Source: Acidobacteriota bacterium
Lineage (GTDB): Bacteria; Acidobacteriota; Thermoanaerobaculia; Gp7-AA8
Assembly: GCA_003223645.1 (NCBI GenBank)
Contig: QHVT01000003.1
Span: 496,001 to 560,000, forward strand
Length of the DNA: 64,000 nucleotides
Direction: 5' to 3'
In this document: one piece after another, positions 1 through 64,000 of the stretch
How the letters are laid out: every line of letters begins with the position of its first letter
Position numbering within the stretch: position 1 is the stretch's first letter
Position numbers and translations under genes: made by a program
The notes under the pieces: model-generated
Seen by the model: the letters and a program-made list of their open reading frames with translations, nothing else
The model's database searches: none
Told to the model about the DNA's origin: nothing

Positions 1-12
1 CACGACGGCAGC

Positions 13-77
13 CGATGTCAATTTGCTTTCCGCGAAGTCATCGATCCTTTCGGCGATGTCAATTTGCTTTCCGCGAA
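13..77. repeat. 24-bp direct repeat, two copies
   Basis: The 24 bases at 13-36 recur exactly at 54-77 (core CAATTTGCTTTCCGCGAA), 41 bp apart. The second copy contains the stop codon and last codons of the STAND gene read on the minus strand; the first copy offers the same stop in another frame. This looks like a short local duplication at the 3' end of the gene. The window edge prevents seeing whether more copies follow. Confidence 0.85.
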
Positions 78-1768
78 AGCAGTAGTGCATCGGCGACTTG
101 CCGAGCGTCCGCGGGACGACTGGACATCGCCAGCGTGAGGAGAATGCGCGTCATGGCCGAGCGCAAGATATGCGGCGCGCTCGGCGCCTCTTGGAAGATC
201 GACAGCAGTTCGCCGAACGCCTGCAGCGCCTGGCGCGGCTTCATCAACCGGACGAATAGCTGAATGCGCTGGCTGAGTGCGCGACAACGCCACAACGTCG
301 TCTCGCCACGAACCGGCCACCCGCGCTCCTCGCGGGCGGCGACCTCGAGCACCTCGCGCAGCGCGCGATCGGCCCGCACCATCGATCCGCCGAGGAGTTC
401 CGCCTCAGCTAGCGAGAGTTCGATCTCCGCGTAGCGGCGCGTGAGGTCCGTCGTGCCGGTGTGCGACGGCGCGAGCACCTCGCGCGCGCCGTCCAGAGCG
501 ACGCACTGTTGGTGAAAGGCTGCCGCGTTGCGCGCAAGCTCGTAGCCGCCGTTGTAGAAGTCGAACGCGGCGCGGCTGCGACCCAACGCGGAGCTGAGGC
601 GGCCGCCGAGCAACGTGTCGTCGAAGACCGCGGAATCGAGATGCGCGACGATGCGCGACCCGGCTTCGACGAATGCGCCTTGCTTAGCCACCGCCAAGCG
701 CGCTGACAACATCATGATCTCGTGTGCGAAGGTCGATTGCGGGCCAGAGATCGATTCCGAGATGATCGCTTTCGCGCAGAGATACAGGCGCGCGGCCTCC
801 ATGTCTGAAGGTTGCAGTTCCGTGATGCGCTGCACCTGCGCGGCGTCGATCTCGAAGCCGCCAAACGCTGCGGCGGTCAGGTACGGCAGCACTATGCGAC
901 CGTCCGCACGATCGAGCACGCTGCCGATGCGGCTTTCGAGGAAGTGGTCGAGGACCGCGGGCAAGCGGGTCAGCTCGCGCTCGAATCCAGGCACGTCGTT
1001 GACGCGGACCCGCTCGTTGTAGCGCGTTACGTAACCCCCGTCGATCGCCCAGAGGAGGACGTTGGTGACGAACAGCGCGTTGCCACCGGCCTTGCGGTAG
1101 ATTGCGTGCGCGAAGTCCTTGCGTTGCTCCGCGCTGACGCGTGACTCTAGCGCGGCCGCCAGCTCGGTCTCACTCAACGGACAAATATCGGCGAAGGCAA
1201 CTCGCTGAGTGTCGGTGCGCAAGCGGTCGAGCAGCTCGCCGAAGCGAGGGTTGTCGTAGCCAGTGCGGTACTCGAGCAGCAGGCGCATATCGCCCCATCC
1301 GATATCGCCGATCGCGGAGAACAACAGTTCGAGAGCGCGCACGACGCGGGGCGCGAGGTGATGCGCGTTGCTGATCAGCAGCATGCGCCGCCGCGGGTTC
1401 TGGGACAGCAATCTCGCGCAAAGGAACGTGAGCACTTCGACGTCGACTGCGTGCAGCTCGCCGTCCGCAAGCAGCCGCGCGACGACCTCGGCATCGGTGC
1501 GCCGGTCGTCGGTGAGAAGGCGCTCCAGCGATGCTGCGAGCAACTCGCGGTCAGGAGGCTCCGCCGCCTCGCCGAATTCGGGGACGATCAGCCACCAGAG
1601 CATGCGAAAAAAGACGCTTTCGCTGCTGTCCGGCGTGGCGGTGATCGTCAAGCATCGGTAGTCGCGCTGCGTGTGCAACGACGTGCAGAGCTTCAGGCAA
1701 AGGTACGTCTTGCCGACGCCACCCTCGCCGCCGATTACCAGCACATTGGGGGCCCGCCGGATCGGCAA
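59..1768 (-). CDS. STAND-type P-loop ATPase with TPR-like C-terminus (C-terminal part of frameshifted gene)
   Basis: This 569-residue ORF begins at a TTG and opens almost at once with a Walker A loop, GGEGGVGKT (about residues 13-21). At about 125-135 a hydrophobic strand ends in LLISNAHHL where Walker B normally has an acidic residue, so the usual Asp/Glu is replaced. Residues about 390-560 are helical with A/L-rich pairs resembling TPR or MalT-like repeats. STAND ATPases of this shape act as signal sensors that oligomerise. The start is unlikely to be real: it overlaps the upstream ORF by 218 bases, and the upstream ORF ends in a frame-shifted reading of this P-loop. I read the two as one gene of about 860 codons broken by a single-base shift near 1745-1760. 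Probable antiphage Avs-like sensor, by architecture only. Confidence 0.72.
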   Translation of the reverse strand: MPIRRAPNVLVIGGEGGVGKTYLCLKLCTSLHTQRDYRCLTITATPDSSESVFFRMLWWLIVPEFGEAAEPPDRELLAASLERLLTDDRRTDAEVVARLLADGELHAVDVEVLTFLCARLLSQNPRRRMLLISNAHHLAPRVVRALELLFSAIGDIGWGDMRLLLEYRTGYDNPRFGELLDRLRTDTQRVAFADICPLSETELAAALESRVSAEQRKDFAHAIYRKAGGNALFVTNVLLWAIDGGYVTRYNERVRVNDVPGFERELTRLPAVLDHFLESRIGSVLDRADGRIVLPYLTAAAFGGFEIDAAQVQRITELQPSDMEAARLYLCAKAIISESISGPQSTFAHEIMMLSARLAVAKQGAFVEAGSRIVAHLDSAVFDDTLLGGRLSSALGRSRAAFDFYNGGYELARNAAAFHQQCVALDGAREVLAPSHTGTTDLTRRYAEIELSLAEAELLGGSMVRADRALREVLEVAAREERGWPVRGETTLWRCRALSQRIQLFVRLMKPRQALQAFGELLSIFQEAPSAPHILRSAMTRILLTLAMSSRPADARQVADALLLSRKAN

Positions 1769-2648
1769 GGCTCGCGATCCATGCTGACGTCGTGTCGCTG
1801 CGAAGGTCGTCGATGAGAGTACCGATGCCGTGCTGCGCGAGTTCGCCGAGCGAGACGGTGAACTGGCCGGAGGTCTTGCAGTCGACGCTCAAGGCGATCC
1901 GCGCACCGTCCGGCAGCGCGGAGAGCAACTGCGGCGAGATCGTGCAGACCGTCTTGCCCTGCGACTTGCGAGTGGATGGCGTACAGGCGCCGCGAAGGTG
2001 CAGCTCCACGGCGTCGCTGGTCACAACACCGATGGCGAAGTCATGTGTACACGCGCCCGGCGTGATCTCCAGCGCGTACGTCTTGCACGCGTCGAACGTC
2101 ACGCTTTCAACGTTGTCGGACAACGCAACGATGCGGTTGGTGAATGCGTCCGATACGCGGAGGACCCAGCGCCGCTGCGGCGCGACAGTCTCCTCCGGGA
2201 GGGGCAACGGAACTTCCGCGACCGCCGGCCCGAGCAGCTCGGCCAGACGCCAGTGCGCGAAGTGGATGTTGCCGAAGATGCCGCGCCGGTTTCCAACGGT
2301 AAAGAAGTACCTCGCGTACTCCCAGGCTTGCGGCCCCATATCGAGCGATGAGACGATCATCAGCAAGTTCGGCGGCTCTTTGATCGCAACGCAGAACACT
2401 TTCGCGGCGTCCGCGAACTCGAGCGGCCGGTTGTAGTGCTTGCATTCGATGTACGCGGTCTGGGTTGAAAACCCGGGAAGCGCGTGCGCACCTAGGTCGG
2501 GCGCGGGCCTTCGGACCGTGATGACGATGTCGATCGGCCCTTTCCTGTTCCGATCAATCTCCACACGCGCACCGCTGCTGCTGAACAGAGCTTTCTTCGC
2601 CGCTTCGAAAACGAGATCCTCGAACATTTGCCAGCAGTCGGCAGACAT
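1551..2648 (-). CDS. Restriction-endonuclease-like N-terminal part of the nuclease-STAND gene (frameshifted)
   Basis: The ORF starts at ATG 2646-2648. Residues 1-130 look like a PD-(D/E)XK (Mrr-like) nuclease: an early Glu in MFEDLVFEAAKKA, an Asp in GPIDIVITV, and the E-x-K strand YIECKHYN. Residues about 150-290 form a beta-rich domain I do not recognise. From about residue 293 (near 1770) the sequence turns Arg-rich and is a shifted-frame translation of the adjoining P-loop, so real coding probably continues into the 59-1768 frame. A nuclease effector joined to a STAND ATPase and repeat tail is the plan of Avs-type defence proteins. No clear Shine-Dalgarno precedes the start; an AT-rich patch just upstream may hold its promoter. 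Confidence 0.72.
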   Translation of the reverse strand: MSADCWQMFEDLVFEAAKKALFSSSGARVEIDRNRKGPIDIVITVRRPAPDLGAHALPGFSTQTAYIECKHYNRPLEFADAAKVFCVAIKEPPNLLMIVSSLDMGPQAWEYARYFFTVGNRRGIFGNIHFAHWRLAELLGPAVAEVPLPLPEETVAPQRRWVLRVSDAFTNRIVALSDNVESVTFDACKTYALEITPGACTHDFAIGVVTSDAVELHLRGACTPSTRKSQGKTVCTISPQLLSALPDGARIALSVDCKTSGQFTVSLGELAQHGIGTLIDDLRSDTTSAWIASLADPAGPQCAGNRRRGWRRQDVPLPEALHVVAHAARLPMLDDHRHAGQQRKRLFSHALVADRPRIRRGGGAS

Positions 2649-3108
2649 AATTTGTAGTTATCGATCCGAGACGGGCGAGTTGGCCCAGGATCCGCCCTGG
2701 TCGGGGGTTCGGATGACTCGTGAATTCAGTGCTGCGTCAGCGGATGGGCCGATTCATGTGGCGATGATGCTGCGATGCTGAAGCAGACGCTGGAAGTGAC
2801 GGATGTCCACGCCTTGTTCGAGAGGCCTACATGGTGTTCGACTGAGTTTCCGGGCAGTGCGCGTGAAGGCTATACTTGGTATTGTCACGCGAGGGCGAAT
2901 GAAGTGCGAGGCGTCGGCTCGAAGATCAATCCGTCGCGTCGCGCGCCTGCTCGCGACAAGATCAGATGTGGCCTTGATCTCTTTGCCCGGTTGCTTTGAA
3001 CGCCAGCGAGAAGCGCGAAGCTCACCATCGAATTGTGAGGTTCAACGGTTGAGCGGCAGCTGCCACACCTAAACTATTAGCACGCTGAGACTTATCGTTT
3101 CGCCAGTT
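2649..3108. other. Intergenic stretch without a supported gene
   Basis: Between the nuclease-STAND gene and the first att-like repeat there is about 460 bp with only short open frames lacking recognisable motifs or ribosome sites. It presumably contains the promoter of the minus-strand STAND gene next to 2650. I see no RNA gene or hairpin terminator here. Confidence 0.5.
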
Positions 3109-3245
3109 CCACTGTGTGAATGACGATCCCCGTCCCTGGATATCCTAGGATGTACGTAGTTTCAGTAGTTTACGAGCGACCCGGGATATCCCGGGATAGC
3201 CTGGGATGGCCGTAGGCCGACCCTGCGAACACTCCGCGAACACTA
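3109..3245. repeat. att-like repeat, copy A (left remnant)
   Basis: This segment aligns with 5178-5310: both run CCACYGTGTGAATGA, then CCCCGTCCCTGGA, GTAGTTTCA, AGTTTACGAGC and finally GACCCTGCGAACACT followed by CCGCGAACACT. It lacks the tRNA acceptor and T-arm sequence that precedes copy B. The middle (about 3136-3212) also contains GGGATATCCCGGGAT words that can fold on themselves. I interpret it as the left end of an older or related tRNA-Val-targeted insertion. Confidence 0.7.
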
Positions 3246-3316
3246 TCGTGCTTGTTCGGGACGATTTCGCATGCTCGAAACCTAGCAGGCTTTCCGGTTT
3301 GCGCACAAAGTCGAAT

Positions 3317-3778
3317 TTACAGCGGGCTCTTTTTAGTCTCCTGCGCCGATCGCAGTGCGTCGGGTTCGACGCCGAATAGGGGTGCTAGCAGATACCCGGT
3401 GTATGTGACGTAGAGGGCTTCTAGCGCTGTGAGGAAAAGCTTTGCTTGATCGAAGTCCTCAAACGCGCGGTTGAGTGCGCGCAGGATGATCGTGAGCGCG
3501 ATCGTCATGCTAAAGAGCACCGGTAGTAACCACGTGAGCGTCACGTAGGCGGCATTGACGCGTTTGCCGCGCGGCGCGTCATGGCGATGCTGTGCGAAGT
3601 ATCGGATAACAACGGTGGTGATTCCGGCGAACATGGGGACAACGATTGCCAGAAGTGTGGTCATGTCAGGGAATTCATACCCGCCGAGGAAGAAGCACAC
3701 AATGATCGTTGCAATGATCGCAAAGTGGGTGATTACCCAGAAGAGTCCGATCCGCGTGCGAAGCTCTGCGTCGGTCAT
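3317..3778 (-). CDS. Small four-helix membrane protein, unknown function
   Basis: A 153-residue protein with four hydrophobic segments at about residues 11-32, 38-60, 80-102 and 112-133, separated by a short basic loop (AQHRHDAPRGKR). I do not recognise the family. Its start overlaps the stop of the upstream lipoprotein gene by four bases (ATGA), so the two are translationally coupled and probably work together at the inner membrane and periplasm. The pair is isolated between two att-like repeats, which suggests imported cargo. Confidence 0.75.
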   Translation of the reverse strand: MTDAELRTRIGLFWVITHFAIIATIIVCFFLGGYEFPDMTTLLAIVVPMFAGITTVVIRYFAQHRHDAPRGKRVNAAYVTLTWLLPVLFSMTIALTIILRALNRAFEDFDQAKLFLTALEALYVTYTGYLLAPLFGVEPDALRSAQETKKSPL

Positions 3779-5058
3779 TTGTCTACCTCCAAGCGTTTGA
3801 GTGTTGTGAGGAGATCACCCAGATACCCGATGAGTTCTGGATAGTGTTCCAGATCCATGGGTCGTGTGTAGCTCTTCGCCGGCGGGGGTGTGCTGCCGAT
3901 GCCCGGCGCGTAGGATCCGTCGATGGTGACCACGAGCTGCGATGGGTCTCCTTCGATGTTCACGATGACGAGTTGGAGTTTTTCCCAGCGATGTGCACCG
4001 AGGAGGACTTCGTCTCGCAGCGCATCGGCCGTCAGGAGGAGTATGTTCGGTCGCGAGTCGACTTGGACTCGCCCGCGCGCAAACCGGTCGCGCAAGTACA
4101 CTTCACTTGCCGCCAGTAGTCTCTGGCCGGACGTGACGACGGACGACATCGTGGCGGCCACCTCAGACCCTTCACTGCCACCTCCACTCCAGCCCATCTC
4201 GTACTCCCTGGCAAACTCGTCCCGGTACTGTCGTGTGTAGTCTGTCGTGCAGTAGAGGTGGTCTAGGCGATCGAGGGACTCATCGTTGAGCCTGTACGTG
4301 AGTTCCCAATACGGATTCGTGGTCTCGGCAACGATCCGAAGGTTTACAGCGCTAGGAGTGACATCGAGCTCGTCAGCCATGCGATAGATCATGCGCAACG
4401 CCAACGTTGGGCCCAGCTCAGCTATGAGGTCGTTCCACAATTTGCTGAGGTGGACTTCGTTATGGGGTTCTGTCGTGCTCAGAAGGAGTGTCACTTCCCA
4501 CTCATGGTCCACCCATGCAACTTCGTCGACCGCGAGAATCCCTTGCAGGCCGCTCGTGGCCAGCCAGGTTGCATACGACTCGCAGACCGATATTGGCGCA
4601 AACCGCCTTGGGCGGGGAGTCTTGGGGGGTGCAATGGCGGCGGCCGCAGCAGCATCGCGAAGGAGATTCAGGAACGCACTTTCGTGACATGGCGCTTGAT
4701 CAGTATTCTTCCCCTCGTTGGTCCCCGTGCCACCTTTGGCTGTCTCGCCGGTAGTGTCTGGTTCAGTACCGCCACGAGCCACAGCAGCATCCCGAACGTA
4801 GCGATTCAGCAAGTCGACTTCCTGACACAACGCTTGTGCTTGGGTCAGTTGAATTGCAAGCTCCAACTCAGGTTGGGTCTTCGGCAGTTCGAAAACAATT
4901 TTGTTCCCCATGCGGTCTGGAGTCGCGGTATCACCCTCCGCGCTGTTGCCGGTATCTGCCGCCGCCGCGCGTCCAGGGGCTGTGGATCGGGGCTTCGGCG
5001 TAGAGACGAGCGAACAGGCCTGCAGCCCTAGAACAGCCACCCAAAGCAGTTTCCTCAT
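3775..5058 (-). CDS. Predicted lipoprotein, unknown function
   Basis: About 427 residues from the ATG at 5056-5058 (another ATG lies four codons upstream). The N-terminus is a lipoprotein signal: MRKLLWVAVLGLQAC, with LQAC as lipobox and the acylated Cys at residue 15. A Gly/Ala/Thr-rich low-complexity linker follows, then a mixed alpha/beta region with four or so scattered Cys. No known domain is recognised. It is the first gene of a two-gene unit with the membrane protein at 3317-3778. It could be a surface or periplasmic partner of that protein; an envelope-stress or defence role would be a guess from location only. Confidence 0.75.
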   Translation of the reverse strand: MRKLLWVAVLGLQACSLVSTPKPRSTAPGRAAAADTGNSAEGDTATPDRMGNKIVFELPKTQPELELAIQLTQAQALCQEVDLLNRYVRDAAVARGGTEPDTTGETAKGGTGTNEGKNTDQAPCHESAFLNLLRDAAAAAAIAPPKTPRPRRFAPISVCESYATWLATSGLQGILAVDEVAWVDHEWEVTLLLSTTEPHNEVHLSKLWNDLIAELGPTLALRMIYRMADELDVTPSAVNLRIVAETTNPYWELTYRLNDESLDRLDHLYCTTDYTRQYRDEFAREYEMGWSGGGSEGSEVAATMSSVVTSGQRLLAASEVYLRDRFARGRVQVDSRPNILLLTADALRDEVLLGAHRWEKLQLVIVNIEGDPSQLVVTIDGSYAPGIGSTPPPAKSYTRPMDLEHYPELIGYLGDLLTTLKRLEVDK

Positions 5059-5145
5059 CGGTTGCTCCACTTGGTCCCCAGGTTGACGCTACAACGAGGA
5101 GTGACATTCGCGACGGTTTTCCCTACCAGCGGAAACAAGTGCAGC

Positions 5146-5310
5146 TTGGTAGGCGCTAGCGGACTCGAACCGCTGACCCACCGTGTGAATGATGCTCCCC
5201 GTCCCTGGACATCCCAGGCTATCCGTAGTTTCAACAGTTTACGAGCATCCCAAGATGTCCTAAGACGTCCCAGCCGTAGTGCGACCCTGCGAACACTCCG
5301 CGAACACTTC
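5146..5310. other. attL: tRNA-Val 3' fragment plus integrase arm-type repeats (copy B)
   Basis: Bases 5147-5189 repeat the 3' half of the tRNA-Val gene at 12,525-12,600 (CCA end, acceptor strand, T-arm, anticodon-stem strand and loop), with two bases missing in a C run. Immediately inside lies a segment shared with copy A, ending in the direct repeat GAACACTCCGCGAACACT at 5291-5308. A similar pair lies just inside the right end of the element. This is the expected layout of attL: displaced tRNA piece, then arm-binding sites. Confidence 0.75.
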
Positions 5311-5318
5311 CGCCGCCA

Positions 5319-5579
5319 TCAGGTGGACTCCACGCTCGCCGCTTCGGTCGGGATGCGATTGGTGAGAAGCATTTCGCAGAATGCCTCGCGGGTCATGTCG
5401 AGCACTGGTTCCGACGCCCCGGCGTCTCCGAGGAGTTGCGGTCCGAGGAGCGCCTTTCGGTTGAGCGCATCGAGAATTGCGGAATCGATGGTGTCCTCAC
5501 CCAGCAGCCGTAGATACGTGACGGGCAGGGACTGTCCGATGCGGTGATTCCGATCTTGGCTTTGCGCGTAGAGGTCGTA
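5319..5579 (-). pseudogene. C-terminal remnant of an SNF2-family helicase
   Basis: The last 86 codons read QSQDRNHRIGQ, then PVTYLRLLGEDTID and DALNRKA. This is the motif VI region and post-motif helices that end SNF2/RapA helicases (the family usually has QAxDRxHRIGQ and a later ExTID). The N-terminal roughly 90% (both RecA lobes) is missing. Upstream of about 5580 the frame continues as unrelated Arg-rich sequence. The break coincides with the point where an oppositely oriented membrane-protein frame begins, so a deletion joined the two. Confidence 0.75.
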
Positions 5580-5632
5580 GCGCCGCCGCCTCGCGGAGCA
5601 CCTCCGCGATCGCAAGTCGAGCCGGCTGCATC

Positions 5633-5815
5633 GCGACAGGTGAGGTCGGAATTCTTGCGACGATCGCGCTCGCGATTCTCCTCGTGACGTGGCCGACAGA
5701 CCTCGTGCATCTCGCCTTCGCCCTCGTCGCGGGCGGACTCCTGGGTGTCGCGCTGCGCTCATTCATTCGTGCACATCATGAACGCCAATCCCTACCAGAG
5801 CACGACGCGCACTGA
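5633..5815 (+). CDS. Small two-helix membrane protein, probably missing its N-terminus
   Basis: An open frame gives VGILATIALAILLVTW, then DLVHLAFALVAGGLLGVAL and a basic/acidic tail ending at TGA 5813-5815: two transmembrane helices in about 60 residues. No ATG, GTG or TTG precedes the first helix in frame before the SNF2 remnant. So either the start is non-canonical or the 5' end was lost at the junction near 5580-5630. It overlaps the start of the zinc-finger gene by 38 bases, as cotranscribed genes often do. Confidence 0.4.
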   Translation, partial: ATGEVGILATIALAILLVTWPTDLVHLAFALVAGGLLGVALRSFIRAHHERQSLPEHDAH

Positions 5816-6173
5816 AGAACTCTCGACCGAGCGCACCGTGATCATTGACCCGGCGACGGGCGAGGTGATCACGATCGGTGCACGCATCGAGCGCACCATG
5901 ATCGATGAAGCCTCGGGCCAGGAGCGGCGGGACGTGATGAACGTCGTCGTACCAACAGCCGATGGCAAGCAACTCCTCTTCCCGTACAACGAGCCGCTCT
6001 ATGCGTGCGCGAGCTGCGGCGCAAAGCCGCTTGTGCACGCCATGCAGTGCGCCGCCTGCGGACGGTTCATGTGCGACGCGTGCCGCATCAAGACAGAAGC
6101 CGGCATCATTTGCCGCACGTGCGCCGACAAACCGTGGTGGGCGAAAGCATGGGAATGGCTCACGAACCTGTAG
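5778..6173 (+). CDS. Zinc-finger protein, unknown function
   Basis: A 131-residue protein starting at ATG 5778-5780. An upstream ATG in frame exists, but this one fits the overlap with the preceding frame. Residues about 1-75 are polar. The C-terminal part has four CxxC pairs (CASC, CAAC, CDAC, CRTC), enough for two zinc sites in a ribbon or B-box-like fold, followed by an amphipathic Trp-rich end (WWAKAWEWL). The next gene, a HerA/TraG-like ATPase, starts inside its last codons, so a joint role in DNA handling or membrane docking by the element is likely. The exact function is unknown. Confidence 0.7.
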   Translation: MNANPYQSTTRTEELSTERTVIIDPATGEVITIGARIERTMIDEASGQERRDVMNVVVPTADGKQLLFPYNEPLYACASCGAKPLVHAMQCAACGRFMCDACRIKTEAGIICRTCADKPWWAKAWEWLTNL

Positions 6174-8305
6174 CGCGGCTCGACCCGCAACGCTTTCCGA
6201 CGACGCGCGAACGCCGCGCGGATGATCGAGCAATCGACGCGATCCACGCCGATGTGCGCCGGTACGCGCTCGACGAACACTTCCCGCGCATCCGTCAGCT
6301 GCTCAATCGGCTCGACCGCTCCGGGCGCGAACGTGATCTGCGAGAGCTGCGCGATGTCATCACACCGCATGTCACGTACCACGAACGCGAATATCCCTTC
6401 GCCGTAGCCCCATCGGGCACATTCAGTGGGGATTTCTCGCTGCACGCACGGCAAGTTGCGGACCAGCGCCCGCTCTCCATCCACAGCTCCCTCCTGGCTG
6501 GACATGCCATGGCCGTCGGACGAAGCGGCGCGGGAAAAACAACACTCGCGCAGACGCTTGCGCGCGAGGCGTACGACCACAACCTCAGCGTCGTCACCAT
6601 CGATGCGAAGGACGACGCTGCGTACTTCCTCACCGCGTATCCCGCCACGCTCCTCATCGGACCGAGCACGCCGATACCAGTGCTCGAAGTACCCTCGTGG
6701 CTCTCACGCGCTGAATACAAACGTCTCATCACGAAAGTGTTGCGTCGAACGTGGTGGGGCGGACAAGGCACGGACCAAGTCGGCGGCGAGAGTATGGATG
6801 TCGCATACCGCACGCACGACCATCCTTCCATCGAAGATTGGCGCAACAGCCTCCTCGGACTGCGCCACAAAGGAGATACGTACAACCGCGTCGACCGCAT
6901 CGATGCTACCGCAGCAAAGCTCGCACAGCTCATCGACCGGTACCCTGGTATTGGCAAGACGCCGGCAGGTAGCGGTCTGCATCTCGACCTGCTGTGCACG
7001 AGCAGCATGTACTTCGGCTTTCGCATTCACACCGAGGTGGAAGATTTCCTCACGACCTGGCTGCTCGAACTTCGTCTTGCGCACCATCGCGCGCAGAACA
7101 TTCGCGCTCTCGACACGCTCACCCTCATCGACGAATCAGTCCTCCTGTTGCACGAGAACACGATCACCGAGACCGCAAGCATCGCGCCCACGTTTCCGCT
7201 CCTGCGCGAGTTTGGCATCGCCTGTCTCACGACGACGAACAACTACCGCTCACTTCCTGACGCGGTGAAATCAAACACGACGACGCACTGCGTGCTCGCG
7301 ATGAGCGACGCTCGCGAACAACGCGCCGTGTGCGACACGATCGGACTAGATACCAACCAACGCGAGTACCTCGCGACGAAGCTTGCTCCCGGCACGTTCA
7401 TCCTGAAGACGGCCGGCGAATGGCAATTCCCCGTCCTCACCAAGTTCGACGAAGTCAGAACCGCGAAGCACATTTCGCCTAACGAGTGGCGCGCCGCAGA
7501 AGAACGTACGAATCAGCATGCGCGAACAGCACCTCCTGTGCATTTGGCACCAAGGGAAGAGTGCGAGAGCACCGGGCAGCCGACGCCGTCGCAAACTACC
7601 GCGCCGTCAGCATCACCACCGTCACGCGTTGCGCCGGTGGTGGAGAACACCACTCCGCCGAACACCCGGAAGGCTGCGCTCAACAAACACTGCGCGGCGG
7701 TCATGCACGACGTAGACGAGCATCACCTCACGCTCACAACCCCCTGCTTCCATCGCTGCAACGTGCGACTTTCCGAAGGTGATCGGGCGAAGACGCTTCT
7801 CACCAACATCGGCTTTCTCGAATCGCACCGCGTACGCACGGGCGCTGGCCGGGGAAAGACCGGAAGCGCACTGCGCCTCACGCCGGCAGGATGGGCATGG
7901 CTCGGCAGAAAGCCGCCGAAGGGAACACGTGGCGCAGGTGTGCAGCACGAGTTCGTCGTTCACGAACTCGCTCGCCGAATCCCGCGCAGCACGATCGAGA
8001 CACTCGGCGCAGACCTCGTGATTGCGTACAACACAGCAGAGCACCAGCAACTGCAGAACGCGTTGCAGACACTCAAGGCCGGAACGATTGCGCTCAACGA
8101 TGGCGACCTCGTGGCTCTCGAATGCGAGGTGAGTGCGGCAAGCAAGACCGCTCCCTGCAACGTGGCTCGCGACGCAGGCTTTGCGCTGACGATCATCGCG
8201 ACGATGGCCGAGACGGAGAAGTTGCAACGAACTTTCGCCGAGACGGATCGCGTAATGGTTGTCGATGTGCTGCGCCTCTTGGACACACTGCGGGAGGAGC
8301 GATGA
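6149..8305 (+). CDS. HerA/TraG/VirB4-like ATPase with C-terminal winged-helix and possible nuclease/relaxase-like domain
   Basis: About 718 residues from ATG 6149 (an in-frame ATG follows at 6155). Walker A is GRSGAGKTT (about 123-131) and Walker B is LTLIDES (about 324-330). The stretch after it, FGIACLTTTNN, fits the sensor/Gln-finger strand of HerA-FtsK ATPases. The ATPase region ends near residue 450. After a Pro/Thr-rich linker come a helix-turn-helix region with a basic wing (about 515-590) and an alpha/beta segment containing LVALECEV (about 650), which recalls the E-x-E strand of replication-relaxation or PD-(D/E)XK folds; that last point is tentative. It probably pumps or couples DNA for the element's transfer or maintenance. 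It overlaps the zinc-finger gene (25 bp) and the HTH gene (4 bp), so it belongs to one operon. Confidence 0.75.
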   Translation: MGMAHEPVARLDPQRFPTTRERRADDRAIDAIHADVRRYALDEHFPRIRQLLNRLDRSGRERDLRELRDVITPHVTYHEREYPFAVAPSGTFSGDFSLHARQVADQRPLSIHSSLLAGHAMAVGRSGAGKTTLAQTLAREAYDHNLSVVTIDAKDDAAYFLTAYPATLLIGPSTPIPVLEVPSWLSRAEYKRLITKVLRRTWWGGQGTDQVGGESMDVAYRTHDHPSIEDWRNSLLGLRHKGDTYNRVDRIDATAAKLAQLIDRYPGIGKTPAGSGLHLDLLCTSSMYFGFRIHTEVEDFLTTWLLELRLAHHRAQNIRALDTLTLIDESVLLLHENTITETASIAPTFPLLREFGIACLTTTNNYRSLPDAVKSNTTTHCVLAMSDAREQRAVCDTIGLDTNQREYLATKLAPGTFILKTAGEWQFPVLTKFDEVRTAKHISPNEWRAAEERTNQHARTAPPVHLAPREECESTGQPTPSQTTAPSASPPSRVAPVVENTTPPNTRKAALNKHCAAVMHDVDEHHLTLTTPCFHRCNVRLSEGDRAKTLLTNIGFLESHRVRTGAGRGKTGSALRLTPAGWAWLGRKPPKGTRGAGVQHEFVVHELARRIPRSTIETLGADLVIAYNTAEHQQLQNALQTLKAGTIALNDGDLVALECEVSAASKTAPCNVARDAGFALTIIATMAETEKLQRTFAETDRVMVVDVLRLLDTLREER

Positions 8306-8493
8306 CGCGGCACCTCAGCGCATCGGCTGTCGCGCAACTCATCGGTATCAAAACCGGGACGTTCGCGAAGTGGCGGCGCGAGGGGAGGGGACCCGCGGGA
8401 TGGTTTCACGTCAGCACCACGCTCGTCGTGTACCCCATGGACGAAGTAGAGCGCTACCTCGCAGAGCAAAAACGCACTGCTTCTGGGCACTAG
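8302..8493 (+). CDS. Small HTH protein, AlpA/excisionase-like
   Basis: A 63-residue protein starting at ATG 8302 and overlapping the ATPase stop by four bases (ATGA). The sequence has the MerR-like helix-turn-helix shape of excisionases and AlpA regulators: SASAVAQLIGIKTGTFAKW, a Gly/Pro turn, then a wing ending in VYPMDEVERYLAEQK. Its position directly before an integrase supports a recombination-directionality or promoter-control role. Confidence 0.8.
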   Translation: MTRHLSASAVAQLIGIKTGTFAKWRREGRGPAGWFHVSTTLVVYPMDEVERYLAEQKRTASGH

Positions 8494-8531
8494 CTTTTTT
8501 CGTCTAACGACGCATTGTTGTCTTGCTTCCG

Positions 8532-9701
8532 ATGCGACCTGTTGGCCTGAAGTCCTACGACAAGTACACGAAGAAAGCCGTCTTCGAGTGCAGCGTACCG
8601 GGCACACGCGGCCACAAACGCATCCGCAAAGTCGTCAAGGTAGAAAGCTGGGACGACCTCGAAAAGAAGCTCAGCGCATTCAGGCACTCCGTCCAACATC
8701 CCGAGCAAGCGATCACACTTCCCGGCGACATTCCGACGCTACGCGCGTACGTCGCAACCGCGTGGGAGAGCATCAGCAGCCGCCTCTCGGACGCGAAGCG
8801 GAAGAATCAGCACGCGCAGCTTGAGCAGCACATCACGCCGGCACTTGGCAACGTGCGCATCGACCAGGTCACGATCGCGCACCTTGAGGACTTCGTCAGC
8901 GTCATGCAGCGCAAACGGCACGACGAGCGGGCGTACAGCAACGCAACGATCAACTCGTGCCTGCACCTCTTGCGCAAAATTCTCAAGCATGCTTGGCGAC
9001 GACGCGTCCTTGCCGACTACCCGTTGCGCGAAAAGCTCCCGCTCCTGCCCGAGCCAATCGTGCAGAACGAACTCACCGTCGACGAACGTGAGGCGTTCCT
9101 CGCCAGCTTCCACGACGAAGCGGGCTTTCGAGCACACTTCATCGCAACCGCACTCGCCAGCCGCGCGGAGCGCAAGCACCAACCGCCCAACGCGCAGAGC
9201 GACTACGTCACCTACGCCTTTGAGCGCTTCGCATGGAGCAAGCCGCTCTTCATCCTCGCGCTCTACACCGGGCTGCGACGCTCCGACCTACGACTCCTGA
9301 AGTGGACGAGCATCGACCTGCACGCCGGCGTCATCCGTCTCGTGATGCGCAAGACGAAACGCTCCGTGCTTCTCCCCATCGTGCCGCGCGTGCGCGCAGC
9401 ACTCGAAACGTGCCGCGGTCGGACGGTGATGAGCGAGTACGTGCTCGTCACGCCCGACGGCCGACCGTACGCCGAGTCAACGATCAAGCGCTACTTCAAG
9501 ACCGCCAAGGCACTCGCCGGCATCACGCGGCGCTTCCGCTTCCACGATCAACGTCACACCTTCGCGAGCACCCTCGCAAGCAAAGGCATCAACAGCTTCA
9601 CGCTGCGCGACCTCCTCGGCCACACGAGCACCAGGACCACCGAGCGCTACGCGCGGCCGAGCGCCGAAGCGCTCGACGCGGTGGCGCGAGCGCTGGCCTA
9701 A
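8532..9701 (+). CDS. int: Tyrosine recombinase / phage-type integrase
   Basis: About 389 residues from ATG 8532; a TTG three codons upstream is an alternative. The N-terminal third is an arm-binding and SAM-like core-binding region. The catalytic domain shows the Arg of box I in YTGLRRSDL, a beta-strand Lys in MRKTKRS, the H-x-x-R box FHDQRHTFAS, and GHTSTRTTERYAR with the nucleophilic Tyr. It should integrate the element at the tRNA-Val site by recombining sequences within the tRNA, binding the GAACACT-type arm repeats at both ends. It follows the HTH gene by 38 bases. The att site at 12.5 kb is separated from it by three cargo genes, which is less usual than direct adjacency. Confidence 0.93.
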   Translation: MRPVGLKSYDKYTKKAVFECSVPGTRGHKRIRKVVKVESWDDLEKKLSAFRHSVQHPEQAITLPGDIPTLRAYVATAWESISSRLSDAKRKNQHAQLEQHITPALGNVRIDQVTIAHLEDFVSVMQRKRHDERAYSNATINSCLHLLRKILKHAWRRRVLADYPLREKLPLLPEPIVQNELTVDEREAFLASFHDEAGFRAHFIATALASRAERKHQPPNAQSDYVTYAFERFAWSKPLFILALYTGLRRSDLRLLKWTSIDLHAGVIRLVMRKTKRSVLLPIVPRVRAALETCRGRTVMSEYVLVTPDGRPYAESTIKRYFKTAKALAGITRRFRFHDQRHTFASTLASKGINSFTLRDLLGHTSTRTTERYARPSAEALDAVARALA

Positions 9702-9747
9702 GCGAATCGTTCGGGTCTTACCCCGTGAGCTACCGGATGGATGGAAT

Positions 9748-9777
9748 AAAGCGCCCGGAGTGGCTCGCTTTCTTTTC
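9748..9777 (+). terminator. Possible terminator after the integrase
   Basis: AAAGCG (9748-9753) can pair with CGCTTT (9766-9771) and is followed by CTTTTC. The stem is short and the T run weak. The position between the convergent ends of int and the lipoprotein gene makes it plausible. Confidence 0.35.
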
Positions 9778-9785
9778 GGGGTCAT

Positions 9786-10676
9786 CTACATCGGCTTCGG
9801 AGAGAACGGCAACCCTTTGCTTACATCGTCGAGGAGCTTAATTGCTTCGCGAATCTCCTTGGAAAGATCCTCAGGTAAATCGGAGATGGATTCGAGACTT
9901 TTGAAACATTTGAGGAGGGCTGCGAGGCCCTCGTCCTGGGAAGACCCTTCTGATTTTATCGCTGCTGTGAGCTTTTGGAGGCCGGCCATCAGATTGTCAT
10001 CGAAGGCGTGGAGCCGAACGATGGCGGCCGTCTGGTCCGGGTTCGTCGCGCCCTGAGATAGGATATCTAACTCTCGCAGCATCCCGTTTACGGCGGTCTC
10101 CATGTCGTTTGCGCTCTCCACGTAGGCCGTCATCGCCCCGATGGATTCCTCTAGGTTCTTGACTGATGACCCCAATTCCCCTTGGGCTTGATCGAAGACG
10201 TTCGCCGTATCACCTAAAGCAGACCTCCCGGTGGACAGGTCGGCCGTAAGGCCTGGGATTGCCTTGTGAATCTCGTCCAGCACCGTTTGAGCTCGAAGGA
10301 TCGAAGCCTTGATTTCCGCCCGGACTGGGCGGGTAAAGCGAAGAGTTTCTGACAGGCCGATCAGCTGGGGGAGGAGACTCTGGAAGCCGGTTAGATTTTG
10401 CGCTTTCGGATCGTCCTTGAGCAAAGTGAAACCTCGCTCAATCGCCTTGAGATCTCTTGTTTGCACCGTGAGGGTCGCGGCGACGTACAGCCATGCATTT
10501 GTAGTGTCTGCCGCCACACTCTTGACGGCGCGCGCGTGCGCTCCGATTTGCTGAGGGTCCCCTGGAGAGTGGCAGCCAACGAGCACGAGTACGGTTAGAA
10601 GCGCCCACAGCATGGGGCGGACCGCCATCGGTCGGATTCTCGCGCTCGTATCGCACGTCGGCTCTGGAGTATTCAT
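9786..10676 (-). CDS. Predicted lipoprotein with helical periplasmic domain
   Basis: About 296 residues using the ATG at 10,674-10,676, which has a good ribosome site (GAGGA) a few bases upstream. A lipoprotein signal, MLWALLTVLVLVGC, has its lipidation Cys at about residue 34. The rest is predominantly helical, with heptad-like Leu/Ile spacing and no catalytic signature; long amphipathic stretches suggest coiled coils, as in periplasmic sensor domains. It is the last gene of a three-gene minus-strand operon with two membrane proteins. Function unknown; base composition is less GC-rich than in the chromosomal genes downstream. Confidence 0.72.
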   Translation of the reverse strand: MNTPEPTCDTSARIRPMAVRPMLWALLTVLVLVGCHSPGDPQQIGAHARAVKSVAADTTNAWLYVAATLTVQTRDLKAIERGFTLLKDDPKAQNLTGFQSLLPQLIGLSETLRFTRPVRAEIKASILRAQTVLDEIHKAIPGLTADLSTGRSALGDTANVFDQAQGELGSSVKNLEESIGAMTAYVESANDMETAVNGMLRELDILSQGATNPDQTAAIVRLHAFDDNLMAGLQKLTAAIKSEGSSQDEGLAALLKCFKSLESISDLPEDLSKEIREAIKLLDDVSKGLPFSPKPM

Positions 10677-10707
10677 GCTTCCTCGCTGCGGGGCCATCTT
10701 ACTTTCA

Positions 10708-11424
10708 CTAGAAGGGAAACCTCAGCGTCTCGTAAACTGGAGGTGACCTGTCTACAAGTTTCTTCAGCGCGTCCACGAAGCTGACGAGGTCGGAGTGTAT
10801 CTTCCCGAGGGAACTGATTCTTGATTCCTGGTCGTAGTGGAGCGAGCTCAGAATGTTCCATTCGGTATAGGCTGGTTCGGCAAGCAGAACGGGATTGGTT
10901 CCAATTCCGATCGCCGTCTTCTTCGTACTCAATTCTGTGTCTTCGATCGTTTGTTGAACCCTTGGAGCCCATTCTTCAAGTGCTCGAATTGTCTTTAGAA
11001 GCTCACTACGGTCGATCCCCTCCCTGAGACCCTTGGTCACGAGACGGCATAGCTTAATCTCTTGAACTACCATCTTCTGACTCGACTCCAGTCGCCTACC
11101 GTCCCTATAGATCAGCTCTGCCCACGACAAAAGAGGGGCGCCTGACGGCCCGTAAGGGCTTTCCCTTTGTGAAATCCATGTAATCCTCTCCTGCGTTCGC
11201 GCTTCATCTTTCTCCATGCCACTAAGATTAGCTTCGGCCGACGTGATGTGGTCGTTGAGGACGAACTCCACAGTCTCTAACGTTCGTAGCGCATCCTCGG
11301 ACAATCGCGGCTTCGGAGGTACGACATTGCGGCTCTGGTTCCAGAGGTAGAAGAAGGAACCGCCGTATGGAATACCAACAGCAAGCAGCCCAACGAGGAT
11401 TCTCTTTCCTGCAATTGGCGGCAC
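10708..11424 (-). CDS. Single-pass membrane-anchored helical protein
   Basis: 238 residues starting with GTG at 11,422-11,424, one base into the stop of the upstream gene (TAGTG), so translation is coupled. A membrane anchor lies at about residues 7-27 (ILVGLLAVGIPYGGSFFYLW). The remaining 200 residues are charged and helical, probably periplasmic. No family recognised. It may interact with the lipoprotein encoded next and the multi-pass protein encoded before it. Confidence 0.72.
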   Translation of the reverse strand: MPPIAGKRILVGLLAVGIPYGGSFFYLWNQSRNVVPPKPRLSEDALRTLETVEFVLNDHITSAEANLSGMEKDEARTQERITWISQRESPYGPSGAPLLSWAELIYRDGRRLESSQKMVVQEIKLCRLVTKGLREGIDRSELLKTIRALEEWAPRVQQTIEDTELSTKKTAIGIGTNPVLLAEPAYTEWNILSSLHYDQESRISSLGKIHSDLVSFVDALKKLVDRSPPVYETLRFPF

Positions 11425-12212
11425 TATAGGCCCCCCAGAAAAGGCGTGATCAACGGCTCGAAGACCTCATAGAGTCTCCGCCCGGCTCCAATGACAAAGG
11501 GCTTGACGAGTAATAGCGCGCCAATGCTTGCGGCAGCGGCGAGGCACGTACGCAAATAGGACAGCTTGTGGGTTGCATGTAAAGCCCACACAGTACACAT
11601 CAGGAAAAACAGCGCGAGGTAAAAATACGCTGTCACGAACCCGGCAACTATGAGGAGGTTGCCGGTCGTCGGAACGAACGGCTTGAAGCCAACGACTCCG
11701 AGTGGCGGAATCACGAGCCAATACGTAGAGATAGCGGACGCAACGAGCTGGCTAAGAAAGATCATCAGCAGGGTCGTGCCTGGGACGAGGAAAGCATAGA
11801 TACGCAGGCTCGCAGTGAAAGTCGCACGAAGGGTCGCTCGCCCCGAAAGGAGCCGACACCCGGCATGGAGGAAGGCCACGAACAGCAGGATCAGAATCCA
11901 GTAAGTAAAAATCAATTCATCCTTCTTGATGGCGCGGGTGGACGATCCGGTCACAGTTTCAGGGATCAGCCTCAGCTCAATGAGCACAAATGCAGAGGTT
12001 AGGATGAAGGCAAACGCCATGTAGATGAGAGAGAGCTTGCCTTGCCCCTTCCCTTGCGCATCGAACTCCGCTATAGAAATGCGAGGGGATCTGAAAAACC
12101 TCCAGGCTTCCTTCCCGAAGGAAGCCGCTGTATCCAGGATCCCCATGTTCAGCGGGGGCTCGTCGGGGTTCTGCCGTGCGGATCGCGAGGACTCACCATG
12201 TCCACTACTCAT
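11424..12212 (-). CDS. Multi-pass membrane protein, possibly Yip1-like
   Basis: From ATG 12,210-12,212 (263 residues; GGGAG about 12 bases upstream). The open frame extends 53 codons further to 12,371, but that stretch is Arg/Ser-rich and lacks support. After a polar N-terminus there are five or six hydrophobic segments, beginning LSLIYMAFAFILTSAFVLI, with the longest cluster in the C-terminal half. The spacing of helices recalls bacterial YIP1-family proteins, but this is a weak match by eye. First gene of the cargo operon between int and the tRNA. Confidence 0.65.
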   Translation of the reverse strand: MSSGHGESSRSARQNPDEPPLNMGILDTAASFGKEAWRFFRSPRISIAEFDAQGKGQGKLSLIYMAFAFILTSAFVLIELRLIPETVTGSSTRAIKKDELIFTYWILILLFVAFLHAGCRLLSGRATLRATFTASLRIYAFLVPGTTLLMIFLSQLVASAISTYWLVIPPLGVVGFKPFVPTTGNLLIVAGFVTAYFYLALFFLMCTVWALHATHKLSYLRTCLAAAASIGALLLVKPFVIGAGRRLYEVFEPLITPFLGGL

Positions 12213-12435
12213 CTCAGAGACACTCCCCAGCGTTGGCCACGCCGCGGCAGACGATTGCAAAGAGCTGAAACCGGCCCGCCGCGACTCTCCCACTCCGTTC
12301 CAGGACGTGAAGCGAATGACCTCTACGATAGGAGTGACGCTCACGCGCGTTTCCCTACCGGTGCAGAGCACGAGGCGACGCGGGGACGGGTGTGTTCAGC
12401 GTGACGATGGTGACTTGGGACCCAACCCCGACCCG

Positions 12436-12465
12436 GTGAACACTTGCGTGAACATTTTCCGCCGA
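12436..12465. other. attR arm-type repeat
   Basis: GTGAACACTTGCGTGAACATTTTCCGCC contains two direct copies of a GTGAACA(C/T)T word 12 bases apart. It resembles the GAACACTCCGCGAACACTTCCGCC block just inside the left end (5291-5314). Similar repeats inside both ends of an integrated element are expected for integrase arm-binding sites. Confidence 0.55.
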
Positions 12466-12473
12466 AGGAAGGC

Positions 12474-12510
12474 AAAAAAAGAGCCGCCCGGTCTGGCTAA
12501 CCTGAGCGGC
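12474..12510 (-). terminator. Rho-independent terminator of tRNA-Val
   Basis: Read on the minus strand, GCCGCTC (with one G-T pair and a small bulge) pairs with GGGCGGC around a loop of about 12 bases and is followed by TCTTTTTTT. It lies 15 bases past the tRNA 3' end. Because it is on the element side of the junction, the element appears to supply a terminator for the restored tRNA. Confidence 0.75.
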
Positions 12511-12524
12511 GTGAGTAGGTTGCA

Positions 12525-12600
12525 TGGTAGGCGCTAGCGGACTCGAACCGCTGACCCCCACCGTGTGAAGGTGATGCTCTACCAGCTGAGCTAAGCGCCT
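12525..12600 (-). tRNA. tRNA-Val (anticodon CAC)
   Basis: A 76-nt cloverleaf with encoded CCA: acceptor strands AGGCGCT and AGCGCCT, a D arm beginning AGCTCAGCTGGTAGAGC, an anticodon stem TCACC/GGTGG (one T-G pair) enclosing loop TTCACAC with anticodon CAC, and T arm AGCGG TTCGAGT CCGCT. The discriminator is A. The anticodon reads the Val codon GUG, which is frequent in this GC-rich DNA. It is the attachment site of the adjacent element. Confidence 0.96.
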
Positions 12601-12658
12601 ATTGACTGGAACGATTTCAACGAACTGTCCCGAATCGCTATTCCGATTCGGGATCGTC

Positions 12659-12687
12659 ACGATAGCGGACGCGCTCTCACGCGTCAA
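12659..12687 (-). promoter_or_regulatory. Promoter of tRNA-Val
   Basis: On the minus strand TTGACG (12,682-12,687) and TATCGT (12,659-12,664) are separated by 17 bases, about 60 bases upstream of the tRNA 5' end. A palindrome CCCGAATCG...CGATTCGGG (12,629-12,652) lies between promoter and tRNA. Confidence 0.6.
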
Positions 12688-12742
12688 CCGGCCTTTGGAA
12701 CGCCGCCCTGCCGACGCGTCTGATCAACTAGAATCGCCGGCC

Positions 12743-13774
12743 ATGCGACGGCTGGCGAAGGCGGCGGGGGTGACGGCGGTGGCGGCTGCGCTCGGGGTGG
12801 TCGCGGAGCGCGCGTGCGTCGCGTCGCCGCATTATCACGGGCCGGTGAGCGATCACTTCGACGGGAAGCGCTTCCACAACCTGCAGTCGGGGTGGCAGTC
12901 GGGCGGGTCGTTTCTGAAGTGGATGATGAACCGGCAGCAGGGGGCGTGGCCGGAGTGGGTGGACACGATTCCTGGTCCGCCGCCGCCGCGGCGGGTGGAT
13001 GACGGGCGCATTCGGGTCACGTGGGTGAATCACTCCACGATGCTGGTGCAGATGGACGGGGTGAATCTGCTCGCTGATCCGGTGTGGAGCGAGCGCACGT
13101 CGCCGGTTCCGTCGATCGGTCCGAAGCGGCATCGTGCGCCGGGGTTACGGTTCGAGGATCTGCCGCCGATCGATGCGGTGCTGGTGAGTCACAACCATTA
13201 CGATCATCTCGATCTGCCGACGCTGCGGCGGTTGCACGGCGTCGGCATCATCACGCCGCTCGGGAGCTCGGCGTTGATGGCGCGTCACGGCGTGAAGAAC
13301 GCGCGCGATCTCGATTGGTGGCAGAGCGTCCGCGTGTCCGATCGCGTGACCGTCACGCTCGTGCCTGCGCAGCATTTCTGCGCGCGGGGGTTGTCGGATC
13401 GCAACGCGACGCTGTGGGGCGGGTTCGTGATCAGCGGGCCGTCAGGCAACGCCTATTTCGCGGGCGACACGGGGTGGGGGAATCATTTCGCGGACATCGC
13501 GAAGCGCTTCGGCGCGATCCGTGTGGCGATGCTTCCGATCGGCGCGTATCTGCCGCGCTGGTTCATGAAGTCGGCGCACATTTCGCCGGCCGAAGCGGTC
13601 GACGCGCATCTTGCTCTGCACGCGGAGACGAGCATCGCGATGCACTACGGGACGTTTCGCAACGCTGACGACGGATACGAAGAGCCGGTGCACGACTTGC
13701 GCGCGGCGCTCGCGGCGAAAGGGAATCCGCGCTTTCTCGTCGTCGAGCATGGTATCGGCGTCGACGTGCCGTAG
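12743..13774 (+). CDS. MBL-fold metal-dependent hydrolase (NAPE-PLD/UlaG-like)
   Basis: 343 residues from ATG 12,743, whose N-terminus (MRRLAKAAGVTAVAAALGV) looks like a signal or membrane anchor. The metallo-beta-lactamase metal motif is SHNHYDHLD (about residue 150). FAGDTGW follows later, and HYGTF near the end supplies another ligand His. The WVNHSTMLVQ and LLADPVWSERTSP motifs are typical of the branch that includes bacterial homologues of N-acylphosphatidylethanolamine phospholipase D. A lipid or cyclic-ester substrate is inferred. It stands alone downstream of the tRNA and upstream of a minisatellite. Confidence 0.88.
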   Translation: MRRLAKAAGVTAVAAALGVVAERACVASPHYHGPVSDHFDGKRFHNLQSGWQSGGSFLKWMMNRQQGAWPEWVDTIPGPPPPRRVDDGRIRVTWVNHSTMLVQMDGVNLLADPVWSERTSPVPSIGPKRHRAPGLRFEDLPPIDAVLVSHNHYDHLDLPTLRRLHGVGIITPLGSSALMARHGVKNARDLDWWQSVRVSDRVTVTLVPAQHFCARGLSDRNATLWGGFVISGPSGNAYFAGDTGWGNHFADIAKRFGAIRVAMLPIGAYLPRWFMKSAHISPAEAVDAHLALHAETSIAMHYGTFRNADDGYEEPVHDLRAALAAKGNPRFLVVEHGIGVDVP

Positions 13775-13876
13775 TGGTCTAGGAGCCTGCGCGGCAGTAG
13801 AGCAGTAATACGGCGTAAGTCGCACGTCCGAATCGGCAGTTTGCGCGTGCGGATCGTCATTTCGCGCGTGCGGATC

Positions 13877-14289
13877 GGCCGGTTGCAAATGAAAACAGGC
13901 CCGTCGCAAACGAAAACAGGCCGGTTGCAAATGAAAACAGGCCGGTTGCAAATGAAAACAGGCCGGTTGCAAACGAAAACAGGCCGGTTGCAAATGAAAA
14001 CAGGCCGGTTGCAAATGAAAACAGGCCGGTTGCAAACGAAAACAGGCCGGTTGCAAATGAAAACAGGCCGGTTGCAAACGAAAACAGGCCGGTTGCAAAT
14101 GAAAACAGGCCGGTTGCAAATGAAAACAGGCCCGTTGCAAATGAAAACAGGCCGGTTGCAAACGAAAACAGGCCCGTTGCAAACGAAAACAGGCCGGTTG
14201 CAAATGAAAACAGGCCGGTTGCAAATGAAAACAGGCCCGTTGCAAACGAAAACGGGCCGGTTGCAAATGAAAACAGGCCGGTTGCAAAT
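13877..14289. repeat. 21-bp minisatellite, 19.7 copies
   Basis: Nineteen full units of GGCCGGTTGCAAATGAAAACA and a final 14-bp part unit run without gaps. Units vary at only a few positions: AAAT or AAAC, GGCCGG or GGCCCG, and one GTCG. Because 21 is a multiple of three, both strands stay open, giving artefactual long frames (KTGRLQM or ACFHLQP repeats). The array is bracketed by two copies of ATTTCGCGCGTGCGGATCG (13,859-13,877 and 14,289-14,307). No spacers, so it is not CRISPR. Confidence 0.97.
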
Positions 14290-14356
14290 CATTTCGCGCG
14301 TGCGGATCGCCAGTTTCGGCATATGGGCTGAAGCCGTGGGCGTGATCTGGTCCAGC

Positions 14357-14499
14357 TTATCCCGGGTTTTCCAGTTTATCCCGCGCGGAGACGCGGGATC
14401 TCCGGCGGCACCGCGCGGCCTGTGCCTATGGCACGGATCGTCCGGTGCACCCAGAGATCCCGCGTCTCCGCGCGGGATAAACTGGAAAACCCGGGATAA
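14357..14499. repeat. 46-bp perfect inverted repeat with 51-nt loop
   Basis: The left arm 14,357-14,402 and right arm 14,454-14,499 are exact reverse complements (outer end TTATCCCGGGTTTTCCAG). Each arm contains the smaller palindrome CCCGCG...CGCGGG. It sits between the minisatellite and the start of the DUF1624 gene, ending 12 bases before its ATG, so if transcribed it would be in the 5' leader. Confidence 0.95.
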
Positions 14500-14511
14500 A
14501 GTAAAGACTGC

Positions 14512-15612
14512 ATGACAGCGGACAAACAGCGCATCCAATCGATCGACATCGTTCGCGGCGTGGTGATGGTCCTGATGGCGATCGATCACGTGCGCGTGTA
14601 CGCGGGTGTGCCGGCGGGCGGGCCGTCGCCGGGCGTGTTCTTCACGCGCTGGATCACGCACTTCGTCGCGCCCGCCTTCGTCTTCCTCGCCGGCACCTCG
14701 GCGTATCTGTACGGACGCACGCGCACGCGCGGTGAGCTGTCGAAGTTTCTCATCACGCGCGGATTGTGGCTCGTATTGCTGGAGCTGACGGTGATCCGCG
14801 TCGCATGGACCTTCAACTTCGATTTCCGCAACTACCTGCTCGCCGGCGTGATCTGGGTCATCGGCTGGTCGATGATCGTCCTTGCCGCGGCGATTCATCT
14901 GCCGCGCGCGACCGTCGGCGCGATCGGCATCGCGATCATCGCGCTGCACAATCTCATCGACGTCATCGGCGGTCCCGCGGAGCCGAACGCGCTGCTGCGA
15001 CTGCTCTACTTCGGCGGAAACGTCGGACCGCTGATCATTCTCTACGTGCTCATCCCGTGGTGCGGCGTGATGATGGCCGGCTATGCGTTCGGCGCGATTG
15101 TCGAGAGCGATCGCCGCCGCGCGATCTGCCTGCGGCTCGGACTGATCCTCACGGCATTGTTCGTGGTATTGCGCTTCGTCGATGTGTATGGAGATCCCAG
15201 ACACTGGCGCGAAGCGCCGTCGCCGCTGTTCTTCATCGCGACGACGAAGTATCCCGCGTCGCTGCTCTTCCTGATGATGACGCTCGGCCCGATGTTCCTG
15301 CTGCTCGCCGCAGCGGATTCGTGGCGCGCAAACTTCCTCTCGACGTTCGGCCGCGTGCCGATGTTCTACTACCTTCTGCACATTCCGCTGATTCACGTCG
15401 CGGCGTGCGTCGTCTCGCTCATCCGCGAAGGGCGCGTCGACCCGTGGCTGTTCGGCAACTTTCCCGTCGCGCCGCCGCCGTTGCCGCCGGGATACATGTG
15501 GAGCCTGCCGCTGCTGTACCTCGTCTTTGCGATCTGCGTGACGCTGTTGTACTTTCCGTGCAGATGGTACGCACGCGTGCGTCCGAAGCACGCGTGGCTC
15601 TCGTATCTGTGA
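14512..15612 (+). CDS. DUF1624 / heparan-glucosaminide acetyltransferase-like membrane protein
   Basis: 366 residues with about ten hydrophobic segments. The N-terminus, RIQSIDIVRGVVMVLMAIDH, carries the R-x-x-S-x-D-x-x-R-G and DH signature of the DUF1624/HGSNAT/acyltransferase-3-like superfamily. ITHFVAPAFVFLAG follows in the second helix region, and the C-terminus is again typical (FFYLHI-type FYYLLHIPLIH). Members transfer acyl groups to sugars at the membrane; the substrate here is unknown. The ATG lies 12 bases past a long inverted repeat. Confidence 0.88.
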   Translation: MTADKQRIQSIDIVRGVVMVLMAIDHVRVYAGVPAGGPSPGVFFTRWITHFVAPAFVFLAGTSAYLYGRTRTRGELSKFLITRGLWLVLLELTVIRVAWTFNFDFRNYLLAGVIWVIGWSMIVLAAAIHLPRATVGAIGIAIIALHNLIDVIGGPAEPNALLRLLYFGGNVGPLIILYVLIPWCGVMMAGYAFGAIVESDRRRAICLRLGLILTALFVVLRFVDVYGDPRHWREAPSPLFFIATTKYPASLLFLMMTLGPMFLLLAAADSWRANFLSTFGRVPMFYYLLHIPLIHVAACVVSLIREGRVDPWLFGNFPVAPPPLPPGYMWSLPLLYLVFAICVTLLYFPCRWYARVRPKHAWLSYL

Positions 15613-15621
15613 CGGAGACCT

Positions 15622-15708
15622 GTGGAGCGGCGGCCGCCTCGGCCGCCGAATCGCGGACGTCGTCGATGCGAATGCTCTCCCGGCGGCCGAGGGCGGCCGC
15701 CGCTCCAC
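15622..15708. repeat. Palindromic repeat, GTGGAGCGGC family
   Basis: Arms GTGGAGCGGCGGCCGC... and ...GCGGCCGCCGCTCCAC of about 27 bases close over a loop of about 32 bases. It lies exactly between two convergent genes and could end transcription from both. The same outer arms recur at 26,036, 36,130 and 56,907. Confidence 0.92.
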
Positions 15709-15935
15709 TACTTCTTCTTCGACGCCGACTTTTTCGCGCCGCCCTTCTTCGCCGAAGATTTCTTCTTCGGAACCTTCGCGCCCTTTTCGCGCGCTTCCGA
15801 CAATCCGATCGCGATGGCCTGCTTGCGGCTCGTGACCTTCTTGCCGGAGCCTCCGCTCTTCAGCGTTCCTTTTTTCTTGCGATGCATTGCGCTTTCGACG
15901 CGCTTTCCTGCTGCCTTTCCGTACTTCGATGCCAT
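15708..15935 (-). CDS. Small Lys-rich protein with DUF6496-like head and histone-H1-like tail
   Basis: 75 residues from ATG 15,933-15,935, chosen because GGAGGT stands just upstream; a longer frame begins 10 codons earlier. The head MASKYGKAAGKRVESAMHRKK and the TSRKQAIAIGLSEAREKG segment match a family of small proteins of unknown role (DUF6496-like). The tail is runs of Lys with Ala/Ser, as in DNA-binding histone-like tails. Probably binds nucleic acid. The stop overlaps the end of the palindrome. Confidence 0.8.
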   Translation of the reverse strand: MASKYGKAAGKRVESAMHRKKKGTLKSGGSGKKVTSRKQAIAIGLSEAREKGAKVPKKKSSAKKGGAKKSASKKK

Positions 15936-15976
15936 CACAAACCTCCAGCACAAAGTTTTGTGCAAGGTGCGTGCGC

Positions 15977-16028
15977 GTGTGGCGCAGGCTTTCCAGCGCG
16001 AAGGACAGGCTGGAAAGCCTGTCCTACA
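15977..16028. repeat. Hairpin, GGCTTTCCAGC family
   Basis: GTGTGG..CAGGCTTTCCAGC pairs with GGCTGGAAAGCCTGTCCTACAC over a loop of about 10 bases. It lies downstream of the VWFA gene (minus strand), four bases past its stop. Related words (GACTGGAAAGCCTGCTCCAC) recur at 55,529-55,552. Confidence 0.8.
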
Positions 16029-16032
16029 CCGA

Positions 16033-17046
16033 TCAACGTTTATCGCGCCACGATGACGGTGCGAACACGTTTGCGCCGCGGCGCTTCACGCGCACGTCGA
16101 GCGCGTATTCGCCCGGCTCGAGTTCGTCCGGGCGTCGCAGCTCGATCTCGTAGTGGCCGGTGAGCGCGCGCTGCATCATGTCGACGGCGATGCCGGGGAA
16201 GAACGCGGTCTTCACGTACATGCCGCCGGTGTCGGCGGCCGCCTGCTGCAATCCGACTTCGAGCGTGTGCGACGACGAGTCGGGAACGTCGATCGCGAAG
16301 ATCGACGTGCGCGCGGCATCGAGCGCGCGTCGCGCGCGCTCGTAGTTCTTCGGCATCACCACGCGGCCGTTGCTGAGACGGCCGAGGCCCCAGCCGATGA
16401 GGAGGATGGTCTTGGGACCGGGGATGTTGCGCAATGCGTTGCCGAGGACGAGGAGACCGGTTTCGGAGTCGGGGGCGCGGCGCATGTCTTCCTTGTCGAG
16501 TCGCGACGAGAGCGACGGCTCGGGCACGACCGGTGGCGGAGGCGGATTGTTGATGCTCAGCGTGTTGCGCAGCGCTTCGTTCACGTCGCCTTTGTTCGAC
16601 GTGAAGTCGAGCCGCATTTTCAGATGCGAGTCGAACTGCAACACCGCCACGCGATCGTCCGGCTCGAACGCCTCGATCATCTTTTCCGCGTAGCGAATGA
16701 AGTTCATCTGCCCCGAAACACGAAACGTCTCGCGCGCAAAATCGGTCTGCACGAACACGACGAACAGTCTTCCTCGCGAGCTCTCTCTCGGAGGCTCGGA
16801 GGCCTGGAGGCCCGGAGGCTCGTCAATCGGCGGTCCGACGTCCTGCACCCACTCCACCGACTCCACCTCCGCGCGTTTCCCGCCAATCCGCACGTCGAAA
16901 TCCGCCGTAGTCAGATCGCCGATCGGATTTCCGCGCCAGTCGGTGACGCGCACGTCGAGGAGGATGCGGACGACGTCGATGCGCTCTTTGTATTGCGCGC
17001 TCGCGACGCTCGCGAACAGCAACGTCATGAGAGCCAGTCGCCGCAT
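16033..17046 (-). CDS. Secreted VWFA-related (Acidobacteria-type) protein
   Basis: 337 residues from ATG 17,044-17,046, giving a clean signal peptide MRRLALMTLLFASVASAQ; the frame is open further upstream but without support. The region VRILLDVRVTDWRGNPIGDLTTADF followed by a von Willebrand A-like fold (FVQTDFARETF, FEPDDRVAVLQFDSH, KTILLIGWG) matches the VWFA-related family expanded in Acidobacteria. The classic D-x-S-x-S MIDAS is not evident. Function is unknown; probably an extracytoplasmic adhesion or scaffold protein. A repeat-derived insert (DEPPGLQASEPPRES) interrupts the N-terminal part. Divergent from the peptidase at 17,069 with a 22-bp gap. Confidence 0.85.
   Translation of the reverse strand: MRRLALMTLLFASVASAQYKERIDVVRILLDVRVTDWRGNPIGDLTTADFDVRIGGKRAEVESVEWVQDVGPPIDEPPGLQASEPPRESSRGRLFVVFVQTDFARETFRVSGQMNFIRYAEKMIEAFEPDDRVAVLQFDSHLKMRLDFTSNKGDVNEALRNTLSINNPPPPPVVPEPSLSSRLDKEDMRRAPDSETGLLVLGNALRNIPGPKTILLIGWGLGRLSNGRVVMPKNYERARRALDAARTSIFAIDVPDSSSHTLEVGLQQAAADTGGMYVKTAFFPGIAVDMMQRALTGHYEIELRRPDELEPGEYALDVRVKRRGANVFAPSSWRDKR
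16788..16822. repeat. GGAGGCTCGGAGGC-type repeat inside the VWFA gene
   Basis: CTCGGAGGCTCGGAGGCCTGGAGGCCCGGAGGCTCG is a run of GGAGGCYYGGAGGC words, the same vocabulary as one arm of the palindromes at 36,228 and 40,099. It is in frame and encodes a Pro/Glu/Ser-rich loop. Confidence 0.6.
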
Positions 17047-17068
17047 CGCCAGAGCATACAATCCGCGC

Positions 17069-18475
17069 ATGCGTCTGCGACTCCTTCTCGCCCTCACTGT
17101 CATCGCTTTGCCCGCCGCGGCGGCGACATTTGACGATTTGTTCATCGATAAGACGATGCGCGTTGACTACTTCCACACCTCGACGCCAAAGGGCGACGAG
17201 ATCCTCGCGCTCAATCGCGTCGTGTCGGACGGTCCGTGGCCCGGCAGCCGCACGCGTCTCATCGACACTTCGAATCTGGGCAAGTACTACTTCGAAGTCA
17301 TCGACCGCGACTCCAATCAGCCGATCTACTCGCGCGGCTTCGCCTCGGTGTACGGCGAATGGGAAACCACTCCGGACGTGCGCGAGCGCGCCGGCACGTT
17401 CAGCGAGTCGCTGCGCTTTCCGTGGCCGAAGAAGCCGGTGCAAATCGTCCTGAAGAAGCGCGACCAGCAGAACGCGTTTCAGCAGATCTGGTCGACGGTC
17501 GTCGATCCTTCGTCGCGCTTCGTCAATCCCGCCGACCGCGCGCCCGCCGGAAAAGTGTGGACGATGTTCGAGAATGGGCCGGCGGCGACGAAAGTCGACC
17601 TGCTCGTGATCGCCGAGGGGTACACGGCGAATGAAGCGGACAAGATGCACAAAGACATCGAGCGGATGGTGGGGAAGCTGTTCGCGACCGAGCCGTTCAA
17701 GTCGCGCAAGAAAGACTTCAACGTGCGCGTGCTGGAGCTGACGTCGGCGAAGAGCGGCGTGCACCGCCCGCGCACGCGCGACGATCGCCGCACGCCGACG
17801 AACGTCGAGTACAACATCTTCGACTCCGAGCGCTACATGCTCACGCTCGACAATCAGTCATTGCGCAACGTCGCGTCGTCGGCGCCGTACGACTTTCTCG
17901 AGATTCTCGTGAATGAAAAACAATACGGCGGCGGCGGGATCTTCATGGACCAGGCGACGGCGTCGGTCGACAGCGGATTCTCCGAGTACGTGTTCGTGCA
18001 CGAGTTCGGACATCACTTCGCCGGGCTCGCCGACGAGTACTACACGTCCGACGTCGCGTATGAAACCGGCGGCGAGCATCCCGAGCCGTGGGAGCCGAAC
18101 ATCACCGCGAACGGCGGGCATCCGAAGTGGATGGATCTCGTCACGCCCGGCACGCCGCTGCCGACGCCGTGGGACAAGGAAGCATTCGAGAAACATCAGC
18201 GCGACTATCAGGCCGAGCGTCGCAAGCTGCGCGAGGCGAACGTGCCGGAATCGCGGATGGACGAGCTGTTCCGCCGCGAGCTCGAATGGGACACGAAGTT
18301 CCTCGGCTCGCAGCAGTACGCCGGCAAAGTCGGCGCGTTCGAAGGCGCGGGCTACGAGGCGAAGGGACTCTACCGGCCGAAGGTGGATTGCATCATGTTC
18401 ACGCGCGACGAAGTCGGCTTCTGCGACGTCTGCAGCCGCGCGATCGAGCGGATGATCGACATGTATTCGAAGTGA
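17069..18475 (+). CDS. Secreted M64-family (IgA-peptidase-type) metallopeptidase
   Basis: 468 residues from ATG 17,069, with signal peptide MRLRLLLALTVIALPAAAA. The zinc site HEFGHHFAGLADEYY (about residue 310) is the HExxH motif with the G-L-A-D-E extension of peptidase family M64. An N-terminal beta domain (YYFEVIDRDSNQPIYSRGF) corresponds to the M64 N-terminal domain. The C-terminus has C-x-x-C (DVCSRAI). Expected to be an exported zinc endopeptidase; the substrate is unknown. It shares a short intergenic region with the divergent VWFA gene. Confidence 0.92.
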   Translation: MRLRLLLALTVIALPAAAATFDDLFIDKTMRVDYFHTSTPKGDEILALNRVVSDGPWPGSRTRLIDTSNLGKYYFEVIDRDSNQPIYSRGFASVYGEWETTPDVRERAGTFSESLRFPWPKKPVQIVLKKRDQQNAFQQIWSTVVDPSSRFVNPADRAPAGKVWTMFENGPAATKVDLLVIAEGYTANEADKMHKDIERMVGKLFATEPFKSRKKDFNVRVLELTSAKSGVHRPRTRDDRRTPTNVEYNIFDSERYMLTLDNQSLRNVASSAPYDFLEILVNEKQYGGGGIFMDQATASVDSGFSEYVFVHEFGHHFAGLADEYYTSDVAYETGGEHPEPWEPNITANGGHPKWMDLVTPGTPLPTPWDKEAFEKHQRDYQAERRKLREANVPESRMDELFRRELEWDTKFLGSQQYAGKVGAFEGAGYEAKGLYRPKVDCIMFTRDEVGFCDVCSRAIERMIDMYSK

Positions 18476-18493
18476 CGTGGCGCGTAGCGCCAC

Positions 18494-18587
18494 GTCATCC
18501 TGAGCCGCGAAGACGGCGAAGGATCTCGAAATTGGAGGCTCTTCGTATTTTGAGATCCTTCGTCGCGCTTCGCCGACTCAGGATGAC
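18494..18587. repeat. Palindromic repeat, GTCATCCTGAG family
   Basis: GTCATCCTGAGCCGCGAAG... (18,494-18,527) pairs with ...CGACTCAGGATGAC (18,552-18,587). A partial third arm, CTCAGGATGAC, follows at 18,602. The same family with the same internal words recurs at 62,810-62,908. Confidence 0.9.
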
Positions 18588-18632
18588 GGAGGTTCACAGC
18601 TTCTCAGGATGACGAAAATTGAGGAGGACTAA

Positions 18633-19076
18633 ATGAAGCGGACGATCCTGATTGCACTCCTGGTTTGTCTGGCGCTGCCGTTGCTGGCGGCGGACGACGT
18701 CAACAAGATGATTCGCGCGAACACGGAAGTGTTCGACTCGGCGATGCGGGCGGGCAACGTCGAGGGGTTCATGGCGTTCTACGCGAAGGACGCCGTGCTG
18801 ATGCCGCCGAACTCGCCGGCGTTCAACGGCGCGGACAACATCCGCAAGTTCTGGGGCGGATTGCTGTCGATGGGGAAGGCCGACGTCGATCTCGTCACCG
18901 ACGACGTCCTCACGAGCGGCGATCTGGCGATCGAGCGCGGACACTTCGAGCTGACGACGCCGTTCAAAGACAGCGGCAAGTACATCGTCGTGTGGCGCAA
19001 GCGCGACGGGAAGTGGCAGATGATCGACGACATTTTTAATTCGAGTCTCGCGCCGCCGGCGCCGGCAGCGCAGTAA
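18633..19076 (+). CDS. Secreted NTF2-like / DUF4440 protein
   Basis: 147 residues; GAGGAGG lies 7 bases before ATG 18,633. Signal peptide MKRTILIALLVCLALPLLA. The rest is a single SnoaL/DUF4440-type NTF2 fold: an N-terminal helix with NTEVFDSAMRAGNVEGFMAFY, then AVLMPPNSPAFNGADNIRKFW and the terminal strands VVWRKRDGKWQMIDDIFNS. Such proteins are small-molecule binding or ketosteroid-isomerase-like; no catalytic call is possible. Confidence 0.85.
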   Translation: MKRTILIALLVCLALPLLAADDVNKMIRANTEVFDSAMRAGNVEGFMAFYAKDAVLMPPNSPAFNGADNIRKFWGGLLSMGKADVDLVTDDVLTSGDLAIERGHFELTTPFKDSGKYIVVWRKRDGKWQMIDDIFNSSLAPPAPAAQ

Positions 19077-19093
19077 AACACGCGCCCGAGCAC

Positions 19094-19236
19094 GCGCCAC
19101 TCGCGTTCCCGCGCCCGCGCCCGTGCCCGCTCCCGCGCCCGGGGTGGGGGCGCGACAAAGTCGCTGCGCTTATCCCCCACCCCGGGCGCGGGCGCGGGAG
19201 CGGGCGCGGGCGCGGGCTCGGGAACGCGAGTGGCGC
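19094..19236. repeat. GC-rich palindrome with GGGCGC-word arms
   Basis: Arms 19,094-19,150 and 19,174-19,236 consist of repeated CCCGCG/CCCGCTCCCGCG words and their complements (outer ends GCGCCACTCGCGTTCCCGCG and its complement). The loop is about 23 bases. The stem lies between the NTF2 gene and the next plus-strand gene. Confidence 0.92.
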
Positions 19237-19259
19237 GGGCGCGGGATAGAATTGCGCCC

Positions 19260-19766
19260 GTGGGTCTTACCTTTGTCGTCGGTCGTGCGGCCGATGTGTT
19301 TTCGGGCGACCTTGCGCGCGCTGTCGATGGCGCGCTGCATGGGCGCTTTGCGTTCGACGGCGGAGAGGAAGAAAAGTACGAGTCGGAGCCGGTCGAGGCG
19401 GGCGGATGGCTGGCGTTGCAGCGGCGCGTGCATCAGGTGCTCGACGTCGCGCCGCATCTGACGACGGTCGACGCGTATCAGGCGGTGTACATCCCCGCGT
19501 CGATCGAGCACGTCGAGCATGTGCCGATTCCGAACGTCGCCGATCCGCTGCAGGTGGCGAGTCTTCCCGCGCTCCTCGATGAGCTGCGCCGCTTTGCCGC
19601 GAGCGCGTCGCTGCCGACGGACGACGTCGAGCTGATGCAGCTCGGCGCGCACTATCTCGAGGCGGAAGACGTCAACGCCGATCTGGATGTGCAGACGTAC
19701 GTGCAGCTGATGTTGTCGGCGAAGCAGGCGACAGCGCGGCGGCAGGCATTGTGGATTGTGACGTGA
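19260..19766 (+). CDS. Hypothetical protein
   Basis: 168 residues from GTG 19,260; a GTG at 19,230 inside the palindrome is an alternative. The protein is acidic with alpha/beta character (GLTFVVGRAADVFSGDLARAV, QAVYIPASIEHVEHVPIPN). No recognised domain. Its last 95 bases overlap the end of the convergent CAP-domain gene, so one of the two C-termini may be longer here than in relatives. Confidence 0.6.
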   Translation: MGLTFVVGRAADVFSGDLARAVDGALHGRFAFDGGEEEKYESEPVEAGGWLALQRRVHQVLDVAPHLTTVDAYQAVYIPASIEHVEHVPIPNVADPLQVASLPALLDELRRFAASASLPTDDVELMQLGAHYLEAEDVNADLDVQTYVQLMLSAKQATARRQALWIVT

Positions 19767-20682
19767 CGCGGATGGAGACGTTCGTCGCGGCGATCGGCTG
19801 CGACGCTCCGTCTTTGCGCACCCACACGACCACGGTGTAGATGCCCTCGCCTTCGTTGAACGGAATCGCGAACGAGAACGCGCCGTCTTTGCCGACCGGG
19901 AAATCTCCGCGGCTGCCGTCCGAGTATTCGAGCCGCGCGACTTCGATCGTGCCGTCGGGATTGCGGCGGACTCTCTGCTGGAGGCGCGGCAGGTAGTCCT
20001 TGCGCTGGTCGGGCAGCGCGTAACGATGAATGGCGTTCGCCGCGCCGGCGGTCATCGCCGCGGGCAGCGCTTCGTGATGCACGCTGATCGCTTCGATGTG
20101 CGTGCCGAAGAGCGGACGCCCCGTCGCCATCACCTGCTGGCTCAGTGTCGCGGTGCGCGGCAGCGGACGGTTCCAGGAAACGTAGCGGCGGATGAATTCC
20201 TGGATGAGACGGAACTCGCCCTTGTCCCACGCCAGCCCGATGCCGACGTAGTTCGCGTACGGATCGAGGATCGTTTTCTTGTGGCCGTCCTCGGGCGGCA
20301 GCTCGCCCATCATCGCGTCCTGCGAGCGGCGCGACATCTCGTACAGCGCGCGGTCGTTGAAGTGATACGTCGCCGACCACGACGCGACGTTCTCACTGAG
20401 TCCATCGTCGCCGCCGGCGAGCGAGTAGCGCATGTACGGCGCGAGCCCGTCGATGCTGTAGTGTCCCGTCGTGCCGGTGCGAATCTGATCGCGGCAATAT
20501 CCGTCGGCGAACGCGGAGACGTGGACGTCGAGCTGCACCGGCGCGAGGTTGTACAGCTTGCGGTCGCGGTTGATCAGCTTCAGCACGTGCTCGCGAAGAG
20601 TGGCGCGGGTGACCTCGATCTCGCCCTGCGCCAGCGGCGTGGCGAGCGAGAAGGCGAGGATCGCGACGGCGATGCGTTTCAT
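19672..20682 (-). CDS. Secreted CAP-domain (SCP/PR1-like) protein
   Basis: 336 residues with signal peptide MKRIAVAILAFSLATPLAQG. A CAP domain covers about residues 28-160: HVLKLINRDRKLYNLAPVQ, HVSAFADGYCRD, TGTTGHYSIDG with the first His, GLSENVA with the Glu, and YVGIGLA near the end. The C-terminal half has beta strands with a low-complexity Ser/Ala/Thr end. CAP proteins are extracellular; enzymatic activity is uncertain. The 3' end overlaps a convergent gene by 95 bases. Confidence 0.85.
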   Translation of the reverse strand: MKRIAVAILAFSLATPLAQGEIEVTRATLREHVLKLINRDRKLYNLAPVQLDVHVSAFADGYCRDQIRTGTTGHYSIDGLAPYMRYSLAGGDDGLSENVASWSATYHFNDRALYEMSRRSQDAMMGELPPEDGHKKTILDPYANYVGIGLAWDKGEFRLIQEFIRRYVSWNRPLPRTATLSQQVMATGRPLFGTHIEAISVHHEALPAAMTAGAANAIHRYALPDQRKDYLPRLQQRVRRNPDGTIEVARLEYSDGSRGDFPVGKDGAFSFAIPFNEGEGIYTVVVWVRKDGASQPIAATNVSIRVTSQSTMPAAALSPASPTTSAARTSAHPDRR

Positions 20683-20693
20683 GGCCTGAGGCC

Positions 20694-20903
20694 ACGCCCC
20701 TCACCCGGCGCGGAGCCTGTCCTGAGCGAAGTCGAAGGGCGCCACCCTCTCCCCGCAAGCGGGGCGAGGGGCAACCACCCCCGTCGCCCTTCTCCCCGTT
20801 TGCCGAGGAGAGCGGGCATCCTGCCCGCCTCCCGGGGGCGGGCGGGACGCCCGCTCTCCTCTTTGCGGGGAGAAGGTGCCCGAAGGGCGGATGAGGGGCG
20901 TGT
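20694..20903. repeat. Compound palindrome between kinase and CAP gene
   Basis: Nested inverted repeats: CCTCTCCCCGC/GCGGGGCGAGG, then GAGAGCGGGC...GCCCGCTCTC, and an outer CGCCCTTCTCCCCG/CGGGGAGAAGG pair. It includes the word CCTGTCCTGAGCGAAGTCGAAGG. It fills the whole gap between the end of the sensor kinase and the start of the CAP gene on the minus strand, so the CAP gene must be transcribed from within or through it. Confidence 0.85.
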
Positions 20904-20908
20904 CGTGT

Positions 20909-23900
20909 TCATCGGACCGGCAACTCGATCACAACGCGTAAGCCGGGATGCACATTCTCTGCATGAATGCGGCCGCCGTGTTCTTCGACCGCTTTGCGCG
21001 CGATCGCGAGTCCGAGTCCGGTGCCCGACGACTTCGTCGAAAAGTACGGATCGAAAATTTTCGACAGCACCTCGGGCGGCACTCCCGGCCCCGAGTCTTC
21101 GACGGAGATCACGACTTTCGAGTCGACGCCGTAGCTGCCGAGGGACACGCGCCCGCCCGGCGCGGCCTGCAGTGCGTTCTCGATGAGATTCGCGACCGCG
21201 CCGCGCAGCAGGCGCTCGTCGCCCGCGAACGTCGACGGCGTCGACGGCTCGATCCGCGCGCGGAATTCGCGGCTTTGCGAATATCCCGCGGCAAGATCGC
21301 CGAGTAGTTTTTTCAGATCGAGCGGTTTGCGCTGCAACTGGCGCAGCGACGCGTAGTCGCTGAAGTCTTTCGACGTCTCGCGCAGGGTGACGACCTGCCG
21401 CAGGATGTTCTCGACCGCGTTGCGCACGACCTGCGGAAGGTTCGGATCTTTGCGCTCCGCGACAGCGCGCAGATGCTCGGCGGTCAGCTGAATCGGCGTG
21501 AGCGGATTCTTGATCTCGTGCGCGACCTGCCGCGCCATCTCGCCCCACGCTTCGAGCCGATTGCTGCGCAGGATCTCCGTGACGTCTTCCGCGATGAGCA
21601 TCTCCTCGTCGCTGTCCGGCAGCGGCACGATCGAGACGCGCAGCGTGCGCTCGTGGCCGTCGATGCGGACGTCGATCTCTTTCGACTCCGTGCGACGTGG
21701 TGTGTGCTCTTGCACGAATTCGCGGACAGCATCGAAGTGACCAGGTGTCATCCCGAGCGGAGCGAGGGACCTGGGCGGGTGGGGCTCGATGAACGTGCCT
21801 GCCGCGCCCGCCCACCCAGGTCCCTCGCTCACGCTCGGGATGACATCGAGCTTAAACAGCCGGCGCGCCATCGCGTTCATGGCGCCGACGTTGCGATCGC
21901 GATCCAGCACGAGGACCGCCGCGTTGATGTTCTCGAGCAGTGTCTGCAATCGGTCGCGCTCGTGGCGGAGATCGTCCTGCTGCCGGCGGATCGAATGGGC
22001 CATGTCGGTGAACGTGGTAACGAGCTTGCCGAGGTCGGGATCGGCGGGGGCGGCGAGGCGGACGTCGAAGTCGCCACGCTCGACCGCGCGCGCGCCGGCG
22101 ATGAGGTTCTGCACCGGGCGGGTGACTCCGGCGGCGACGCGGAACGCGACGGCGATCGCGCCGAGGGCGATGAAGACGAGCAGCATGTAGATCGTCGTCG
22201 CGAGATCGTTCACCTGCGCCTCGATCTGCCGGCCTTGCACGATGAACGGGAGCGCGAGCGTGTAATTGCCGCCCGGTCCGAGGTTGACCGGACTGTAAAT
22301 CTCGATGTACTGCGCGGGGCCGGTCATGCGCGGCGCGCGGACGATCTGCTTTCCGCGCAAGACGATGTCGAGATACGCGTCGCCGGGAAGACGCTCCGAC
22401 TCGACGTGCGCGGCGAAGAGATCGCGGCGGCTCGACGCCATCAGCTGCTCGCCGCGATACAAGTGCAGATCGTGTCCGATCACGCGCGCGAGCCAACTGA
22501 GGATCTCGTCGTCGAGAATCGACGGCGGCTCGGCGGATTGGGCGCCGATGTAATCCTCGATCACGCGCTGCGCTGCGTTCAATGCAGTCTGTCCGCGGTC
22601 GACGTACTCGGTCTCGAGCCGCGTCGCGAGATACGCGCGGACGAACAGCACGAACGCGATCAGCGGCACGACCACGACCGCGGTCAGATAGATCGACGTG
22701 CGCGCGCGGAAGTCGAGCGTGCGCGGCATGCGCGCGAGCTCGACGAGCCGCGGCAGCGAGCGCCACGCGAGGAGCAGCACCGCGACGATCAGCGCCCAGA
22801 TCGCGACGCCTCCGGCTTGCCGCACCTGTTGCGCGGGCGTCGGGATTTGCAGCGGGAAAACGTACAGCGCGTTTTCTGCGCGGCGGATGTACAGCGCCGA
22901 CGCGTCGGGATCGGACGACGCCACCCACACGCCCGTGCCGGGCTTGAGGCGCGTAAAGTAGACGGACGGTTTCTGCGGCAGGCGGTACGTCACGCTGCTC
23001 TGCGCAATCCCCTCGGCGTCATACACCGCGGGCTCGCGCTGCGGGTGGAGGCCGGTGGTGTCGTCGGCGCTGCTGTCGAAAAACTCGCGGTAGATGTCGG
23101 CGAACGCGGTTGCGCCGGGATCGGCGGGATTGACGACGTGGACGCTGCCGAGACCGATGGTGGTGCCGTACACCATCACGTCGAAGTCGTGGTGCATCAG
23201 CACGCGGCGGATGCGTCCGACCTGCAGCACCTCGCCGTCCTGGCTCGACGACGTCTCATCGAACTGCGGCAGTCCGACGCCGAAGCGGCTGATCACCGAG
23301 CGCGTGAATTCGTCGTTGATCGTGATGACCGCGGGCACGCGCCATTTCGACAAGTCGGAGCGCAGCCAGAGCGCGTAGGCGAGGTCCTCGAGACTCATGT
23401 GCCGGTAGTCGTCGGGGAGGATCGTCGTCAGATCGATGCGCGTGAACTCGTCGGTCATCATCGTTGCGATCATCGTGCGCATCTGTCCCGACTCGCCGGC
23501 GACGAGCGGCGCGTAGACGTCGGCGATGAAATTGCGCGCGGTTTCGCGCGAGAAGATCTGCTGCGGGATGAACACGATCGCGGTGACGGCGAGGACGGCG
23601 ATCGCCACGCGCGTGGCGATGCTCCAGCGCGTGAGATCGACGATGCGCAGGACGAAGACGGAGACGCAGAAGCCGAACAGGAGCAGTGCGAAAAAGAGCA
23701 CCGCCTGCACCGGCGTCGACGGCACGATGTGATCGGGCAGCCCGGAGACGCGCGAGTTGGAGACGAAGTTGCCGACGAGCCGCACATAGCCCCACACCGC
23801 GGCGGCCGCGAGCAGCGCGCGCACGAGCGCCGGCAATCGCTGAGAGACGGGACGCAGCAGGACGAGCAACGCGAGGAGCGCGGCGGCGGTGACGAGGAGA

Positions 23901-24805
23901 TCGAACGGCGACTTGCTGAACGGGCCGAGAACTTTCGACGCGTAGATGTCGAAGCTGAAGATGCCGTGAAAGTCTTTCGGAAGATGCAGCGGGAGAAGCG
24001 CGACGCGCGCGAGGATCACGAGCAGGATCGAGAGCCAGCGCGAGCTCGCGAACGTGAGGACGGCGATCGCGCCGACGGCGATCAGCACCGCGGCCACGCT
24101 CTCGCCTTCGGCTCGCGTCGCCTCGACGACGTCTTCTTTCGATCGCGGCGTCACGTCGGCGTACAGCGTCGAGTCCGCGCGCCGCGCGACGACGAATCGC
24201 TGCACGCCGTTTTGCAGTTTCGGAAATCCGCCATGGAAGAACACCGACTTCACCCACGCATCACGCGGCTGCAACTTGTTCGCGCGTCCCGGCACGTTGT
24301 CGATGCGCTCGTACAAATCGACGGTGAAGTTGCCGGCCTTGCGCGTCCGGGTGACGTAGAGATTGGTGACGTCGAATTGAAAGCGGCGGTCGGCGGGCGC
24401 GCGGTAATCTTCGCCCCACCACGCGATCGGCTCGCCGATGTCGTTCAGCACGCGCGCGCCGCGATGGTGATGTCCGTGGACTTCGATCGCCAGGACTTCG
24501 AACAGTCGCGATCGTTCGGACGAAACATGCGAGGCGATGTGCTCCGCGGATTGATCGAGCTCCGACTCGATCACGCCGATGCGCGAGCGCATCTCCGCGA
24601 CGTCACTCGCCAGCTGCTGCTTGGAGCGCGTCGCGAACGAGCGCGCGATCGCGTCCGCGCGCCAGATCGACACCGCGTACGCGAGCGCCGCCAGAAATAG
24701 AAAAAGCGCCGCGAGACGAATCGCCGCAGCGCTTTTCCCGGATGGCGGATGGCGGATGAGGGATGGCGGGTCAGTGGAAGCCATCTGCCGTCTGCCATCC
24801 GCCAT
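20909..24805 (-). CDS. Large membrane sensor histidine kinase, NtrY-like
   Basis: 1298 residues. Membrane segments occur near 32-50, a cluster at about 230-390, and again near 665-690, 705-730 and 868-890, separated by two large extracytoplasmic regions. A HAMP segment (about 890-945), a PAS-like domain (about 955-1060), the H-box [16 protein letters not shown] (about 1095), N-box [10 protein letters not shown] (about 1208) and G-boxes DSGPGVPP and [11 protein letters not shown] complete an NtrY/WalK-type kinase. No response regulator is adjacent, so the partner is encoded elsewhere. Two palindromic repeats are built into the gene: one forms the N-terminal 23 codons including both candidate ATGs, the other is an in-frame insert of about 34 residues in the PAS region. 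The true start is therefore uncertain. Confidence 0.9.
21746..21845. repeat. Palindromic repeat (GTCATCCCGAGC family) inside the kinase PAS region
   Basis: TGTCATCCCGAGCGGAGCGAGGGACC... pairs with ...GGTCCCTCGCTCACGCTCGGGATGACA around a loop. The arms match those of the intergenic copy at 48,268-48,366. Here the element is in frame and encodes about 34 residues ([11 protein letters not shown]...[10 protein letters not shown]). Confidence 0.93.
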
Positions 24806-24806
24806 C
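24740..24806. repeat. GGATGGC-word palindrome at the kinase 5' end
   Basis: GGATGGCGGATGGCGGATG (24,740-24,758) pairs with CATCTGCC..TCTGCCATCCGCCATC (24,782-24,806). The two ATGs available to the sensor kinase both lie in the outer arm. The same word family forms the palindrome at 27,352 and a single arm at 31,548. Confidence 0.9.
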
Positions 24807-24816
24807 GGTTCTTACG

Positions 24817-25236
24817 TTAGTCCGCTGAGCGCACCGAGGCAACCGACCACTTGCCGTCTTTCTGGCGTAGAACGATGTGGAGCGTCACGTCGCCGGTGCT
24901 GATCGTCCACTTCGCAGTGATGTGGTACTGCCCCTCGGAGCTCACCTTCTGCACTTTCACGCGCTCGAAGCCGGCCGGTTTGACCTTGTTGAAGAGGCCG
25001 TCGAAAAAGTAGGCGGCCTGATCGCGGCCGAAGAAGCCGCTCTTATCCGTCAGGCTTGGGAACTGGAGCTGCACCTGATCGTCTGCCGAGATGCCTGCCA
25101 CGATCGCGTCCACATCGCCGCTGCCGAAGCCGCGCTCGAGGTTGGACATCGCCGCGTCGAGGTCGCGGAACTGGGCCGATGCGACCAGCGGCACGGACAA
25201 CATCATTACGAAAGCGACGCGCGTCCAGAGTTTCAT
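24817..25236 (-). CDS. Secreted NTF2-like protein
   Basis: 139 residues with signal peptide MKLWTRVAFVMMLSVPLVASA. An NTF2/DUF4783-like domain follows: LDAAMSNLERGFGSGDVDAIVAGI, a central FFGRDQAAYFFDGLF, and the closing strands HIVLRQKDGKWSVASV. Ligand unknown. The gene lies directly upstream of the sensor kinase on the same strand, with the GGATGGC palindrome between them, so co-expression is possible but may be attenuated. Confidence 0.82.
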   Translation of the reverse strand: MKLWTRVAFVMMLSVPLVASAQFRDLDAAMSNLERGFGSGDVDAIVAGISADDQVQLQFPSLTDKSGFFGRDQAAYFFDGLFNKVKPAGFERVKVQKVSSEGQYHITAKWTISTGDVTLHIVLRQKDGKWSVASVRSAD

Positions 25237-25301
25237 GGCTTGTCTCCTGTACTCGTCCGCAACGTGCCGGACGTGCTGATTATTCTAATCTTCTCAATCA
25301 C

Positions 25302-25976
25302 TTAGCTGCATCCTTCAGGGGTCGCTGTTGTCCTCTGTCCATGACGGATTCCGCGTCGCGCGAGCTCGTCCCGGAAGTCGTCCGGAAGCGGCGCGGCGAC
25401 GCGAAGTGGCTGACCTGTCAAAGGATGCGTCATCTCCAACCTGGCAGCGTGCAGCATCGGCCGCCCGCTGTCCCTCTTTCCATAGAGCCAGTCGCCTGCC
25501 AAGGGATGACCGATGGCGGACAGATGCACGCGAATCTGATGAGTTCGTCCGGTCTCGAGCACGACGTCGAGGAGCGAGCCCTGCTTTGTCGCGCATAGCG
25601 GAGCGACATGTGTGACCGCGCGCTTTCCGTTTTCACGAACGGCGAACTTGATCGCACCGGCGCGCGCGATCGGCGCGTCGATCGTCTGCCGCTCGCCGAG
25701 CTCGCCTTCGCAGATGGCGAGATACTGCTTGTGGATCTTTTTCTTCTCAAACTGACGTGTGATACGCACGTTGAGGTCCGCGCGTTTCGAGAAAAAGATC
25801 ACGCCGCTCGTGCCGCGGTCGAGCCGCTGCATCAAGTACGCCCCCGGCGCATGCGCCTGCACTTCGGCGTGAAGGTACGGCTCGTCCGGCTCATGCATGC
25901 GTTGTTGCACGACGATTCCCGCAGGCTTGTTGATGAAGATGAGGGCGTCATCCTCGAAGAGGATTTGCAGTCGCAC
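25302..25976 (-). CDS. RluA-family RNA pseudouridine synthase
   Basis: 224 residues. The catalytic motif is LMQRLDRGTSGVIFF (Asp near residue 53), with ILFEDDALIFINKPAGIVV at the start and ETGRTHQIRVHLSAIGHPLAGD in the C-terminal half: all RluA-type signatures. It isomerises uridine to pseudouridine in rRNA or tRNA. No S4 domain is present, so it is a short form (RluA/TruC/YqcB size). Single gene. Confidence 0.92.
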   Translation of the reverse strand: MRLQILFEDDALIFINKPAGIVVQQRMHEPDEPYLHAEVQAHAPGAYLMQRLDRGTSGVIFFSKRADLNVRITRQFEKKKIHKQYLAICEGELGERQTIDAPIARAGAIKFAVRENGKRAVTHVAPLCATKQGSLLDVVLETGRTHQIRVHLSAIGHPLAGDWLYGKRDSGRPMLHAARLEMTHPLTGQPLRVAAPLPDDFRDELARRGIRHGQRTTATPEGCS

Positions 25977-26035
25977 AGTCGCATCGTCGCATAGAGGTTC
26001 CTGTGCGGCCCACGCGGTTCGTGTCAGGAAAAACA

Positions 26036-26095
26036 GTGGAGCGGCGGGCTCTTAGCCCGCTGAGGACCCGGCGGGCTAAGAGCCCGCCGCTCCAC
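26036..26095. repeat. Palindromic repeat, GTGGAGCGGC family
   Basis: GTGGAGCGGCGGGCTCTTAG... pairs with ...CTAAGAGCCCGCCGCTCCAC, about 26 bases per arm and an 8-base loop. It ends five bases before the stop codon of the first NamZ gene and can serve as its terminator. Confidence 0.93.
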
Positions 26096-26100
26096 CTTAA

Positions 26101-27318
26101 TTATGCGGTACGAATGTTCGACACCGTCGCGAGCTGCTCGTAGTCGCTGATCCGCGGCCGCGCGCTGTCGAACGCCCGTTCGTCCGCTTCCCACGTCGTG
26201 AACCACTCGCGGACGTCGTCGATCGTGCCGCGCTCGACGAGCAGCTGATAGCGGCTCGAGCGAATCAGCGCGTCGATCGCCGCACAGTGCGCGAACTCGT
26301 ATTGGCTGGAGCGCCATGCGAACTTCTCGCGGTTGATGTCGCGCGTGACTTTCAATGCGAGCAGTCCCGCGCGCACGGGGCGGAACTTCTGCGCGTCGGT
26401 GACGTGCACCCACACGCCGCCGCACAATTCCTTCGCGTGCTTCTGAAACGTCGGCGTGAAGACATGCGGGCGGAAGAGCACTCCTTCGAGTTGCAATTCA
26501 TTGAGCCGGTCCGACAGCTCGAACGAATCGAGCCATGGCGCGCCGAAGGCGTCGAATGGATAGGTCGTCCCGCGCGCCTCGCTGATGTTCGTCGCCTCCC
26601 AGAAACACGTTCCGGGATAGAGCAGCGCCGCGCGCGGCGACGGCATGTTCGGCGACGGCGGCACCCACGCGAGTCCGGTCTCGTCCCACGACATCGACCG
26701 CCGCCACCCTTCCATCGGAATCGTGACGAGATCGCAGTCGAAGTGCATCGTGTCGTTCGCCAGAATCGCGAGCTCCGCGATCGTCATGCCGTGGCGGTTC
26801 GGGACCGGAAGATTTCCGACGAAGGAGATGTAGGGCTCGTGGAAGTTGATCGGGCCTTCGATGAGAACGCCGCCGATGGGATTCGGGCGATCGCAGACGA
26901 TGATCGGGACGCCGAGGTCTTTGGCGACGCCCATGAGTTTGAGGAGAGAGGCCGCGTAGGTGTAGTAGCGCGCGCCGACGTCCTGGATGTCGGCGACGAG
27001 CACGTCGCAATCAGCGACCGCCCGCGGATCGGGACTCAGGAAGCGCGGATTGTCCGCATCGTAGGAGCGCACCATCGTGACACGCTCCGACCGCCGCCAC
27101 CCGTCCTCGCGAATCGCCGCCATGTACTGCGCATCGCCCCAGAACCCGTGTTCGGGCGCGAAGACCGTGATGTGCCGGCACTCGCCGCGCTCGAGCAGCT
27201 CATCGAGCGCAAAGCGGAACGCGGACGTGATCGACGCGTAGTTGGCGAGGAAGCCGACGCGCTTGCCGCGGATGTGATCGAGATGATGGTCGAGGAGGAC
27301 TTCGAGGCCGGTGCGCAT
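26101..27318 (-). CDS. Exo-beta-N-acetylmuramidase NamZ-like (DUF1343), copy 1
   Basis: 405 residues from ATG 27,316-27,318, which starts at the domain itself; the frame runs upstream through the GGATGGC palindrome. Conserved DUF1343 blocks are visible: GKRVGFLANYASIT, VFAPEHGFWG, VADIQDVGARYYTY, VCDRPNPIGG, PNRHGMTIAELA and EGWRRSMSWDETGLAWVPPS. NamZ enzymes remove terminal MurNAc from peptidoglycan fragments during wall recycling. No signal peptide is evident in this start choice. A paralogue follows immediately upstream on the same strand. Confidence 0.9.
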   Translation of the reverse strand: MRTGLEVLLDHHLDHIRGKRVGFLANYASITSAFRFALDELLERGECRHITVFAPEHGFWGDAQYMAAIREDGWRRSERVTMVRSYDADNPRFLSPDPRAVADCDVLVADIQDVGARYYTYAASLLKLMGVAKDLGVPIIVCDRPNPIGGVLIEGPINFHEPYISFVGNLPVPNRHGMTIAELAILANDTMHFDCDLVTIPMEGWRRSMSWDETGLAWVPPSPNMPSPRAALLYPGTCFWEATNISEARGTTYPFDAFGAPWLDSFELSDRLNELQLEGVLFRPHVFTPTFQKHAKELCGGVWVHVTDAQKFRPVRAGLLALKVTRDINREKFAWRSSQYEFAHCAAIDALIRSSRYQLLVERGTIDDVREWFTTWEADERAFDSARPRISDYEQLATVSNIRTA

Positions 27319-27351
27319 GAAACGGACGGAAGCACAAATTGCGCCGTGTGG

Positions 27352-27437
27352 GGATGGCAGATGGCAGATGGCAGATGGCGAACGGCGTTTCTTCTGCCAT
27401 CCGCCATCCGCCATCTGCCATCCGCCATCCGCCATCC
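27352..27437. repeat. GGATGGC-word palindrome
   Basis: Left arm 27,352-27,379 is four GGATGGCAGATGGC-type words; right arm 27,396-27,437 is six GCCATCC/GCCATCT words. It fills the gap between the two NamZ genes. Confidence 0.95.
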
Positions 27438-27439
27438 AT

Positions 27440-28612
27440 TCAATCGCGATACAACAGAAACTCCTCCCTCATCCGCGCGAACTCGCGCAGCGGCTCCTCC
27501 CACTCCGCCACCCAGTCATCGACGTTGCCGCCGCGCTCGACGAGCTCGCGGTAGCGCGCGCTGCCGGCGAGGAGGTCGATCGCCAGTCGATCGGAGACGA
27601 ACTCGTAGGTTTCCGTTCGCCACTTGAACTCGTCGGGGTTCAGGTCGCGTGCGACTCTCACGCACCAGAGTCCCGTGCGGTACGGCTCGAAGAGCGCGCG
27701 GTTGGTGACGTGCAGTTCCACGCCGCCGCAGACGCGGCCCTGGTGTTTGTGAAACGTCGGGAGAAAAAAGTGCGGGCGGAAGCGGACGCCGGGGAGGTCG
27801 ACAGAATTGAGGCGGTCGGCGAGCTTGAACGAGTCGAGCCACGGCGCGCCGAAAAACTCGAACGGATGCGTCGTTCCGCGCCCTTCGCTGAGGTTCGTGC
27901 CTTCGACGAGGCACATGCCGGGATAGACGGTCGCGGTGTAGACCGTCGGCATGTTCGGCGAGGGGATGACCCACGGCAGATCGGTGTCGCCCCACCACAT
28001 CGAGCGGCGCCAGCCTTTCATCGGCACGACGACGAGGTTGGACTTGTAGAAGCGGTTGAACCACCGCGCGAGCTCGCCCGCGGTCATGCCGTGCCGCGTC
28101 GGCAGGGGAAACATGCCGACGAACGATGAGTAGTCGTCCTCGCGGATGTTGCCTTCGATGTGCGCGCCGTCGATCGGATTCGGGCGATCGAGGACGATGA
28201 CCTGGAGGCCGAGGGGTGCGGCGGCGCGCATGCAGAGCGCCATCGTGTAGATGAAGGTGTAGTAGCGCGAGCCGATGTCCTGGAGATCGATCACCAGCGC
28301 GTCGAGCGTGCGCAGCACCTCGCGTCGCGGCGCGAGATCGGCTTCGCTTTTTCCGTAGAGCGAATAGACGGGAAGGGCGGTGAGCGGATCCGTCGAGTGC
28401 TCGACGTGCGCCATGTCCTGCGCCTCGCCCCACACACCGTGCTCCGGGCCGAAGAGTGCGGTCAGCTTCCAGCCGCGGCCGGAGTGCAGCAGCTTGACCG
28501 CGTGCTGCAGATTGCGCGTGACGCCGCTCTGATTCGTGACGAGACCGATGCGTTTGCCGTGGAGAAGGGACGGCTCATCCATCAGAACCTCGAGGCCGGG
28601 AAGAACGCTCAT
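27440..28612 (-). CDS. Exo-beta-N-acetylmuramidase NamZ-like (DUF1343), copy 2
   Basis: 390 residues. Same blocks as its neighbour: GKRIGLVTNQSGVT, LFGPEHGVWG, VIDLQDIGSRYYTF, VLDRPNPIDG, PTRHGMTAGELA, GWRRSMWWGDTDLPWVIPS. It is closer than copy 1 to the canonical family (QSGVT and PEHG intact). Lacks an obvious signal peptide. The two paralogues are separated only by a palindrome and likely act together on muropeptides. Confidence 0.92.
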   Translation of the reverse strand: MSVLPGLEVLMDEPSLLHGKRIGLVTNQSGVTRNLQHAVKLLHSGRGWKLTALFGPEHGVWGEAQDMAHVEHSTDPLTALPVYSLYGKSEADLAPRREVLRTLDALVIDLQDIGSRYYTFIYTMALCMRAAAPLGLQVIVLDRPNPIDGAHIEGNIREDDYSSFVGMFPLPTRHGMTAGELARWFNRFYKSNLVVVPMKGWRRSMWWGDTDLPWVIPSPNMPTVYTATVYPGMCLVEGTNLSEGRGTTHPFEFFGAPWLDSFKLADRLNSVDLPGVRFRPHFFLPTFHKHQGRVCGGVELHVTNRALFEPYRTGLWCVRVARDLNPDEFKWRTETYEFVSDRLAIDLLAGSARYRELVERGGNVDDWVAEWEEPLREFARMREEFLLYRD

Positions 28613-28687
28613 CGGACGACCGCCCGCGCCAATGATGAAGGGCGATCGATGAAAGAGGAATCTTTGCTGCTCGACCGCCCGCGCCAG

Positions 28688-28773
28688 CGATGAAGGATGA
28701 AGGATGAAGGATGAAGGATGAAGCTACGCGAGCACTGATTCATCTTTCATCCTTCATCTTTCATCCTTCATCG
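28688..28773. repeat. GGATGAA-word palindrome
   Basis: CGATGAAGGATGAAGGATGAAG... (28,688-28,723) pairs with ...CATCTTTCATCCTTCATCG (28,741-28,773) across a loop of about 17 bases. The left arm is five tandem 7-bp words. It lies between the second NamZ gene and moaB, both on the minus strand. Confidence 0.95.
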
Positions 28774-28799
28774 TTAGCGCGCTCGCGATGCACTACGCC

Positions 28800-29285
28800 T
28801 CAAGCACTTTCATGCTCCGTATCGCCGCCCAACAACTGCAGCGCGTGCGGCACCAGATGCATCACCGCTTCCAAATTTTCGACAGCTCCGCGAACGCTCC
28901 CCGGCACATTCACGACGAGCGCCGGCCCGTGCGTGCATGCGCCGCCGCGCGAGAGCGCGGCCATCGGCGTTTTCTGCAGCGATGCCGCGCGCATCAGTTC
29001 TCCGAATCCCGGCACGATGCGGTCGCACACGCGCTGCGTCGCCTCCGGCGTGAAGTCGCGCGGGCCGACGCCGGTGCCGCCGGTCGTCACGACGAGGCGC
29101 GCGCCCTTGTCGACCGCGTGCAGGATCGCGCCGCCGATCACGTCGATTTCATCCGGCACGACAACGACGGGATCGACTTCGCAGCCGTGCTGCTCGAGAA
29201 ACTCGCGCACGGCCGGACCGGAGCGGTCCTCTCGCGTGCCGTTTGCAGCGGAGTCGGAACAGGTGATCACCCGCGCGCGTATCAT
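28800..29285 (-). CDS. moaB: Molybdenum cofactor biosynthesis protein MoaB/MogA
   Basis: 161 residues. VITCSDSAANGTREDRSGP, LVVTTGGTGVGPRDFTPEAT and VVNVPGSVRGAVENLEAV are the MoaB/MogA signatures that bind molybdopterin and catalyse adenylylation before molybdate insertion. Full length for the family. Divergent from queA with a 14-bp gap, so the two promoters must overlap the coding ends. Confidence 0.92.
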   Translation of the reverse strand: MIRARVITCSDSAANGTREDRSGPAVREFLEQHGCEVDPVVVVPDEIDVIGGAILHAVDKGARLVVTTGGTGVGPRDFTPEATQRVCDRIVPGFGELMRAASLQKTPMAALSRGGACTHGPALVVNVPGSVRGAVENLEAVMHLVPHALQLLGGDTEHESA

Positions 29286-29299
29286 CGCGCGCGATTCTA

Positions 29300-30337
29300 A
29301 TGTTGCGCAGCGACTTCGCGTACGACTTGCCGGAAGATTTGATCGCGCAGGAGCCGCGCGAGCGCGGCCGCTCTCGCATGCTCGTGCTCACGCCGCCGTC
29401 GCGCATCGAGCACGACACGTTCGCGAATTTTCCCGCGCGCCTGCAGGCCGGCGACGTGCTCGTGCTCAACGACACGCGCGTGATTCCGGCGCGGCTCTAC
29501 GCGCAGCCGAAAGGCGCGATGAAGAACGCGATCGAGTTTCTGCTGACGCGCGAGCGCGAGCCGGACGTTTGGGAGACGTGGTGCCGTCCGGCGAAGCGCG
29601 TGAAGCCGGGTGACGTCGTGACGTTTTCCGACTCGCTGCGCGCGACGATTCTCGAAAAGGACGAAGGCACGGTCGTGATCCGCTTCGAGGGAGATGTCGC
29701 CGAGGTCGAGCGACTCGGGGTGCCGCCCCTGCCGCCGTACATCGTGCGCGACGCGCCGCGCGAGAGCGACAAGGAGTCGTATCAAACGGTCTACGCGACC
29801 GAGCGCGGCGCGATCGCGGCGCCGACGGCGGGCTTGCATTTCACGCAAACGATTCTCGACGAGATCGCATCGCGCGGCGTCGAGATCGTGCGCGTCACGC
29901 TGCACGTCGGCATCGGCACGTTCAAGCCGGTGAAAGTCGATCGTCTCGAAGAGCACCGGATGGATTCCGAGCGCTACGAGATCAGCGAAGACGCGGCGGC
30001 GAGTTTGAATCGCGCGCTGAACGAAAAGCGCGCGATCGTCGCGGTCGGCACGACCAGCGTGCGGACGTTGGAGAGCGCGGTTCGAGCGGGGGAGGGACGA
30101 TTCGCCGCGGGACGCGCGGAGACATCGATCTTCATCACGCCGAGATTCGAGTTCCAGGCCGTGGACAAGCTGTTGACGAACTTTCACCTTCCGGAGTCGA
30201 CATTGTTGATGTTAGTTAGCGCCTTCGCCGGTGCCGAGGCGATACGTTTGGCGTATGCGGAGGCCATCGAACAGCGGTACTTTTTCTACAGCTACGGCGA
30301 CTGCATGTTCATTGCGCGAAGGAGTGACGCGGCGTGA
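29300..30337 (+). CDS. queA: S-adenosylmethionine:tRNA ribosyltransferase-isomerase
   Basis: 345 residues starting MLRSDFAYDLPEDLIAQEP. The family blocks DVLVLNDTRVIPARLY, PPYIVRDAPRESDKESYQTVYA, GAIAAPTAGLHFT, HVGIGTFKPVK and ETSIFITPRFEFQAVD are all present. It transfers the ribosyl part of SAM to preQ1 in tRNA, forming epoxyqueuosine. Its last 14 bases overlap the GTG of the aldo/keto reductase gene. Confidence 0.96.
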   Translation: MLRSDFAYDLPEDLIAQEPRERGRSRMLVLTPPSRIEHDTFANFPARLQAGDVLVLNDTRVIPARLYAQPKGAMKNAIEFLLTREREPDVWETWCRPAKRVKPGDVVTFSDSLRATILEKDEGTVVIRFEGDVAEVERLGVPPLPPYIVRDAPRESDKESYQTVYATERGAIAAPTAGLHFTQTILDEIASRGVEIVRVTLHVGIGTFKPVKVDRLEEHRMDSERYEISEDAAASLNRALNEKRAIVAVGTTSVRTLESAVRAGEGRFAAGRAETSIFITPRFEFQAVDKLLTNFHLPESTLLMLVSAFAGAEAIRLAYAEAIEQRYFFYSYGDCMFIARRSDAA

Positions 30338-31238
30338 AGTGCTGGCGGTTCTCGCGTTTGGAGCGGTGCGCGCCTCCGGCGCGCTCCCGCCCACAGGCGC
30401 GCCGGAGGCGCGCACCACTCCGTTGATCCGCAAGATCCCATCCACCGGCGAACAGCTCCCCGTCATCGGCCTCGGCAGCTGGATCACCTTCAACGTCGGC
30501 GACGACGTCGCCGCGCGCAATCAATGCACGGAAGTCGTGCGTGCATTTGTGTCGGCCGGCGGCCGCGTCATCGACTCTTCGCCGATGTACGGCTCGTCGC
30601 AGGAAACGATCGGCTACGCCCTCGGGAAGCTCGCTCATCCGAACGTGTTCTCGGCCGACAAGGTGTGGACGTCGTCGCAGGGCGCGGGACAGATCGAAGA
30701 GTCGCGCCGGCATTGGGGCGTGCCGCGTTTCGATCTGCTGCAGGTGCACAACCTTCTCGGTTGGGACGATCACCTGCCGCTGCTGTTCTCGATGAAGAAG
30801 GCCGGGCATCTGCGCTACGTGGGCGTCACGACGTCGCACGGACGGCGGCTCGAAGAGCTCGAACAGATCATGCGCAAAGAGCCGCTCGATTTCATCCAGC
30901 TCACCTACAACCCGATCGAGCGCGAGCCGGAGCAGCGCATCCTGCCGCTGGCGATGCAGCGTCGGATCGCCGTGATCATCAATCGTCCGTTCAATCAGGG
31001 CGAACTGCTCGACGATCTCGCGAGCCATCCACTTCCAAACTGGGCGCGCGACGTTGACGCGCGCAGCTGGGCGCAGCTCATTCTCAAGTTCATCATCACG
31101 CATCCGGCCGTCACCTGCGTGATTCCCGCGACGAGCGTCCCCTCGCACGCGCGGGAAAACGTCGACGCCGCGCGCGGCCGCATGCCCGACGCCGCGATGC
31201 GCAAGCGCATCGCCGACACGATTGCGAGTCTTGTCTGA
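30324..31238 (+). CDS. Aldo/keto reductase with Tat-like leader
   Basis: 304 residues from GTG 30,324, chosen because it gives VTRREVLAVLAFGAV, a twin-Arg-like leader, and sits on a GAAGGAG ribosome site. The TIM-barrel signatures are FVSAGGRVIDSSPMYGSS with the catalytic Asp and Tyr, DLLQVHNLLGWDD, YVGVTTSHGRR and CVIPATSVPSHARENVDAA (cofactor loop). A 61-bp palindrome encoding VRASGALPPTGAPEARTTP is inserted in frame right after the leader. Substrate unknown. Cotranscribed with queA. Confidence 0.88.
   Translation: MTRREVLAVLAFGAVRASGALPPTGAPEARTTPLIRKIPSTGEQLPVIGLGSWITFNVGDDVAARNQCTEVVRAFVSAGGRVIDSSPMYGSSQETIGYALGKLAHPNVFSADKVWTSSQGAGQIEESRRHWGVPRFDLLQVHNLLGWDDHLPLLFSMKKAGHLRYVGVTTSHGRRLEELEQIMRKEPLDFIQLTYNPIEREPEQRILPLAMQRRIAVIINRPFNQGELLDDLASHPLPNWARDVDARSWAQLILKFIITHPAVTCVIPATSVPSHARENVDAARGRMPDAAMRKRIADTIASLV
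30360..30420. repeat. Palindromic repeat inside the aldo/keto reductase gene
   Basis: GGAGCGGTGCGCGCCTCCGG... pairs with ...CCGGAGGCGCGCACCACTCC, 24 of 25 bases, with a loop of about 11 bases. It resembles the GTGGAGCGGC family at its ends. It is in frame in the coding sequence, between the leader and the first barrel strand. Confidence 0.88.
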
Positions 31239-31756
31239 TGTCGGAGTGGTGGACGTACCGCCTCTCGGACTTTCTGATGTTCTCGCAGCGGACGTACAAC
31301 CGCCTGTTCGAGCGCTACAACCATGATGTGTGGCCGCTGCACCTCGTCGCGATCGCGATCGGCGTTCTCATTCTTTGGTTGGCGCGCAGCGGGCAGCGGG
31401 TAGCGGGCAGGGTGACGTCGATCCTGCTCGCCATCTCGTGGCTCTGGATCGCGTACGCGTTCTTCTGGCAGCGCTTCGCGTCGATTCACACCTACGCGAA
31501 ATGGTTCGCCATCGCGTTCGCACTCGAAGCGATCCTCCTCCTCGCGCTGCCATCTGCCATCCGCCATCCGCCATCCATCGTGATCGCGCTCATCCTCCTC
31601 TACGCGCTGATCCCGCCACGCCACGAAACCTTCGGCCTCGCGCCCGATCCCACCGCCCTCGCCACCATCGTCCTCACGCGCTGGCCGCTGCGCATCATTC
31701 CGATTGCCTGGTGCGCGTTCAGCGCCGCCACCCTCTTGGCAATGGCAACGCGATAG
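31238..31756 (+). CDS. DUF6064-like membrane protein
   Basis: 172 residues; the ATG overlaps the upstream TGA (TGATG). The N-terminus SEWWTYRLSDFLMFSQRTYNRLFERYN and the following four or five hydrophobic helices match the DUF6064 family, which has unknown function. Two loops are made of repeat words also found between genes: SGQRVAGRV (GCGGGCAGCGGGTAGCGGGCAG) and PSAIRHPPSI (GCCATCTGCCATCCGCCATCC), so microsatellite-type DNA has entered the gene in frame. Confidence 0.82.
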   Translation: MSEWWTYRLSDFLMFSQRTYNRLFERYNHDVWPLHLVAIAIGVLILWLARSGQRVAGRVTSILLAISWLWIAYAFFWQRFASIHTYAKWFAIAFALEAILLLALPSAIRHPPSIVIALILLYALIPPRHETFGLAPDPTALATIVLTRWPLRIIPIAWCAFSAATLLAMATR

Positions 31757-31773
31757 CGATACGGTTCGCGGCC

Positions 31774-34700
31774 ATGAAGAGAATCGCCGCGCTCTTGATC
31801 GTCGCATTCCTCGCCGCACCCCTCATTCCCCAAACTCCGCCCCCCACACCTCCGACCGACAAGAAAGCGGAACCGAAGAAACCGGAGAAAGCCGAGCAGG
31901 AGCCGCGTCCGGTCGAACAGGAACAGCAGAAGAAAGAGTCGCAATCGAAAGACGCGCCCGCTCCATCCGCGGCGCTGCCGACTCCCGCAGGCGCAGTCGC
32001 TCCCGCGAGCGAGCCTGAGAAAAAAGACGAAAAGTGGGACGTCAACAATCCGCCCGGTCCGTCGCACGACGTCGACATCAACGTCACGGAAGGAACGTGG
32101 CTGAGTCTCGACGTGAGTCCCGACGGAAAGGAAATCGCGTTCGATCTCCTCGGCGATCTCTACACGATTCCGATGACCGGCGGCGAAGCGAAGGCGCTCA
32201 CCAGCGGCGTCGCGTGGGACATGCAGCCGCGCTATTCGCCGAACGGAAAGTGGATCGCGTTCACGTCGGACCGCAGCGGCGGCGACAACATCTGGATTCT
32301 TGACCGCGAAGCGATCAAACAGGCGAAAACCGAGCCGGAGGCTTTGCCAGCCAACGCAGCCGGCCGTGCCGGCCGCGACGACTCGAATCCGAAGCAGGTC
32401 TCGAAGGAGTCGTTCCGTCTTCTCAACGAGCCGAACTGGAGTCCCGACTCCGAGTTCCTCGTCGCGCGCAAGCACTTCACCTCCGAGCGCTCCCTCGGCG
32501 CGGGCGAGATGTGGCTCTACCACCGCAGCGGCGGCGACGGCCTGCAGATGACGAAGAAGCGCACGGACCAGAAGGACAGCGGCGAGCCGGTGTTCTCGCC
32601 GGACGGTCAATATCTTTACTTCAGCGACGACATCACGCCGGGACAGATATTCGAGTACAACAAAGATCCCAACAAAGAGGTCTACGTGATCCAGCGGCTC
32701 GACCGCGAGAGTGGCGAGATCGAGCGCTACGTCACCGGCCCGGGCGGATCGGTGCGTCCGACGCCGTCGCCGGACGGCAAGTCGCTCGCGTTCATCCGCC
32801 GCGTGCGCTACAAGTCGACGCTCTTCGTGCGCGACCTCGAGTCGGGACGCGAGACGCCGCTGTACGACGGGCTCGATCGCGACATGCAGGAGACGTGGTC
32901 GATTCACGGCCTCTATCCGTCGATGGCGTGGACACCCGACAACAAGTCGATCGTCTTCTGGGCCGGCGGCCACTTCCATCGCATCGACGTCGCATCGAAG
33001 CAGGTGACGGACATCCCGTTTCACGTGAAGTCGACGCGCCGCGTGACGGAAGCGGTGCGCTTCCCGATCGAAGTCGCGCCATCGAACTTCAACGTGAAGA
33101 TGCTGCGCTGGGTCGAAGTCTCGCCGCGCGGCAATCAGGTTCTCTATCAGGCCCTCGGCTACATCTACGTTCGCGACCTGCCGAATGGCACGCCGCATCG
33201 ATTGACGCGACAAACCGATCACTTCGAGTTCTATCCATCATGGTCGCGCGACGGAAAGTGGATCGTGTACACGACGTGGAACGACGAGACGTTCGGATCG
33301 GTGCGCGTCGCGCCGGCAACGGGTGGTGACGGGCGCGTCGTCACGCCGCAGCCCGGCCATTACCTCGAGCCCGCGTTTTCACCCGACGGAACGAAGATCG
33401 CGTATCGAACGACGACCGACGGCTTCCTCACGAGCGCGCTCTGGTCCGCCGATCCCGCAATCTATGTGATTCCGACGGCGGGAGGAAAACCGAAGCTCGT
33501 GTCGAAGAAAGGCGCGCTGCCGCAGTTCGGCGCGTCGAACGACCGCGTCTTCTTCATGACGTTCGAAGACGAGGGCAAGCGCGCGCTGCGCTCGGTCGAC
33601 ATCGACGGCGGTGACGAACGCACGCACGTCATTTCCGCGTTCGCGACCGACTTCGCAATCTCGCCGGATGAAAAGTGGCTCGCGTGGACGGAGAAGTTTC
33701 GCGCGCGCATCACGCCGTTCGTGCGCACCGGCAAGACGATCGACATCAGTCCGGACATGAAGACGATTCCGTCGGCGACCGTGTCGCGCGACACCGGCGA
33801 ATACATCCACTGGTCCGGCGATTCGAAACGCCTGTACTGGTCTCTTGGCGCCGAATTGTTCTCACGCGACCTGAAAGACGCGTTCGCATTTCTCGACGGC
33901 GCACCCGAGAAACTGCCGGAGCCGCCGGCGGCCGGCATCAACATCGGCTTCTCGCAAAGCTACGACGTTCCGTCCGGCAAGCTCGCGCTCACCGGCGCGC
34001 GCATCATCACCATGAAGGGTGACGAGGTGATCGAGAACGGCACGATCGTCATCGATCGCAATCGCATCGCCGCGGTCGGCGCGAACGTCAGCGTGCCGTC
34101 GGACGCGAAAGTGATCGACGTCGCCGGCAAGACCATCATGCCCGGCATCATCGACGTGCACTGGCACGGCTCGATGGGCTCCGAGCAGATCACGCCGCAG
34201 CAGAGCTGGATCAACTACGCCGCGCTCGGATACGGCGTGACGACGCTGCACGATCCGTCGAACGACACCGCGGAGATTTTCGCGTCGAGCGAGCTCGCCA
34301 AAGCGGGGTTGATCGTCGCGCCGCGCATCTTCTCCACCGGCACGATCCTCTACGGCGCGAAGGCGCCGTTCAAAGCCGACATCGACAAGCTCGACGACGC
34401 GATCTCGCATCTGCGGCGCATGAAAGCCGTCGGCGCGTTCAGCGTGAAGAGCTACAACCAGCCGCGCCGCGACCAGCGCCAGCAGATCATCGCGGCCGCA
34501 CGCCAATTGCAAATGATGGTCGTGCCCGAGGGCGGATCGCTCTTCGAGCACAACATGACGATGGTCGTCGACGGACACACCGGCGTCGAGCACTCGATCC
34601 CGGTCGCGAAGATTTACGACGACGTCGTGCAGCTCTGGAGTCACACGAGAGTCGGCTACACGCCGACGCTCATCGTCGGCTACGGCGGCAACTGGGGCGA

Positions 34701-35259
34701 GAACTACTGGTATCAGCACACGAACGTGTGGGAGGACGCGCGGCTGTCGTCGTTCGTGCCGCGCCGCATTCTCGACTCGCGCTCGCGCCGCCGCACGATG
34801 GTGCCGGAGGATGAGAACAATCACTTCGACAACGCGCGCATCGCGAAGCGTCTGTACGACGCAGGTGTGAGCGTGCAGCTCGGCGCGCACGGCCAGCGCG
34901 AGTCCCTCGGCGCGCATTGGGAGCTGTGGATGTTCAACCAGGGCGGCATGACGCCGCTCGAGTCGATCCGCTCCGCCACGCTCGCCGGTGCGCGCTACCT
35001 CGGCCTCGACAAAGACATCGGCTCGCTGGAGACCGGGAAGCTGGCCGATCTCATCGTGCTCGACGCGAATCCGCTCGACAACATCCGCAACTCGACGAGC
35101 GTGCACTACACGATCGTCAACGGCCGGGTCTTCGACTCCGCGACGATGAACGAGATCGGCAACCACCCGCGCACGCGCAAACCGTTCTTCTTCCAGACGC
35201 CGGGAGGAGAGACGTGGAGCGCGGCGACCAGTGCGGCGACGAGCGAGGACGAAGACTGA
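31774..35259 (+). CDS. Secreted beta-propeller / amidohydrolase fusion protein
   Basis: 1161 residues from ATG 31,774, with signal peptide MKRIAALLIVAFLAAPLI. Residues about 20-85 are a Pro/Lys/Glu-rich linker. Residues about 100-700 carry TolB/PD40-type propeller repeats, for example SVSPDGKEIAF-type blades (LSLDVSPDGKEIAFDLLGDLY, YSPNGKWIAFTSDRSGG, FSPDGQYLYFSDD). From about 730 an amidohydrolase domain begins (LTGARIITMKGDEVIENG) with the metal motif IDVHWHG (about 794) and a late LGAHGQRESLGAHWELWMF. The fusion occurs in Acidobacteria and Bacteroidetes as putative imidazolonepropionase-like or prolidase-like hydrolases. Substrate unknown. Confidence 0.9.
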   Translation: MKRIAALLIVAFLAAPLIPQTPPPTPPTDKKAEPKKPEKAEQEPRPVEQEQQKKESQSKDAPAPSAALPTPAGAVAPASEPEKKDEKWDVNNPPGPSHDVDINVTEGTWLSLDVSPDGKEIAFDLLGDLYTIPMTGGEAKALTSGVAWDMQPRYSPNGKWIAFTSDRSGGDNIWILDREAIKQAKTEPEALPANAAGRAGRDDSNPKQVSKESFRLLNEPNWSPDSEFLVARKHFTSERSLGAGEMWLYHRSGGDGLQMTKKRTDQKDSGEPVFSPDGQYLYFSDDITPGQIFEYNKDPNKEVYVIQRLDRESGEIERYVTGPGGSVRPTPSPDGKSLAFIRRVRYKSTLFVRDLESGRETPLYDGLDRDMQETWSIHGLYPSMAWTPDNKSIVFWAGGHFHRIDVASKQVTDIPFHVKSTRRVTEAVRFPIEVAPSNFNVKMLRWVEVSPRGNQVLYQALGYIYVRDLPNGTPHRLTRQTDHFEFYPSWSRDGKWIVYTTWNDETFGSVRVAPATGGDGRVVTPQPGHYLEPAFSPDGTKIAYRTTTDGFLTSALWSADPAIYVIPTAGGKPKLVSKKGALPQFGASNDRVFFMTFEDEGKRALRSVDIDGGDERTHVISAFATDFAISPDEKWLAWTEKFRARITPFVRTGKTIDISPDMKTIPSATVSRDTGEYIHWSGDSKRLYWSLGAELFSRDLKDAFAFLDGAPEKLPEPPAAGINIGFSQSYDVPSGKLALTGARIITMKGDEVIENGTIVIDRNRIAAVGANVSVPSDAKVIDVAGKTIMPGIIDVHWHGSMGSEQITPQQSWINYAALGYGVTTLHDPSNDTAEIFASSELAKAGLIVAPRIFSTGTILYGAKAPFKADIDKLDDAISHLRRMKAVGAFSVKSYNQPRRDQRQQIIAAARQLQMMVVPEGGSLFEHNMTMVVDGHTGVEHSIPVAKIYDDVVQLWSHTRVGYTPTLIVGYGGNWGENYWYQHTNVWEDARLSSFVPRRILDSRSRRRTMVPEDENNHFDNARIAKRLYDAGVSVQLGAHGQRESLGAHWELWMFNQGGMTPLESIRSATLAGARYLGLDKDIGSLETGKLADLIVLDANPLDNIRNSTSVHYTIVNGRVFDSATMNEIGNHPRTRKPFFFQTPGGETWSAATSAATSEDED

Positions 35260-35262
35260 CGT

Positions 35263-35383
35263 GAGCACTGCTTTGTGGTGACCGCTGCCCTCAGCGGTCA
35301 CACCGCCGCCTTGCGGCGGTATAGCGGCGCGTTGCGCGCCGCCGCGACCGCTGAGGGCAGCGGTCGCCACAAAGAGCACTTTC
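35263..35383. repeat. Nested palindrome, GACCGCTGCCCTCAGCGGTC family
   Basis: An outer pair, TTTGTGGTGACCGCTGCCCTCAG and CTGAGGGCAGCGGTCGCCACAAA, encloses two small hairpins (CCGCCGCCTTGCGGCGG and GCGGCGCGTTGCGCGCCGC). It lies between the convergent amidohydrolase and ferredoxin genes and could terminate both. Confidence 0.92.
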
Positions 35384-35693
35384 ACCAGTACGTGGTCGTG
35401 ATCGCGCAATCGCCGCGCACGACCGCCTGACAGGCCATCCGCTCGTCCGCGGCGAAGCCGCGGGCGGCGCCGATGCGCGACTCGATCGACGTCGGTGGGC
35501 TGAGGTTCTCGCTTCCGCTCACCACGCGCACGCGGCAGCGTGCGCAGATGCCGACTCCGCCGCAGGATGCGCCGAGGGGGGCGTTTGCGCGCCGCGCAAC
35601 GTCGAGGAGCGTCTCGTTTGGATGTGCGGAAGCGGTGCGGCCGAGGGGCGTAAACGTAACGAGATTTGACACTGCGTTTACATCCCTGTGCAT
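35382..35693 (-). CDS. [2Fe-2S] plant-type ferredoxin
   Basis: 103 residues from ATG 35,691-35,693; a GTG six codons later is an alternative start. The ligand pattern ASCGGVGICARC gives three Cys (C-x5-C-x2-C) and MACQA the fourth. Short N-terminal beta-grasp strands (LVTFTPLGRTASAHPNETLLD) precede it. It carries electrons to an unidentified partner; no oxidoreductase is adjacent. Its upstream region overlaps the predicted promoter of the divergent small gene at 35,726. Confidence 0.9.
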   Translation of the reverse strand: MHRDVNAVSNLVTFTPLGRTASAHPNETLLDVARRANAPLGASCGGVGICARCRVRVVSGSENLSPPTSIESRIGAARGFAADERMACQAVVRGDCAITTTYW

Positions 35694-35696
35694 AAC
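35666..35696 (+). promoter_or_regulatory. Possible sigma-70 promoter for the small gene at 35,726
   Basis: TTGACA (35,666-35,671) is a perfect -35 box; CATAAC (35,691-35,696) is a weak -10 at 19-bp spacing. It ends 30 bases before the ATG. Confidence 0.4.
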
Positions 35697-35725
35697 TTTC
35701 CCGCGTTCCGTGCGTCTATTACAGC

Positions 35726-36088
35726 ATGAGAACGAAAGCGCGTGACATCACTGAGATGACTGAAAAGAAGATCGACGAGACTCGCATCGCGGAAGAAATC
35801 GTGAGCGTGCTTCCCGCCGGCATCGCGCGTTCGCTTTCCCCGGATCGCGACTCGATCCGCTATTCCGTGCGTGGTGAGGGGATGAAGCTGCGGACGATCG
35901 TCCTGCGGCGGTCATCGTTGCAGAAACTGGCCGAGGACGCGGACCGGGCGATCAAGGTCGAATACCTGCAGCGGGATCTCCTCCTGAGCGCCGGGAAGCG
36001 GACCGAGTTCCGGTATCCGCGACTCTCCCACTTCGTGCAGATCCGGCGGATGGTGGCCGCCGGGATGCCGATCGCCTGCGTCGTTTAG
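35726..36088 (+). CDS. Hypothetical small basic protein
   Basis: 120 residues. Not recognised. After an acidic N-terminus (EMTEKKIDETRIAEEIVSVL) comes a basic beta-alpha region: SIRYSVRGEGMKLRTIVLRRSSLQKLAED and RDLLLSAGKRTEFRYPRLSHF. An in-frame ATG at 35,756 is an alternative start. Its own promoter and palindromes on both sides suggest a single-gene unit. Confidence 0.6.
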   Translation: MRTKARDITEMTEKKIDETRIAEEIVSVLPAGIARSLSPDRDSIRYSVRGEGMKLRTIVLRRSSLQKLAEDADRAIKVEYLQRDLLLSAGKRTEFRYPRLSHFVQIRRMVAAGMPIACVV

Positions 36089-36129
36089 CCTCCCCATCCA
36101 GCCTTGAATCTGTATGTCACCTCAGCGTT

Positions 36130-36200
36130 GTGGAGCGGCGGCCGCTTCGGCCGCCGACCTCTCGCGAGAAACCGGCGGCCGAGAGCGGCCGCCGCTCCAC
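36130..36200. repeat. Palindromic repeat, GTGGAGCGGC family
   Basis: GTGGAGCGGCGGCCGCTTCGG... pairs with ...CCGAGAGCGGCCGCCGCTCCAC, with a loop around CTCTCGCGAGAAAC. Nearly identical arms to 15,622-15,708. A single-arm run of GGAGGCYGG words follows at 36,228-36,284. Confidence 0.93.
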
Positions 36201-36291
36201 AAGTTTCGTGATTGAAGGGCTCGTAGCCTCTCGGGGGGTCGACGGGCCCAGGAGGCCGGGCGGCTCGGAGGCTGGAAGGCTAAGCAACAAC

Positions 36292-36387
36292 CGACGATTC
36301 GAAGGTTAACTACTTGCTTTTCCGACGATTCGAAGCCATATTATCAATATGGCTGTCGAATTGGACGATCTGGACCTTCGAATCGTC
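36292..36387 (+). promoter_or_regulatory. lrp promoter with three operator-like CGACGATTCGAAG sites
   Basis: CGACGATTCGAAG occurs at 36,292 and again at 36,323, exactly 31 bp (three helical turns) apart; its complement CTTCGAATCGTC lies inside the gene at 36,376-36,387. The second copy sits between a possible -35 TTGCTT (36,314) and -10 CATATT (36,337, 17-bp spacing). Phased sites over a promoter fit autoregulation by an octameric Lrp protein. The -10 lies only 6 bases before the ATG, so the mRNA may be leaderless; no Shine-Dalgarno is present. Confidence 0.6.
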
Positions 36388-36834
36388 AGCCTCCTCATCA
36401 AGGAAGGGCGGACGCCGGCAGCCCAAATCGCTGACCAGATTGGCCTTTCGCGTCCGGCTGTCGCCGACCGACTCGAGAAGCTCGAACGGCAGGGTGTGAT
36501 CCGCGGGACGACGGCTGTCGTCGATCCCGTCGCCCTCGGCAACAAGATCACGGCATTCGTCGCCGCGCGCGGTCCCACGATGTCGCCGACCGGCTGGCGG
36601 AAGTTCCGCGACCTGATGCAGCGCGAGGAGATCCTCGAGGTGCACACGGTTGCGGGTGACGACTGCTTCTTCATCAAAGTGCGCACGAAGTCGATCGCGG
36701 AGTTGAACGAGCTCGTTCAGATGTTCACCGCGTTCCCGATGTCGCTGGCTACGCGCACGACGATCGTGATGCAGACGCATTGCGAGAAAGTCGGCGGCAT
36801 CGACCTCGGCGGCGAGGAGGCCGCCACGCGATGA
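36349..36834 (+). CDS. Lrp/AsnC-family transcriptional regulator
   Basis: 161 residues. The N-terminal HTH is DDLDLRIVSLLIKEGRTPAAQIADQIGLSRPAVADRL, and the C-terminal RAM effector domain follows (EEILEVHTVAGDDCFFIKVR). Such regulators sense amino acids. The stop overlaps the start of a DMT-family exporter (ATGA), so the exporter is its likely target and amino acids or metabolites its likely cargo. Operator-like repeats flank its own promoter. Confidence 0.93.
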   Translation: MAVELDDLDLRIVSLLIKEGRTPAAQIADQIGLSRPAVADRLEKLERQGVIRGTTAVVDPVALGNKITAFVAARGPTMSPTGWRKFRDLMQREEILEVHTVAGDDCFFIKVRTKSIAELNELVQMFTAFPMSLATRTTIVMQTHCEKVGGIDLGGEEAATR

Positions 36835-37769
36835 AGCACCCACGCGCTCTCGCTTATCTCGCCTTCGCCACGATCTGCCTCGTCTGGGGCACGACCTATC
36901 TCGCGATCCGCATCGCGCTGGAGACCATTCCGCCGCTGCTCCTCACCGGCACGCGCTTCGTCGTCGCCGGATCGGTCATGCTCGTCGTCGCGCGTCTTCG
37001 CGGCGAAGCGCTGCCGCGCGATGCGCGCACGCTGGCGAACATCGCGATCGTCGGCATCCTCCTCGTCTCGGTCGGAAACTTCTCCGTCATCTGGGCGGAG
37101 CAGTGGGTGCCGAGCGGACTCGCCGCGCTCCTCGTCGCGACCGCGCCGTTCTGGATGGCGATCATCGAAGGCTTCCGCACGCACGGCGAGCGCGTGAACA
37201 CGCGCGGCGTGATCGGCATGCTCATCGGATTCGCGGGCGTCGCGATGCTCGTCACGCCGCGGGGATCGGGCGGCGCGTGGAACGTGCGCTTCGTCATCGG
37301 CGCGCTCGCGATCCAGGTCGGCTCGTTCTGCTGGCAGCTCGGCTCCGCGCGCGGCAAGTACAACCTGCAGCACGTTCCGCTGCTCGCGTCATCGGCGTTG
37401 CAGATGCTCTTCGGCGGCCTCGTCATCGGTACGCTCGGCCTCGCGTTCGGCGAGACTTCGCGCTACACGCTCAACGCCCGCACGTTCGCCGCACTCGCGT
37501 ACCTCACCCTCGCCGGCTCGATCGTCGGCTACAGCGCGTATCTCTACGCGCTCAAGCATCTCCGCACCACGCAGACGTCGCTCTACACGTACGTGAATCC
37601 GGTCGTCGCCGTCTTCCTCGGCTGGCTGATTCTCAACGAGCCGCTGACGTGGCTGTCGATCGTCGCGATGATCACGATCCTCGCGGGAGTCGCGCTCGTG
37701 CAGACATCGGGACGGGTGCGGGCCGCGAGCATCGCGAGCTCGGAGACTGAAGCGCGAGAAGCGGCGTGA
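36831..37769 (+). CDS. EamA/DMT-family transporter
   Basis: 312 residues from ATG 36,831, overlapping the lrp stop by four bases; the frame opens earlier inside lrp without support. Ten hydrophobic helices in two EamA halves: AYLAFATICLVWGTTYLAIRI (first) and the second half from about residue 150 (QVGSFCWQLGSARG). The family exports small metabolites, often amino acids. Coupling to an Lrp-type regulator supports amino-acid export. Confidence 0.92.
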   Translation: MKHPRALAYLAFATICLVWGTTYLAIRIALETIPPLLLTGTRFVVAGSVMLVVARLRGEALPRDARTLANIAIVGILLVSVGNFSVIWAEQWVPSGLAALLVATAPFWMAIIEGFRTHGERVNTRGVIGMLIGFAGVAMLVTPRGSGGAWNVRFVIGALAIQVGSFCWQLGSARGKYNLQHVPLLASSALQMLFGGLVIGTLGLAFGETSRYTLNARTFAALAYLTLAGSIVGYSAYLYALKHLRTTQTSLYTYVNPVVAVFLGWLILNEPLTWLSIVAMITILAGVALVQTSGRVRAASIASSETEAREAA

Positions 37770-37772
37770 AGC

Positions 37773-37878
37773 AGGCACATAGGCTCACAGGCACATAGGC
37801 TCACAGGCACAGGCTCATAGGCGTAGGTTGTCGGCTCCCGGTTCTCTGAGCCTATGAGCCTATGCGCCTGTGAGCCTG
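37773..37878. repeat. GGCTCACAGGCACATA-word palindrome
   Basis: Left arm words GGCACATAGGCTCACA, GGCACATAGGCTCACA, GGCACAGGCTCATA (37,773-37,822); right arm TGAGCCTATGAGCCTATGCGCCTGTGAGCC (37,847-37,877). It lies between the convergent exporter and DHH genes. Close relatives are at 52,503 and 57,818. Confidence 0.93.
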
Positions 37879-37880
37879 GT

Positions 37881-38810
37881 TCACCCGTCCTTCTTGATCT
37901 GCTCCACGATCTCGCGCACGCGCGTCTCCGCGTGCGCGTTCGGGAGCTGACAGGTTCCCGCGCCGCGATGTCCGCCGCCGCCGTACTTCGTCATCAGCTC
38001 GCCGACGTCGGTGCGGGAGGTGCGGTTGAAGATGCTGTGGCCGACGGCGCAAACGATGAACTCCCCTTTGCGTCCGTCGAACACGCGCACCTGGACGTTT
38101 GCCTGTGGGAACATCGTGTAGATGAGAAAGCGATTGCCGGCCGGCATCTCGCTGATGCCGCGGAGGTCGGTGATGATCACGTTCTTCTCGACGGTCGAGC
38201 GCTCGCGCATCAGTTGCGTGAATGCTTCCTGCTGTTCGAAGTAGCGGTCGATGCGCTCCTTCACGTCGGGATCGGCCAGCACGGCGTCGGGATCGTCGGG
38301 ATGTTTGGAGATGAGGTCGATCATCTTCGACATCAGCTCGCGATTGCTGATGCTGTAGCCGTGGTGATACGCGAGGCCGGTGCGCGGATCCATGACGTAC
38401 GACAGCAGCATCCATCCGCCGGGCTTCGTCACGTCGTTCATCGAGAGCTGGGCGGAGTCGGACTTGTCGACGGAGCCGAGGAGATTCTCGTAACGCTGCA
38501 GCTTCTCGCCGCGTCCGCTCTCGGCGTAGTAGCGATAGACGACGCGCGCGGCGGACGGCGCGATCTCGAAGCGGCCGCGATACGTCACGGTGTCGCGGTT
38601 GCGCACGATCTCGCTGGAGTGATGATCGAACCAGAGCCCGACGCCCTGAACGTACGGCAGATTCGTGAGAATATCGTTCGCGCCGATCTTGATTTTTCCA
38701 TCCTGAAGGTCCTTCGGATGGACGAACTCGATCGAGTCGATCTGTTCGACTTCGTTGAGCAGTACCGCACAGGCGAGTCCGTCGAAATCGGACCGGGTGA
38801 TGAGACGCAT
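37881..38810 (-). CDS. DHH/DHHA1-family phosphoesterase
   Basis: 309 residues from ATG 38,808-38,810, which begins MRLITRSDFDGLACAVLL with the first metal motif; the longer open frame upstream is a shadow of the opposite gene. FDHHSSE is the DHH motif, and GGGGHRGAGTC near residue 290 is the DHHA1 substrate motif. By size and motifs it resembles nanoRNase or exopolyphosphatase-type DHH proteins; the substrate is not certain. Divergent from the DUF1223 gene. Confidence 0.9.
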   Translation of the reverse strand: MRLITRSDFDGLACAVLLNEVEQIDSIEFVHPKDLQDGKIKIGANDILTNLPYVQGVGLWFDHHSSEIVRNRDTVTYRGRFEIAPSAARVVYRYYAESGRGEKLQRYENLLGSVDKSDSAQLSMNDVTKPGGWMLLSYVMDPRTGLAYHHGYSISNRELMSKMIDLISKHPDDPDAVLADPDVKERIDRYFEQQEAFTQLMRERSTVEKNVIITDLRGISEMPAGNRFLIYTMFPQANVQVRVFDGRKGEFIVCAVGHSIFNRTSRTDVGELMTKYGGGGHRGAGTCQLPNAHAETRVREIVEQIKKDG

Positions 38811-38849
38811 TCTGAAACTCCTGCGATGTGAGCGGATTCTAACCAAGTC

Positions 38850-39587
38850 ATGAAACGCTGGATACCAGTCGCACTCCTGTTCGCCATCGTGGCCGCGTTC
38901 TTCGTCTTCGATCGCCAGGCGCAGCCGCACCCGATTCCGGACCTCGGCGATCAGCCCGTGCTCGTGGAGCTCTTCACGTCGCAGGGCTGTTCGAGTTGTC
39001 CGCCGGCGGACGAGCTGCTGCAGCGCATCGCGCACGATCGCAACCTGCACGGCCGCGTGATCCCTCTCGCCTACCACGTCGACTACTGGGATCACCTCGG
39101 GTGGCGCGATCCGTTTTCGTCGCGCGAGTGGTCCCAGCGCCAGGGCGATTACGTGCACGCGATGAGTCTCGACAGCGCGTACACGCCGCAGGTCGTGATC
39201 AACGGCACGCGGCAGATGGTCGGCTCGGCGTCCGGCGCGATCTACCGCGCGATCGAGGAAGAGTCGAAGCGGATGACCGAGGCGAGCGTGAGCATCAAGA
39301 GAGACGGCGAAGATGTGGTGGTGAGCGCCGGCGCGTTGGGCGGCGGACTCGACGTAATGATCGCGGTGTATGAAGACGACGTGCAGACGAACGTCGAGCG
39401 CGGCGAGAACCGCGGCCGGACGTTCGTGAACGGCTCGATCGTGCGGAAGCTCCTGCGCGTGGGGACGCTGGATGGCAAGAGCGCCGTCAACAAGCGCGTG
39501 AGGCTCGCGCTGGGGCCGCACATGGGCGCGGTCGCGTTCCTGCAGAACCCGAAGACGGGCTATGTCGCGGCTTCGTCCGTGATATAG
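38850..39587 (+). CDS. DUF1223 thioredoxin-like secreted protein
   Basis: 245 residues. An N-terminal anchor or signal (RWIPVALLFAIVAAFFVF) precedes VLVELFTSQGCSSCPPADELL, a thioredoxin-like CxxC motif (CSSC), then PLAYHVDYWDHLGWRDPF and AYTPQVVINGTRQMVGS, all hallmarks of DUF1223. Likely an envelope thiol or copper-related protein; exact role unknown. Confidence 0.9.
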   Translation: MKRWIPVALLFAIVAAFFVFDRQAQPHPIPDLGDQPVLVELFTSQGCSSCPPADELLQRIAHDRNLHGRVIPLAYHVDYWDHLGWRDPFSSREWSQRQGDYVHAMSLDSAYTPQVVINGTRQMVGSASGAIYRAIEEESKRMTEASVSIKRDGEDVVVSAGALGGGLDVMIAVYEDDVQTNVERGENRGRTFVNGSIVRKLLRVGTLDGKSAVNKRVRLALGPHMGAVAFLQNPKTGYVAASSVI

Positions 39588-39594
39588 ACCGCGC

Positions 39595-41229
39595 GTGGCG
39601 AAAGCGAAGAAACGGCGCGCGGCTGCGCCTGCGACGACGCTGCGGACCGTCTCGCCCCAGGCGTCGAAGATCTCGATGCTCGTCGCGCTCGTCGCCGTGC
39701 TCGCCTTCCCGACGCTGGTCCGCCTGCGGCTGCTCGATCTCCCGCTCGAGCGCGACGAAGGGGAGTATGCATACGCGGGACAACTGATGCTGCACGGCGT
39801 GCCGCCGTACGAGCTCGTGTACAACATGAAGTTCCCCGGCACGTACGCGGCGTACGCGTTGATCGAAGGAATCTTCGGTCAGACCGCGACCGCGATTCGC
39901 ATCGGATTGCTCCTGGTCACGACGCTCACGTCGATCCTGTTGTACTTCCTCGGCAAGCGGATGTTCGGCACGCGCGGGGGCGTGATCGCGGCCGGCGCGT
40001 ACGCGTTGCTCGCGATCGCGCCGTCCTCGTTCGGACTGTACGCGCATGCGACGCATTTCGTCGCGCTGTTCGTCGTCGCGGCGATGCTGCTGGTGACGGC
40101 CTCCGAGCCTCCCAGCCTCCCGGCCTCCGAGGATCGTGCTGGGAGGCCAGGAGGCTCGGAGGCGCGGAGGCTCGTCGCCGCGGGAGCATTGCTCGCGCTC
40201 GCGGTGCTGATGAAACAGCCGGCGTTCGTGTTCGTGATCTTCGCGCTGATTTACGTCGCGTTGCGATCTAAGTCGCGGGTGCGCGATCTCGCGATGGTGT
40301 GTGCGGGCGGAATCGCCGTCGCGGTACTCACGGTGATCGCGCTCGCTGCGGCGGGCGTGCTGCCGCGATTTTTGTTCTGGACGATTCAGTACGCGCGCGA
40401 ATACGCGACCTCGGTGCCGTTCGATAAAACGGTCTTCACACGACTGGCGACCAATCTCGGTCCGATCATCAAATTCGCGCCGCTGCTCTGGCTGCTCGCG
40501 ATCGTCGGGCTCTGGTTCGTTCCGCGCGAGCGACGTTTTTTCGCGATCGGTTTCCTCGTCGCCGGTTTTCTCGCCGCCGTTCCCGGCTTCTACTTTCGCG
40601 GCCACTACTTCATCGTGATGTTTCCCGCGCTCGCGCTGCTCGCCGGCGCGGCGGTGCAGGAGTCGGGCAAGCAAGCGAACGCGCGACTCGGCTTTGCCAT
40701 CGGCGCGATCGTCATCACATCGATGATCGGCTGGCCGCGACTCATGAACACGACGCAGGAAGAGTTCACGCGCGACCTCTATTTTTCGAATCCGTTCATC
40801 GAGTCGATCGAAGTCGCGAACTATCTTCGCGAGCACACGCAACCGAACGACCGCATCGCCGTCCTCGGCTCGGAGCCGCAGATCTACTTTCTCGCCAAAC
40901 GCAAATCGGCGACCGGCTACATCTACGCCTATCCGCTGATGGAAGAGCAGCCGTTCGCCGCGCAGATGCAGGCCGAGATGGTGAAGCAGATCGAGAGTGC
41001 GAAGCCGAAGTACCTCGTGTACGTCGGCGTGCCGGAGTCGTGGATGCGCTGGCCGAAGTCGGACATGACGCTCCTGACGTGGTTCAACAGCGGCACGCAG
41101 GCGGGGCGTTGGCAGCTCGAAGGCGTCGCCGACATGAGCGAGACGCAGACGCACTACGTCTGGGGCGACGCGGCCCGCGAGTATCGTCCGCTGAGCGAGG
41201 ACGTGATTCTCGTGTATCGCGTGCGGTAG
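39595..41229 (+). CDS. GT-C family (ArnT/PMT-like) membrane glycosyltransferase
   Basis: 544 residues with GTG start 39,595, 7 bases after the DUF1223 stop. A basic N-terminus is followed by about a dozen membrane helices. The first loop has LERDEGEYAYAGQLMLHG, the acidic motif typical of ArnT/PMT GT-C enzymes that use polyprenyl-phosphate sugars. A palindrome at 40,099-40,173 encodes an extra Pro/Ser/Glu/Arg loop (ASEPPSLPASEDRAG...) between two helices. Acceptor unknown: protein, lipid A or glycan. Confidence 0.88.
   Translation: MAKAKKRRAAAPATTLRTVSPQASKISMLVALVAVLAFPTLVRLRLLDLPLERDEGEYAYAGQLMLHGVPPYELVYNMKFPGTYAAYALIEGIFGQTATAIRIGLLLVTTLTSILLYFLGKRMFGTRGGVIAAGAYALLAIAPSSFGLYAHATHFVALFVVAAMLLVTASEPPSLPASEDRAGRPGGSEARRLVAAGALLALAVLMKQPAFVFVIFALIYVALRSKSRVRDLAMVCAGGIAVAVLTVIALAAAGVLPRFLFWTIQYAREYATSVPFDKTVFTRLATNLGPIIKFAPLLWLLAIVGLWFVPRERRFFAIGFLVAGFLAAVPGFYFRGHYFIVMFPALALLAGAAVQESGKQANARLGFAIGAIVITSMIGWPRLMNTTQEEFTRDLYFSNPFIESIEVANYLREHTQPNDRIAVLGSEPQIYFLAKRKSATGYIYAYPLMEEQPFAAQMQAEMVKQIESAKPKYLVYVGVPESWMRWPKSDMTLLTWFNSGTQAGRWQLEGVADMSETQTHYVWGDAAREYRPLSEDVILVYRVR
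40099..40173. repeat. GGCCTCCGAG-word palindrome inside the GT-C gene
   Basis: GCCTCCGAGCCTCCCAGCCTCC and the mirrored GGGAGGCCAGGAGGCTCGGAGGC close over about 12 bases. It is in frame, adding about 25 hydrophilic residues to a loop between membrane helices. Confidence 0.9.
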
Positions 41230-41236
41230 TCCGACG

Positions 41237-42412
41237 TCACGCCGCCGGGCGCATGACGACTTTCACGCAGTCGTCCTGCTTGTCGCGGAACGTGCGGTAC
41301 ATCTCCGGCGCGTCGTCGAGCGAGACGCGATGGGTGATGATGAACGACGGGTCGATCTCGCCGCTCATGATCTTCTCCAGCAGCATGCGCGTGTAGTTCT
41401 GCACGTGCGTCTGTCCCATCTTCAGCGTCAGCCCTTTGCCGAACGCCGTGCCCAGCGGCACTTTGTCGACGAAGCCCGCGTACACGCCGGGAATCGAGAC
41501 CGTGCCGCCTTTGCGGCAGCAGTGCAGCGCCTGCCGCAGCACGTGCGCGCGATCGAACGTCAGCTTCATGGCCTGCTTCACGCGATCGAGGACCGCGTCG
41601 GGAAAATGTCCGTGCGCTTCCATCCCGACGGCGTCGATGCAGCGATCGGGTCCGCGTCCGCCGGTCATCTCTTTCAGCGTGTCGAAGACATTGACTTCCG
41701 AGTAGTCGACGATCTCAGTCCTGCCGTCGCTTTGCGCCAGACGCAAACGCTCGCGGAAGCGATCGATCGCGATCACGCGTCCCGCGCCCTGCATCCACGC
41801 GCTGCGAATCGCGAACAGTCCGACCGGACCGCAGCCCCACACCGCGACCGTGTCGCCCGCCTCGATCTCGCAGTTCTCCGCCGCCATCCATCCGGTCGGA
41901 AGAATGTCGGTGAGGAAGAGGACTTTCTCGTCCGGAAGACCGTCGGGGATTTTCAGCGGCGAGACGTCGGCGAACGGGACGCGCACGTATTGCGCCTGTC
42001 CGCCCGCGTAGCCGCCGTACATGTGCGAGTAGCCGAAGAGTCCCGCGCCGGAGTAACCCATCAGCGACTCGATCATCCAGGCGTTCGGATTGGTGTTGTC
42101 GCAAAGAGACCATTGCCTGTTTTCGCAAAACCAGCAGCGGCCGCACGCGATCGGGAACGGCACGATGACGCGATCGCCGGCCCTGAGGTTCGTGACCTCT
42201 TCGCCGACTTCGACGACTTCGCCCATGAACTCGTGTCCGAGGATGTCGCCGCGCATCATCGTGGGGACGTAGCCGTCGTAGAGATGGAGGTCGGAGCCGC
42301 AGATCGCGGTCAGCGTCACGCGCACGATCGCGTCGTGCGGATTGAGGATCTCCGGCTCCGGCACGTCGACGACGCGCACCTCGGTTTTGCCCCACCAGCA
42401 GACTGCTTTCAT
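41237..42412 (-). CDS. Zinc-dependent alcohol/formaldehyde dehydrogenase-like
   Basis: 391 residues from ATG 42,410-42,412. Medium-chain dehydrogenase signatures: [11 protein letters not shown] and [12 protein letters not shown] for the catalytic zinc, [15 protein letters not shown] for the structural zinc, and [18 protein letters not shown] for NAD(P) binding. The insert after the structural zinc and the C-terminal [16 protein letters not shown] recall the glutathione-independent formaldehyde dehydrogenase-like branch. Its start overlaps the stop of the upstream SRPBCC gene by four bases. Confidence 0.92.
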
Positions 42413-43125
42413 GCGATTTTCCTCCCGGAGGGCTGTCCTTCCGTCGTGGCGATCTCGCCGGTCTCGACGAGCATTTTCAGCCGCCGCAAATCCTCCTGCA
42501 CCTGCATGGCCGGATCTTCGCCGAACAACTTCGACACGGCCGCGCCCAATAGTCCCGCCGGCGGGTCGTAGCGCAGCACGACTTTCACTTCCGTGCCGCG
42601 TCCGTCGGGGAGCGCGTTGAAGTGCACCGATCCCGCGTTGTCGACTTTGCTTCCGTCGATCGACCGCCATCCGATCAACTCGTTCGGGATGTCGTTGATG
42701 ATCTCCGCTTCCCAGTCGACGCTCATTCCGGCCGGACCGGCGGCGACCCAATGCGAGCGCAGGCTGTCGTGGCACTCGACCGCTTCGAGATTGCACATGA
42801 AGCGCGGCAGGTTCTCGAAATTGCGCCAGAACGCATAGAGTGATTCCGGCGACGCGTTGATGGTCACGGCTTTTTCGACGCGGATGCCTTTGCCGTACGG
42901 CACGCTGACCTGCTCGCCCTGCCGCTGCTCGCCGTTCGTGGAGATGCCGAGGGCTTGGTAGATCATGCAGTGGCCGGTGGCGCCGCGCCACGCGAGCACG
43001 CCGCCTAACGCGGAGAGCGCGAAGCCGCCGCGCGAGCGGCTCTTGAGTCCGTACGTCGCGAGCGCGCTGCCGAGCAGGACCGAGGCCCAGCGTTCGGGGA
43101 TGTTGACGTTCTTTTCCGTTTGCAT
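42409..43125 (-). CDS. SRPBCC/cyclase-dehydrase protein with DUF2892-like membrane head
   Basis: 238 residues from ATG 43,123-43,125. Residues 1-60 ([41 protein letters not shown]) are a DUF2892-type double hydrophobic head. Residues about 80-225 are a START/polyketide-cyclase-like fold ([46 protein letters not shown]). This architecture is common and of unknown function, often stress-linked. Coupled to the dehydrogenase by an ATGA overlap. Confidence 0.88.
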
Positions 43126-43162
43126 GGCGTGCAAACGTTTCGCATGACGCGTGCCTAAGGAT

Positions 43163-43225
43163 GGTTGCGCGGTTGCGCGGTCGCGCAGTCACGCGGCCAC
43201 CTCAGCCGCGTAACCGTGCAACCGT
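43163..43225. repeat. GGTTGCGC-word palindrome
   Basis: GGTTGCGCGGTTGCGCGG... pairs imperfectly with ...CCGCGTAACCGTGCAACCGTGC. It sits between the divergent SRPBCC and threonine-dehydratase genes, so here the hairpin lies in a promoter region rather than at gene ends. Confidence 0.75.
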
Positions 43226-43267
43226 GCTCCGCCATCCGCGCAGCCGGCTTCGATACAATCCCGCGTC

Positions 43268-44233
43268 ATGCCGGCCATCGCTCCTCCGCCCGTCCGCCGC
43301 GTCACGATCGAGGAGATTCGCGCGGCGCGCGAGCGCATCCGCGGGGTGATCACGCGCACGCCGCTCATTCGTTTGCGCCACGACGTCGCGGGCGCGCCGG
43401 AAATCTGGCTGAAGCTCGAGAACCTGCAGCCGATCAACGCGTTCAAGATTCGCGGCGCGGCGAACGCCGTCGCGATGCTCGACGCCGACGCGCGCAGTAA
43501 AGGCGTCTGGACGATCAGCGCGGGCAATGCGGGACAGGGCGTCGCGTACGCCGCGCGCGAAGCGGGGATTCCGTGTACGGTGCTCGTCATCGAGACCGCG
43601 CCGGAGACGAAGATCGAACGGATGCGCGCGCTCGGCGCGAAGCTGGTGAAGGCTCCGTTCGACGCGTGCTGGAACGCGATGGAAGCGCGTGCGTTTCCCG
43701 GCATCGAAGGTACGTTCGTGCATCCGTTCGATGAGCATGACTTCATCGCCGGCAATGCAACTGTCGGACTCGAAATCCTCGAAGACCTGCCGGACGTGAA
43801 GACCGTCATCGCCGCGATCGGCGGCGGCGGCCTCACCACCGGCATCGGCAGCGCGATCAAGGCGCTCGCGCCGCACGTGCGCGTCCTCGGTGCAGAGCCC
43901 GAGACCGCGGCACCGGGCGCGAAATCATTCGCCGCGCATTCGCCGCAAGTGTTCGACGAATGGCAGGCGTCGTTCGTCGACGGCGCCGGAGGCAAGAGCA
44001 TTTTCCCGCGCATGTGGGAGCGCATCAGCGCGGTCGTCGACGGCTCGATCGTCGTGACGCTCAACGAAGTGAAGAGCGCGATCCGTCTCGTCGCATCGAA
44101 GACGCGCGTCATCGCCGAAGGAGCCGGCGCCCTGGGCGTCGCCGCGGCGCTGAAGGAAAAAGAAGGGCCGGTGGTGGCAGTCGTGTCCGGCGGAAACATC
44201 GATCTCAAGAAGTTTTGCGAGATTATTGGATGA
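43268..44233 (+). CDS. Threonine/serine dehydratase-like PLP enzyme
   Basis: 321 residues. Fold type II PLP motifs: ENLQPINAFKIRGAANAV with Lys60 as Schiff-base Lys, TISAGNAGQGVAYAAREAG and the phosphate loop AIGGGGLTTG. No ACT domain, so it is of the catabolic or serine-racemase size. It deaminates Thr/Ser to 2-oxoacids or racemises serine; which one cannot be told here. Confidence 0.92.
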   Translation: MPAIAPPPVRRVTIEEIRAARERIRGVITRTPLIRLRHDVAGAPEIWLKLENLQPINAFKIRGAANAVAMLDADARSKGVWTISAGNAGQGVAYAAREAGIPCTVLVIETAPETKIERMRALGAKLVKAPFDACWNAMEARAFPGIEGTFVHPFDEHDFIAGNATVGLEILEDLPDVKTVIAAIGGGGLTTGIGSAIKALAPHVRVLGAEPETAAPGAKSFAAHSPQVFDEWQASFVDGAGGKSIFPRMWERISAVVDGSIVVTLNEVKSAIRLVASKTRVIAEGAGALGVAAALKEKEGPVVAVVSGGNIDLKKFCEIIG

Positions 44234-44236
44234 AAG

Positions 44237-44340
44237 GGTGCTGAGTGCTGAGTGCTGAGTGCAGAGTGCTGAGTGCCGGGTGCTAAGTGCCCGGCCGTAC
44301 ATACCCAGCACCCAGCACCCAGCACTTAGCACCCAGCACC
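44237..44340. repeat. GTGCTGAGTGCTGA-word palindrome
   Basis: Left arm (44,237-44,290) of repeated GTGCTGAGTGCTGAGTGC words, right arm (44,303-44,340) of CCCAGCACCCAGCACTTAGC words. The loop is about 12 bases. It ends 10 bases before the cytochrome ATG, so it lies in the leader of that gene. Confidence 0.95.
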
Positions 44341-44349
44341 TGCACGCTC

Positions 44350-46005
44350 ATGTGGCTCGTCCTCGCCGCGGTTCTCACATTTCCGGCCGGCTACGTCAAT
44401 GACAGTCTCTGCGGGGAGTGTCATCGCGAGCTGGCCGCGTCGTACGCGCACGTCGGGATGTCGCAGTCGTTCTCGCGTCCGCGCGCGTCGAAGGTGATCG
44501 AAGACTTCGACGCGGCGCCGTACTTTCACGCGAAGTCGAATCAGTATTTCGAAATGCGCAAACGCGGCGACGACGTCGTGTTTCGCCGCTATCAGCTCGT
44601 CGATGGAAAACAGGTCAACGTCTTCGAGCAGATCGTCGACTGGATCCTCGGCTCAGGCCATCACTCGCGCACGTATCTCTACGCGACGCCGAACGGCGAG
44701 CTATATCAGCTGCCGATCGCGTGGTACACGCAGCCGCGCGCGTGGCGGATGTCGCCCGGCTACGACCGCGCCGATCACGACGGCGTCACGCGGCGCGTGC
44801 GGCACGAATGCATGTTCTGCCACAACGCGTACGCCGGCGTCGCGACGTTGAGCGAGTCGTACTGGCGACCGCAGATGTTTCCGGCCGAGCTGCCGCAGGG
44901 CATCGGCTGCCAGCGCTGTCACGGACCGGGGGCGCGGCATTCGGCGATCGCGCTGACGGGGAACGTCGAGAAGACGAAGTCGTCGATCGTGAACCCGGCG
45001 AAGCTCGACGTGCGGCGGCGGATGGACGTCTGCTACGAATGCCACATGCAGCCGGCGGTCGCGCTCTTCGGCGTGCGCAAATTCGGCCGCGACATCAATT
45101 CATTTCGTCCCGGACAACTGCTCGCGGATTACGCGCCGCCGATCAATATCGCTGAGAAAGACCGATTCGAGATCAATCATCATCCGTATCGGCTCGAACA
45201 AAGCCGCTGCTTTCGCGAGAGCGCGGGCAAGCTGACCTGTCTCACGTGCCACGACCCGCATCGCCGCCTCGCGCGCGAGCAATACCGCGCGGCATGTTTG
45301 TCGTGCCACGAGAAAGCGCATCGCGCAAACGAAGACTGCATCCCCTGCCACATGCCGCAGCGGCGCACGCAGGACGTCGTGCACGTGGTGATGACGGATC
45401 ATTTGATTCAGCGAAAGCCGGAGGCGAACTTGCTCGCGCCGCTCGAAGAGCGCGAGTCGCAAGTCTCAGGCGTGCATTTCCTGTACGGCGGGGACGATCC
45501 GCTGCTGCTGCTCCTCCCGCTCGTGCGCGCGCACGGCGGCGCGAGCGCGGACGAAGTGAATCGGCTCGCGCAGTTGCTCGCGGAGGCGAAGCCGAAAGAG
45601 ATCGAGCCGTATCTCGATCTCTGCGCCGGCTTGCTGCGACAAAAGCGCTACGCCGATCTCGAGAAGACCGCGCAACTCGTGCTCGATCGCTCGCCGAATC
45701 ATCCGATCGCGCTCGAATGGCTCGGCATCGCGCGCACCGCGCTCACCGGCAACCGCAGCGAAGCGATCCGCCTCATCCAGCAGTCGCTGCGTGTCGATCC
45801 GACGCGAGCCGAAGGCGAATTCAACCTCGGCGTCTTCCTCGCCGGCGACGGCCGCACACGCGACGCGATCGCGCACTACCAGCGCGCACTCGCGCTGCGT
45901 CCGAACTTCGTGGCGGCGTGGCTGCGGCTTGCGGAAGCGCAGCGGAAGTTGGGGGACGCGAACGCGATTGAGAGCGAGAAGCGGGCGCGCGCGATCAAAA
46001 ATTGA
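44350..46005 (+). CDS. Multihaem c-type cytochrome with TPR tail
   Basis: 551 residues from ATG 44,350, giving a leader MWLVLAAVLTFPAGYVND. Seven CxxCH haem motifs are visible: CGECH, CMFCH, CQRCH, CYECH, CLTCH, CLSCH and CIPCH. From about residue 430 the C-terminus forms TPR repeats (ALEWLGIARTALTGNRSEAI, GEFNLGVFLAGDGRTRDAI, YQRALALRP). It belongs to periplasmic electron-transfer proteins of the octahaem/NrfH-like type fused to TPRs, common in Acidobacteria and Planctomycetes. Redox partner unknown. Confidence 0.92.
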   Translation: MWLVLAAVLTFPAGYVNDSLCGECHRELAASYAHVGMSQSFSRPRASKVIEDFDAAPYFHAKSNQYFEMRKRGDDVVFRRYQLVDGKQVNVFEQIVDWILGSGHHSRTYLYATPNGELYQLPIAWYTQPRAWRMSPGYDRADHDGVTRRVRHECMFCHNAYAGVATLSESYWRPQMFPAELPQGIGCQRCHGPGARHSAIALTGNVEKTKSSIVNPAKLDVRRRMDVCYECHMQPAVALFGVRKFGRDINSFRPGQLLADYAPPINIAEKDRFEINHHPYRLEQSRCFRESAGKLTCLTCHDPHRRLAREQYRAACLSCHEKAHRANEDCIPCHMPQRRTQDVVHVVMTDHLIQRKPEANLLAPLEERESQVSGVHFLYGGDDPLLLLLPLVRAHGGASADEVNRLAQLLAEAKPKEIEPYLDLCAGLLRQKRYADLEKTAQLVLDRSPNHPIALEWLGIARTALTGNRSEAIRLIQQSLRVDPTRAEGEFNLGVFLAGDGRTRDAIAHYQRALALRPNFVAAWLRLAEAQRKLGDANAIESEKRARAIKN

Positions 46006-46090
46006 CAAGACAAATAGGACAGATAAGACTCATAGGACGTCCTATCGGTCCTATTTGTCTTATTTGTCCTATCTGTCCTATCAGTCCTAC
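46004..46090. repeat. ATAGGACAGA-word palindrome
   Basis: GACAAGACAAATAGGACAGATAAGACTCATAGGAC (46,004-46,038) faces CCTATCGGTCCTATTTGTC...CCTATCAGTCCTAC (46,039-46,090). It overlaps the stop codons of the convergent cytochrome and lipoprotein genes. Same words at 50,724 and 55,323. Confidence 0.95.
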
Positions 46091-46674
46091 TTCACGATCG
46101 CCACCGGCCGGAACCCGCCCGGATTCGGATACTCGCGCCGATCGGCGAGCTGGCCCAGCGGCGTCGCGATGATTGGAACGACGTTGCCGGCGATCGTCGC
46201 CGTCTTTCCGGTCGGCTGCGCCTTGTCGATCTTCATCGGCAGGCGGATGAGAATCTTTTTCGGATCGAGCACCTTCGCGCCGCCCCGCTCGAGCACGATG
46301 TCGGGGATGAAGACGTCCGCGTTTCCGGGCACTCCCGTCATCGTCAGCTGCGCGTTTTCCGCACCCGGCGCGTTGAAGCCGATCGTCGCCTTCAGCGGCG
46401 GCACGTCGAGGATCACGAACGCGCCGTTCGGCGCGATGCCGCCCGACGAATACTGCGAGCTCTCGACCCACAGCGATACCGATTGAAACAGCTCCTGCCG
46501 CCGCGCGAGCTCCATGTCGAGGTTGTCCGCATGCTTCGCATTCGCGACGTCGACGATCCATCCGCGCACGCTGATCGGGTCGCGATTCATCAGGTAGATC
46601 GACGGATCGTTTTTCTGCTCGCCGCCGCATGCGGCGAGCGCGAGAAGCGCGAGGACGAGGAGGCGGCGCGGCAT
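46087..46674 (-). CDS. Predicted lipoprotein
   Basis: 195 residues from ATG 46,672-46,674; the frame extends further upstream without support. A lipoprotein signal MPRRLLVLALLALAAC has its Cys at 16. The body is beta-rich (ISVRGWIVDVANA, GAFVILDVPPLKATIGF). No domain named. Divergent from the amidase with a 37-bp gap, hence a shared promoter region. Confidence 0.8.
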   Translation of the reverse strand: MPRRLLVLALLALAACGGEQKNDPSIYLMNRDPISVRGWIVDVANAKHADNLDMELARRQELFQSVSLWVESSQYSSGGIAPNGAFVILDVPPLKATIGFNAPGAENAQLTMTGVPGNADVFIPDIVLERGGAKVLDPKKILIRLPMKIDKAQPTGKTATIAGNVVPIIATPLGQLADRREYPNPGGFRPVAIVK

Positions 46675-46711
46675 GCGCCGAAGAGTAGCATGCGATAATC
46701 GGCCGGCTCTC

Positions 46712-48259
46712 ATGAAACGTCTGTTCTCTCTCGGTGCAGTGGTCGTTCTCGCTCTTGCCTCGATCGTTCTTGCGCAAACGTCCGGACAGGCGACGCTCCG
46801 CACTCCCGCGGGCGACAAGCCGTTCACGTACGTGCAGCAGTCGGGGCAGACCTACGTCTCCGCTTCCGAAGTGACGGCCGCCCTCGGCGGCACGATCGCG
46901 CCGGACAGCAACGGCTATCGCATCACGATCAACAACGTGGTCGCCGCGTTCGGTCCCGACACGCGCTACGGCGTCGTGCGCGACGACCTGATCGAGATGC
47001 CGGTGCCGCCGATCGCGATCGAAGGCACGCCGTACGTGCCGTGGCAGTTCTTCCAGGGACTGCTCGTGAAAACGTCGTCGATGGATGTGGCGTGGGACGC
47101 AAACGCGCACGTGCTGCTCGTGCGGCCGCTCGCGCAGAACGTCATCAGCGTGCAGCCGTCGGTCGCGAACGTCGAAGGCATCTCGAAAGTCGTCCTCACG
47201 CTCAGCGCGGCGGCCGAGTACACGATCCTCAAAGAACAGCTCGCGTACGTCGTCCGCTTCAAGTCGCCGATCCAGCCGCCGTTCGCGGAGCAGACGGTCG
47301 AGGATCCGTCGATCTCGAAGCTGTCGTTCGCCGGAAATGATCTGCGGATTCAACTGACCGCACCGGACGTCGTCGCCGACGCGTACAAGCTCGAGAATCC
47401 GCCGCGCATCGTCCTCGACTTCCGCAAAGCAGCCGCGCCGATTCCGGGGCAGCTGCCGGCGATGCCGGGACTCAAGCAGCAGGAGCTGCCGGGCATCCGC
47501 ACGATCGTGATCGATCCCGGCCACGGCGGAAAAGACGTGGGCGCAAGCGGCGCGGACGGTCTGCTCGAGAAAGACGTGACGCTGGCAATCGCGCGCAAGC
47601 TCGCAGCGTCGCTGGCGGCGAAGACCGGCGCGCGCATCGTGCTCACGCGCGACGAAGACGCGGTCGTCTCGCTCGATCAGCGGACGGCACTCGCGAATCA
47701 ATACAAGGCCGACCTCTTCCTCTCCGTGCACCTCAATTCGTCGGTTGGCAAAGTGGCGAAGGGGTCGGAGACGTACTTTCTATCGGTCGAAGCATCGGAC
47801 GAGCTCGCGAAGAAAGCGGCGGAGACGGAGAACGCGTCGGCTGCAGCTGCGCCCGTCGCCGATCCCTCCGCATCCGACTTGAAGCTGATCCTGTGGGATC
47901 TCGCGCAGCAGACGTATCTCGACGAGTCGAGCCGCTTCGCGCAGGCGATCCAGGAAGAGATGAACGCGGCGACGGGAGTCGCGAATCGCGGCGTGAAACA
48001 GGCACCGTTCAAAGTGCTCGTCGGCGCGACGATGCCGGCCGCGCTCGTCGAAGTCGGATTCATCAGCAATCCCGACGAAGAGAAGAAGCTGACGTCCGAT
48101 CAGTATCAGACGCTCTTGGTCGACGCGCTCACGCGCGCCGTGCAGCGCTACAAGACCGACTACGAGACGCGCATCGGCATCGTGCAGCCCGCTCCTGCTG
48201 CACCCGCGGCTCCCGCTCCTGCGACGGCGACCGCTCCGGCAACGAGGACGGTGCCTTGA
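46712..48259 (+). CDS. N-acetylmuramoyl-L-alanine amidase (AmiC type)
   Basis: 515 residues from ATG 46,712, with signal MKRLFSLGAVVVLALASIVLA. Residues about 25-125 resemble a copper-amine-oxidase-like/stalk pair of strands; 145-250 an AMIN domain (ISKVVLTLSAAAEYTI, KLENPPRIVLDFRKA); 265-490 the Amidase_3 catalytic domain with IVIDPGHGGKDVGASG, ADLFLSVHLNSS and PAALVEVGFISNPDEE. It cleaves the amide between MurNAc and the stem peptide. An Ala/Pro/Thr-rich tail ends the protein. A GerMN lipoprotein follows. Confidence 0.94.
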   Translation: MKRLFSLGAVVVLALASIVLAQTSGQATLRTPAGDKPFTYVQQSGQTYVSASEVTAALGGTIAPDSNGYRITINNVVAAFGPDTRYGVVRDDLIEMPVPPIAIEGTPYVPWQFFQGLLVKTSSMDVAWDANAHVLLVRPLAQNVISVQPSVANVEGISKVVLTLSAAAEYTILKEQLAYVVRFKSPIQPPFAEQTVEDPSISKLSFAGNDLRIQLTAPDVVADAYKLENPPRIVLDFRKAAAPIPGQLPAMPGLKQQELPGIRTIVIDPGHGGKDVGASGADGLLEKDVTLAIARKLAASLAAKTGARIVLTRDEDAVVSLDQRTALANQYKADLFLSVHLNSSVGKVAKGSETYFLSVEASDELAKKAAETENASAAAAPVADPSASDLKLILWDLAQQTYLDESSRFAQAIQEEMNAATGVANRGVKQAPFKVLVGATMPAALVEVGFISNPDEEKKLTSDQYQTLLVDALTRAVQRYKTDYETRIGIVQPAPAAPAAPAPATATAPATRTVP

Positions 48260-48267
48260 CACCCGAG

Positions 48268-48366
48268 TGTCATCCCGAGCGTAGCGAGGGACCTGGGCGG
48301 GTGGGGCTGCGTTGCATGATCTTCGCGCCCCACCCGCCCGGGTCCCTCGCTACGCTCGGGATGACA
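48268..48366. repeat. Palindromic repeat, GTCATCCCGAGC family
   Basis: Arms of 40 bases, 48,268-48,307 (TGTCATCCCGAGCGTAGCGA...) and 48,327-48,366, are near-perfect complements; the loop is 19 bases. The right arm ends CGGGATGACA, and the ATG in it starts the next gene. The same element sits in frame in the sensor kinase at 21,746. Confidence 0.96.
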
Positions 48367-48888
48367 GTGTTTGTCGCGGTCTCGCTGCTAGCCGGCGCGT
48401 GCTCGAAAAAAAACAACATCACCGCGAACATCAATGCCGCGAATCGCGTCGCCGTGCGGCCGGTGCGTCTCTACTACGAGTCCGAGCAGTTGATGCTCGT
48501 GGCCGAGACGCGAAACATCGCGTTGCCGGAGAGTCCGGCCGCCGCGATTCCCGTCGTTGCGCGCGAGCTGATGAAAGGTCCTGCGACTCCGGTCGGCGCG
48601 CGCCTCTTTCCGCCCGACACCCTCGTTCGCGGCGCCTACCTCTTGCCGGGCGGAACCGTCATCGTGGACCTCGGCGGAGCCACGCTGAGCCAGGGATGGG
48701 GCGCCGGAAGTCATCACGAGCTGATGGCCGCGAGCTCCCTCGTCCAAACGCTGGCTGTCAACTTCGCTGACGCTCGTAGAGTCCGGTTCATCATCAACGG
48801 GGCACCCGCGGAAACGCTCGCCGGACACGTTTCTCTCTCCCGGTCTTTGTCGCCGATGCCGCAATTCGTCGACCCCCGTTTCCGTTAA
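48361..48888 (+). CDS. GerMN-domain lipoprotein
   Basis: 175 residues from ATG 48,361. Lipoprotein signal MTVFVAVSLLAGACSKK with the Cys at 14. GerMN signatures: PVRLYYESEQLMLVAETR, ARELMKGPATPVGARLFPPDT, VDLGG and a final ADARRVRFIINGAPAETLAGH. GerMN proteins bind peptidoglycan-related ligands and accompany amidases in several phyla; the gene follows amiC. Its start codon lies within the preceding palindrome. Confidence 0.9.
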   Translation: MTVFVAVSLLAGACSKKNNITANINAANRVAVRPVRLYYESEQLMLVAETRNIALPESPAAAIPVVARELMKGPATPVGARLFPPDTLVRGAYLLPGGTVIVDLGGATLSQGWGAGSHHELMAASSLVQTLAVNFADARRVRFIINGAPAETLAGHVSLSRSLSPMPQFVDPRFR

Positions 48889-48985
48889 TAGTGGACCGAA
48901 CGCCCGTTTTGCTTTGGTCGATGGCTGACCCACCAATCGCGGCGTATCTATCAGAGAGAGAACCATTTGTCACATTGCAGTTACA

Positions 48986-49016
48986 TTGAGAAATTTTTCA
49001 CAAAGTGTGCGATAAT
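48986..49016 (+). promoter_or_regulatory. Promoter of the structured RNA
   Basis: TTGAGA (48,986-48,991) and GATAAT (49,011-49,016) at 19-bp spacing; TGC directly before the -10 makes an extended -10. AT-rich DNA (AAATTTTTCACAAA) between. Transcription would start near 49,023. Confidence 0.6.
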
Positions 49017-49023
49017 CCCGCCC

Positions 49024-49214
49024 ACGATGAGATTTGAGTTACTGGATGGGCGGACAGGAACCGCGTCTGTTGTATCAGTCCCGCCACTGCAGTCACCGCT
49101 ATTTGAGCTCTTCCTTGAACCTTACCGATCCTGAAAACACGCCTGCTAGCGTTCCTGCCTAGCCCCATCCAGTAGATTTTCAAGAGCCCCGCCGGAAGGC
49201 GGGGTTCTTTTTTT
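49024..49214 (+). ncRNA. Structured RNA, 6S-like
   Basis: About 190 nt between an extended -10 promoter and a strong terminator. A closing stem TTACTGGATGGG / CCCATCCAGTAG, then CAGGAAC / GTTCCTG, and a less paired centre give one long interrupted hairpin, as in 6S RNA, which mimics an open promoter and sequesters RNA polymerase. Length and shape fit. I cannot confirm the central-bubble consensus by eye, so the family call is tentative; the lack of any coding potential is clear. Confidence 0.55.
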
Positions 49215-49216
49215 AC
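49185..49216 (+). terminator. Rho-independent terminator
   Basis: GAGCCCCGCC (49,185-49,194), loop GGAA, GGCGGGGTTC, then seven T. Ends the 6S-like RNA. Confidence 0.93.
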
Positions 49217-49235
49217 GCGCCCGCGCCCGGGATTG

Positions 49236-50105
49236 TCACGGCGCGAGTTGCGCGACGATCCCCTCCACCAGCAGCCGCACGTCCGCGTTCACCACCAGCC
49301 ACCGGATCGCAGCCATCGCCTGATCGGCAGCAGCGAGCAAACGTTCGCGCGGAATGTGCTCGCGGATCTCCGCGAGCTTGGCCGGGTCGAGCGAGTCGGC
49401 AGGGTCGAGGGCGACGATGTCGCAGAGGATCGCGCCGAGGAGGGCGATGGCGTCTTTCGCTTCCTCGTGATCGGAGACGAGGGCGGCGAGCGCGAGGAGG
49501 GCTGCGCCTTCATTGCGCGTGGCGAAGCGATGCAGCAAATCAATGATGTCGGTCGCGAGATCGCCGGCGTCCTGGAGCATCGCCACCTGCTGCACACGAT
49601 GCACTTCGCGCGGGCCGGTGAACGCGCGCGCGGTGTCGGCGACGTAGATGTGCTGCGTGCGCGACTTGATCGTCGGCAGGAGGAGATCGGGCGAACGCAT
49701 GATGAGGATGAACGTCGTGTCGCGCGCCGGTTCCTCGAGCGTTTTCAAAAGCGAGTTCGATCCGCTCACGCTCAGCGCATCGGCGGGATCGATGATGAAC
49801 ACCTTGCCGCGTCCTTCAAACGGACGCATCACCGCGCCGGAGACGATCTCGCGAATCTGCTCGACCGAGATCAGCTTCCGCTCGCCCCCGACTTCGACGA
49901 AGTGCACGTCCGGATGGATACGGCGATCGATGTGCTGACACGACAGGCAGTCGTCGCCGGTCGTGCCGTTCAGGCAGTTGATCGTCTTCGCGATGCGCAG
50001 GGCGACGTCGCGCAGCAGCGCCGGCGCGGGGCCGTAGAGGATGATCGCGTGATGCAGCTCGCCGCGGCGCGCGGTGTCGAGGATGAGCGAAGCGGCAGTG
50101 GTCAT
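49236..50105 (-). CDS. holB: DNA polymerase III delta-prime subunit
   Basis: 289 residues from ATG 50,103-50,105. GELHHAIILYGPAPALLRDVAL is the P-loop region of clamp-loader subunits but without a functional GKT, as in delta-prime. CLNGTTGDDCLSC is the zinc site, VFIIDPADALSVSGSNSLLKTLEEP the Walker-B/SRC region (SGSNSLLK). It joins the clamp-loader that places beta on DNA. Overlaps tmk by four bases, an arrangement common in bacteria. Confidence 0.9.
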   Translation of the reverse strand: MTTAASLILDTARRGELHHAIILYGPAPALLRDVALRIAKTINCLNGTTGDDCLSCQHIDRRIHPDVHFVEVGGERKLISVEQIREIVSGAVMRPFEGRGKVFIIDPADALSVSGSNSLLKTLEEPARDTTFILIMRSPDLLLPTIKSRTQHIYVADTARAFTGPREVHRVQQVAMLQDAGDLATDIIDLLHRFATRNEGAALLALAALVSDHEEAKDAIALLGAILCDIVALDPADSLDPAKLAEIREHIPRERLLAAADQAMAAIRWLVVNADVRLLVEGIVAQLAP

Positions 50106-50722
50106 GCGATGTCCTTCAATACGGCGAGTGTTTGCGCGAACACCGTGTCGACGTCCGCGTGCGCGTCGATGACGACGAAGCGCCGCGGCTCCGCGAGCGC
50201 CATCGACAAGTAGCCTTCGCGCACGCGGCGGAAGAAGCGGAGGTCTTCGAGCTCGAAGCGTCCCTCGTCCATGTCGGCGTTTGCATTGCGTGACCGCGCG
50301 CGCGTGAGGCCGGCTTCTTCCGGCAGATCGAAGAGCAGCGTGCGATGCGGCACGAGCGCGTTCGTCGCCCAATTGTTCAGCGCGCGCAAGCGATCGAGAT
50401 CGATGAGACGTCCGAATCCCTGGTAGGCGAGTGTCGAGTCCGCGTAGCGATCGCACAGCACGATCTCGCCGCGCGCGAGCGCGGGCTCGATCACTTCCGT
50501 CGTGTGTTGCCGGCGCGACGCCGCGAACAAAAGCACCTCGGCGATCGGATCGATCACGTTCGCGCTGTCGAGCACGATCGCGCGAATGCGGTCGGCGAGC
50601 GGTGTGCCGCCCGGCTCCTTCGTCGCCACAACCGTGCGGCCCTTCGCGCGCAGATGTTCCGCGACGAGCCGCTCCTGCGTCGTCTTGCCTGAGCCTTCGA
50701 TGCCTTCGAATGTGATGAACAT
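50102..50722 (-). CDS. tmk: Thymidylate kinase
   Basis: 206 residues. P-loop FEGIEGSGKTTQ, the DR(Y/F) motif CDRYADSTLAYQG and EPGGTPLADRIR mark dTMP kinase; the lid region has RSRNANADMDEGRFE. It converts dTMP to dTDP. Upstream gene of tmk-holB, transcribed leftwards. Confidence 0.96.
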   Translation of the reverse strand: MFITFEGIEGSGKTTQERLVAEHLRAKGRTVVATKEPGGTPLADRIRAIVLDSANVIDPIAEVLLFAASRRQHTTEVIEPALARGEIVLCDRYADSTLAYQGFGRLIDLDRLRALNNWATNALVPHRTLLFDLPEEAGLTRARSRNANADMDEGRFELEDLRFFRRVREGYLSMALAEPRRFVVIDAHADVDTVFAQTLAVLKDIA

Positions 50723-50723
50723 G

Positions 50724-50804
50724 ATTGATAGGACTAATAGGACGGATAGGACAGATAGGACGTATAGGACGACCTATCTGTCCTATCCGTCCTATTAGTC
50801 CTAC
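50724..50804. repeat. ATAGGACAGA-word palindrome
   Basis: GATAGGACTAATAGGACGGATAGGACAGATAGGAC pairs with CCTATCTGTCCTATCCGTCCTATTAGTCCTAC. It contains the stop codon of the GT2 gene and ends at the tmk start, so it is both terminator-like and leader for tmk. Confidence 0.95.
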
Positions 50805-51730
50805 AGGCCGGACAACCCATCGCGCAACCCCCTCAAATAGTGTTCCCTCATCAGCGTCTCAAAAACTTTCGGCCGCGCGAGCACGCGAAAGCGCTCGCCG
50901 AGGCGCGCTTTTCTCCGCAGTTTCGCCAGGCGTGCGTCATCAAACGGGCGTCCTTCCAGCTCGTGCACGCCGAGGAAGCCGCCGAGCTCGGGGTGCTTCT
51001 TGTAGAAAATCGCGCCCGACTTGCCGACGGTGTATTGCCGCCGCGCGAACGAGTCGATGTTCATCGGATGGTGATGGCGCGTGACGGCGTGCGCGTTGTA
51101 GTGAATCTTCAGTCCGAGCTCATCGAGTCGATACGCGAGCTCGATGTCTTCCCACGCGGCCGACGGGAAGGTTGTATCGAAAGGATGATCGGCGAGCAGC
51201 TGTCGATCGATGGAGATGTTCGACGTATAGAAAAAGTTGAACGGCACGATCGCGCCGTGCTCGATCATCCGGTAGCCGAACTGCAGGCCCCAGTCGTTGA
51301 TGTAGTCCATGAACGCGGTGACGCGCTCGCCGGGCGGCCAGCCGGTGTAGCCGACGCACGCCGCGAGAGGATCGTCATTCGTCTCGCGATGCACGCGCGC
51401 GTGCTCGGCGAGAAATCGCGACTCGGGGACGGTGTCGTCGCCGGTGAAGACGACGAATCTTCCCGATGCGAGCGACACGCCGTGATTGCGCGCGCGTCCC
51501 GGTCCGCCGTTCGGCTGCGTGCGAAAGGTGATGCCCTTTCGCTGCGCGACGGCGCGCTCCGTGTCGTCCGTCGAGCCGTCGTTGATCACGATCACTTCGA
51601 ACGGCGGCGCATCAACCTGCGCATCCAGCGCGTCGAGGACGCGAAGGAGCATGTCGAGACGGTTGTACGTGGGGATGACGACCGAGAAATAGAATTGTGA
51701 ATTGTGAATTGTGAATTGTGAATTGGTCAT
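50801..51730 (-). CDS. Family 2 glycosyltransferase
   Basis: 309 residues from ATG 51,728-51,730. GT-A fold: FSVVIPTYNRLDMLLRVLDAL, VIVINDGSTDDT, GGPGRARNHGVS and a D-x-D-like FTGDDT, then AAWEDIELAYRLDELG. Codons 2-13 (TNSQFTIHNSQF) are translated from the left arm of the GAATTGT palindrome, so this repeat has become the protein's N-terminus. Transfers a sugar from a nucleotide donor; acceptor unknown. Confidence 0.9.
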   Translation of the reverse strand: MTNSQFTIHNSQFYFSVVIPTYNRLDMLLRVLDALDAQVDAPPFEVIVINDGSTDDTERAVAQRKGITFRTQPNGGPGRARNHGVSLASGRFVVFTGDDTVPESRFLAEHARVHRETNDDPLAACVGYTGWPPGERVTAFMDYINDWGLQFGYRMIEHGAIVPFNFFYTSNISIDRQLLADHPFDTTFPSAAWEDIELAYRLDELGLKIHYNAHAVTRHHHPMNIDSFARRQYTVGKSGAIFYKKHPELGGFLGVHELEGRPFDDARLAKLRRKARLGERFRVLARPKVFETLMREHYLRGLRDGLSGL

Positions 51731-51777
51731 GGCTCGCGGTTCGATCTCAATTCTCAATTCACAATTCTCAATTCGCC
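51692..51777. repeat. GAATTGT-word palindrome
   Basis: Left arm is five tandem GAATTGT-type words (51,692-51,725); right arm CAATTCTCAATTCACAATTCTCAATTC (51,748-51,774). AT-rich unlike the other palindromes. It supplies the start and first codons of the GT2 gene. Confidence 0.94.
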
Positions 51778-51778
51778 G

Positions 51779-52504
51779 TCAGGCGCTGGCGCCACCATCA
51801 ATCGCCAACACCTGACCGGTAATTCCGCTCGCATCGTCCGAGAGCAGGAACGCGATTGCCGCCGCGACTTCGTCCGCGCGCACGGCTCGTCGCATCGGGA
51901 TCTGGCGGATCATCTCGCGCTTCACCTCGGCGTCGAGGTCCGCGACCATGTCGGTCTCGACGAATCCCGGCGCGACGCAGTTCACGCGGATGCCGTTGCG
52001 CGCGGTTTCGCGCGCGAGCGAGCGGGTCATCGCGATGATCGCGCCTTTCGCGGCGGAGTAATTCGTCTGCCCGACGACGCCGTGCAGGCCGGACAGCGAA
52101 GCGACGTTCACGATCGCGCCGCGGCGCTGCTGCATCATCACCGGCAGCACCTGCTTCGTCATCGTCCAGACGCCGCGCAGGTTCGTCTGCACGACTTCGT
52201 CGAACTGCACGCCCGTCATGTTGTACATCAGCGCGTCGCGGCGGATGCCGGCGTTGTTGACCAGCGCGTCGATCGCGCCGAAGCGCTGCAGCGTTTCTTC
52301 CGCCGCGAGCTGACACGCCCCTTCGTCGCGCACGTCCGCTTCCAGCGCAATCGCGTTCGACTTCGACTCCGCCTCGAACGCCAGCGCCGCGTCTTTCGAG
52401 CGGCTGTACGTGAACGCCACTGACCAGCCGTCGAGCAGCAGACGCATGGCCGTCACGCGGCCGATGCCGCGCGACCCGCCGGTGATGAGCGCGACTCTTT
52501 TCAT
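51779..52504 (-). CDS. SDR oxidoreductase, FabG-like
   Basis: 241 residues. VALITGGSRGIGRV (cofactor motif), NNAGIRRDALMYNM, the catalytic Ser in NVASLSGLHG and Tyr-x-x-x-Lys in NYSAAKGAI, and AFLLSDDASGITGQVLAIDGG at the end are those of 3-oxoacyl-ACP reductases. Could act in fatty-acid or other beta-ketoacyl reduction; no fatty-acid genes lie beside it. Confidence 0.9.
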   Translation of the reverse strand: MKRVALITGGSRGIGRVTAMRLLLDGWSVAFTYSRSKDAALAFEAESKSNAIALEADVRDEGACQLAAEETLQRFGAIDALVNNAGIRRDALMYNMTGVQFDEVVQTNLRGVWTMTKQVLPVMMQQRRGAIVNVASLSGLHGVVGQTNYSAAKGAIIAMTRSLARETARNGIRVNCVAPGFVETDMVADLDAEVKREMIRQIPMRRAVRADEVAAAIAFLLSDDASGITGQVLAIDGGASA

Positions 52505-52576
52505 AGGCTCAAAGGCTCAAAGACGCAGAGGCTCAAAGCGGCTCCTGTGAGCCTCTGAGCCTGTGAGCCTATGTGC

Positions 52577-52579
<3 letters not shown>
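52503..52579. repeat. GGCTCAAA-word palindrome
   Basis: ATAGGCTCAAAGGCTCAAAG...GAGGCTC (left) against GTGAGCCTCTGAGCCTGTGAGCCTAT (right). It overlaps the ATG of the SDR gene and the stop codon of acs. Confidence 0.9.
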
Positions 52580-54532
<1,953 letters not shown>

Positions 54533-54614
54533 TCCTCCGTGCCGGGCGGTCGATTCTAAGCGAAACCGCTTCGCGTGCTCGACCGTCGAAAGGAGCGCCG
54601 GATGAGGGGCGGTG

Positions 54615-55310
54615 TTAAACGCGAGCGAGTGACGCCGCGATCGACTTGAACATCAACAGCCCCGATGCGCCGCCGAGGAGCGATTCCGAGCAGCGCTCGG
54701 GATGCGGCATGAGGCCAACGACGTTGCGCGCGCGGTTGCAGATGCCGGCGATGTTGCGCGCGGAGCCGTTCGGGTTCGCGTCCGACGTCAACCGTCCTTC
54801 TTCATCGCTGTAGCTGAAGATCACCTGGCGGTTGCGCTCGAGCGCGTCGAGCGTTTCATCGTCGGCATAGTAGTTCCCCTCGCCGTGCGCGATCGGCACG
54901 CGGAAGACTTGCCCGCGTTCATACAACGACGTGAACGGCGTGTCCGTCTCTTCGACGCGAATGTGCACGTCGCGTCCGAGGAAGCGGAGGTGTTGATTGC
55001 GCATCAGCGCGCCGGGCAAAAGACCGACTTCGGTCAGCACCTGGAACCCGTTGCAGATGCCGAGCACAAGTCCGCCGGCGTCGGCGTGGCGGCGAATCGG
55101 CTCCATGATCGGCGCGAACTTCGCGAGCGCGCCGGCGCGGAGGTAATCGCCGTACGCGAAGCCGCCGGGGACGATCACGCAGTCCGCGCCTTTGAGGTCG
55201 GTGTCCTTGTGCCACAGCGGCTCTGCGTCCGCGCCGAGAACGTCTTTCGCGACGTGCAGCGCATCGTGATCGCAATTCGAGCCCGGCAGGAGGACGACGC
55301 CGAATTTCAT
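54615..55310 (-). CDS. purQ: Phosphoribosylformylglycinamidine synthase subunit PurQ
   Basis: 231 residues. Class I glutaminase: [11 protein letters not shown] with nucleophile Cys86, and HPER ([12 protein letters not shown]) carrying the catalytic His-Glu. It supplies ammonia to PurL for the fourth step of purine synthesis. The small partner PurS lies 1.3 kb upstream, with a propeller gene between them; PurL is not in the window. Confidence 0.96.
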
Positions 55311-55322
55311 CGGAGGAAGTTT

Positions 55323-55525
55323 AGGACAGATAGGACCGATAGGACATCTGGGACAGATAGGACATCTTGCGGCGTCCTAGCCGCCACGGGCGGCTGCGTG
55401 GATTGCTCCGCCTTGCGGCCTGCTTGCCGCCACGTCACGAATGCGGCTTCGAGCGGCTCAACGCGCCTGAGATCGTCGTTTCTGCCGCGCAGGCTCCTAG
55501 AAGGTCCTATCGGTCCTATCTGTCG
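55323..55525. repeat. ATAGGACAGA-word palindrome with long loop
   Basis: GGACAGATAGGACCGATAGGACATC... (55,323-55,366) pairs with AGGTCCTATCGGTCCTATCTGTC (55,502-55,524) around a loop of about 130 bases. A second small hairpin, GAGCAGACTGGAAAGCCTGCTCCAC, follows at 55,528-55,552. Together they fill the gap between purQ and the propeller gene. Confidence 0.8.
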
Positions 55526-55558
55526 GGAGCAGACTGGAAAGCCTGCTCCACACCAAGA

Positions 55559-56629
55559 CTAGCGCGCGAGCGTCACGCGCGGCACGTTGTACAACGTGAG
55601 AAACCCCTCGCGATCGGTGACGACGAGTGCGTTCGATGCTTTGTCGTACGCGAGTGCGTATGCATTCACACCGTACAGCGACGCGGGCGTGACGCTGCGG
55701 TTCGAGCCGGAGAACGTGCCGCTCGCGCTGCAGCGGCGCTCGGCATAGAGCAGCACCGCGTCGGAGCTGCCGAGCGTCGCGATCTGCGCGCCGCTTTTTT
55801 CGGGGAGGCAGATGCGATCGCTGTTGGTGAGATCGCCGAAGTCAATCGTCATCCGCATCGTGCCGTTCTTGTCCTTTGCGGACAGCGCTCGCGCAGGACG
55901 CGCGGCCACGGCTTTCTCGAACAGGTTGTCGCGGCTCAGCGCGATCAGCGCGCGGTCTTTGTCCGCGAACATCGCCGCTTCGATCGTGTCCGCGGTCTGC
56001 AGCGGCTCGCGCGCGACTTCCGCGAATGTGTTCGTGTCGAACAGCGCCACGCTCGTCGCCTTCGCGTTCCCGTAATCCTCGGTCGCCACGACCGCGATCA
56101 TCGATCCGTTCGCGCTTACCGCGATCGCCATTGGGTCTTCGATCGGCAGCGCGCGCAATTCGGTCGTGCCGTTCTTGTCGTAGACATGCACGCGGCGGCC
56201 TAATAAATAGACGTAGCGTCCTTTCGGATCGGGAACCGCGTCGCGGATGGTCTCGCCTTCCATCGTGATCTCGCGCAACACCGCGAGGTCGGGAAGCGAG
56301 AGGATCGACGCGCTCTCGTCGCTACCATTGGCGATGAAGAGGCGCGTGCGCTCGGGGTTCGTGCGCAGCGTGACGAGCTCTTTTGTCGACGCGATCTCCG
56401 CGGAGTCGAGGATGATGCGGTTCTTCACCTCGCCCGATTTCGGATCGACGGCGATCACCGCCTGCGGCTGCGCGAGGCCGACGTAGATCGTGCCGTCGGC
56501 GCCGAGCGCGACACCGCGCGGATCGCCGGCGACGGACCATCGGCGGATGACTTTGCGATCGCGGGTGGGTGCTGCGGGAAGGATTTCCGCGGCGTGCGCG
56601 AGCACGCTCGCCGCGGTAGTGAGCAGCAC
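55559..56629 (-). CDS. Secreted YncE-like beta-propeller protein
   Basis: 356 residues from GTG 56,627-56,629, chosen because it gives a signal peptide (VLLTTAASVLAHA) and clears the end of purS; the frame is open further up inside purS. Repeated blades such as DPRGVALGADGTIYVGLAQ, ERTRLFIANGSDESASIL and KGRYVYLLG resemble YncE/NHL propellers. No catalytic motif. Ligand unknown. Confidence 0.78.
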   Translation of the reverse strand: MLLTTAASVLAHAAEILPAAPTRDRKVIRRWSVAGDPRGVALGADGTIYVGLAQPQAVIAVDPKSGEVKNRIILDSAEIASTKELVTLRTNPERTRLFIANGSDESASILSLPDLAVLREITMEGETIRDAVPDPKGRYVYLLGRRVHVYDKNGTTELRALPIEDPMAIAVSANGSMIAVVATEDYGNAKATSVALFDTNTFAEVAREPLQTADTIEAAMFADKDRALIALSRDNLFEKAVAARPARALSAKDKNGTMRMTIDFGDLTNSDRICLPEKSGAQIATLGSSDAVLLYAERRCSASGTFSGSNRSVTPASLYGVNAYALAYDKASNALVVTDREGFLTLYNVPRVTLAR

Positions 56630-56642
56630 GAGAGCGGTGAGT

Positions 56643-56891
56643 CTACTCCTCGAGAGTGTAGGAGAATTTTTCGATGACCGTGTTTGCGAGAAGCCGCTCA
56701 CACATCTGTCGAACTTGCGTTTCGATCTCCTCTCGTGTCTGCCCACTGTCCGCAAGCACAATTCGAAACAGTTTTCCGGCACGCACATCTTCCACCCCAC
56801 CGAACCCCAGCGAGCTCAGCGAGTGCTGAATGGCCTTGCCTTGAGGGTCGAGCACAGAAGCCTTTAACTCAACTGTAACCGTTGCTTTCAT
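56643..56891 (-). CDS. purS: Phosphoribosylformylglycinamidine synthase subunit PurS
   Basis: 82 residues, the family's usual size. KATVTVELKASVLDPQGKAI and LGFGGVEDVRAGKLFRI are PurS signatures. PurS bridges PurQ and PurL. Its separation from purQ by a propeller gene is unusual; purS and purQ commonly adjoin. Confidence 0.95.
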   Translation of the reverse strand: MKATVTVELKASVLDPQGKAIQHSLSSLGFGGVEDVRAGKLFRIVLADSGQTREEIETQVRQMCERLLANTVIEKFSYTLEE

Positions 56892-56906
56892 TGATGACGG
56901 ATTCTA

Positions 56907-56976
56907 GTGGAGCGGCGCCCGCTTTCGGGCGCCGGTTTCGCGATACGCCGGCGGCCGAGGGCGGCCGCCGCTCCAC
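56907..56976. repeat. Palindromic repeat, GTGGAGCGGC family
   Basis: GTGGAGCGGCGCCCGCTTTCGGGCGCCGG... ends in ...GAGGGCGGCCGCCGCTCCAC. The outer 10 bases pair exactly; the inner left arm folds on itself. It lies after the WalJ-like gene and before purS. Confidence 0.9.
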
Positions 56977-56985
56977 AAGTCGTCG

Positions 56986-57804
56986 CTAGAACAGGGACAT
57001 CTGTCCCGGCAGCGGTTTCCGCTCGCGGCGGCGCGCGACGTCGAAGATGCCGGTCGGCTCGAACTGGCGCGCGATCGCGAACTCGATGCTGGCGCCGGTG
57101 CGGCGAAGCAGTCGCGTGCACATTTCGCGGACGATCGACTCGTGGTTGTTCTTCTGCGAGAGGTGAATCATGCAGAGCGTCTTCAGCTCCGAGCCGAGGA
57201 GGCGCTGGACGGCGTTGACGGAGTCGTCGTTCGAGAGATGCCCGTAGCGCGACATGATGCGGCGCTTGAGCGACCACGGATACGAGCCGAGGCGCAGCAT
57301 GTCGAGGTCGTGGTTCGACTCGAAAAATAAGCCGTCGCAGCCGCTGAGATGCTTCATCACGCCGGGATCGACGTAGCCGAGGTCGGAGGCGATGCCGACG
57401 CGGGTGCCGTCGCGCGCTTCGACGACGAAGCACGCGGGATCGGCGGCGTCGTGAATCGTGCGCCGCGCATGAACCTGCAATTCGCCGATCGTGAACGCGG
57501 AGCCGTTCTCGAACACGACCACTTTCGTTTCGTCGCGGTCGATCGTCGAGTTCTCGAGCGTCCCGCGCGTGAGATAGATCGGGATCTGATACTTGCGCGC
57601 GATTTTCTCCGCGCCGCGAATGTGATCGTAGTGCTCGTGCGTCAGGACGACCGCGGACAACTGCTCGATGTTCAGCCCCAGCTCGACGAGCCGTTTCTTC
57701 GTGTCGCGCGGACCGATGCCGGCGTCGACGAGAATCGCCGTCCCTTCCGACTCGAACCAGTACGCGTTCCCGGCACTGCCCGAGGAGAGGGGAGCGATGA
57801 GCAT
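56986..57804 (-). CDS. MBL-fold hydrolase, YycJ/WalJ-like
   Basis: 272 residues from ATG 57,802-57,804. SSGSAGNAYWFESEGTAILVDAG is the opening of the WalJ/YycJ group, with metal motif LTHEHYDHIRG, TIHDAADPA and FESNHDLDMLRLGSYP. These are cytoplasmic metal hydrolases thought to act on DNA or c-di-nucleotide-related substrates in wall control; the murA and cdaA genes lie close by on the other strand. Function by homology only. Confidence 0.92.
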   Translation of the reverse strand: MLIAPLSSGSAGNAYWFESEGTAILVDAGIGPRDTKKRLVELGLNIEQLSAVVLTHEHYDHIRGAEKIARKYQIPIYLTRGTLENSTIDRDETKVVVFENGSAFTIGELQVHARRTIHDAADPACFVVEARDGTRVGIASDLGYVDPGVMKHLSGCDGLFFESNHDLDMLRLGSYPWSLKRRIMSRYGHLSNDDSVNAVQRLLGSELKTLCMIHLSQKNNHESIVREMCTRLLRRTGASIEFAIARQFEPTGIFDVARRRERKPLPGQMSLF

Positions 57805-57817
57805 GGAGACATCGTAG

Positions 57818-57908
57818 CAGGCGCACAGGCGCACAGGCGCACAGGCTCATAGGCGCATCGATCCTCTGCGCCAATGAGCCTGTGCGCCCGTGAGCCTGAA
57901 CGCCTATA
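57818..57908. repeat. GGCGCACAGGCTCATA-word palindrome
   Basis: CAGGCGCACAGGCGCACAGGCGCACAGGCTCATAGGCG pairs with GCGCCAATGAGCCTGTGCGCCCGTGAGCCTGAACGCC. It lies in the divergent region between the WalJ-like gene and murA, 13 bases before the murA ATG. Words match 37,773 and 52,503. Confidence 0.93.
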
Positions 57909-57921
57909 GAATCGCGCGCAA

Positions 57922-59208
57922 ATGGAACGCTTCATCGTCGAGGGTGGCCGAAGGCTGGAAGGGTCGATTCGTCCCGGCGGAAACAAGAACGCGGCGCTGC
58001 CGATCCTTGCGGGCTGTCTGCTCACCGACGAGCCGGTGATCCTTCGCAATCTTCCGGACATTCAGGACGTGCGCGTGATGCTGCAGATCCTCGAAGGGAT
58101 CGGTGCGAGTGTGGAGCGGCTCGAAGCGAATGTCGTGCGCATTCACGCGAAAGGCGACATCAATCCGAATCCGGACGTCGAGCTGTCGAAGAAAATCCGC
58201 GCGTCGATTCTGCTCGCCGGGCCGCTGCTCGCGCGATGCGGACAAGTCGCCGTTGCGAAGCCGGGCGGCGACGCGATCGGACGCCGGCGCGTCGACACGC
58301 ATCTCCTCGCGCTCGAAGCGCTCGGAGCGCAGATCGAAGTCTCCGCGCATGAATATCGAATGGCCGTGCGCGAGCTCGTCGGCAAGAAGATGTTTCTCGA
58401 CGAGGCGTCGGTCACGGCGACGGAGAACGCGATCATGGCCGCCGTGCTCGCGGACGGCGACACGTCGATCTACAACGCCGCCGCCGAGCCGCACGTGCAG
58501 GACCTCTGTCATTTCCTCAACGGCCTCGGCGCAAAGATCGACGGCATCGCCACGAACTCATTGCGCATCCAGGGCGTCGAGGCGCTGCACGGCGGCGAGT
58601 TCCGCATCGCCAGCGATCACATCGAGGCCGGCTCGTACATCGGCCTCGCCGCGGTGACGCGCAGCGAATTGGTCGTCGAGGACGCGGTGCCGGAGCACAT
58701 GTACTCGGTGCGGCACATGCTCGAGAAGCTCGGCGTCGACATCAAAGTCGAAGGACCAAACATCCGCGTGCCGCGCGATCAGGAACTGCGCGTGCGCTAC
58801 GACATCGGCGCCGCGGTGCCGAAGATCGACGACGGTCCGTGGCCTCTGTTTCCCGCCGATCTGCTCTCGATCATGGTCGTGATCGCGACGCAGGCGGAAG
58901 GGACGTCGATGATCTTCGAGAAGATGTTCGAGTCGCGGCTCTTCTTCACCGACAAACTGATCTCGATGGGCGCGCGCATCATCCTTTGCGATCCGCACCG
59001 CGCGATCATCGTCGGCGGCAATCGCCTGCACGGCGCCGACATCTCCAGCCCCGACATCCGCGCCGGCATGGCGCTGCTCCTCGCCGCGCTCTGCGCGAAA
59101 GGGGAGAGCACGATTCACAACATTCACCAGATCGATCGCGGGTACGAGCGGATTGATGAACGATTGAATGCTCTTGGCGCGAGGATCAGGCGAGAGCGTG
59201 ATGTCTGA
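57922..59208 (+). CDS. murA: UDP-N-acetylglucosamine 1-carboxyvinyltransferase (MurA, Asp variant)
   Basis: 428 residues. PGGNKNAALPILAG holds the UDP-binding Lys22. The catalytic loop reads KPGGDAIGRRRVDTH: residue 117 is Asp where Escherichia coli has Cys115. The Cys-to-Asp form is active but not alkylated by fosfomycin, a known basis of intrinsic resistance in other bacteria. MurA makes UDP-GlcNAc-enolpyruvate, the first committed step of peptidoglycan. The stop overlaps the folP start, heading a five-gene run folP-cdaA-cdaR-glmM. Confidence 0.96.
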   Translation: MERFIVEGGRRLEGSIRPGGNKNAALPILAGCLLTDEPVILRNLPDIQDVRVMLQILEGIGASVERLEANVVRIHAKGDINPNPDVELSKKIRASILLAGPLLARCGQVAVAKPGGDAIGRRRVDTHLLALEALGAQIEVSAHEYRMAVRELVGKKMFLDEASVTATENAIMAAVLADGDTSIYNAAAEPHVQDLCHFLNGLGAKIDGIATNSLRIQGVEALHGGEFRIASDHIEAGSYIGLAAVTRSELVVEDAVPEHMYSVRHMLEKLGVDIKVEGPNIRVPRDQELRVRYDIGAAVPKIDDGPWPLFPADLLSIMVVIATQAEGTSMIFEKMFESRLFFTDKLISMGARIILCDPHRAIIVGGNRLHGADISSPDIRAGMALLLAALCAKGESTIHNIHQIDRGYERIDERLNALGARIRRERDV

Positions 59209-60007
59209 TGCGCCGTGTCCGGCGGTGATGGGCATCATCAATGTGACGCCCGATTCCTTCTCTGATGGCGGCGTTCACTTCGATCATCCCAAAGCGATCC
59301 ACTCCGCGATGCAGATGGAGGAAGACGGTGCGTCGTACATCGACGTCGGCGGTGAATCGACACGTCCCGGTGCGGAAGAAATTGCGATCGACGTCGAGCT
59401 GGAGCGCGTGATTCCGGTGATCGAAGGGATTCGCAAGCGCAGCGCGATTGCGATCTCGATCGACACGCGCAAAGCGCGCGTCGCGGAAGCGGCGCTCGAT
59501 GCAGGAGCGAACATCATCAATGACGTGAGCGCGCTGCGGCACGATCCGGAGATGCGCACGCTCGCGGCGAAGCGCAACGTCCCGGTGATCCTCATGCACA
59601 TGCGCGGTGAGCCGCGCACGATGCAGGAGAACATTCACTACGACGAAGTGGTGAGCGACGTCGCCCGCGAGCTGACGGCGTGGCGCGACGACGCGAAGCG
59701 CGCGGGCGTCCGCGAAGTCTTCATCGATCCCGGAATCGGATTCGCGAAGACGTTCGATCACAACCTCGAGATCCTCGCGCGCTGCAACGAACTGACGTCG
59801 ATCGCTCCGCTGGTGATCGGCGCGTCGCGCAAGGGATTCATCGGCCATCTCACCGGACGCGCGTCCGGATCGACGCGCGCGAGCGGATCGCTGGCCGGGG
59901 TCGCGGCCGCGCATCGCGGCGGCGCGGCGATCGTGCGCGTGCACGACGTGCGCGAGACGGTCGATTTTCTCAAAGTGCTGCAGGCGATCGAGGCGCGGCG
60001 GCGATGA
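59201..60007 (+). CDS. folP: Dihydropteroate synthase
   Basis: 268 residues from ATG 59,201, which overlaps the murA stop. GIINVTPDSFSDGG, YIDVGGESTRPGA and the late ASRKGFIGHLTGR motifs are diagnostic. It condenses p-aminobenzoate with hydroxymethylpterin pyrophosphate in folate synthesis; sulfonamides target it. Coupled to cdaA by ATGA. Confidence 0.96.
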   Translation: MSDAPCPAVMGIINVTPDSFSDGGVHFDHPKAIHSAMQMEEDGASYIDVGGESTRPGAEEIAIDVELERVIPVIEGIRKRSAIAISIDTRKARVAEAALDAGANIINDVSALRHDPEMRTLAAKRNVPVILMHMRGEPRTMQENIHYDEVVSDVARELTAWRDDAKRAGVREVFIDPGIGFAKTFDHNLEILARCNELTSIAPLVIGASRKGFIGHLTGRASGSTRASGSLAGVAAAHRGGAAIVRVHDVRETVDFLKVLQAIEARRR

Positions 60008-60774
60008 ATCTCTTCGACCGCCTCTTCTCGCTGCAATTCACCTGGCGCGACGTGGTCGACATTCTCATCGTCGCGATCATCATCTACTCCATCCTCGCGC
60101 TGATCCGCGGCACGCGCGCGATGCAGATCTCGATCGGCCTGATGGTCCTCGGCTCCACATTCTTCATCGCCCACGCCTTCGATCTCACCGCGCTCGAAGC
60201 CGTCTCGCGGCAGATCCTTTTCTATCTGCCGTTCGCGGTGATCATCCTCTTCCAGCAGGAAATCCGTCGCGCGCTCGCGCGCGTCGGCGGTAATCCGTTC
60301 CTGCCGTTCCTGCGGCGCAGCAACGGAAAGATTCCGTACGACGCGATCCTCAACGCGTGCGACGTGCTGTCGTCGAAGACGATGGGCGCGCTGATCGCGA
60401 TCGAAGGACGGCAGACGCTGCGGATGTATGAGGACGGCGCGAAGCATGTCGACGCGCTCGTGACGACGGAGCTGCTCGTCGCGATCTTCACGCCCGGCGG
60501 TCCGCTGCACGATGGCGCGGTGATCGTGCGCGGCAACCGCATCGCTGCAGCGAATGCGTTTCTCCCGCTGACGGCGACACCCGATCCGAAGCTCGCGCAC
60601 GGAACGCGCCATCGCGCGGCACTCGGATTGTCGGAAGAGAGCGACGCGCTCGTGATCATCATCTCCGAGGAGAATGGATCGATCGCGACGGCGAGCGAGG
60701 GGACCTTGCGCGAGCATTTGGATCATGAGGCGCTGCGCGCCGCGTTGATCGAGCGATTCGGAGAGCCGCGATGA
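60004..60774 (+). CDS. cdaA: Diadenylate cyclase CdaA
   Basis: 256 residues. Three membrane helices at about 17-35, 42-60 and 70-90 (VDILIVAIIIYSILALIRG, AVIILFQQEIRRAL), then a DAC domain with PGGPLHDGAVIVRG and GTRHRAALGLSEESDAL, the two catalytic motifs. It makes cyclic di-AMP from ATP, which controls potassium and turgor. Followed by cdaR and glmM as in Firmicutes, where both modulate its activity. Confidence 0.95.
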   Translation: MNLFDRLFSLQFTWRDVVDILIVAIIIYSILALIRGTRAMQISIGLMVLGSTFFIAHAFDLTALEAVSRQILFYLPFAVIILFQQEIRRALARVGGNPFLPFLRRSNGKIPYDAILNACDVLSSKTMGALIAIEGRQTLRMYEDGAKHVDALVTTELLVAIFTPGGPLHDGAVIVRGNRIAAANAFLPLTATPDPKLAHGTRHRAALGLSEESDALVIIISEENGSIATASEGTLREHLDHEALRAALIERFGEPR

Positions 60775-61475
60775 AAAATCTCGGACTGAAATTTATCGCA
60801 CTCCTCCTCGCCATCGCGCTCTGGATCTTCGTCTCCGCTCCGCGTCGTGAGGAAGTGCGCGAGCGCATCGTCACGGCTTCGCTCTCGCTCGTCGGCGTGC
60901 CGTCGTATCTCGTCATCACCACGCCCGACATTCCGAGCAGCGTGTCGGTGCGCGTGCGCGGGCGCAAGTCGGACCTGCGCGCGCTCGCGTCGCAGAGCCT
61001 CGAGGCGTCGGCCGATCTGAGCGCGATCAATCAGTCCGGCGAAGTCGAGATCACGCTGCGTTCGCAGCACATCAACGTGCCGGAGAACATCGAGATCGTT
61101 TCGATCAGCCCGAACAAAGTCCGCTTTCGCGTCGAACAGTTGCGACAGCGCGCGGTGTCGATCCGTCCGTTCCTCGTCGGCGATCCGCCGGCCGGATACA
61201 TCATCGGCGAGGCGACCGCTGAGCCTTCGCTCGCGCTCGTGTCAGGGCCGGCATCGCAGGTGATGAAACTGAACGAGGTCGCGACCGAACGCATTATCAT
61301 GACCGGCCGCACGAGCACGTTCGTGCAGCCCGCCGCCGTCGTCTCCGACTCGCCGCTGGTGCGCGTGATCTCGCCGCAGACGACGCAGGTGACGGTGCCG
61401 GTCCTCGCGGAAGTCGGACCGGTAGCGCCGGCCACGACAGGCACCACCACGACATCGACGACATCGACACAATGA
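60771..61475 (+). CDS. cdaR: CdaR/YbbR-domain regulator of CdaA
   Basis: 234 residues; ATG overlaps the cdaA stop by four bases. An N-terminal helix LGLKFIALLLAIALWIFVS anchors two or more YbbR repeats in the periplasm (VPSYLVITTPDIPSSVSVRVRG; VSIRPFLVGDPPAGYII). The end is a Thr/Ser-rich tail. Regulates the cyclase from outside. Confidence 0.92.
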   Translation: MKNLGLKFIALLLAIALWIFVSAPRREEVRERIVTASLSLVGVPSYLVITTPDIPSSVSVRVRGRKSDLRALASQSLEASADLSAINQSGEVEITLRSQHINVPENIEIVSISPNKVRFRVEQLRQRAVSIRPFLVGDPPAGYIIGEATAEPSLALVSGPASQVMKLNEVATERIIMTGRTSTFVQPAAVVSDSPLVRVISPQTTQVTVPVLAEVGPVAPATTGTTTTSTTSTQ

Positions 61476-62806
61476 GAGAGCTCTTCGGAACCGACGGCAT
61501 TCGCGGGAAAGCGCGGCAGTATCCGCTCGATCGCGAGACGATGTACAAGCTCGGCATCGCGCTCGCGCATCGTCTGAAAAAGATGATCGAGAAGCCGCGC
61601 GTGCTGATCGGCCGCGACACGCGCGAGTCGGGGCCGGAGATCGCCGGCGCGCTGAGCGCGGGCCTCCGAAGCGGAGGCGCGGAGCCGATCATCGCCGGCA
61701 TCATTCCGACTCCCGGCGTCGCGTATCTCTGCCGCACGACCGACGCGCTCGCCGCGATCTCGATTTCCGCGTCGCACAATCCGTTCGAAGACAACGGCGT
61801 GAAAATCTTCGGGCATGACGGAATGAAGCTGGCCGACGCGGTCGAAGAAGAGATCGAAGACGATCTGCGCAGCGTCGTCGCGAGCAGCGTTCCGGACTTT
61901 CGCGATCTCGACGACGAGAACTTCGAGCTCATCGAGGAGTACGAGCGCTTTTTGATGGACGCGATTCCGACGAACGCGCTCATGGGAAAGAAGGTCGTGC
62001 TCGACGCGGGCTATGGCGCCGCGTATCGCATCGCGCCGGCAGTGTTCCGTCGCGCCGGCGCGGACGTCGTCGTCATTCACGACACGCCGAATGGACGCAA
62101 TATCAACGAGCAATCGGGCGCGTTGCATCCCGAGCGGCTCGCGCAGGTCGTGGTCGAACAGTCGGCGGACTTCGGAGTCGCGTTCGACGGCGACGCCGAC
62201 CGCGCGATCTTCGCCGATGACGCGGGAAAGATTCGCGACGGCGACGAGATCATTTATCTCTGGGCAAAGTACCTCCGCGCGCAGGGGAAGCTGCGCGGCG
62301 ACGTCATCGTCACGACGGTGATGTCGAATTTCGGATTCGAGAAACAGTTGCACGCGGACGGCATTGAGCTGCTGCGCGCGCAGGTCGGCGACAAGTACGT
62401 GCTCGAGCTCATGCTCGCCCGCGACGCGGTCCTCGGCGGCGAGCAGTCCGGCCACATCATCGACCGCCTCGTGCACACGACCGGCGACGGCATCCACACC
62501 GCTCTCGTCTTCGGCCACATCCTCGGCACGATGCACGCGCCGTTCTCCAGGCTGCACGCGTTCGATCCGATGCCGCAGCTGCTGCTCAATCAGAAAGTGG
62601 CCGCGAAGCCGCCGCTCGACTCGCTGCCGCGCTTTCAGGCCGCGCACGCGAAGTCCCTCGAAGCATTGCAGGGACGCGGACGCATTCTCGTGCGCTACTC
62701 CGGCACGGAGAATCTCGTGCGCGTGATGGTCGAGGGCGAAGACGAGTCGCAGATTCGCGCGATCGCGGAAGAACTGCGGGACGTGTTGAGCGATGAGATT
62801 CGATGA
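61472..62806 (+). CDS. glmM: Phosphoglucosamine mutase
   Basis: 444 residues. MRELFGTDGIRG start, phosphoserine loop SISASHNPFEDNG with Ser101, metal loop AFDGDADRAIF and the C-terminal RYSGTENLVRVMVEG. It converts glucosamine-6-P to glucosamine-1-P for UDP-GlcNAc, the substrate of MurA upstream. In other bacteria GlmM binds and inhibits CdaA. Confidence 0.97.
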   Translation: MRELFGTDGIRGKARQYPLDRETMYKLGIALAHRLKKMIEKPRVLIGRDTRESGPEIAGALSAGLRSGGAEPIIAGIIPTPGVAYLCRTTDALAAISISASHNPFEDNGVKIFGHDGMKLADAVEEEIEDDLRSVVASSVPDFRDLDDENFELIEEYERFLMDAIPTNALMGKKVVLDAGYGAAYRIAPAVFRRAGADVVVIHDTPNGRNINEQSGALHPERLAQVVVEQSADFGVAFDGDADRAIFADDAGKIRDGDEIIYLWAKYLRAQGKLRGDVIVTTVMSNFGFEKQLHADGIELLRAQVGDKYVLELMLARDAVLGGEQSGHIIDRLVHTTGDGIHTALVFGHILGTMHAPFSRLHAFDPMPQLLLNQKVAAKPPLDSLPRFQAAHAKSLEALQGRGRILVRYSGTENLVRVMVEGEDESQIRAIAEELRDVLSDEIR

Positions 62807-62809
62807 TGT

Positions 62810-62908
62810 GTCATCCTGAGCCGCGAAGACGGCGAAGGATCCCCGGCCGACGAGCGATGAACGTTCTTGCGCGGGGGATTCCTCGCCGTCTTTGCGGCTC
62901 GGAATGAC
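62810..62908. repeat. Palindromic repeat, GTCATCCTGAG family
   Basis: GTCATCCTGAGCCGCGAAGACGGCGAAGGATCC... pairs with ...CGCCGTCTTTGCGGCTCGGAATGAC with mismatches. The final GGAATGAC contains the ATG (62,904) of the following SDR gene. Starts 4 bases after the glmM stop. Confidence 0.92.
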
Positions 62909-63614
62909 ACAACAACGCTGGTCGCTGCGAAACAAGGTCGCGCTCGTCACCGGCGCGACGGCCGGCATCGGACTCGCGGTCGCGGAAGAGCTGACGCGAT
63001 TCGGCGCGAAGGTGATTCGCGTCGCGCGCAAGAACGCCGACATCAACGCGGACGTGTCGATCGCCGAAGATCGCGCGCGCATCTTCCAGTCGATCGAGCA
63101 CCTCGACATCCTCGTCAACAACGCGGGGATGAACATCCGCAAGAAGGCGATCGAGTATTCGTACGACGAGTACGAGCGCATCCGCGCGCTGAACATGGAT
63201 GCGACCTTCGAGATGTGCCGGCTCGCGCATCCGCTCCTGAAAGCCGCGGGCGACGCCAGCGTCGTCAACGTCGCCTCCATCGCCGCCTCCCGTCACCTCG
63301 GCACCGGCGTTCCGTACGCCATGACGAAGGCGGCGGTCGCGCACATGACGCGCGGTCTCGCGGCGGAGTGGGCGAAGGACGGCATTCGCGTGAACGCGGT
63401 CGGCCCGTGGTACATCCGCACGCCGCTCGCGCAGCCGGTGCTCGACGATCCCGTCAGACTTGAGAAAATCCTCTCTGTCACTCCGTTAGGCCGGATCGGC
63501 GAGCCGGAGGAGGTCGCAAGCGTCGTGGCGTTCCTCTGTATGCCCGCGTCCGGTTACATCACCGGCGCATGCATCGACATCGACGGCGGATTCAGTGTCG
63601 CGGGCGTTTTTTAG
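62904..63614 (+). CDS. SDR oxidoreductase (tropinone-reductase-like)
   Basis: 236 residues from ATG 62,904, the only good start near [22 protein letters not shown]. An upstream ATG at 62,892 is also in the palindrome. [15 protein letters not shown], catalytic Ser in [11 protein letters not shown] and Tyr-x-x-x-Lys in PYAMTKAAV, and [20 protein letters not shown]. Substrate unknown. Read-through from the murA-glmM operon is possible. Confidence 0.9.
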
Positions 63615-63666
63615 AGAACGCTCTGCTATAGTGCGCCATCCATTTTTTCCAGAGAGATGAGGTCGC

Positions 63667-64000
63667 ATGGCGAAGGCGCAGAAGAAACCGGCTGCAAAGG
63701 ACAAGAAACCGGCAGCCAAGAAGGTTGTGTCGAAGGTCAAAAAGGCCGCTAAGTCTCTGAAAACAAGGGTTGCGCCGAAGAAGAAGCCCGCGAAGCCGGC
63801 CAAGCCCGCGAAGAAGCCTCCCGCGAAAAAGCCCGCTCCGAAAAAGGTCGCCGCGAAGGTGAAGCAGGCGGCGAAGGCCATCAAGAAGGTCGTCGCGAAA
63901 GTCGCCGCGCCTGCAAAAAAGCCGGCTACTCCGAAACCGGCACCGGTCGTGGCAAAACCTGTCAAACCGGTCGCCGCCCCCAAACCTCCGGCCCCCGTTC
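63667..64000 (+). CDS. Lys/Ala/Pro-rich histone-H1-like protein (runs off window)
   Basis: From ATG 63,667 with GAGATGAGG upstream; 111 codons are visible and the frame is open at the window end. The sequence is PAKK, PAAKK and KPA repeats, as in bacterial histone-H1-like proteins or the basic N-terminal extension that precedes DksA/TraR-type zinc-finger domains in some Acidobacteria. Which one cannot be seen here. The opposite strand's open frame (GFFAGG repeats) is its shadow. Confidence 0.7.
   Translation, partial: MAKAQKKPAAKDKKPAAKKVVSKVKKAAKSLKTRVAPKKKPAKPAKPAKKPPAKKPAPKKVAAKVKQAAKAIKKVVAKVAAPAKKPATPKPAPVVAKPVKPVAAPKPPAPV

Follow-up and report, generated by a model that had tools for sequence, protein, structure and literature searches.

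A tRNA-Val(CAC) integrative element stacked on older insertions in an Acidobacteriota genome

What separates a fragment of a tRNA-Val gene from the intact tRNA-Val(CAC) gene in an Acidobacteriota chromosome, and how could the two have come apart? We analyzed a 64-kb stretch of DNA around this locus (64,000 nucleotides; hereafter, the window) and call the segment at window positions 5147-12525 E2, its left neighbor at 3109-5147 E1, the source genome G000, and its contig C21. The first-pass annotation had taken a tRNA 3′ fragment at 5147-5189, an intact tRNA, and GAACACT-type repeats just inside both ends as marks of attL and attR, and all three signs were borne out. The intact gene was identified by ARAGORN (Table 1), and the 36 nt at 5144-5179 are 97% identical to 12522-12557, with a gapped alignment (two 2-nt gaps) extending the displaced half past the anticodon loop to ∼5197. 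A 32-nt tRNA-Val pattern occurs exactly twice in the window against 0.00 expected from 100 shuffles. The strict arm pattern, GAACACTN{3,6}GAACAYT, has three matches in 64 kb (0.00 expected), all at element ends; two of them are the left and right pairs of E2, and the third is the left pair of E1. The clean tRNA-Val that the annotation had proposed to seek in a relative without the insert was found in G001, a genome of the same genus, where tRNA-Val(CAC) is followed by its terminator and has neither displaced fragment nor arm pair, representing an unoccupied site. Judged from its DNA sequence, E2 is thus confirmed as an integrative element seated in the 3′ half of tRNA-Val(CAC).

Table 1. Features of E1 and E2, in order of window position
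Feature	Position	Strand	Evidence
Decayed att remnant, left end of E1	3109..3125	-	
Left-arm repeat pair of E1, GCGAACACT x2, period 11	3227..3244	+	
E1 cargo: membrane protein gene	3317..3778	-	
E1 cargo: lipoprotein-like gene	3775..5070	-	
Displaced 3′ half of tRNA-Val, forming the att site between E1 and E2; match extends through anticodon loop	5147..5197	-	alignment
Left-arm repeat pair of E2, GCGAACACT x2, period 11	5291..5308	+	
C-terminal remnant of SNF2-type helicase (homology ∼5448-5582)	5319..5762	-	PHROG 6.3e-10; PADLOC DpdE 1.1e-6
Probable C-terminal membrane-protein remnant	5624..5797	+	33% over 48 aa, E 4e-5, one pairwise test vs G001
Zinc-finger protein	5745..6173	+	CHY-type 1.3e-3, below cut-off
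HerA/TraG-like ATPase, 718 aa	6149..8305	+	HerA/DUF87 6.7e-4 (below Pfam cut-off); PADLOC mad8 9.4e-13
Small HTH protein, excisionase-like, directly 5′ of int	8302..8493	+	HTH_17 1.5e-5 (just below Pfam cut-off); PHROG excisionase family 1.7e-6
Tyrosine integrase, 389 aa	8532..9701	+	PF00589 1e-29; PHROG integrase 2.3e-47
E2 cargo: lipoprotein-like gene	9786..10697	-	no family above cut-off
E2 cargo: gene of no recognized family	10708..11424	-	no family above cut-off
E2 cargo: membrane protein gene	11424..12371	-	no family above cut-off
Right-arm repeat pair of E2, GTGAACA x2, period 12	12438..12456	+	
tRNA terminator hairpin inside right end of E2	12475..12524	-	similar hairpins after tRNA-Val(CAC) in several relatives
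Intact tRNA-Val(CAC), rebuilt at right end of E2	12525..12600	-	ARAGORN

The annotation had described a single element, and its att sites for E2 were upheld, but it overlooked that E2 is stacked on older insertions with an older end near 3109. A search with the left end of E2 (191 nt) brought up an older copy of it, with 78% identity, at window 3109-3244. E1, 2 kb long, keeps an arm pair at its left end and has none at its right; tblastn with nine integrases (E up to 0.1) detected no integrase in it, and its two proteins matched no transfer family above cut-off. Farther out, part of a related integrase gene survives at C21:491677-491802 (62-64% over ∼40 aa), ∼4.3 kb to the left of where the window begins; it is the first clear trace of an element and was set as the left edge of the island. 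An outermost att fragment of the array was sought and not found. Going by the order of these pieces, E2 is the newest, tRNA-proximal unit of a tandem array, followed by E1 and then by remains reaching ∼4.3 kb left of the window. A larger island spanning 33.5 kb to tRNA-Val(GAC) was rejected: the match at C21:474959 is the intact GAC gene, and the genes between it and ∼C21:491640 look chromosomal by their sequences. The older part of the island also holds an AAA-type ATPase gene (window 59-1744) and BsuBI/PstI-type restriction and methylase genes (G000:C21:492385-494803), and the E1 membrane protein weakly resembles a SMODS-associated 4TM effector (0.0094, below cut-off).

We then compared the site across the family (18 genomes, source genome included). 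Displaced tRNA-Val(CAC) 3′ fragments are present in G000, G017, G008, G006, G015, and G016, and in G014 a 15-nt tRNA-Val trace adjoins a piece of an integrase gene with 87% identity over 54 aa. The strict arm pattern has six matches in these genomes, five of which adjoin tRNA-Val(CAC) or its fragment (three in G000 and one each in G007 and G008); the sixth, in G003, has no tRNA within the 3 kb examined. Class-wide (148 genomes), the pattern gives 12 matches vs. 9 for the reversed control, and none of the six matches beyond the family has a tRNA gene within the 2- to 3-kb locus examined. Since the class-wide count is near background, it is the location of the matches, not their number, that carries the evidence.

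A geometry scan that accepted any repeat pair of at least 7 nt, over ∼200 nt per site, gave a more general picture. Seven of nine displaced fragments have an element-side pair at +137 to +175, with period 11 in six fragments and period 12 in G016; no element-side pair of either period was found at the fragment of G006 or at the second one of G016. Toward the tRNA, 12 junctions or tRNAs that bear signs of an insert were scanned, and 5 have a period-12 pair, at -88 to -105. Of eight intact tRNAs without a detected fragment, one (G004) has a period-12 pair, but its distance differs; the pairs in G009 have period 14 and are AT-rich. In random 90-nt stretches, a period-11 or -12 pair turned up in 670 of 20000, and the per-site chance is higher for the ∼200 nt scanned here.

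The word that is repeated differs between elements. E1 and E2 use GCGAACACT; the E2-type word also stands at tRNA-Val in G007 and G008 (TGAACACTT) and in G015, and another word with the same geometry is found in G017 (ATGAAGAGTT, at both ends) and G016 (TTTGAACTC). In G014, a 9.8-kb element at tRNA-Thr, which has HTH and integrase genes, carries TGGACACCCG at either end. No single pair is common to both ends of the G008 insert, the far end of which has a ATGAACGA pair and a lone GAACACT. The G017 word pair occurs at only two places in the 18 genomes, and these are the two ends of its 10.4-kb tRNA-Val insert, which encodes a metallophosphatase, a histidine kinase, a response regulator, a sigma-54 activator, and a protein of unknown family; tblastn found no integrase in this insert. 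Repeat pairs are, therefore, conserved at other insertions, in G007, G008, G015, G017, G016, and the G014 tRNA-Thr element. Moreover, tblastn of 20 regions in 16 genomes did not place any of ten proteins from 3317-12371 beside tRNA-Val in relatives, except for the integrase-gene fragment in G014, so that no relative was seen to keep the E2 genes there without the integrase. Both results support the attL/attR and arm-repeat reading, for which the annotation had named their opposites in advance as grounds for giving it up.

The gene content of E2 is as the annotation described it, namely a HerA/TraG-like ATPase, a zinc-finger protein, a small HTH protein, and an integrase, with some of the profile matches below the Pfam cut-off (Table 1). 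Homologs of the HTH protein were found beside related integrases. The left side of E2 seems to have been deleted, because the C-terminal SNF2 piece abuts the membrane-protein remnant; the G001 counterpart of this remnant is a membrane protein 5′ of the zinc-finger gene. Profile searches of E2 gave no relaxase match, and Replic_Relax aligned collinearly with the ATPase C terminus without significance (hhalign P 0.027 and 0.03; reversed control 0.1). As we read its alignment, this C-terminal part has a possible winged helix and a possible PD-(D/E)xK-like motif; the AlphaFold model of the ATPase, built on three sequences, is of low confidence (mean pLDDT 47.5, C terminus <50). An origin from phage or plasmid was rejected by protein match, as 50,697 phage records and 72,556 plasmid records gave no tblastn match to the ATPase. 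A scan of IMG/VR found no relative of the ATPase, and an IMG/VR match to the arm word was discarded as an unrelated tandem repeat without a tRNA fragment.

In the comparison of gene order in other Acidobacteriota that the annotation had suggested, the series zinc finger, ATPase, HTH, integrase, tRNA reappears in G001 (same genus) and G026 (same class), where the tRNA is tRNA-Met and tRNA-SeC, respectively. The ATPases of G001 and G026 are 43% and 31% identical to that of E2, and their integrases are only distantly related to the E2 integrase (24-28% over the matched parts). A profile search of genome contigs with the ATPase alignment returned G001 and G026 only; across the phylum, at least 4 of 396 genomes had an ATPase match at 1e-15 (two candidates per genome scored). 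Within the stretches examined, the tRNA-Met end of G001 has no arms and no displaced fragment, and near tRNA-SeC of G026, there is only a 7-nt pair and again no displaced fragment. A lipoprotein-like gene lies upstream in the G001 and G026 elements and in elements of G011 and G009. Another type of ATPase lies near a Replic_Relax-type protein in G011, G009, G017, and G013 (PF13814 6.4e-8 in G011; homologs by tblastn). Two of these related elements have an unnamed conserved block, at L107 8143-15957 (G011) and L114 512-8921 (G009), that consists of a small protein, a lipoprotein-like protein, a membrane protein, a Rossmann-like protein, a small membrane protein, a HerA-like ATPase, and Replic_Relax, mostly without Pfam match.

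The integrase itself has matches at 1e-20 in 8 of the 18 family genomes, source genome included. We examined 14 of the 17 other integrase matches: 10 are ≤500 bp from a tRNA gene (Gly, Thr, Arg, Ala, or Pro), one is beside a 50-nt tRNA-Gly fragment in G000, and three have no tRNA nearby. G007, G008, and G015 gave no match at this threshold, but their drafts are 83-92% complete, and absence is not proven.

We consider it highly probable that E2 arose as a tRNA-Val integrative element, an explanation that takes in the stacking and the CIME-like inserts as well. The att structure, arms, tandem order, and conservation in relatives can be read directly from the DNA; the steps that would connect them are as follows. 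The E2 tyrosine integrase would recombine at the anticodon-to-3′ half of tRNA-Val(CAC), with the crossover within the anticodon loop or close to it, judging from the element-side GTGTGAAT, which the left ends of E1 and E2 have in common and which lacks a GG present in the tRNA. The attP would supply a new tRNA 3′ half and terminator, so that an insertion restores the tRNA gene at one end and displaces the old half to the other. The repeat pairs may serve as arm-type integrase sites, with period 11 at the far end and period 12 at the tRNA end; arm-type sites bind the N terminus of tyrosine integrases. The HTH protein is a putative excisionase, which would promote excision. As each insertion would restore tRNA-Val, new elements could stack, E2 beside E1 and E1 beside the older remains, and inserts without an integrase would behave as CIMEs, moved in trans by the integrase of a neighbor or incomer. 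We give about even chances to the zinc-finger/ATPase module driving DNA transfer of the excised circle, as a coupling protein or an FtsK/HerA-like pump. In these terms, E2 has the look of an integrative/mobilizable element that has been partly deleted, and E1 that of its decayed, CIME-type neighbor.

E2 might instead be a dead remnant that integrated once and is now immobile, the integrase-less inserts being deletion products that never moved in trans. The deleted left side of E2, where the SNF2 fragment meets the membrane-protein remnant, the missing right arm of E1, and the integrase fragment at the island edge all fit such decay. However, the E2 integrase ORF is full length and has the motifs GLRRSDL (247), HDQRH (338), LLGHT (361), and ERYAR (371), which we take to be the catalytic motifs of tyrosine integrases; the arms and tRNA half of E2 are well preserved; and the G017 insert, with no detected integrase, retains both arm pairs. 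We hold this alternative to be somewhat doubtful. Less likely still is that the ATPase/zinc-finger pair forms a phage-defense module (MADS- or HerA-like) in a defense island rather than a transfer module. The top ATPase profile is PADLOC mad8 (5.8e-18 in G001), the older part has the BsuBI/PstI-type restriction-modification genes, and HerA chains are among the PDB matches of the ATPase, several of them presumably from defense complexes. Against this, the ATPase in both G001 and G026 is found at a tRNA gene together with a zinc finger, an HTH protein, and an integrase, ATPases lie near a Replic_Relax protein in other elements of the E2 integrase family, and no further Mad gene was found, only a weak generic HTH match to mad1 (0.0047). 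E2 does not qualify as a MADS system, having a mad8-like ATPase and this weak HTH match without a mad gene cluster. It is hardly credible that chance or a segmental duplication produced the tRNA fragment and that it is no att site, since the same arrangement with arm pairs is found at independent insertions in other genera, even if two 2-nt gaps break the match in the anticodon-arm region.

The annotation's statement that the gene content matches no element class was too strong: a tRNA 3′ end, Int/Xis, and a DNA-pump-like ATPase make up an integrative/mobilizable plan. E2 resembles IMEs in its Int/Xis, tRNA target, small size, and cargo and differs in having no recognized relaxase gene, a Replic_Relax protein being found in related elements (G011). 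Parts of PMC3218068 give the AICE plan as att-tra-rep-int-att, and AICEs such as pSAM2 share with E2 a tyrosine integrase with an RDF, insertion at a tRNA 3′ end, and one DNA-translocating ATPase; E2, however, is in another phylum, and its ATPase is nearest HerA/mad8/TraD. Membership was rejected, as the host is not an actinomycete and neither an FtsK/SpoIIIE Tra nor Rep proteins were found: PF01580 is absent among the window ATPase matches (0.002 in G001 and 0.0065 in G026, both below cut-off), and ten window proteins gave no Pfam match for RepSA, RepAM, or Prim-Pol in a model set that contained no RepSA model. The stacking has closer parallels in the ssrA islands of Dehalococcoides, 15 of which lack integration modules and for which CIMEs are suggested in sections of PMC3146451, and in the CIME formation and accretion described in sections of PMC5704250. 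As portrayed there, these are likewise tandem islands, with direct repeats from the end of a tRNA or ssrA gene between them and with or without integration genes, but the ssrA islands use serine recombinases where E2 has a tyrosine recombinase. Unlike the islands compared, E2 and E1 reside in Acidobacteriota, and across the insertions studied here the arm word varies by element within one geometry.

The mechanism and the kind of arrangement, tandem islands with integrase-less members, are thus already known; what appears to be new is their occurrence in an acidobacterial lineage and an arm geometry of two periods in which each element has its own word. Among the open-licence papers that our searches listed, we found none on such a geometry and, by title, none on such elements in a search on Acidobacteria with ICEs, tRNA, and integrases; mobile elements of Acidobacteriota are little described. 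In this family, foreign genes have landed repeatedly at tRNA-Val(CAC), and the rule that emerges (a tRNA 3′ half, a period-12 pair at the tRNA end, and a period-11 pair at the far end, with one word per element) would delimit such insertions exactly, even without an integrase gene, and makes the trans movement of integrase-less inserts testable. A bolder proposal, which we regard as a long shot, is that tRNA-Val(CAC) has evolved into a cassette platform: integrases acting in trans would capture, in succession, gene cassettes furnished with attachment ends alone, every one marked by an arm word of its own in the fixed 12/11-bp geometry, and for transfer autonomous elements like E2 would add a single HerA-like ATPase that includes a relaxation-type domain. 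If true, this would be an integron-like logic built on a tRNA gene. A related known system is the CALIN, presented in part of PMC11389934 as integrase-less integron cassettes that can be mobilized in trans; the inserts here would likewise be gene cassettes without an integrase, but they have tRNA-half att sites and arms instead of attC and are 2-10 kb long with several genes.

Two further observations concern the same genome. Right of the tRNA, window 13442-14287 is a long run of tandem repeat units in overlapping ORFs and is probably non-coding repeat DNA. A tandem arrangement is also seen at tRNA-Gly(CCC) in locus L011 (G000:C21:699001-714140), with an intact tRNA at 1839 and another at 13928. 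The 7-kb part adjoining the first tRNA-Gly(CCC) has no integrase by tblastn, and a 50-nt tRNA-Gly fragment (100% identical) at 8978-9027 is followed by HTH and integrase genes (9183-10568).

Follow-up and report, generated by a model that had tools for sequence, protein, structure and literature searches.

The stretch of DNA analysed here (64,000 nucleotides, referred to as the window) encodes an NtrY-like sensor histidine kinase whose PAS domain carries a palindromic element in frame. A second copy of the same element lies at the 5' end of a lipoprotein gene. The features concerned are:

20909-24805, minus strand: NtrY-like sensor histidine kinase gene, 1298 aa, open throughout with the insertion; HAMP at residues 891-940, PAS_4 at 957-1077, HisKA at 1087-1155, HATPase_c at 1195-1297
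21746-21845, no strand assigned: palindromic element in frame in the kinase PAS domain, at about residues 987-1020
21746-21771, plus strand: arm of the kinase copy with a GNA loop, TGTC tag followed by a TCCC-GA-GC-(GGA)-GC-GA-GGGA mini-hairpin unit
21819-21845, minus strand: arm of the kinase copy with a GNNA loop, TGTC tag followed by a TCCC-GA-GC-(GTGA)-GC-GA-GGGA mini-hairpin unit
48268-48366, no strand assigned: the element again (second copy), 5' end of the lipoprotein gene
48361-48888, plus strand: lipoprotein gene (MTVFVAVSLLAGAC...), with its reading begun at the ATG of the element's terminal GGGATGACA

The palindromic segment of the kinase gene

The segment at 21746-21845 is a 100-bp near-perfect hairpin. 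As single-stranded DNA it folds at -50/-50.7 kcal/mol, compared to -22 +/- 2.5 kcal/mol for shuffled sequences (z ~ -11, no shuffle being as stable), and as RNA at -86 kcal/mol. This confirms the palindrome at the exact position given in the first-pass annotation, which had also described it as coding in frame and without a stop after FKLD in the PAS region. The minus strand indeed reads 33 residues with no stop codon after ARRLFKLD. The window contains four occurrences of the arm motif (a pair of arms in each of the two copies) where none is expected, and an Rfam search of the window returned one tRNA and nothing else. In an AlphaFold2 model based on 21 aligned sequences of the region, the insert has a pLDDT below 50 and lies between two PAS helices, while most of the remaining PAS region exceeds 90. 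The insert is thus predicted to be a disordered loop within an otherwise confident PAS fold, and the model supports the view that it is tolerated there.

Orthologues and homologues of the kinase were sought across 61 genomes. In many family members the match stops at residues 985-992 and restarts at 1023-1026, a break that falls exactly at the element. The same-genus orthologue reads ARRLFGADAFPRFDEVREF at the insertion site and lacks the 33-residue segment; the gap is 33 aa over the compared region, with 32 at the site and one elsewhere. The segment is also absent from the aligned family-level orthologues, one same-order orthologue and ~12 class-level homologues. As some genera have ~8 other residues in this PAS loop, which reduces the gap to ~25 aa, the site was already length-variable. 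The expectation of a 33-34-residue gap precisely at the element therefore held for the place of the break and for its size within the genus, but not for its size elsewhere. A similar segment in unrelated genera, which had been named as the observation that would speak against an insertion, was found in none of the kinase orthologues and class-level homologues compared.

At the N-terminus, the matches of the closest relatives begin only at about residue 13-29, and the first ~20 residues of the kinase therefore also look lineage-specific. These residues and the start codon derive from a different palindrome, of the class found at 24739-24809. Palindromes of this second class are inverted arrays of 7-9-nt tandem units (GGATGGCAGATGGC../..GCCATCTGCCATCC; GATAGGACA units), and the window contains further repeats besides:

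24739-24809, 27352-27437, 28680-28781, 46004-46089, 50729-50803 and 55302-55524: second-class palindromes
37768-37878, 52544-52583 and 57819-57905: further second-class palindromes
15622-15708, 26036-26095, 36130-36200 and 56907-56976: REPIN-like family GTGGAGCGGC..GCCGCTCCAC, also present at locus L139
13772-14372: a 21-bp unit repeated in tandem some 20 times or more, reading ICNRPVF on the minus strand
14357-14499: a 70-nt inverted repeat that follows the 21-bp tandem repeat

The copy at 48268 is the same element, as the first-pass annotation had it, but it is not plainly intergenic: it replaces the start region of the lipoprotein gene. The lipoprotein of relatives has its own GTG start and a basic MKRA/MRRA n-region (MKRAVVV.., MRRAS..), both of which are missing here. 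Translation probably starts either at the ATG inside the element's own GGGATGACA or at an alternative TTG at 48256, which is in frame through the element.

A dispersed family of paired mini-hairpins

Used as a BLAST query, the element gave 105 matches on both strands of its own genome. A search pattern for the arm matched 82 times in the forward and 82 times in the reverse orientation (a reversed control pattern matched nowhere), and the arms were mostly paired within ~110 bp as inverted dimers. We read 54 full or partial copies together with their flanks. The 42 complete copies align with constant ends, TGTCATCC..GGATGACA (also written TGTCATCCCGAGCG..CGCTCGGGATGACA), and each of them carries a (T)GTC tag at either outer end; their core measures 90-106 bp with a variable middle, and a few form tandem arrays. 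No target-site duplication of 2-9 bp was found in these 42 copies, matches of 2-3 bp being near chance.

The arms themselves are highly uniform. In a search whose pattern left the loop ends, the mismatch positions and one stem pair free, each of the 78 own arms conformed to TCCC-GA-GC-G(N or NN)A-GC-GA-GGGA (two of them with A for the pairing G), and the loops were of the GNA (3 nt) or GNNA (4 nt) type throughout. Two of the nine stem positions, ATCCYGAGC/GCGARGGAY, are invariant G.A mismatches, and these GA/GA positions are kept in 88/91 and 22/24 arms of relatives. A T-A pair replaces C-G in 11 arms, the first stem A opposes C in most own copies and T in the CT/AG subtype, and most arms have CCT(GGG) or TC as their tail. 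A DNA energy model folds each arm as a mini-hairpin, and both GC-GNA-GC and GC-GNNA-GC are reported to be extraordinarily stable DNA mini-hairpins (PMC4686876). Every arm is in itself a TGTC-tagged mini-hairpin of this stable type. The two arms of one copy share the same type of mini-loop in 15/38 cases, with ~12 expected by chance, and therefore behave as separate units that are not kept identical. Part of the conservation and covariation within arms can be explained by shared ancestry, as few lineages were sampled; the structural argument lies in the restriction of variation to the loop centre, where one or two bases of any kind occur.

A stricter arm pattern found 128 arms in this genome and 0 in a genome of the same genus, and a second same-genus pair had 51 and 0. 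The distribution of the element is patchy even within genera. Among named genomes, the exact pattern is found in Acidobacteria 'gp7' assemblies and in other members of the Acidobacteria, a few Terriglobia among them. Across the phylum, the core 26-mer is present in 27 of 297 sampled genomes (control 0), in many of which the CT/AG variant stands in for CC/GG. Plasmid and phage collections gave no full-length match to the element, and a 58-nt query joining two CT/AG-subtype arms matched only cyanobacterial plasmids in these collections. A literature search with the peptide string of the insert gave no match. At one locus (L073, 2035-2126), a TGTC element is nested in a GTGGAGCGGCGGGCTC..GAGCCCGCCGCTCCA palindrome of the REPIN-like family.

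Copies within other protein genes

Ten copies lie in frame inside conserved genes, each absent from the relatives compared. Besides the NtrY kinase, the nine hosts encode an SSF symporter, the tRNA-lysidine synthetase TilS (a tandem copy), a GH3 protein, a TMEM260-like protein, an M20 peptidase, the thiamine-phosphate kinase ThiL, a MacB/FtsX ABC permease, a membrane protein and a TRAM-containing methyltransferase, the last named after a weak Pfam match. The gap to relatives is clean at the TMEM260-like and MacB genes, with a net gain of 34 residues at the former, while GH3 and M20 gained only ~17 residues and their native loop has diverged. There, insertion may have been accompanied by a loss of target residues or followed by later change; as the nearest genome compared is a genus-level relative and net gains vary, such losses and changes are inseparable from the insertion itself.

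Other copies sit at gene ends. Four lie immediately 3' of the overlapping start (GTGA, GTGA, ATGA and TTGA) of genes for secreted proteins or lipoproteins, in the n-region of the signal peptide. Two lengthen C-termini, those of an FtsQ-like protein (by comparison with the same-genus genome) and of an Fe-S oxidoreductase (from sequence alone). A copy in an alpha/beta hydrolase gene (L047) and the terminal copies at L061/L052 look in frame as well, as judged from their own loci. In genomes of relatives, separate in-frame cases were found in DUF2400 and CT_C_D carboxyltransferase genes.

When the flanks of each complete copy were scanned heuristically for coding signal, no gene proved to be broken out of frame. 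Since open frames were what first led to the copies, the in-frame excess is biased and does not translate into a probability. The idea that the element is selected for open reading frames is not supported, since its copies are no more open than shuffled sequences (3.1 versus 3.5 of six frames). The in-frame pattern would therefore most simply reflect selection after insertion.

Two of the genes with an element, or their orthologues, harbour palindromes of other kinds. In the SSF gene, another palindrome, of the unrelated GGATGGC type (MADGGWQMAKAPKLPSAIRHLPS, 29-bp stem; L054 ~2285-2360), is likewise in frame. In the same-genus genome, the orthologue (L198) of the L043 gene carries a different long palindrome (GAATGAAGAACGCAGAACGCAG..) at the n-region where this genome has the TGTC element, suggesting that this signal-peptide n-region is a tolerant site that was struck twice.

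Origin of the segment and comparison with known systems

The kinase segment is very probably a mobile element that was inserted in frame, one of a dispersed set of non-autonomous palindromes of the TGTC/CGTC-tagged REP-dimer type. Two inverted REP-like units with outermost TGTC tags form one long hairpin, which would have entered the kinase gene once this lineage had diverged from its closest sequenced relative. With the reading frame preserved and no stop introduced, the kinase would have gained ~33 residues as a disordered PAS loop. The element may move as single-stranded DNA whose GNA/GNNA mini-hairpins are recognised by an enzyme acting in trans. Selection would have removed gene-breaking copies and left those that are intergenic or in frame in tolerant loops, n-regions and C-terminal tails. 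A wider and decidedly more tentative proposal is that a TGTC family with exceptionally stable mini-hairpin arms (GC-GNA-GC/GC-GNNA-GC with tandem G.A flanks) is spread as single-stranded DNA by a putative enzyme in Acidobacteriota, that it recurrently supplies protein segments, start codons, n-regions and C-terminal tails, and that arms are exchanged independently between copies.

A classical MITE, i.e., a DDE-type insertion sequence that has lost its interior, retains terminal inverted repeats and is moved by an ordinary IS transposase, could account for the length of ~90-106 bp, the inverted ends and the dispersed copies. We nevertheless consider it unlikely, as the inverted repeat covers almost the whole element and not just its ends, target-site duplications of 4-9 bp occur in 0/42 copies, no IS with these ends was seen, and among the listed arm positions no pair 1-3 kb apart hints at a full-length IS. 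Mobilisation as a GTAG-type REPIN by the genome's RAYT, an HUH Y1 transposase, seems distinctly unlikely. As in GTAG REPINs and BIMEs, the present elements are inverted pairs of REP-like hairpins that are non-autonomous, show no target duplication and are preferentially intergenic, and a Y1 transposase gene is present in the genome. However, the tag is TGTC and not GTAG, and the sole Y1 (RAYT) gene, at C4:53122, is flanked on both sides by relatives of the different hairpin family GTGGAGCGGC..GCCGCTCCAC. A TCATCC arm was found within ~1.5 kb of RAYT at 0/30 loci from 15 genomes (the own RAYT and 29 of relatives). We therefore rejected the RAYT, whose flanks are without the arm, as a partner of the TGTC element; together with the REPIN-like family it likely constitutes a REPtron.

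An origin of the segment as an ordinary functional part of the kinase, selected and evolved as protein, is hardly credible in spite of its in-frame reading within a conserved domain: the same DNA recurs at dozens of unrelated sites, in either orientation and several frames, all orthologues compared lack it, and the model shows it as disordered. We likewise give almost no weight to an assembly or binning artefact of a metagenome-derived genome. Repeats are prone to misassembly, and the genomes of the host and its relatives are probably assemblies, but the kinase gene runs on without a break, in frame to either side of the element, the same in-frame pattern recurs in ten independent genes, and the family is also found, again in frame, in independently assembled gp7 genomes.

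On the reading as an inserted REP dimer, the process can be dated by comparing close strains, the copies in conserved genes being absent from the same-genus genome. Where predicted proteins contain peptides like the one encoded by the element, these can be interpreted as insertions and not as domains. For the missing mobilising enzyme of CGTC-type repeats, the mini-hairpin architecture provides a specific signal whose recognition can be tested.

The closest described relatives in architecture are the CGTC-tagged REP units, with TGTC and CCTC as variants of the unpaired tag. According to the survey of GTAG- and CGTC-tagged REPs (PMC3733652, BMC Genomics 2013), these have stems of 8-9 positions starting with a complementary A and T and mostly form inverted dimers without a transposase, with some copies inside ORFs; loops are 4-5 nt long and of a few sequence types, and the unpaired tail fits CCA in 'most', not all. 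The present family has the same tag, inverted dimers, some copies in ORFs and no adjacent tyrosine transposase at the RAYT loci surveyed. Its stem, of nine positions starting with AT, and its short loops resemble the published ones in part. Unlike the CGTC REPs of the survey, it has two conserved G.A stem mismatches, 3-4 nt GNA/GNNA loops, a CC(T) rather than a CCA tail, an outer A left unpaired in this lineage, and a much longer hairpin (40-bp arms) that joins the two units. The family is therefore CGTC-like and is not filed as a member of the CGTC REPs: tag, dimer and lack of transposase fit, stem and loop do so in part, and the usual CCA tail does not.

Most discussion of protein-coding palindromes concerns Rickettsia and Wolbachia, with genome decay as the usual setting. 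The Rickettsia palindromic elements (RPEs) follow the same working pattern as the present family (PMC10969869). Like RPE-1, RPE-4 and RPE-6, palindromes of ~100-150 bp that lie in frame in many unrelated genes and add tens of residues, the element is found in frame in unrelated protein genes, here in 10 that were checked against orthologues. Unlike the RPEs, which were compared by description, it resides in a non-rickettsial Acidobacteriota lineage. The Rickettsia parallel drawn by the first-pass annotation thus stands as an analogy and does not extend to RPE membership. In PMC3733652, two CGTC families are equated with RPE-6 and RPE-4 of Rickettsia conorii, and a distant kinship through CGTC-tagged REPs may exist. 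With at least ten coding palindromes in conserved genes of one soil acidobacterium, the process also works beyond intracellular parasites.

Plasmids of Planktothrix agardhii (L180, L181) carry TGTCATCCTGAG-type units in frame at differing positions in MmeI-like and BREX PglX genes. Like the present family, these TGTCATCCTGAG..GGATCTC and TCAGAATGAC units are read in frame (VILSETKDLSG..SSQAQND), in restriction/BREX methylase genes; unlike it, they are cyanobacterial, AT-richer and clustered, and a relationship is suggested by the motif only. The acidobacterial element is a new family of an already known type.
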